Source of the DNA: an uncultured Clostridia bacterium
Lineage (GTDB): Bacteria; Bacillota; Clostridia; Saccharofermentanales; Saccharofermentanaceae
Direction of reading: 5' to 3'
DNA length: 14,141 nucleotides
NCBI GenBank assembly: GCA_946405115.1
Contig: CAMJGB010000021.1
Span: forward strand, 1-14,141
Under the pieces are notes generated by a model. It had not been told where the DNA came from and ran no database searches. It saw nothing but the letters and a program-made list of their open reading frames with translations. A program made the translations under genes and the position numbers. Below are positions 1 to 14,141 of this stretch, in pieces (position 1 is the stretch's first letter; every line of letters begins with the position of its first letter).

Positions 1-1043
1 TTTGCTATATGCTCTTTAAACTTCCTTCTGACCTCCTCGTCATCGATAGTCATGGTGACGCCCTCATACATACTGGTTCTGAAAAGCTTTGTAAAGAACG
101 GAGGAACGAGACCTACCTCGACTGAGAACTTGATGGAACCGCTCTCGATCTTATCGGAAATAATGGTCGGCATCATGTCCTCACAAAGGCCTGTATATGC
201 CTTAAGGAGCATATGCTGATCGTCGGAAGACAATGTGATTATGACGCGCCTGTCGTCGGCACCTTTGTATGAATATGCATCAATCGAGGACTTAACGTAC
301 TTCTTAAGCACCTCTTCCCTCTTAGCGCCGAAGCCGTTGAATCTCTGATCCGTTAAGATCCTTGCACTCTTCATGCGGTCTACTCGATAAGTCTTGATCG
401 CATCGATAGCGTTGGCACCTGCCTCTACAGCATCGTTGTCTACTGCGATGAGATAGTAGTGGGAATTCTGGAAGTCGAGACCTACAGGAGATACAAGCTT
501 ATCAGACTCTCCCCTGATTCCGTCTGCAACAAGATAACCGTACTTGATGCTTAATACACTCTCGTCCTCGATGGCAGTTCTTATAGTATTTACGAGGTAC
601 ATGATCCTCTTCTTCTGAACACGCTTATCATCGTGAGGAACGACTGAGTTATAACCGTTCTTAAAGTGTGTCGGATACATATACTTGATCTTCTCGCACA
701 GACCGCTGTCGATGAAGTCGGTAGCATTGATGGCATCGACTATGAGTCTTGCCTCATCGAAGGTAAGATCACCCTTAAGTTCGCCTCTCTTATAAGTCTG
801 TCCGTCGAGTTCGATCCAGTCATATGACGAATCGCTTAAGCCCATCATGCGGACAAATTCGTTAAGTCTTTTGATATCCGCATAGATAGACTTACGCTCA
901 GCTGCGCAGCCCGTCATATCGAAGAGATAATCCTTCATTTCCTGCATGGTCGTACCGTCATCCGGCGGATCTGCCTTAACGTGCTTTCTGAAGTAGTAAT
1001 ACAGACACAAAAGCTTAAGCTTCGAGGTTTCAGTGTTTGCCAT
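1..1043 (-). CDS. WYL-domain transcriptional regulator (3' end cut by window edge)
   Basis: About 347 codons are visible, open to position 1. The N-terminal ~75 residues look like a helix-turn-helix region. From about residue 160 to 225 is a WYL domain: the run SPVGLDFQNSHYYLIAVDND followed by KTYRVDRM matches the family signature, with Tyr replacing the Trp of the name motif. The last ~90 residues, containing FSVEVGLVPPFFTKLF, fit the C-terminal WCX extension. WYL proteins are DNA-binding regulators that sense a ligand, often a nucleotide or nucleic acid; the ligand here is unknown. The ATG at 1043 is preceded by AAGGGAG at a 9-base spacing. The visible end reads like the normal end of the family, so probably only a few codons are missing. 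It lies 84 bases downstream of the DUF6688-like gene on the same strand and could regulate that operon, itself, or both (inference). Confidence 0.88.
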   Translation of the reverse strand, partial: MANTETSKLKLLCLYYYFRKHVKADPPDDGTTMQEMKDYLFDMTGCAAERKSIYADIKRLNEFVRMMGLSDSSYDWIELDGQTYKRGELKGDLTFDEARLIVDAINATDFIDSGLCEKIKYMYPTHFKNGYNSVVPHDDKRVQKKRIMYLVNTIRTAIEDESVLSIKYGYLVADGIRGESDKLVSPVGLDFQNSHYYLIAVDNDAVEAGANAIDAIKTYRVDRMKSARILTDQRFNGFGAKREEVLKKYVKSSIDAYSYKGADDRRVIITLSSDDQHMLLKAYTGLCEDMMPTIISDKIESGSIKFSVEVGLVPPFFTKLFRTSMYEGVTMTIDDEEVRRKFKEHIA

Positions 1044-1069
1044 AAAGGAGATCTCCCTTCTGATTATCA

Positions 1070-1085
1070 GTACTATTATTAGTAC
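1070..1085. promoter_or_regulatory. Perfect dyad GTACTA-N4-TAGTAC, operator-like
   Basis: The sequence GTACTATTATTAGTAC has perfect 6-base arms and a 4-base centre, and ends 26 bases before the ATG of the WYL regulator at 1043. It sits between a possible -35 (TTGTGG, minus strand, 1092-1087) and a possible -10 (GATAAT, 1068-1063) with an 18-base spacer, where a repressor site would be expected. The promoter call is weak. Autoregulation by the WYL protein is an inference from position only. Confidence 0.4.
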
Positions 1086-1127
1086 ACCACAACGATAATC
1101 GGAAGGCAAGACATCCGGCCATTTACA

Positions 1128-2249
1128 TCACAATTTATACTGTCTGTTGATCCTGATCTCCGGGCGTGTATCCGTAAGATAGAGGTATACAAGAAATACC
1201 CATTCCAAAGGCTTCATAATGAAGTAAACAACGTCCGCCCTGCCTCGTGTCGTAATGATATTGGACAAAGGATAACCGTACGTGTCATAGACGTGGCGGA
1301 TCCACTTATGGAACTTCGGGAACTTCTCTGCGATCGACTCTTCGAATGCATTTGCAATGCAAAGCTGACGGTTAACAACGATTATCGCACCGCGGCGTCT
1401 GCCGAGTCTTATTGGTTTTACAACCCTCTCATGACCGCCTGCTGCGACAGTGCAAAGATAATGACCATCATATTCCAAAGGCGGAGGCGGAATCTGCTTG
1501 GAGAATGTCCAGTCAGCAGTATCGGTAAAAGCCTTAATAGGAGCATCGGCACCCTGACCTGCGAGTATCGCAAAGATCTCAAACGCAGCTACGATCAAGA
1601 ACAAAGCCATAAATACCGGCAAAGCATACTGCGACACCTTGGTAACCTTCATGTACAGCCACCAAAGATTCTTTCTGTCAGCAAACTCTTCTTTCTTTGA
1701 ACTCAAATACTTCGCCTGATTCTTCATGTGAGTTCTGATAACATCCGCCGACAGCAACAAAATATTAAGGTGATAAGCGTAGAAGCAGATCACAGACCAA
1801 TCGGTCATATTACAAAACAGCTGGAGAGCCCAAGCAATATTTATCACGTTAAGAATGATAACCGCAGCTATAGAGAGCACCGACGCAAGCGGCGCCATCT
1901 TCTCGGGTTTCCAGTACAAAAGTGCGAAAAAACCTGCGAAACCGTACATTCCCGGCAGAAAAATAAACGGGCTGTATTCTGATGAGATCATATAGTGATA
2001 CTGACCTTGGTATACAGGAACATTCCATTCACCCGCAGTATCAAAGAGAGCTACAAACAAAAGAAGATAAAAGAATCCGCCGATAAAGATCGTTAACGTA
2101 CCGGAGATCATTCTGCCGATTCGCTTTTCCTTAATACAGTTGACGATATTCCACACGGTAAATCCGCCGGGAATAAGGCCCACGACAATGATTATTATTG
2201 CATAGCCTATGAACAGCTGAAAAATCTCTTCCAAACTCGAACTACTCAT
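1128..2249 (-). CDS. Six-helix membrane protein, DUF6688-like
   Basis: This 373-residue protein has six likely membrane helices, at about residues 11-33, 47-69, 92-113, 121-145, 150-171 and 206-230. A soluble C-terminal region of about 130 residues follows. It contains GHYLCTVAAGGH (262-273), a VVNRQL.IANAFEE stretch (291-304), and a MKPLEW.F..YLYLTD segment with a basic end (345-371). From memory, this pattern corresponds to DUF6688, a Firmicutes family of unknown function; a profile search would settle it. The ATG overlaps the stop of the upstream gene by 4 bases (ATGA) and has a GAGGGGG Shine-Dalgarno, so the two are translationally coupled. Its partners are a lipoprotein and a paralogous anchored protein, which suggests a cell-envelope complex or sensor (inference). 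No catalytic motif is recognised. Confidence 0.8.
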   Translation of the reverse strand: MSSSSLEEIFQLFIGYAIIIIVVGLIPGGFTVWNIVNCIKEKRIGRMISGTLTIFIGGFFYLLLFVALFDTAGEWNVPVYQGQYHYMISSEYSPFIFLPGMYGFAGFFALLYWKPEKMAPLASVLSIAAVIILNVINIAWALQLFCNMTDWSVICFYAYHLNILLLSADVIRTHMKNQAKYLSSKKEEFADRKNLWWLYMKVTKVSQYALPVFMALFLIVAAFEIFAILAGQGADAPIKAFTDTADWTFSKQIPPPPLEYDGHYLCTVAAGGHERVVKPIRLGRRRGAIIVVNRQLCIANAFEESIAEKFPKFHKWIRHVYDTYGYPLSNIITTRGRADVVYFIMKPLEWVFLVYLYLTDTRPEIRINRQYKL

Positions 2250-2638
2250 ATTTCCCCCTCACTTACAACTTCAACTATTCTGCTCTCGCCGGTACCTTCA
2301 GGCGAGTCGGAATTTCTCGCTCCGACGTATATGTAAAGCGTGCCTGTACCCTCAGTAACGGTAAAACTTCTGTTATCTTGGGCAACCTCTATCCCTTCCG
2401 TGCTGCCGTCCATCCACGTAACATCAAGACTGTATTCACAAGTCTCGTCAGCGCGGTAGACATTAAACAGATCTTCTATCGCATACGACTGTCCTTCGTC
2501 TATGAAACTTACTTCCTCTTTGACATCGATATGCACGCACCTGTGAACATAATCCCAGGCTCCGTAGACCATCAGCCCGCCGAAGATCACAACGCCTGCT
2601 GTTACAACCGTAAGAATAATCTTAACTGTCTTGTTCAT
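2246..2638 (-). CDS. Membrane-anchored exported protein of unknown function, paralogue of the upstream lipoprotein
   Basis: The 130-residue protein has a short basic N-terminus and one hydrophobic segment (about residues 5-27) with no lipobox Cys, so it is probably a signal anchor with about 100 residues outside the cell. The outer part aligns with the lipoprotein encoded just upstream. Shared landmarks, in order, are Y-x-x-EDLF, a W about 25 residues later, EGI, a D-x-R-x-(F/I)TV stretch and an alternating beta pattern near the end, which suggests a small beta-sandwich. No known domain is recognised. The start has an excellent AGGAGGAG Shine-Dalgarno. The gap to the lipoprotein gene is 21 bases and the stop overlaps the next gene by 4 bases, so it is the middle gene of a three-gene operon. 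Confidence 0.75.
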   Translation of the reverse strand: MNKTVKIILTVVTAGVVIFGGLMVYGAWDYVHRCVHIDVKEEVSFIDEGQSYAIEDLFNVYRADETCEYSLDVTWMDGSTEGIEVAQDNRSFTVTEGTGTLYIYVGARNSDSPEGTGESRIVEVVSEGEI

Positions 2639-2659
2639 ATCTCCTCCTATATCCGTCCC

Positions 2660-3037
2660 TTATTCCACATCAGCGGTAAACGTGCTTATGCCGCCGTAAC
2701 CCGCTTCGCCCTCATTCCACACGCACAGGCGCACCCACAAAATCCCGTGGTCCTCTTCGACCGTAATGTGCCTGCCGTCCTCGGAGATCACAATCCCCTC
2801 ATACATCTCATAATCAGGGACTGCGATCCATTTCGCGTATAACCTGAAGTTCGCGTTCTCCCCTGCACCTTCTGCCTCGAAAAGATCTTCTGCATCATAT
2901 TCGGTTCCGCAGCTTAACACGGTTCCGGCACGGTCGACAGGACTTACGGAAATTTGCTTATCGCCCCTCGCGCCGCATGCAGTCACAACGAGGATCGTAA
3001 CAGCAATTATCAGGATTAACGCCTTAGTCTTTCTCAC
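2660..3037 (-). CDS. Lipoprotein of unknown function (GTG start)
   Basis: I place the start at the GTG at 3037, giving 125 residues that begin with the basic M-R-K-T-K. A hydrophobic core follows, then a VVTAC lipobox with Cys at about residue 21, so the mature protein is a lipid-anchored ~105-residue domain. An in-frame ATG at 3067 would add ten residues, but it lies inside the predicted -10 element, and the GGGAGG Shine-Dalgarno (3055-3050) lies within that extension; both argue for the GTG. The SD-to-GTG spacing of 12 is somewhat long. The mature domain resembles the product of the next gene (EDLF, W, EGI, ITVEED.G.LWVRL landmarks), so the pair is probably a tandem duplication that diverged. 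First gene of the operon, with its own promoter. Function unknown. Confidence 0.78.
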   Translation of the reverse strand: MRKTKALILIIAVTILVVTACGARGDKQISVSPVDRAGTVLSCGTEYDAEDLFEAEGAGENANFRLYAKWIAVPDYEMYEGIVISEDGRHITVEEDHGILWVRLCVWNEGEAGYGGISTFTADVE

Positions 3038-3097
3038 AAAAAAATCTTGCCTCCCTTGCGACGTCATAATAACACGTCACAAATCGAAAGGCAAGAT
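3038..3097 (-). promoter_or_regulatory. Lipoprotein operon promoter inside nested inverted repeats
   Basis: On the minus strand, -35 TTGCCT (3094-3089), a 17-base spacer and -10 TATTAT (3071-3066) make a good housekeeping promoter, with a start near 3059. Two roughly concentric dyads enclose it. The outer pair, ATCTTGCCT/AGGCAAGAT, has perfect 9-base arms (3044-3052 and 3089-3097), one on the -35 and one overlapping the Shine-Dalgarno. The inner pair, GACGT/ACGTC (3060-3064 and 3074-3078), flanks the -10. They may be operator half-sites. If RNA enters from upstream, the outer pair plus the U7 run at 3044-3038 could instead fold as an attenuator that hides the ribosome site. Confidence 0.65.
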
Positions 3098-3103
3098 ATT
3101 TTT

Positions 3104-3161
3104 ATTGTTATTCGATATTTGTTTATTGGTTATCAGTTATTCCATATCGTTTAATAACAAT
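3104..3161. repeat. AT-rich inverted repeat upstream of the lipoprotein promoter
   Basis: Arms are ATTGTTATTCGATAT (3104-3118) and ATATCG-TTT-AATAACAAT (3144-3161): 15 paired bases with one 3-base bulge and a 25-base centre. Neither orientation is followed by a T-tract, so it is a poor intrinsic terminator. Its centre lies about 74 bases upstream of the predicted lipoprotein-operon start, a position suited to an activator or architectural protein. It could also be a 3' stabilising hairpin for the four-helix-bundle mRNA, which ends at 3178. Confidence 0.5.
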
Positions 3162-3177
3162 CGCAAACAGCTTACAA

Positions 3178-3669
3178 TCAGATAGGAACCTGAGATGAGG
3201 CCATCTTGGGCTGTTTTGATCTTACTGTCTTTACTGAGGCTGCGAAGATCTTGTGAATGCCTGTCACCGTCTCGACGATCGCCTGTCTAAGTTCATCGTG
3301 AACACCGAGTGTCCCTGCGAAATCAAGGTACACAAGCAGCCTTCCCGATGAGTAAAAACCATCCTCAAGATTCTCGAAGAACTTATCCCTTCCGATCGAC
3401 TCTGATGCAAGACTTGCAGCAACCGTCATCTTCATCGTCTCCTGGAAGATCAGGTTGCCGAGCGAGTTATGACTTTTACCCTTAAGCTCTCCGATATATC
3501 TGTAAATCACGATGCATACCGAAGTCGCCATTTCTCTAAGAGTAGGCTTGGGCTGTTCGTCTTTGTTCTGATCATTCTTCACCTGATTATTCTTGGGAAA
3601 ATCGTTCTTAACCTGCTCACTATCTGTAGGTGCGGGCAGTGTATTATCCATAATCTTTTCTTCATCCAT
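3178..3669 (-). CDS. Four-helix-bundle protein (23S rRNA-IVP/Avd-like fold) with disordered N-terminus
   Basis: I choose the ATG at 3669 (163 residues), because AAGGAG lies 10 bases before it; the in-frame ATG at 3699 lies upstream of that site. Residues 1 to about 45 are polar and repetitive (two VKND units, many N, K, Q, D, P) and likely disordered. Residues ~45-150 form four amphipathic helices: an IYRYIGEL segment, LGNLIFQETMKMTVAASLA, FFENLEDGFYSSGRLLVYLDFAGTLG, and a final ELRQAIVETVTGIHKIFAASVK. The order and the L-D-x-A-x-x-L-G turn recall the small four-helix-bundle superfamily of 23S rRNA intervening-sequence proteins and Avd of diversity-generating retroelements. That is a fold-level impression. 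No reverse transcriptase or template/variable repeat is in the window, so a retroelement role is unsupported. Single gene, divergent from DUF1015. Confidence 0.6.
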   Translation of the reverse strand: MDEEKIMDNTLPAPTDSEQVKNDFPKNNQVKNDQNKDEQPKPTLREMATSVCIVIYRYIGELKGKSHNSLGNLIFQETMKMTVAASLASESIGRDKFFENLEDGFYSSGRLLVYLDFAGTLGVHDELRQAIVETVTGIHKIFAASVKTVRSKQPKMASSQVPI

Positions 3670-3758
3670 AATTATCTGTCTCCTTATCGTTTTAATCATT
3701 GATTTATTGCCGGCAACTTCAGCGTAGCACCTGCCAGATCAGAAATCACCTACTAAAA

Positions 3759-3787
3759 GTCGACAATTTTCGACAATTTTTGTCGAT
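3759..3787. promoter_or_regulatory. Cluster of three Spo0A-box-like sites
   Basis: Three TGTCGAN heptamers lie within 27 bases. The minus-strand box at 3776-3770 reads TTGTCGAAAA, an exact match to the core Spo0A box TGTCGAA. The minus-strand box at 3766-3760 reads TTGTCGAC, 10 bases away as a direct repeat. The plus-strand box at 3780-3786 reads TTGTCGAT. The second and third form a perfect dyad, CGACAA-TTT-TTGTCG (3771-3785). Relative to the predicted DUF1015 start near 3818, the boxes cover about -58 to -32, so the last overlaps the -35 as in known Spo0A-activated sigma-A promoters. Confidence 0.55.
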
Positions 3788-3802
3788 TCTGAAAAGGACC
3801 CG

Positions 3803-3811
3803 TGATAGAAT
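3803..3811 (+). promoter_or_regulatory. Extended -10 promoter of the DUF1015 operon
   Basis: TGATAGAAT is an extended -10 (TG-N-TAGAAT, five of six bases matching TATAAT). No consensus -35 exists at 17 bases; the position is occupied by the last Spo0A-like box, which suggests activator dependence. The predicted start near 3818 gives a 41-base leader with AAAGG before the ATG at 3859. Confidence 0.55.
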
Positions 3812-3858
3812 ATCCCGTGTATTCTTACTTTTACTCTTATTAAGAAAAGGAAAAGACA

Positions 3859-5100
3859 ATGAAACTTACAAGTATTCCCGCAGTAGCAATTCCCGATATT
3901 CTTCTTCCCAAGGAAGGAACAGATCTTAAGAAGTGGGCAGTAATCGCCTGCGACCAGTTCACATCAGAACCCGAATATTGGGACGCCTGCGATAAGTTTG
4001 TAGGAAGCGAGCCTTCCGCATTGAGAATCGTACTTCCCGAAGTTAAGCTCGGGCTCGAGACTGAAGAGCAGATCGAGAACGATCTTAAGGACATAGCAAA
4101 TAACATCAACAAATATATGAGCGAGGGCATCTGGAGCGCGCCTTCCGAAGGCTTCATCATCACGGACAGATCAACAAGCCTTCACCCTTCAAGAAGAGGA
4201 ATCATGCTCGCAGTAGATCTCGAGACATACGAGTTCAAGCCCGGCAACAAGGCTCTCGTAAGAGCTACAGAAGGAACGGTATTAAGCCGCATTCCTCCCA
4301 GAGTAAAGATCAGAGCAAATGCTGCCGTAGAGCTTCCTCACATCATGCTCCTTTACGATGATCCTGAAGACAAGGTTATAAGCAACGCACTTAAGACAAA
4401 TCCCGATGTCATCTACGACACAGACCTCATGCAGGATTCCGGACACATCACCGGAAGATTCGTACCCGCAGGTTCCGCTGCAGCAGAGGGCATCGTAAAT
4501 GACTTCAGCTCACTCATAAGCGAAGACGGTCTGCTTTTCGCTGTAGGTGACGGCAACCACTCCCTTGCTTCCGCTAAGGCACATTGGGAGAACGTTAAGA
4601 AGAACGTTCCCGAGGATCAGCAGAAGACTCACCCTGCAAGATTCGCTCTTGCTGAGGCAGTTAACATTCACGATAAGGGTCTCGACTTCGAGCCTATCCA
4701 CCGTGTTATCTTCGGCATCACTAAGGATGAGTTCTTAAGCAAGGCAGAAGAGTTCTTCGGCAAGGACAACATGGAAGGCGGCGAGCAGTGCTTCACAGTT
4801 GTTGCCGAGGGAAGCGAAGATACAACGGTCGCATTGAAGAACGCACCCCATACACTTGCAGTAGGATCCGTTCAGATGATGATCGACAAGTTCGAACTTA
4901 ACTGCGATTACATTCACGGTGAGGATTCCGTAAGAAAGCTTTCCACAGGCGATGCAGTAGGCATCCTCGTTCCCGGTATCAGCAAGGATACTTTCTTCAA
5001 GACTATCGAGACAGAGGGCGTATTCCCGAGAAAGACATTCTCAATGGGTGAAGCCTTCGAGAAGAGATTCTACCTTGAGGCAAGAAAGATCACATTATGA
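3859..5100 (+). CDS. DUF1015 family protein
   Basis: The 413-residue length is normal for DUF1015. The signature segment VGDGNHSLASAKAHWE, followed by HPARFALAEAVNIHDKGLDFEPIHRVIFG in two pieces, is unmistakable, as is the N-terminal pattern of IP...LP....LKKWAVIACDQFTSEPEYW. The biochemical function of the family is not established; it is often called SerC-associated, but no serine-pathway gene lies here. It is soluble, with no signal peptide or membrane segment. The ATG at 3859 is preceded by AAAGGAAAAG. Its stop overlaps the start of the next gene by 4 bases (ATGA), so it is the first gene of a coupled set with the FAD oxidoreductase and the DUF2298 membrane protein. The Spo0A-like box cluster lies immediately upstream of its promoter. 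Confidence 0.9.
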   Translation: MKLTSIPAVAIPDILLPKEGTDLKKWAVIACDQFTSEPEYWDACDKFVGSEPSALRIVLPEVKLGLETEEQIENDLKDIANNINKYMSEGIWSAPSEGFIITDRSTSLHPSRRGIMLAVDLETYEFKPGNKALVRATEGTVLSRIPPRVKIRANAAVELPHIMLLYDDPEDKVISNALKTNPDVIYDTDLMQDSGHITGRFVPAGSAAAEGIVNDFSSLISEDGLLFAVGDGNHSLASAKAHWENVKKNVPEDQQKTHPARFALAEAVNIHDKGLDFEPIHRVIFGITKDEFLSKAEEFFGKDNMEGGEQCFTVVAEGSEDTTVALKNAPHTLAVGSVQMMIDKFELNCDYIHGEDSVRKLSTGDAVGILVPGISKDTFFKTIETEGVFPRKTFSMGEAFEKRFYLEARKITL

Positions 5101-6170
5101 GTAAAGTAACCATAATCGGAGCAGGTCTTTCCGGCCTTTTATGCGGCATGCGCCTTGCAAAAGCAGGGTTTAATGTTGTCATCCTCGAGGAGCTTACTTA
5201 TCCCGGAGGACTTCTTGCATCCACGCATATCGGAAGCGAGTACATCGAGCTTCTGCCCCACCACTTCAGACGCACTGACAAGGCACTTACAGCTGTCACG
5301 AAAGAGCTTGGTATCGATAACAAGATCAAGTGGTACGACGGCTTCTGGTACGGCCGTGCTTCGAGGAAAAAGATCGGTTACTTCGAGGGCGGATTCGCGA
5401 CTTTGATCAACCTCATAATCACGAACATCACCGACAACGGCGGCAAGATCTTCTACTCCGCAAGCGTATCCGAGATCACACAGAAAGAAGACGGTTCATA
5501 CGTCACTTCATGCGTTCTTTCAGACTCACGCAAGTACGAAGTCGAGAGCCGTTATGTCATCTTCACAGGTTCATGCAGAACATTCGTAAACGTAAGCCAC
5601 GGTCTTCCCATGTCGATGAATACAAGAGACCAGCTTATGAACCTAACATATCAGTCCAGGATCTGTCTCATGATGGTCCTTAAGAAGCTCCCGAGTGACG
5701 CTTATATACAGCGCAAGTTCCCAACGAAGACAGATACGCCTTTCGCGAGGATCGTAAACCACAGCGCGTGCTTCACGGACAGAAACTACGGCGGTCAGGT
5801 ACTGTATCTCGTAGGCAAGTGTCAGATAAGCGATCCTCTCTGGGTCGAGTCTGACCAGAAGGTAATGGAAGAGTACTTCAGCGCATACCGTAAGCTCTAC
5901 CCTCTCATAAAGAAATCAGACCTTAAGTCCTGGCGTCTTACCAAGGTACGTTACGCTGTATCGGATCACTACCCCGACACGGATCTTACCGAGCCTCTCG
6001 AAAATGTCTACGTCTGCTCTTCAGCTCTCACGTCCTTCGCGACGGGAAGCGAACCCGAGAAAAGAATGGACAGCATCGCAGCTCTTGCCAACGACATCAG
6101 CGCCAGATTAATTGCAAAAGAGAAGAGTACTAATGAGCACAAAGAAGAAGCAATTATCACAGCAATTTAA
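5097..6170 (+). CDS. FAD/NAD(P)-dependent oxidoreductase, amine oxidase/protoporphyrinogen oxidase-like
   Basis: The 357-residue protein begins with a dinucleotide-binding fold: VTIIGAGLSGL (GxGxxG at residues 8-13), the acidic end of strand 2 in VVILEE (27-32), and PGG soon after, as in the NAD_binding_8/amine oxidase flavoproteins. A late CSSALTSFATGSEPEKRMDS segment resembles the C-terminal FAD contact of these enzymes. The substrate cannot be read from sequence. Related proteins include protoporphyrinogen oxidase, phytoene desaturase and UDP-galactopyranose mutase. It is shorter than classic HemY, and no haem gene is nearby, so a haem role is unlikely. It overlaps DUF1015 by 4 bases upstream and the DUF2298 gene by 38 bases downstream. 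The pairing with a glycosyltransferase-like membrane protein suggests lipid-linked or surface sugar chemistry (inference). Confidence 0.83.
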   Translation: MSKVTIIGAGLSGLLCGMRLAKAGFNVVILEELTYPGGLLASTHIGSEYIELLPHHFRRTDKALTAVTKELGIDNKIKWYDGFWYGRASRKKIGYFEGGFATLINLIITNITDNGGKIFYSASVSEITQKEDGSYVTSCVLSDSRKYEVESRYVIFTGSCRTFVNVSHGLPMSMNTRDQLMNLTYQSRICLMMVLKKLPSDAYIQRKFPTKTDTPFARIVNHSACFTDRNYGGQVLYLVGKCQISDPLWVESDQKVMEEYFSAYRKLYPLIKKSDLKSWRLTKVRYAVSDHYPDTDLTEPLENVYVCSSALTSFATGSEPEKRMDSIAALANDISARLIAKEKSTNEHKEEAIITAI

Positions 6171-8715
6171 TCTCACGAAGCTGCTTTTGTTGCTTATACC
6201 TTTGGCAGCTTACGTTCTTCCGGGACTTTTCTTTCTCGGAACAACCGACACTATCAATGTACTGAGATTCTCATTTACTCTCATACTTTTTGCAGCTGCT
6301 TCATACCCTCTTGCAGTAATGCTTTTCCCTCTGTCATCAAGCGGCGGTTATACATTCGGAAAGCCCCTGGGACTTCTTGCATCGGGACTTGCAGTATGGA
6401 CATTAGCATATCTTAAGATCGGAAGATTCAATCTTCTGTTCATTATCATATCCGTACTCGCACTTACATTCTGCTGCTGGTTTCCGAAGTCACTTCGCGA
6501 AGGCGCGATCGATAAGTTAAAGACTGCAGGAACCATCGAGAACATCGCAGTAGAAGAGACTGTCTTCGCACTCGTTATCACTCTCCTTTGTTTCTTCAAG
6601 GGAATGAACCCCGACATCAACGGTCAGGAGAAGTTCATGGACTACGGCTTCATGATGTCCATGATCAGAAACCCCGAGCTTCCCGCGAACGACATATGGC
6701 TTTCAGGCTACTCGATCAACTACTATTACTTCGGTCAGTATCTCTATGCGTTTATCACCAAGCTTTCAATGATAAAGACCGGTGTCGCTTACAACATCTC
6801 CATGTGCTGCTCCATCGCGTTGCCGTTCTCACTTTGCTTCGGCATCGGAAGAATGCTCATCGACGGCGCAAGAGAACAGGGTGCGAAGATCCCGAAGTTC
6901 ATTCCTACTATATGCGGAATCATCACGGCTGCTGCCGTCTGTCTGTTCGGTAATTCACACTCATTCTTCTACGATCCTGACAGCATCGGAAACGGACTTC
7001 TGGGCATGTTCAAATCATGGGGAATCGAAGTCGGAACAACCGATCATTTCTTCTATCCTGACAGCACGAGATTCATCGGACATAACCCCGACACGTCTCT
7101 TATTCCTGACTTCCCGAACGGCGGCGATAAGACGATTGAGGAGTTCCCTTTCTACTCCTATCTCGTAGGAGATCTTCATGCTCATGTATGCTCCACGATA
7201 GTTGTTCTTCTGATCTTCGCCATCGCGATCACTCTTATAAGCAAGGTATTTAAGATCGAGGAAGAGAAGACAGAAGTCTCTCATCTTCTTCGTCCCGAGA
7301 TAATCACGATTGGTATCCTTCTCGGCATCTGCCAGATGACAAACTACTGGGATTACCTGATCTACTTCATCTTCGGATCTATGCTCCTTCTTGTATTTAA
7401 TACGTACAAGAGCAAAGCATTCTCATCAATCCCCGGCGTTGCCATTTTTGTGCTTACCGTAGGAGGCATCCTCGGTATCTATCTTACGACCGCATATCAT
7501 CCGATACTTCACGCCGGACTGCAGGTTCTGCTTTTCGCGATGGTGCTTCTCGGTACTGCAAACGTATCTAATGCGCTCACGAGAACTGCTGCAGGAATGA
7601 GTTTCTTCTTCACCACTGCAACGATCGTATCTTTGCCGTTTAACTCTAACTTCGAGATGATCTCGAACAAGCTTGCGGCATGCGTTAACCACTCCCCCTT
7701 GTATCAGCTTTACATCCTCTGGGGAACACACGTATTCATCTGCGTTACGTTCATCGTATTCATAATCATCTTCAGAAACATCAACATCGACAGGAGCAAG
7801 AAGGGCAAGGAAGTTTCCATCGAATACGACAACCCCATCGAGAAGTTCTTCAAGGAAAGAAATCCCGTCGACGTATTCATATGCGGAAGCATCATCGTAG
7901 GTATCATGCTTCTCATCGCACCCGAGATCTTCTACGTGCGTGACATTTACACAGGCGGATACTTAAGAAGCAACACGATGTTTAAGTTCACTTATGCGGG
8001 CTTCATTATGCTCTCGATCTGCATGGTCTACTCAGTATTCAGACTCATGTTCATCACCAACAAGAAGGGCGATTACAACACACCCGCCTGGGTCATCTCA
8101 ATCGTATTCTGCTTCCTTCTTCTCATCCCCGCACACTACACTTATCCTGCATTGAGCCAAAGATGCGGAGAGTTAACAAGAGACAGATACAAGACCTTGG
8201 ACGGCACAGCTTATATCGAAGATTACGTAAGTCCTTACACCAACCATGTCGTGCCCGGAAACCTTTCCGATTACGAGGCCTGCATCGAGTGGTTCAATGA
8301 GAATGTAGAGGGCGATCCCGTAATACTTGAGGCTTACGGATTAAGCTACACAGACTACAACATCGTATCTGCATACACGGGTCTTCCCACGGTATGCGGA
8401 TGGCAGACACACGAATGGCTCTGGCGTTTCCACGGTATAGTTGATGAGGAGACTGATCTGTTCATATCCGATCCCGACAGAGACGTATGGGAGCTTTACC
8501 TCACACCCCGTCACACCGACATCGACACTATGTACACATCAAATGACCCCGGGACTGTACTCGATCTTCTTCACAAGTACAACGTCACTTATGTCGTCAT
8601 CGGCGACCTCGAGCGTGACAAGTACAGCGGTCTCGACAACACTGCAATGTTCGCGCAGTTCGGACGCGTTGCATTCATCTCGGGCGACCTGATGGTAGTT
8701 GAGATCTGGGATTAA
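6133..8715 (+). CDS. DUF2298 (YYY family) multi-pass membrane protein, probable GT-C-type glycosyltransferase
   Basis: I choose the ATG at 6133 (860 residues); a TTG at 6112 would add seven residues but has no ribosome site. Even the ATG has only a weak AGAGAAG, so coupling through the 38-base overlap with the oxidoreductase is likely. The protein has many hydrophobic helices up to about residue 670, then a soluble domain. NYYYFGQ (196-202) is the signature of the DUF2298/Chlor_Arch_YYY family, and EFPFYSYLVGDLHAHV (337-352) is its second hallmark. The C-terminal domain contains SAYTGLPTVCGWQTHEWLWR and ends with YNVTYVVIGDLERDKYSG, also typical. The family is best known from Archaea and Chloroflexota and is thought to resemble GT-C transferases that use polyprenyl-phosphate sugars; the activity is unproven. 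Its stop abuts the convergent rimI stop with no visible terminator. Confidence 0.87.
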   Translation: MSTKKKQLSQQFNLTKLLLLLIPLAAYVLPGLFFLGTTDTINVLRFSFTLILFAAASYPLAVMLFPLSSSGGYTFGKPLGLLASGLAVWTLAYLKIGRFNLLFIIISVLALTFCCWFPKSLREGAIDKLKTAGTIENIAVEETVFALVITLLCFFKGMNPDINGQEKFMDYGFMMSMIRNPELPANDIWLSGYSINYYYFGQYLYAFITKLSMIKTGVAYNISMCCSIALPFSLCFGIGRMLIDGAREQGAKIPKFIPTICGIITAAAVCLFGNSHSFFYDPDSIGNGLLGMFKSWGIEVGTTDHFFYPDSTRFIGHNPDTSLIPDFPNGGDKTIEEFPFYSYLVGDLHAHVCSTIVVLLIFAIAITLISKVFKIEEEKTEVSHLLRPEIITIGILLGICQMTNYWDYLIYFIFGSMLLLVFNTYKSKAFSSIPGVAIFVLTVGGILGIYLTTAYHPILHAGLQVLLFAMVLLGTANVSNALTRTAAGMSFFFTTATIVSLPFNSNFEMISNKLAACVNHSPLYQLYILWGTHVFICVTFIVFIIIFRNINIDRSKKGKEVSIEYDNPIEKFFKERNPVDVFICGSIIVGIMLLIAPEIFYVRDIYTGGYLRSNTMFKFTYAGFIMLSICMVYSVFRLMFITNKKGDYNTPAWVISIVFCFLLLIPAHYTYPALSQRCGELTRDRYKTLDGTAYIEDYVSPYTNHVVPGNLSDYEACIEWFNENVEGDPVILEAYGLSYTDYNIVSAYTGLPTVCGWQTHEWLWRFHGIVDEETDLFISDPDRDVWELYLTPRHTDIDTMYTSNDPGTVLDLLHKYNVTYVVIGDLERDKYSGLDNTAMFAQFGRVAFISGDLMVVEIWD

Positions 8716-9153
8716 TTAATTCAATTCTTTCTTATAAAGGAGTGCGTCGCGGCCTTCACCGTAGTAATTCTTGCGCGCATTATACTTCGTAAAACCCTGA
8801 TGCTCGTAAAGCGCTATCGCAGGCTCGTTATCTGACTCAACTTCAAGGAAGATTACGCTTACGCCTTTACTCTTAAGGTACTTTCTAAGCTCATCGAAAA
8901 GCATCCTTCCTACACCCTTGCCGCGGTATTCGGGAAGCACACAGATATTGCCTATCTCGGCTTCATCGAGCACATAAGAAGCACCGACATAACCTATGAG
9001 CTTATCGTCATCGGAAGCTTTAAGCGCGACCTTATTGTCATCGCTTATCAGGGCCTCGATACTGTCACGAGTCCAGGGATGCGAGATGCCCGTTTCTTCC
9101 GTCGACATTATCGCATCGACGTCAGTTAATGAAGCAGGATTAATTGTGATCAA
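8716..9153 (-). CDS. rimI: Ribosomal protein bS18 alanine N-acetyltransferase RimI (TTG start)
   Basis: This 145-residue GNAT acetyltransferase has the acetyl-CoA site EIGNICVLPEYRGKGVGRMLF (motif A, R-G-K-G-V-G) in two pieces. LEVESDNEPAIALYEHQGF (motif B) follows, then NYYGEGRDALLYKKEL, the C-terminal Tyr-rich segment of RimI. RimI acetylates the N-terminal alanine of ribosomal protein S18. The start is TTG at 9153, supported by GGAGAG nine bases upstream and by a 4-base TTGA overlap with the tsaB stop. The start lies in a tandem ATCACAATTG/ATCACAATTA repeat. Last gene of the amidohydrolase-tsaE-tsaB-rimI operon, an order common in Firmicutes where tsaD often follows; here no tsaD follows, and rimI instead abuts the opposite-strand DUF2298 gene. 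Confidence 0.92.
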   Translation of the reverse strand: MITINPASLTDVDAIMSTEETGISHPWTRDSIEALISDDNKVALKASDDDKLIGYVGASYVLDEAEIGNICVLPEYRGKGVGRMLFDELRKYLKSKGVSVIFLEVESDNEPAIALYEHQGFTKYNARKNYYGEGRDALLYKKELN

Positions 9154-9836
9154 TTGTGATATCTCTCCGCTCTTGATACGGCACAGTAGGATGCCTTCAC
9201 GGCAGCACCATTAACAGGCTCTATTCCTTCAGCTGCTTTTAAAATTCCCTTGGGAAGGATAACGGCACCCGGAGCATACTCAACTCTATGCGAGAAGAAA
9301 AGAGCCTTACGCACGGTCTCAGCACCGTCTCCGACTACGATAAGCTGCTTAGCGTCAGCTCCCGAAACCTTCTTTAAAAGCTCGATGAAATCCTCGTTAA
9401 AATACGCTCCATCCTCGACGAGAACATCTCCTGTCGCATCGTCGATCGCAGATGCGAATACGCGGTCATTACGCGCGTCAAAGCAGGGAACGATTATAGT
9501 ATCCGAAGCATCGGCAGCAACATTTTCGACGCTTAAAGCCAAAGCCTTAAGTGCAGAGACAGGGATAACGTTAAGTCCCGTGGCAAGAGCCATTCCCTTT
9601 ACCGCAGAAAGACCGATCCTGATGCCCGTGAAAGAACCGGGGCCTGTCGTAACTGCAAGTGCATCCATGTCGACGGGGTTAAGGCCGCACTCCTTAAACA
9701 CGCGCATTACGAGAGGCATGAATGTCTCCGAGTGAGTCTTCTTCTCAAGTGAGATCTCGTAGGAAAGCTCCTTGCCTTCGTCGAAGATTCCTGCGCAGCA
9801 AGTTCTGTTCGAAGTGTCACAACATAAGATCTTCAT
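9150..9836 (-). CDS. tsaB: tRNA t6A biosynthesis protein TsaB
   Basis: The 228-residue protein begins MKILCCDTSN at 9836. An upstream open frame adds 35 residues but lies inside tsaE and is rejected; GAGGT precedes the ATG, which shares one base with the tsaE stop (TAATG). Family landmarks are the DTS near the N-terminus, the HSE segment (KKTHSETFMPL) and VTTGPGSFTGIRIGLSAVKGMA in the ASKHA-like domain. TsaB is the inactive paralogue of TsaD and forms the TsaBDE complex, which transfers threonylcarbamoyl-AMP to A37 of ANN-decoding tRNAs. TsaE is encoded directly upstream. Length is normal. Confidence 0.95.
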   Translation of the reverse strand: MKILCCDTSNRTCCAGIFDEGKELSYEISLEKKTHSETFMPLVMRVFKECGLNPVDMDALAVTTGPGSFTGIRIGLSAVKGMALATGLNVIPVSALKALALSVENVAADASDTIIVPCFDARNDRVFASAIDDATGDVLVEDGAYFNEDFIELLKKVSGADAKQLIVVGDGAETVRKALFFSHRVEYAPGAVILPKGILKAAEGIEPVNGAAVKASYCAVSRAERYHN

Positions 9837-10267
9837 TAAGTTACCTCTATCCTTCTCGTGTCGCCGTTGCCCTGTATCTTGATCCTGACGGTATCCTTCG
9901 GAAGCAAGTCGTCTATTACCGAGCTCCACTCGATGACGCACACGCCGCCCCTGTCAAAATACTCGTCCAAACCAGCGTCGAGGAAGTCGTCGCTTCCTCC
10001 AAGTCTGTATGTATCGAAATGGAAGAGCGGAACCTCTGCCCTGCCCCCATCCGAAGTCTCATCGTACTCGTTAACTATGGTGAAAGTAGGAGAGCACACG
10101 TCGTCCTCGTTAAGTCCCATGCCGCGTGCGATGCCTCTTGTAAGCACAGTCTTTCCTGCACCGAGATCACCGTCCAAAGCGAACACGGAACCGGGCTTGG
10201 CATTCTTACCAAGTTCCACTCCGATAAGCTCTGTCTGCTCTACTGTTGTAGTCGTATACTCTGCCAT
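9836..10267 (-). CDS. tsaE: tRNA t6A biosynthesis ATPase TsaE
   Basis: The 143-residue protein carries the P-loop LDGDLGAGKTVLTRGIARG. Then come SPTFTIVNEYD, FHFDTYRLGGSDDFLDAGLDEYF and GGVCVIEWSS, the ordered signature of TsaE. It is the small ATPase that resets the TsaB-TsaD heterodimer during t6A synthesis on tRNA. The ATG at 10267 is preceded by AGAGGA and lies one base after the amidohydrolase stop. Downstream, the stop overlaps the tsaB ATG by one base. Length is usual for the family, and no part appears degraded. Confidence 0.96.
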   Translation of the reverse strand: MAEYTTTTVEQTELIGVELGKNAKPGSVFALDGDLGAGKTVLTRGIARGMGLNEDDVCSPTFTIVNEYDETSDGGRAEVPLFHFDTYRLGGSDDFLDAGLDEYFDRGGVCVIEWSSVIDDLLPKDTVRIKIQGNGDTRRIEVT

Positions 10268-10268
10268 C

Positions 10269-11069
10269 TCATTCCTCTAACTTAAGAAGCTTTGCCGCAT
10301 TATCGTAAAGTATAAGCGACCTCTCCTCATCCGTAAGATCCAGTTTATTAAAGAGCATCATCTCGTTCTCGTGCTCCCATGTAGGATAATCTGTACCCCA
10401 CAAAACGCGCTCTGCGCCGTAGGCCCTTATGAGTTCAACCGACTGCTCGGGCGCCATAAAGCCGAAGCAGGAGCAGCAGTCGACCAGGATGTCGTACTTT
10501 CCTGCTATCCTGTTAAGAGCATCATCCCAGACACTCCATCCGCCTAGGTGTGCACCTATTATCTTAAGCCCAGGCAAAGCTTTTATAAAGGTCTCAAACT
10601 GCTCGGGATTTGAAAGCTTATATCTGAAATCACCACAGTGAGTAAGAATCGGTATTCCTGCATCTCTTACCATCTCACCGAGCCTTATCGCCCTGTCCTC
10701 TTCAAGAGAGAAGAACTGGAAATCAGGATGTATCTTAACGCCCTTAAGACCTAAGTCCAGAAGGTGCTTAAGGTCACCTTCCAAATCTTCCGAATCGGGA
10801 TGAAGAGTACCAAATCCCGTAAACAATCCGGGATGCGAATTAACCTCCGAAGAGATGAACTCATTGATGGATTTTACCTGCGTAGGCTTGGTTGCCACCG
10901 AGTGCACGATATAGTGAACGACACCAACCTTGGATCCGTCCTTGATAAGGTCGTCGGTCATTCCGTTCAATCCGATCTTGATACTGTAAAAGTCTGCGAT
11001 TCCCTGAACTGCACGTTCAGCGATCGAAGCCGGATATATATGACAATGTGCGTTAATTACCTTCTGCAT
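10269..11069 (-). CDS. Amidohydrolase-2 family metal-dependent hydrolase/decarboxylase
   Basis: The 266-residue TIM-barrel enzyme shows the expected metal-ligand series in order: NAHCHIYP (H-x-H after strand 1), GVKIHPD, PILTHCGD, IGAHLGG, and LWGTDYPT with the conserved Asp near the end. This fits the amidohydrolase-2 superfamily (PF04909 type), which includes hydrolases and decarboxylases such as the ACMSD relatives; the substrate cannot be read. The ATG at 11069 has no Shine-Dalgarno. Instead, a perfect TATAAT lies 7 bases upstream, so the mRNA probably starts on the ATG. It leads the tsaE-tsaB-rimI operon with a one-base gap to tsaE, but no direct functional link to t6A synthesis is known to me. 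Confidence 0.85.
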   Translation of the reverse strand: MQKVINAHCHIYPASIAERAVQGIADFYSIKIGLNGMTDDLIKDGSKVGVVHYIVHSVATKPTQVKSINEFISSEVNSHPGLFTGFGTLHPDSEDLEGDLKHLLDLGLKGVKIHPDFQFFSLEEDRAIRLGEMVRDAGIPILTHCGDFRYKLSNPEQFETFIKALPGLKIIGAHLGGWSVWDDALNRIAGKYDILVDCCSCFGFMAPEQSVELIRAYGAERVLWGTDYPTWEHENEMMLFNKLDLTDEERSLILYDNAAKLLKLEE

Positions 11070-11082
11070 CTTCGATATTATA
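11067..11082 (-). promoter_or_regulatory. -10 element placing transcription start on the amidohydrolase ATG
   Basis: A perfect TATAAT (11082-11077, minus strand) is separated from the ATG by only ATCGAAG. A start 7-8 bases after the -10 falls on the A of the ATG, giving a leaderless message, which agrees with the absence of a Shine-Dalgarno. The -35 is poor: TTCACA (11108-11103) would need a 20-base spacer. Confidence 0.55.
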
Positions 11083-11116
11083 CCCCATGAGCAAAGACAA
11101 GTTGTGAAATTTCCTG

Positions 11117-11146
11117 TTGCAAAGCCCGAAAGGTTAGGTTTATAAT
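11117..11146 (+). promoter_or_regulatory. pheA leader promoter
   Basis: -35 TTGCAA (11117-11122), an 18-base spacer and a perfect -10 TATAAT (11141-11146). The next seven bases are CCCACCC and then the leader ATG at 11154. The first well-placed purine is the A of the ATG or the A at 11150, so the leader mRNA has essentially no 5' UTR. Confidence 0.75.
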
Positions 11147-11153
11147 CCCACCC

Positions 11154-11222
11154 ATGAACAGAAAGTCATTTACAAGCTTTGATTTCTTTTTTGGATTTGG
11201 ATTTTTTACGAGGTCCGAATAA
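11154..11222 (+). CDS. Phenylalanine-rich leader peptide of the pheA attenuator
   Basis: This short frame encodes 22 residues, 8 of them Phe, at positions 6, 9, 11, 12, 13, 15, 17 and 18; the core reads FDFFFGFGFF. It lies between a good promoter and an intrinsic terminator in front of pheA, the classic place for an attenuation leader such as enterobacterial PheL. Seven of the eight Phe codons are TTT, whereas pheA itself uses TTC for 19 of 20. There is no Shine-Dalgarno; the ATG lies 7 bases after the -10, so initiation on a leaderless mRNA is likely. A ribosome stalled at the last Phe codons (11202-11207) would cover RNA to about 11220 and leave the antiterminator arm (from 11222) free. A ribosome reaching the stop would cover that arm. 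The peptide is probably a sensor only. Confidence 0.88.
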   Translation: MNRKSFTSFDFFFGFGFFTRSE

Positions 11223-11288
11223 GTTTTCACTGCAAAGAATGTGACGTTCATAAACAAGATTGAATTAACAAGCCCTGCAGTGAAAGCT
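11222..11288 (+). promoter_or_regulatory. Antiterminator stem of the pheA attenuator
   Basis: AGTTTTCACTGCA (11222-11234) pairs with TGCAGTGAAAGCT (11276-11288) over 13 consecutive positions, with one G-U pair and a 41-base loop. The 3' arm overlaps the 5' arm, the loop and the first bases of the 3' arm of the terminator, so the two structures exclude each other. The 5' arm begins on the last base of the leader stop codon. A weaker protector pairing, ATGAAC/GTTCAT (11154-11159 with 11246-11251), is possible. Confidence 0.82.
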
Positions 11289-11305
11289 GCGGGGCTTTCT
11301 TAATT
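11270..11305 (+). terminator. Intrinsic terminator of the pheA attenuator
   Basis: AAGCCCTGCAG (11270-11280) pairs with CTGCGGGGCTT (11287-11297): an 11-base stem with one G-U pair and a TGAAAG loop. It is followed by TCTTAATTA, a moderately U-rich tail. It ends 22 bases before pheA and 9 bases before its GGAGG, so it must be read through for pheA expression. Confidence 0.85.
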
Positions 11306-11326
11306 ACAAAAACGGAGGACAACACT

Positions 11327-12403
11327 ATGACACCAGAACAACTCGACAAACAGATCGCGGAACTCGTATCACAGAGAATCGCCATGGATGCACCAAGAGA
11401 TTACGAGAGACACTTCGTCTACGCATTGAACAACGAGAACGATGCAACCATGACTACTCTCGAGAAAACCTTGTTCCGCACATTGTACGGGCTGTCCCAC
11501 TCATATACATCGGCACATACACCGAACGCTTCCGTTCTCGACAAGACGATCAAGAACGCGCTTGAGAACACACCAAACACCTTCCCCGATACAGCTTTCG
11601 TAGCATGCCAGGGCATCGAGGGTGCATATTCGCAGATTGCATGTGACAAGCTTTTCGCTAATGCCGACATCATGTACTTCAGAACATTCGACGGTGTGTT
11701 CCAGGCAGTAGAAGCAGGCCTTTGCAAGTACGGCGTGCTTCCCATCGAGAACTCATCCTACGGTTCCGTAACGCAGGTGTACGACCTCATGAAGTCGCAC
11801 AAGTTCCACATCGTCCGCGCGATGAAGCTTCAGATCTCACACCGCCTCCTCGCAAAGCCCGGCGTTAAGTTCGAAGACATCACCGAGGTTTACTCACACT
11901 CACAGGCAATCGGCCAGTGCAGTGCATTCCTCCGCGACAACAAGAACATCAAGGTAAACATCGTAGCCAACACCGCAGTAGCAGCACAGATGGTAAAGGA
12001 CAGCGACAGAACAGATATCGCTGCCATCTCTTCCCCCGACTGCGCATTGCTCTACGGACTTGATGTAATTAGGAACGACATTCAGAATTCAGACCACAAC
12101 TACACAAGATTCATCGTCATCTGCAAGGATCTCGAGATCTATCCCGGCGCCGACAAGGCTTCCATCATGATCTCATTGGGACACACTCCGGGTTCGCTCT
12201 CGGACCTGCTCTCAAGATTCTCAGCACTTGGTCTTAACTTAACAAAACTTGAATCACGTCCTATCGTAGGGCGCGACTTCGAATTCATGTTCTACCTCGA
12301 CGTCCAGGCGTCGGTCTACTCGGAGGAGTTCATTAATCTTTTGTGTCAGTTTGACAGTGAGCCTAACGAATTCACGTTCTTAGGCTCGTATAAGGAGTCT
12401 TAA
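11327..12403 (+). CDS. pheA: Prephenate dehydratase with chorismate mutase-like N-domain and ACT domain
   Basis: The 358-residue protein makes phenylpyruvate from prephenate in phenylalanine synthesis. Residues 1-85 occupy the place of an AroQ chorismate mutase domain but look degenerate: LDKQIAELVSQR survives, while the usual upstream Arg and the Lys after the first helix are not evident. The dehydratase domain (about 89-265) has QGIEGAYSQIA, FDGVFQAVEAGLCKYGVLPIENSSYGSV in two parts, and the catalytic N-Y-T-R-F (258-262). The ACT domain (277-355) has GSLSDLLSRF, LNLTKLESRP with the E-S-R-P motif (309-312), implying allosteric inhibition by phenylalanine. The ATG has GGAGG at 8 bases. The leader attenuator upstream adds control by charged tRNA-Phe. 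The stop overlaps the convergent glycosyltransferase stop by 4 bases. Confidence 0.95.
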   Translation: MTPEQLDKQIAELVSQRIAMDAPRDYERHFVYALNNENDATMTTLEKTLFRTLYGLSHSYTSAHTPNASVLDKTIKNALENTPNTFPDTAFVACQGIEGAYSQIACDKLFANADIMYFRTFDGVFQAVEAGLCKYGVLPIENSSYGSVTQVYDLMKSHKFHIVRAMKLQISHRLLAKPGVKFEDITEVYSHSQAIGQCSAFLRDNKNIKVNIVANTAVAAQMVKDSDRTDIAAISSPDCALLYGLDVIRNDIQNSDHNYTRFIVICKDLEIYPGADKASIMISLGHTPGSLSDLLSRFSALGLNLTKLESRPIVGRDFEFMFYLDVQASVYSEEFINLLCQFDSEPNEFTFLGSYKES

Positions 12404-13095
12404 CCTCTGATACGGATTCCGATAAGACGGAACATCGTCTTAAGATAACTTATGATGAACGGGATGAGTCTTCTTTTTGACTCTCCCGCGATTCTCTTAT
12501 TAAAGGTGATCGGAATCTCCCCGACCTTAAAGTTTTTTCCAATCTTAAGCTTCATGAGAAGCAGTACTTCTTCAAGAACATCGTAGTTTGTGGATGTAAG
12601 CGTTATCTCGCGAAGAACATCGGCACGGTACATTCTGAAGTTGGTCGACAGGTCCTTGGCCTTAACTCCCGTTACGATACGGAATACACCGTTCAAGATA
12701 TGAGACATGATCCTTGAAGTAACCGCGTCCTCAGTCTTGCCACCCTTGGTATAGCGTGAACCGATTACTACGTCGTAACCTGTGATGAACTTGTTATAAA
12801 TAGCAGAAATGTGAATCGGGTTATGTGAGCCGTCGCTGTCCAATACGAGCATCTTGTCACCCTTCATGACCGATATACCCTTACGGTATGCGCCTCCGAA
12901 TCCGGGCTCTTCCTGATTAACATAAATAGCGCCAAACTTCTCACAGACACCCTTTGTGTTATCCAAAGGCTCGGCTGTATCGACAACGATCATCTCGTAT
13001 TCTTCGTTAAGAGAATCGAGTTCCTTAATTAATCTCGGGAATAAAAGAGTAAGACTTTCTTCTTCTCTGTAAGCCAATAAAACTACGCTGATCAT
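12400..13095 (-). CDS. Family 2 glycosyltransferase, polyprenyl/dolichyl-phosphate mannosyltransferase (DPM1)-like
   Basis: The 231-residue enzyme has a GT-A fold: ISVVLLAYREEESL at the N-terminus, YEMIVVDTAEP where VVDDGS is usual, GFGGAYRKGI (65-74), MLVLDSDGSHNP with the metal-binding D-S-D (86-88), VVIGSRY, and DLSTNFRMYR as in DPM1-like transferases. Such enzymes load a sugar from a nucleotide donor onto polyprenyl phosphate. There is no C-terminal membrane domain, only a hydrophobic/basic end (PFIISYLKTMFRLIGIRIRG). It may supply the donor for a GT-C enzyme such as the DUF2298 protein (inference; the genes are not linked). The ATG has no Shine-Dalgarno; an extended -10 lies 6 bases upstream. 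It follows the GH32 gene by 9 bases and could also be read from that operon. Confidence 0.87.
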   Translation of the reverse strand: MISVVLLAYREEESLTLLFPRLIKELDSLNEEYEMIVVDTAEPLDNTKGVCEKFGAIYVNQEEPGFGGAYRKGISVMKGDKMLVLDSDGSHNPIHISAIYNKFITGYDVVIGSRYTKGGKTEDAVTSRIMSHILNGVFRIVTGVKAKDLSTNFRMYRADVLREITLTSTNYDVLEEVLLLMKLKIGKNFKVGEIPITFNKRIAGESKRRLIPFIISYLKTMFRLIGIRIRG

Positions 13096-13101
13096 AAGGG
13101 T

Positions 13102-13110
13102 ATTTTAGCA
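13102..13110 (-). promoter_or_regulatory. Extended -10 overlapping the GH32 stop codon
   Basis: TGC-TAAAAT (13110-13102, minus strand) is an extended -10 with five of six bases. Its TAA is the stop codon of the GH32 gene. Six bases (ACCCTT) separate it from the glycosyltransferase ATG at 13095, so a transcript from here would start on or next to the ATG. No -35 match is visible. Confidence 0.45.
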
Positions 13111-14141
13111 CACATAGACGGTAATATTCTCGGTACCGCCGTTAATAAAAAGCTCAACGCTGCCAACGTCTTCAAGTGTAAGTACCGAGGGCTCATGTGC
13201 GTAGGGTCTTGCGAGCACGGTTCGGTCGCCGAACCTTACCCTAAGCTCGCCGTTATCGTAAAGCACAAAAACGGATTCCTTCTTAAGAAGATGCATGCCC
13301 TCGGTTATGGGAAGCATCGTAAGCCTTCCGGCTTTATCGAAGCCCATTTCGCGGGGGAAAGTAAAAGCTCCTACCTGAAGCTGCCCCTTGTCCTCACGGC
13401 GGTTCCAGTTATACATCCATGCGATGTTTATCTTCCTGCCGTCAGGTGCATCCAGTATCTGAGGTGCGTAGAAATCAGGTCCCGTTTCCACCGTGAAGTA
13501 CGGCCATGAATCGAGCTGCCCGTCGGGGATCTCGGGTGTAAACATAGTGCCGTCGAACTCACCTACAGCAAATATAACCCTGTATGGCATCGCCTTTATG
13601 GAAGAGAACATCAGTACCCATCTTCCGTCTACTTCGAAAAGATTCGGGCACTCTATTACATTGCCGAATCTGCCGTCAGTAAGAAGCTCGCCCAAGTACT
13701 CCCAGTGAATAAGATCCGCTGAGCGGTAAAGAAGGATCGAACCCGTGTTGTGAATGCCCGCTCCCACTACCATGCGGTACTCGCCGTTATAGGCAAATAC
13801 CTTAGGGTCACGGAAGTCCCTGTTGGAGCCTAAGGGACACACGGAGATTATCGGGTTGCCCCCGTATTTCGTGAAGGTAAGGCCGTCGTCGGTGAAGGCA
13901 AGTGACTGTGTCTGCTCCCCTTCTTCAGAGACGGATGTATAGAAAAGATACAGTCTTCCGTCCTTCTCTATCGCAGAACCCGAGAAGCATCCGCCGTTGG
14001 TGCCGTTGTCGTACGGCATGTCGGGGTAAGGCGCGACGGGAAGCTCTTCCCAGTTAAGAAGATCATCGGAGACGCAGTGTCCCCAGTGCATCTGTCCCCA
14101 CCTCGGGGCATGCGGATAATGCTGGAAGAATGCGTGAAAAC
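13105..14141 (-). CDS. Glycoside hydrolase family 32 (sucrose/fructan hydrolase), 5' end cut by window edge
   Basis: About 345 C-terminal codons are visible. The frame continues through the right edge; the ATG at 14091 is internal, since the residues before it read FFQHYPHAPRWGQMHWGH, the conserved second GH32 block. Other hallmarks are FSGSA, F.RDPKVF with the transition-state-stabilising Asp, and ECPNLF with the acid/base Glu. The N-terminal NDPNG block with the nucleophile lies outside the window. GH32 enzymes release fructose from sucrose, sucrose-6-phosphate or fructans; the exact substrate is not decidable, though the MHWGH/APRWG pattern is common in intracellular sucrose hydrolases. 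The C-terminal beta-sandwich looks short but complete, ending NITVYVC. A glycosyltransferase gene follows after 9 bases. Confidence 0.92.
   Translation of the reverse strand, partial: FHAFFQHYPHAPRWGQMHWGHCVSDDLLNWEELPVAPYPDMPYDNGTNGGCFSGSAIEKDGRLYLFYTSVSEEGEQTQSLAFTDDGLTFTKYGGNPIISVCPLGSNRDFRDPKVFAYNGEYRMVVGAGIHNTGSILLYRSADLIHWEYLGELLTDGRFGNVIECPNLFEVDGRWVLMFSSIKAMPYRVIFAVGEFDGTMFTPEIPDGQLDSWPYFTVETGPDFYAPQILDAPDGRKINIAWMYNWNRREDKGQLQVGAFTFPREMGFDKAGRLTMLPITEGMHLLKKESVFVLYDNGELRVRFGDRTVLARPYAHEPSVLTLEDVGSVELFINGGTENITVYVC

Follow-up and report, generated by a model that had tools for sequence, protein, structure and literature searches.

The window analysed here, a 14,141-nt stretch of DNA from an uncultured Clostridia bacterium, carries on its forward strand a pheA-type gene (11327..12403) whose 358-aa product combines a prephenate dehydratase domain (PF00800, E 3.7e-58) with a sub-threshold ACT match (PF01842, 21.6 bits against a cut-off of 27). 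The best NCBIfam model, PRK11898.1, scores 206.9 bits, just under its cut-off of 219. The first ~90 residues (window 11327-11600) match no Pfam family; in bifunctional relatives this N-terminal stretch holds chorismate mutase, and here it is possibly a degenerate domain. Prephenate dehydratase is a step of phenylalanine synthesis. By eye, a Shine-Dalgarno sequence, GGAGG, precedes the gene at 11314..11318.

Upstream on the same strand we recover the promoter, the leader and the antiterminator that a first-pass annotation of this DNA had claimed. A promoter consensus scan places a sigma-70-type promoter here, with a -35 element, TTGCAA, at 11117..11122 and, after an 18-nt spacer, a -10 element, TATAAT, at 11141..11146; the scan returned one site against 1.4 expected in shuffles and taken alone is no evidence. 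The open reading frame at 11154..11222 translates to a leader of 22 residues, eight of them Phe (MNRKSFTSFDFFFGFGFFTRSE, then a stop codon). The A of its ATG, at 11154, lies 7 nt past the -10 box and is the predicted transcription start of what would be a leaderless mRNA. When 11073-11326 was shuffled 20,000 times by mononucleotides, no ATG frame of 12-35 codons with at least 8 Phe arose. Judged by its prephenate dehydratase domain and the textbook place of that enzyme, the gene behind the attenuator makes the very amino acid in which the leader codons are rich.

Beyond the leader, the RNA offers overlapping hairpins. Segment 2, the 5' arm of the antiterminator (11222..11234), begins on the last base of the leader stop codon, at +2 from the first base of the stop, and forms 13 pairs with segment 3, the 3' arm (11276..11288), which overlaps an intrinsic terminator at 11270..11297. 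The overlapping terminator stem had been claimed as well, with 11 bases; it is present and has 12 pairs around a GAAA loop. Its U-rich tail (TTTCTTAATT, 11295..11302) is short and interrupted, which leaves the U tract weak. Segment 1, a protector strand within the leader codons (11154..11182), pairs in the no-ribosome fold with stretches of 11226-11251. This is the plan of classic attenuators, with 1:2, 2:3 and 3:4 pairing. The RNA from 11154 to 11305 folds at -48.4 kcal/mol, compared with -28.8 (sd 3.0) for shuffles (z -6.5), and 0 of 200 shuffles were as stable. No Rfam family, the T-box (RF00230) included, reached its cut-off anywhere in the window.

We also folded the window RNA with a ribosome at successive positions, assuming that it covers 13 nt counted from the first base in its A site. 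With the last terminator arm still unmade, an A site at codon 13, 15, 17 or 18 gave the antiterminator at -24.4 kcal/mol, and one at codon 11 gave the antiterminator plus an extra hairpin at -31.4 kcal/mol. Values of -10.7 and -5.4 kcal/mol were obtained at codon 22 and at the stop, after which the terminator follows (-24.9). Once the last arm was present, the lowest-energy fold was the antiterminator at codons 13, 15 and 17 and the terminator at codons 11 and 18. Free RNA starting at 11219 gave -26.1 kcal/mol for the terminator and -24.4 kcal/mol for the antiterminator. Because these two energies are close and the last-arm folds are mixed, the outcome would depend on folding order, and in known attenuators it is indeed the order of folding that sets the outcome. 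The earlier proposal that stalling at Phe 17-18 frees the antiterminator holds before the last arm is made; with that arm in place it holds at codon 17 and fails at codon 18. A ribosome at the stop, which had been proposed to cover the antiterminator arm, does leave a fold in which the antiterminator cannot form and the terminator does.

Conservation and covariation across the genus

The genus, which includes named Saccharofermentans MAGs (Clostridia), was examined in 85 genomes, 77 of which gave a pheA relative with an E-value no worse than 1e-60. We read 74 pheA upstream regions (28 + 46), having left out L028 (contig end inside pheA) and L030 (from another family of the order); G099 and G107 carry no DNA upstream of pheA. 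A Phe-rich leader with 5-10 Phe stands at 63 of the 74 loci, with 11 lacking one, which rules out chance and answers the suggestion, made with the window alone in view, that relatives be checked for such a frame. The leaders fall into group A (22-30 codons; 24 leaders, the window's among them) and group B, whose 39 leaders have 17-21 codons and usually a single Trp. A terminator with an overlapping antiterminator of 6-15 pairs was present in 63 of 63, as found by a best-helix search that has no null of its own. In 50 of the 63 leaders, again including the window's, the antiterminator arm starts between -1 and +15 nt from the first base of the stop, and in 13 leaders of 27-30 codons the frame passes through that arm and the stop lies beyond it. 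The -10 box reads TATAAT in 61 of the 63 and TAAAAT in 2, and the relatives' -35 hexamers match TTGACA at 3-5 of 6 positions, 16-18 nt from the -10 box.

Beyond this set, we scanned GTDB species genomes using the aligned pheA proteins of the genus and kept 80 loci, of which the best come from MAGs that bear the label Saccharofermentans, Clostridiales, Ruminococcaceae or Clostridia, many of them from ruminants. Sixteen of the 80 carry a Phe-rich leader, at 59-87% pheA identity; upstream DNA is missing at L061 and scant at L079. Frames at L042, L071, L088, L096, L103 and L104 in this set were taken as spurious, that at L042 by eye. A covariance model, R1, found leaders in 65 of 83 genus genomes (in G026 only through the glmS copy described below); weak R1 matches at L267 (G098) and L268 (G105) resemble plain terminators by eye and were rejected. 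Among 148 genomes of the order, R1 matched 43, all in this genus, one of 30 genera; the filters were strict and the model itself derives from this genus, which makes absence elsewhere soft; many genomes are also incomplete, which softens the absences further. In a pheA tree of 40 rows, with several forks open and L030 on a very long branch, the leader-less L027, L042 and L046 fall among the rows that bear leaders, next to group B (98/99 support), a placement that suggests loss of the leader in these three.

Compensatory changes, the other feature that the first-pass annotation had proposed to seek in relatives, are also seen. We compared 62 distinct leaders (the 63 minus L183, whose leader is identical to that of L017), with L029, L172, L174 and L175 standing outside the four groups used for consensus folds; the covariation and permutation statistics carry no correction for relatedness. 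The clearest case is the group A terminator (24 leaders), in which 97.5% of cells are paired, 11 of 12 pairs are altered on both sides and the covariation score is 0.609 against 0.359 for shuffles (0/500); further pair types there were not above shuffles (227/500). The group A antiterminator is paired in 86.3% of cells against 83.6% shuffled (3/500) and scores 0.199 against 0.158 (4/500), with both-side pair changes that do not beat the control (131/500); L172, L174 and L175 are misaligned here and were retained, so they count against it. Within the group B antiterminator the outer helix is 100% paired, with both-side changes in two of nine pairs, and the inner helix is 84.1% paired, shows no both-side change and is unsupported. 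The group B terminator is nearly invariant and hence uninformative (101/500 on all measures).

Consensus folds brought out an extra helix, the protector (1:2), formed between leader codons and the antiterminator region. In group B it is 95.3% paired and scores 0.129 against 0.075 (0/500), with both-side changes that again do not beat the control (47/500). Across the 62 leaders a protector strand pairs with its own partner at -12.78 kcal/mol, compared with -9.90 for permuted partners, beating all 5,000 permutations, and each group separately does the same (A, -10.95 against -8.25; B, -13.93 against -12.58 kcal/mol); in group B the own partner is better than the row mean in only 15 of 38 leaders. 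The corresponding tests for antiterminator and terminator gave 0/5,000 each and are biased, since those arms were picked by their own pairing. Changes at codon positions 1, 2 and 3 number 680, 775 and 1404 in group A (20 of 24 rows, the four with gaps left out) and 1316, 1445 and 1987 in group B (38 rows); they are mostly non-synonymous and the codon-position signal is modest. Taken together, the covariation supports the terminator, the antiterminator and the protector helix. Parts, geometry, conservation and covariation can thus be read directly from the sequence and from its comparison among relatives.

The start of the leader and a model of attenuation

Several features of the 63 leaders bear on where their mRNA begins. 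The -10 box is separated from the leader ATG by 6 nt in 37, 7 in 22, 8 in 3 and 9 in 1, so that 59 of 63 fall at 6-7 nt. The start codon therefore sits at the expected transcription start, which leaves no room for a 5' UTR, and a Shine-Dalgarno site would not fit before it. The base 5' of the ATG is C in 57, T in 6 and never a purine, which makes the A of the ATG the natural purine start. From this geometry we conclude that the leader is very probably leaderless. The leader search required a -10-like box; among the 11 loci failing it, no Phe-rich frame of other geometry turned up, save a Phe-containing frame at L180 that was rejected by eye. At three loci with no leader (L167, L197 and L198) pheA's own ATG stands, by eye, 7 nt past a TATAAT, the arrangement expected if a deletion had removed the attenuator and left pheA itself leaderless.

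The same arrangement may be common across the genus. In five genomes (G000, G001, G005, G012 and G017), TATAATN6-8ATG occurs 613 times against 353 for the reversed pattern; with N12-14 the figures are 456 and 363. G005 holds 120 TATAATN6-8ATG sites, of which 100 were examined and 52 have a pyrimidine before the ATG; 50 of these 52 (51 stretches) were scored, both L237 sites lying outside the range. Of the scored sites, 26 of 50 head frames that stay open over the stretch's at least 146 codons, some of which may start at internal ATGs; by eye, long frames here are response regulator-, SDR- and NUDIX-like. A terminator-like hairpin follows four scored sites (L212, L220, L235 and L252), and the full attenuator layout appears at L252, the pheA leader, only. 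At L220 a 16-codon frame just past the -10 box is followed by such a hairpin, possibly a further attenuator or chance. In Firmicutes, leaderless genes are predicted in 56 of 209 genomes, at 4.2 (2.4-16.6), which we take as percent of genes, in the available text of one survey (PMC3160421), and only 15 potentially leaderless genes appear in what is available of a clostridial start-site map, that of C. difficile (PMC7438776).

We consider it highly probable that the locus is a ribosome-mediated attenuator that senses phenylalanine supply and controls pheA, with its leader peptide made from a leaderless mRNA. Attenuation by the ribosome at Phe codons had been claimed at the outset and is supported by both the comparison of relatives and the ribosome-position folds; the protector helix, the leaderless start and the glmS copy were all absent from that first account. 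Transcription would start at the A of the leader AUG or right beside it, and a start there means that the ribosome loads on a bare 5' end. If no ribosome loaded, segment 1 would pair with segment 2 and the terminator would form. With Phe-tRNA plentiful, a ribosome reaching the stop would cover segment 2, again leading to the terminator. With Phe-tRNA short, the ribosome would stall on Phe codons beyond segment 1 and free segment 2, which could then pair with segment 3 and let RNA polymerase continue into pheA. We infer the start site, leaderless initiation, stalling and read-through in this scheme. It raises the question of how ribosomes could load on an AUG at a bare 5' end quickly enough to keep up with RNA polymerase.

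Other readings keep part of this scheme. The attenuator could be real and its leader not leaderless, with transcription starting further upstream, still without a Shine-Dalgarno site, or with the -10 box a chance match. The -35 hexamers are only fair (3-5/6), the leader start is a prediction and shuffles give as many promoter-like sites; we nevertheless regard this as unlikely, given that all 63 leaders retain the -10 box and its spacing, that a pyrimidine precedes every ATG and that TATAATN6-8ATG is enriched in the genus (613 against 353, though the N12-14 spacing also gives 456 against 363). A different doubt concerns what the peptide does: it might act as a nascent chain or in trans, rather than as a counter of Phe codons, much as the S. 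meliloti trpL peptide, whose RNA is also leaderless, acts in trans according to the available text (PMC7298713). The conserved residues at codons 6-9 (FTS, FTG or FTW) would fit such an effector, but those codons lie within protector segment 1, which can explain their conservation, and the other residues vary while Phe stays frequent, so we think this very improbable. To the idea that a protein, a T-box-like tRNA contact or Rho, and not a translating ribosome, switches the stems, we attach the least weight of all. T-boxes do occur in the genus, but no Rfam family reached its cut-off in the window, and the RNA ahead of segment 2 is occupied by the Phe-rich frame.

A related leader at glmS and comparison with known attenuators

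Model R1 produced a second match in nine genomes (G094, G088, G026, G002, G009, G070, G029, G103 and G018; loci L258-L266), where a leader ATG lies 161-169 nt upstream of the glmS ATG in all nine. The gene was identified as glmS by TIGR01135 at 757 bits for L260, the sole locus tested. The leader peptide, MK[IM]IWFISY[AE]YAL..., contains Trp and Tyr; in 9 of 9 the order TAAAAT, 6 nt and ATG after a C makes it leaderless again by geometry. It aligns over its full length with four group B pheA leaders, and model R2, built on the glmS leader, recovers these nine at E < 1e-30; its remaining matches are mostly pheA leaders. The sequences make its homology to the pheA leader clear. With a ribosome at codon 11 and the last arm unmade, all nine form the antiterminator (-16.4 to -25.5 kcal/mol), and with a ribosome at the stop the free RNA holds -2.4 to -6.9 kcal/mol. 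Pairs are kept in 99.3% of cells against 97.9% shuffled; covariation is weak (score 0.199 against 0.176, 5/500).

In 28 of 30 other genus genomes a glmS match was obtained (14 at 70-86% identity, 14 at 41-45%), with no such leader upstream either by script (up to 330 nt) or by eye (over 240 nt in the first 14 and 120 nt in the others; 134 nt in total at L285). The glmS ribozyme is present in 12 of 83 genus genomes and in 0 of the nine leader genomes. The two do not overlap, yet 62 of 83 genomes have neither, and a direct replacement of the ribozyme by the leader is not shown. Nine of the 12 ribozyme genomes have no R1 leader match. In 39 genus genomes, a Trp version of the layout (TATAATN{6,8}ATGN{0,30}TGGTGG) occurred 10 times, in 10 genomes, and its reversed control 7 times. 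By the look of the matched strings, our sole criterion, none was leader-like, and all were rejected as chance.

On balance we favour, with some reserve, the view that the leaderless attenuator is a copyable and recodable module, duplicated from pheA to glmS in a sub-clade, where codons that include Trp and Tyr took the place of its Phe codons, and there placing amino-sugar synthesis under the control of the ribosome. The leader likely regulates glmS; what it senses could be Tyr, aromatic amino acids generally or the nascent peptide itself. Tyr is repeated closely in its conserved core, a lead and no more. If the proposal is true, an attenuator has moved to another pathway, that of cell-wall amino sugars, with its sensing codons changed, and one genus holds the original and the recoded attenuator side by side.

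The remark of the first-pass annotation that Firmicutes usually control amino-acid genes with T-boxes is partly borne out: all 39 genus genomes searched do have T-box matches (35 of 39 above the cut-off), while pheA here uses a leader peptide. Nine of the ten best T-box loci lie before frames that are leuA-like by eye (L141 confirmed) and one before tyrS (L150, confirmed). With T-boxes at leuA-like genes and tyrS and the leader at pheA, the two types of control coexist in the genus.

Among the closest known systems is the pheA attenuator of enterobacteria, pheL, which likewise sets a Phe-rich leader, an antiterminator and a terminator ahead of pheA. Enterobacterial leaders have a Shine-Dalgarno site, for which there is no room here, and the window scores 18.7 bits against the cut-off of 55 for the Rfam family Phe_leader (RF01859; E 0.72), no match at the level of the family. 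The likeness looks convergent. Two other leader peptides have a leaderless start as well and belong to other lineages, amino acids and genes: one of the actinobacterium Corynebacterium glutamicum, with Val, Leu and Ile codons, and one of the alphaproteobacterium Sinorhizobium meliloti, for Trp. As far as the available text of the two sources goes, ilvL of C. glutamicum ilvBNC has no ribosome binding site and a transcription start 1 nt from its start codon (PMC11857589), and the 5' end of the S. meliloti attenuator RNA is the trpL ATG itself (PMC7298713). Classic attenuators in Actinobacteria have been described, again on partial text (PMC1262725).

Within Firmicutes, leader peptides of amino-acid genes are represented, in the available parts of the sources, by predicted His attenuators in the Bacillus cereus group, Eubacteriales and Erysipelotrichales (PMC9413887), a Leu-rich leader in the S. 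aureus ilv attenuator (PMC5794164) and a His leader ahead of bacillar hisS paralogues (PMC2965389). These differ from ours in amino acid and gene, and those parts do not mention a leaderless start. Our literature search, with most subscription papers and all bioRxiv preprints outside its scope, found nothing joining Saccharofermentans with a leader peptide, and among the matches listed no title concerns either an attenuator of pheA in Clostridia or a leader peptide at glmS. What is known or predicted already, then, is leader-peptide attenuators in Firmicutes (His, predicted in other Clostridia too, and branched-chain) and leaderless ones in Corynebacterium and Sinorhizobium; to these, the locus described here would add phenylalanine and pheA among the leader-peptide attenuators of Clostridia, and a probable leaderless attenuator that dozens of species share and whose RNA visibly covaries.
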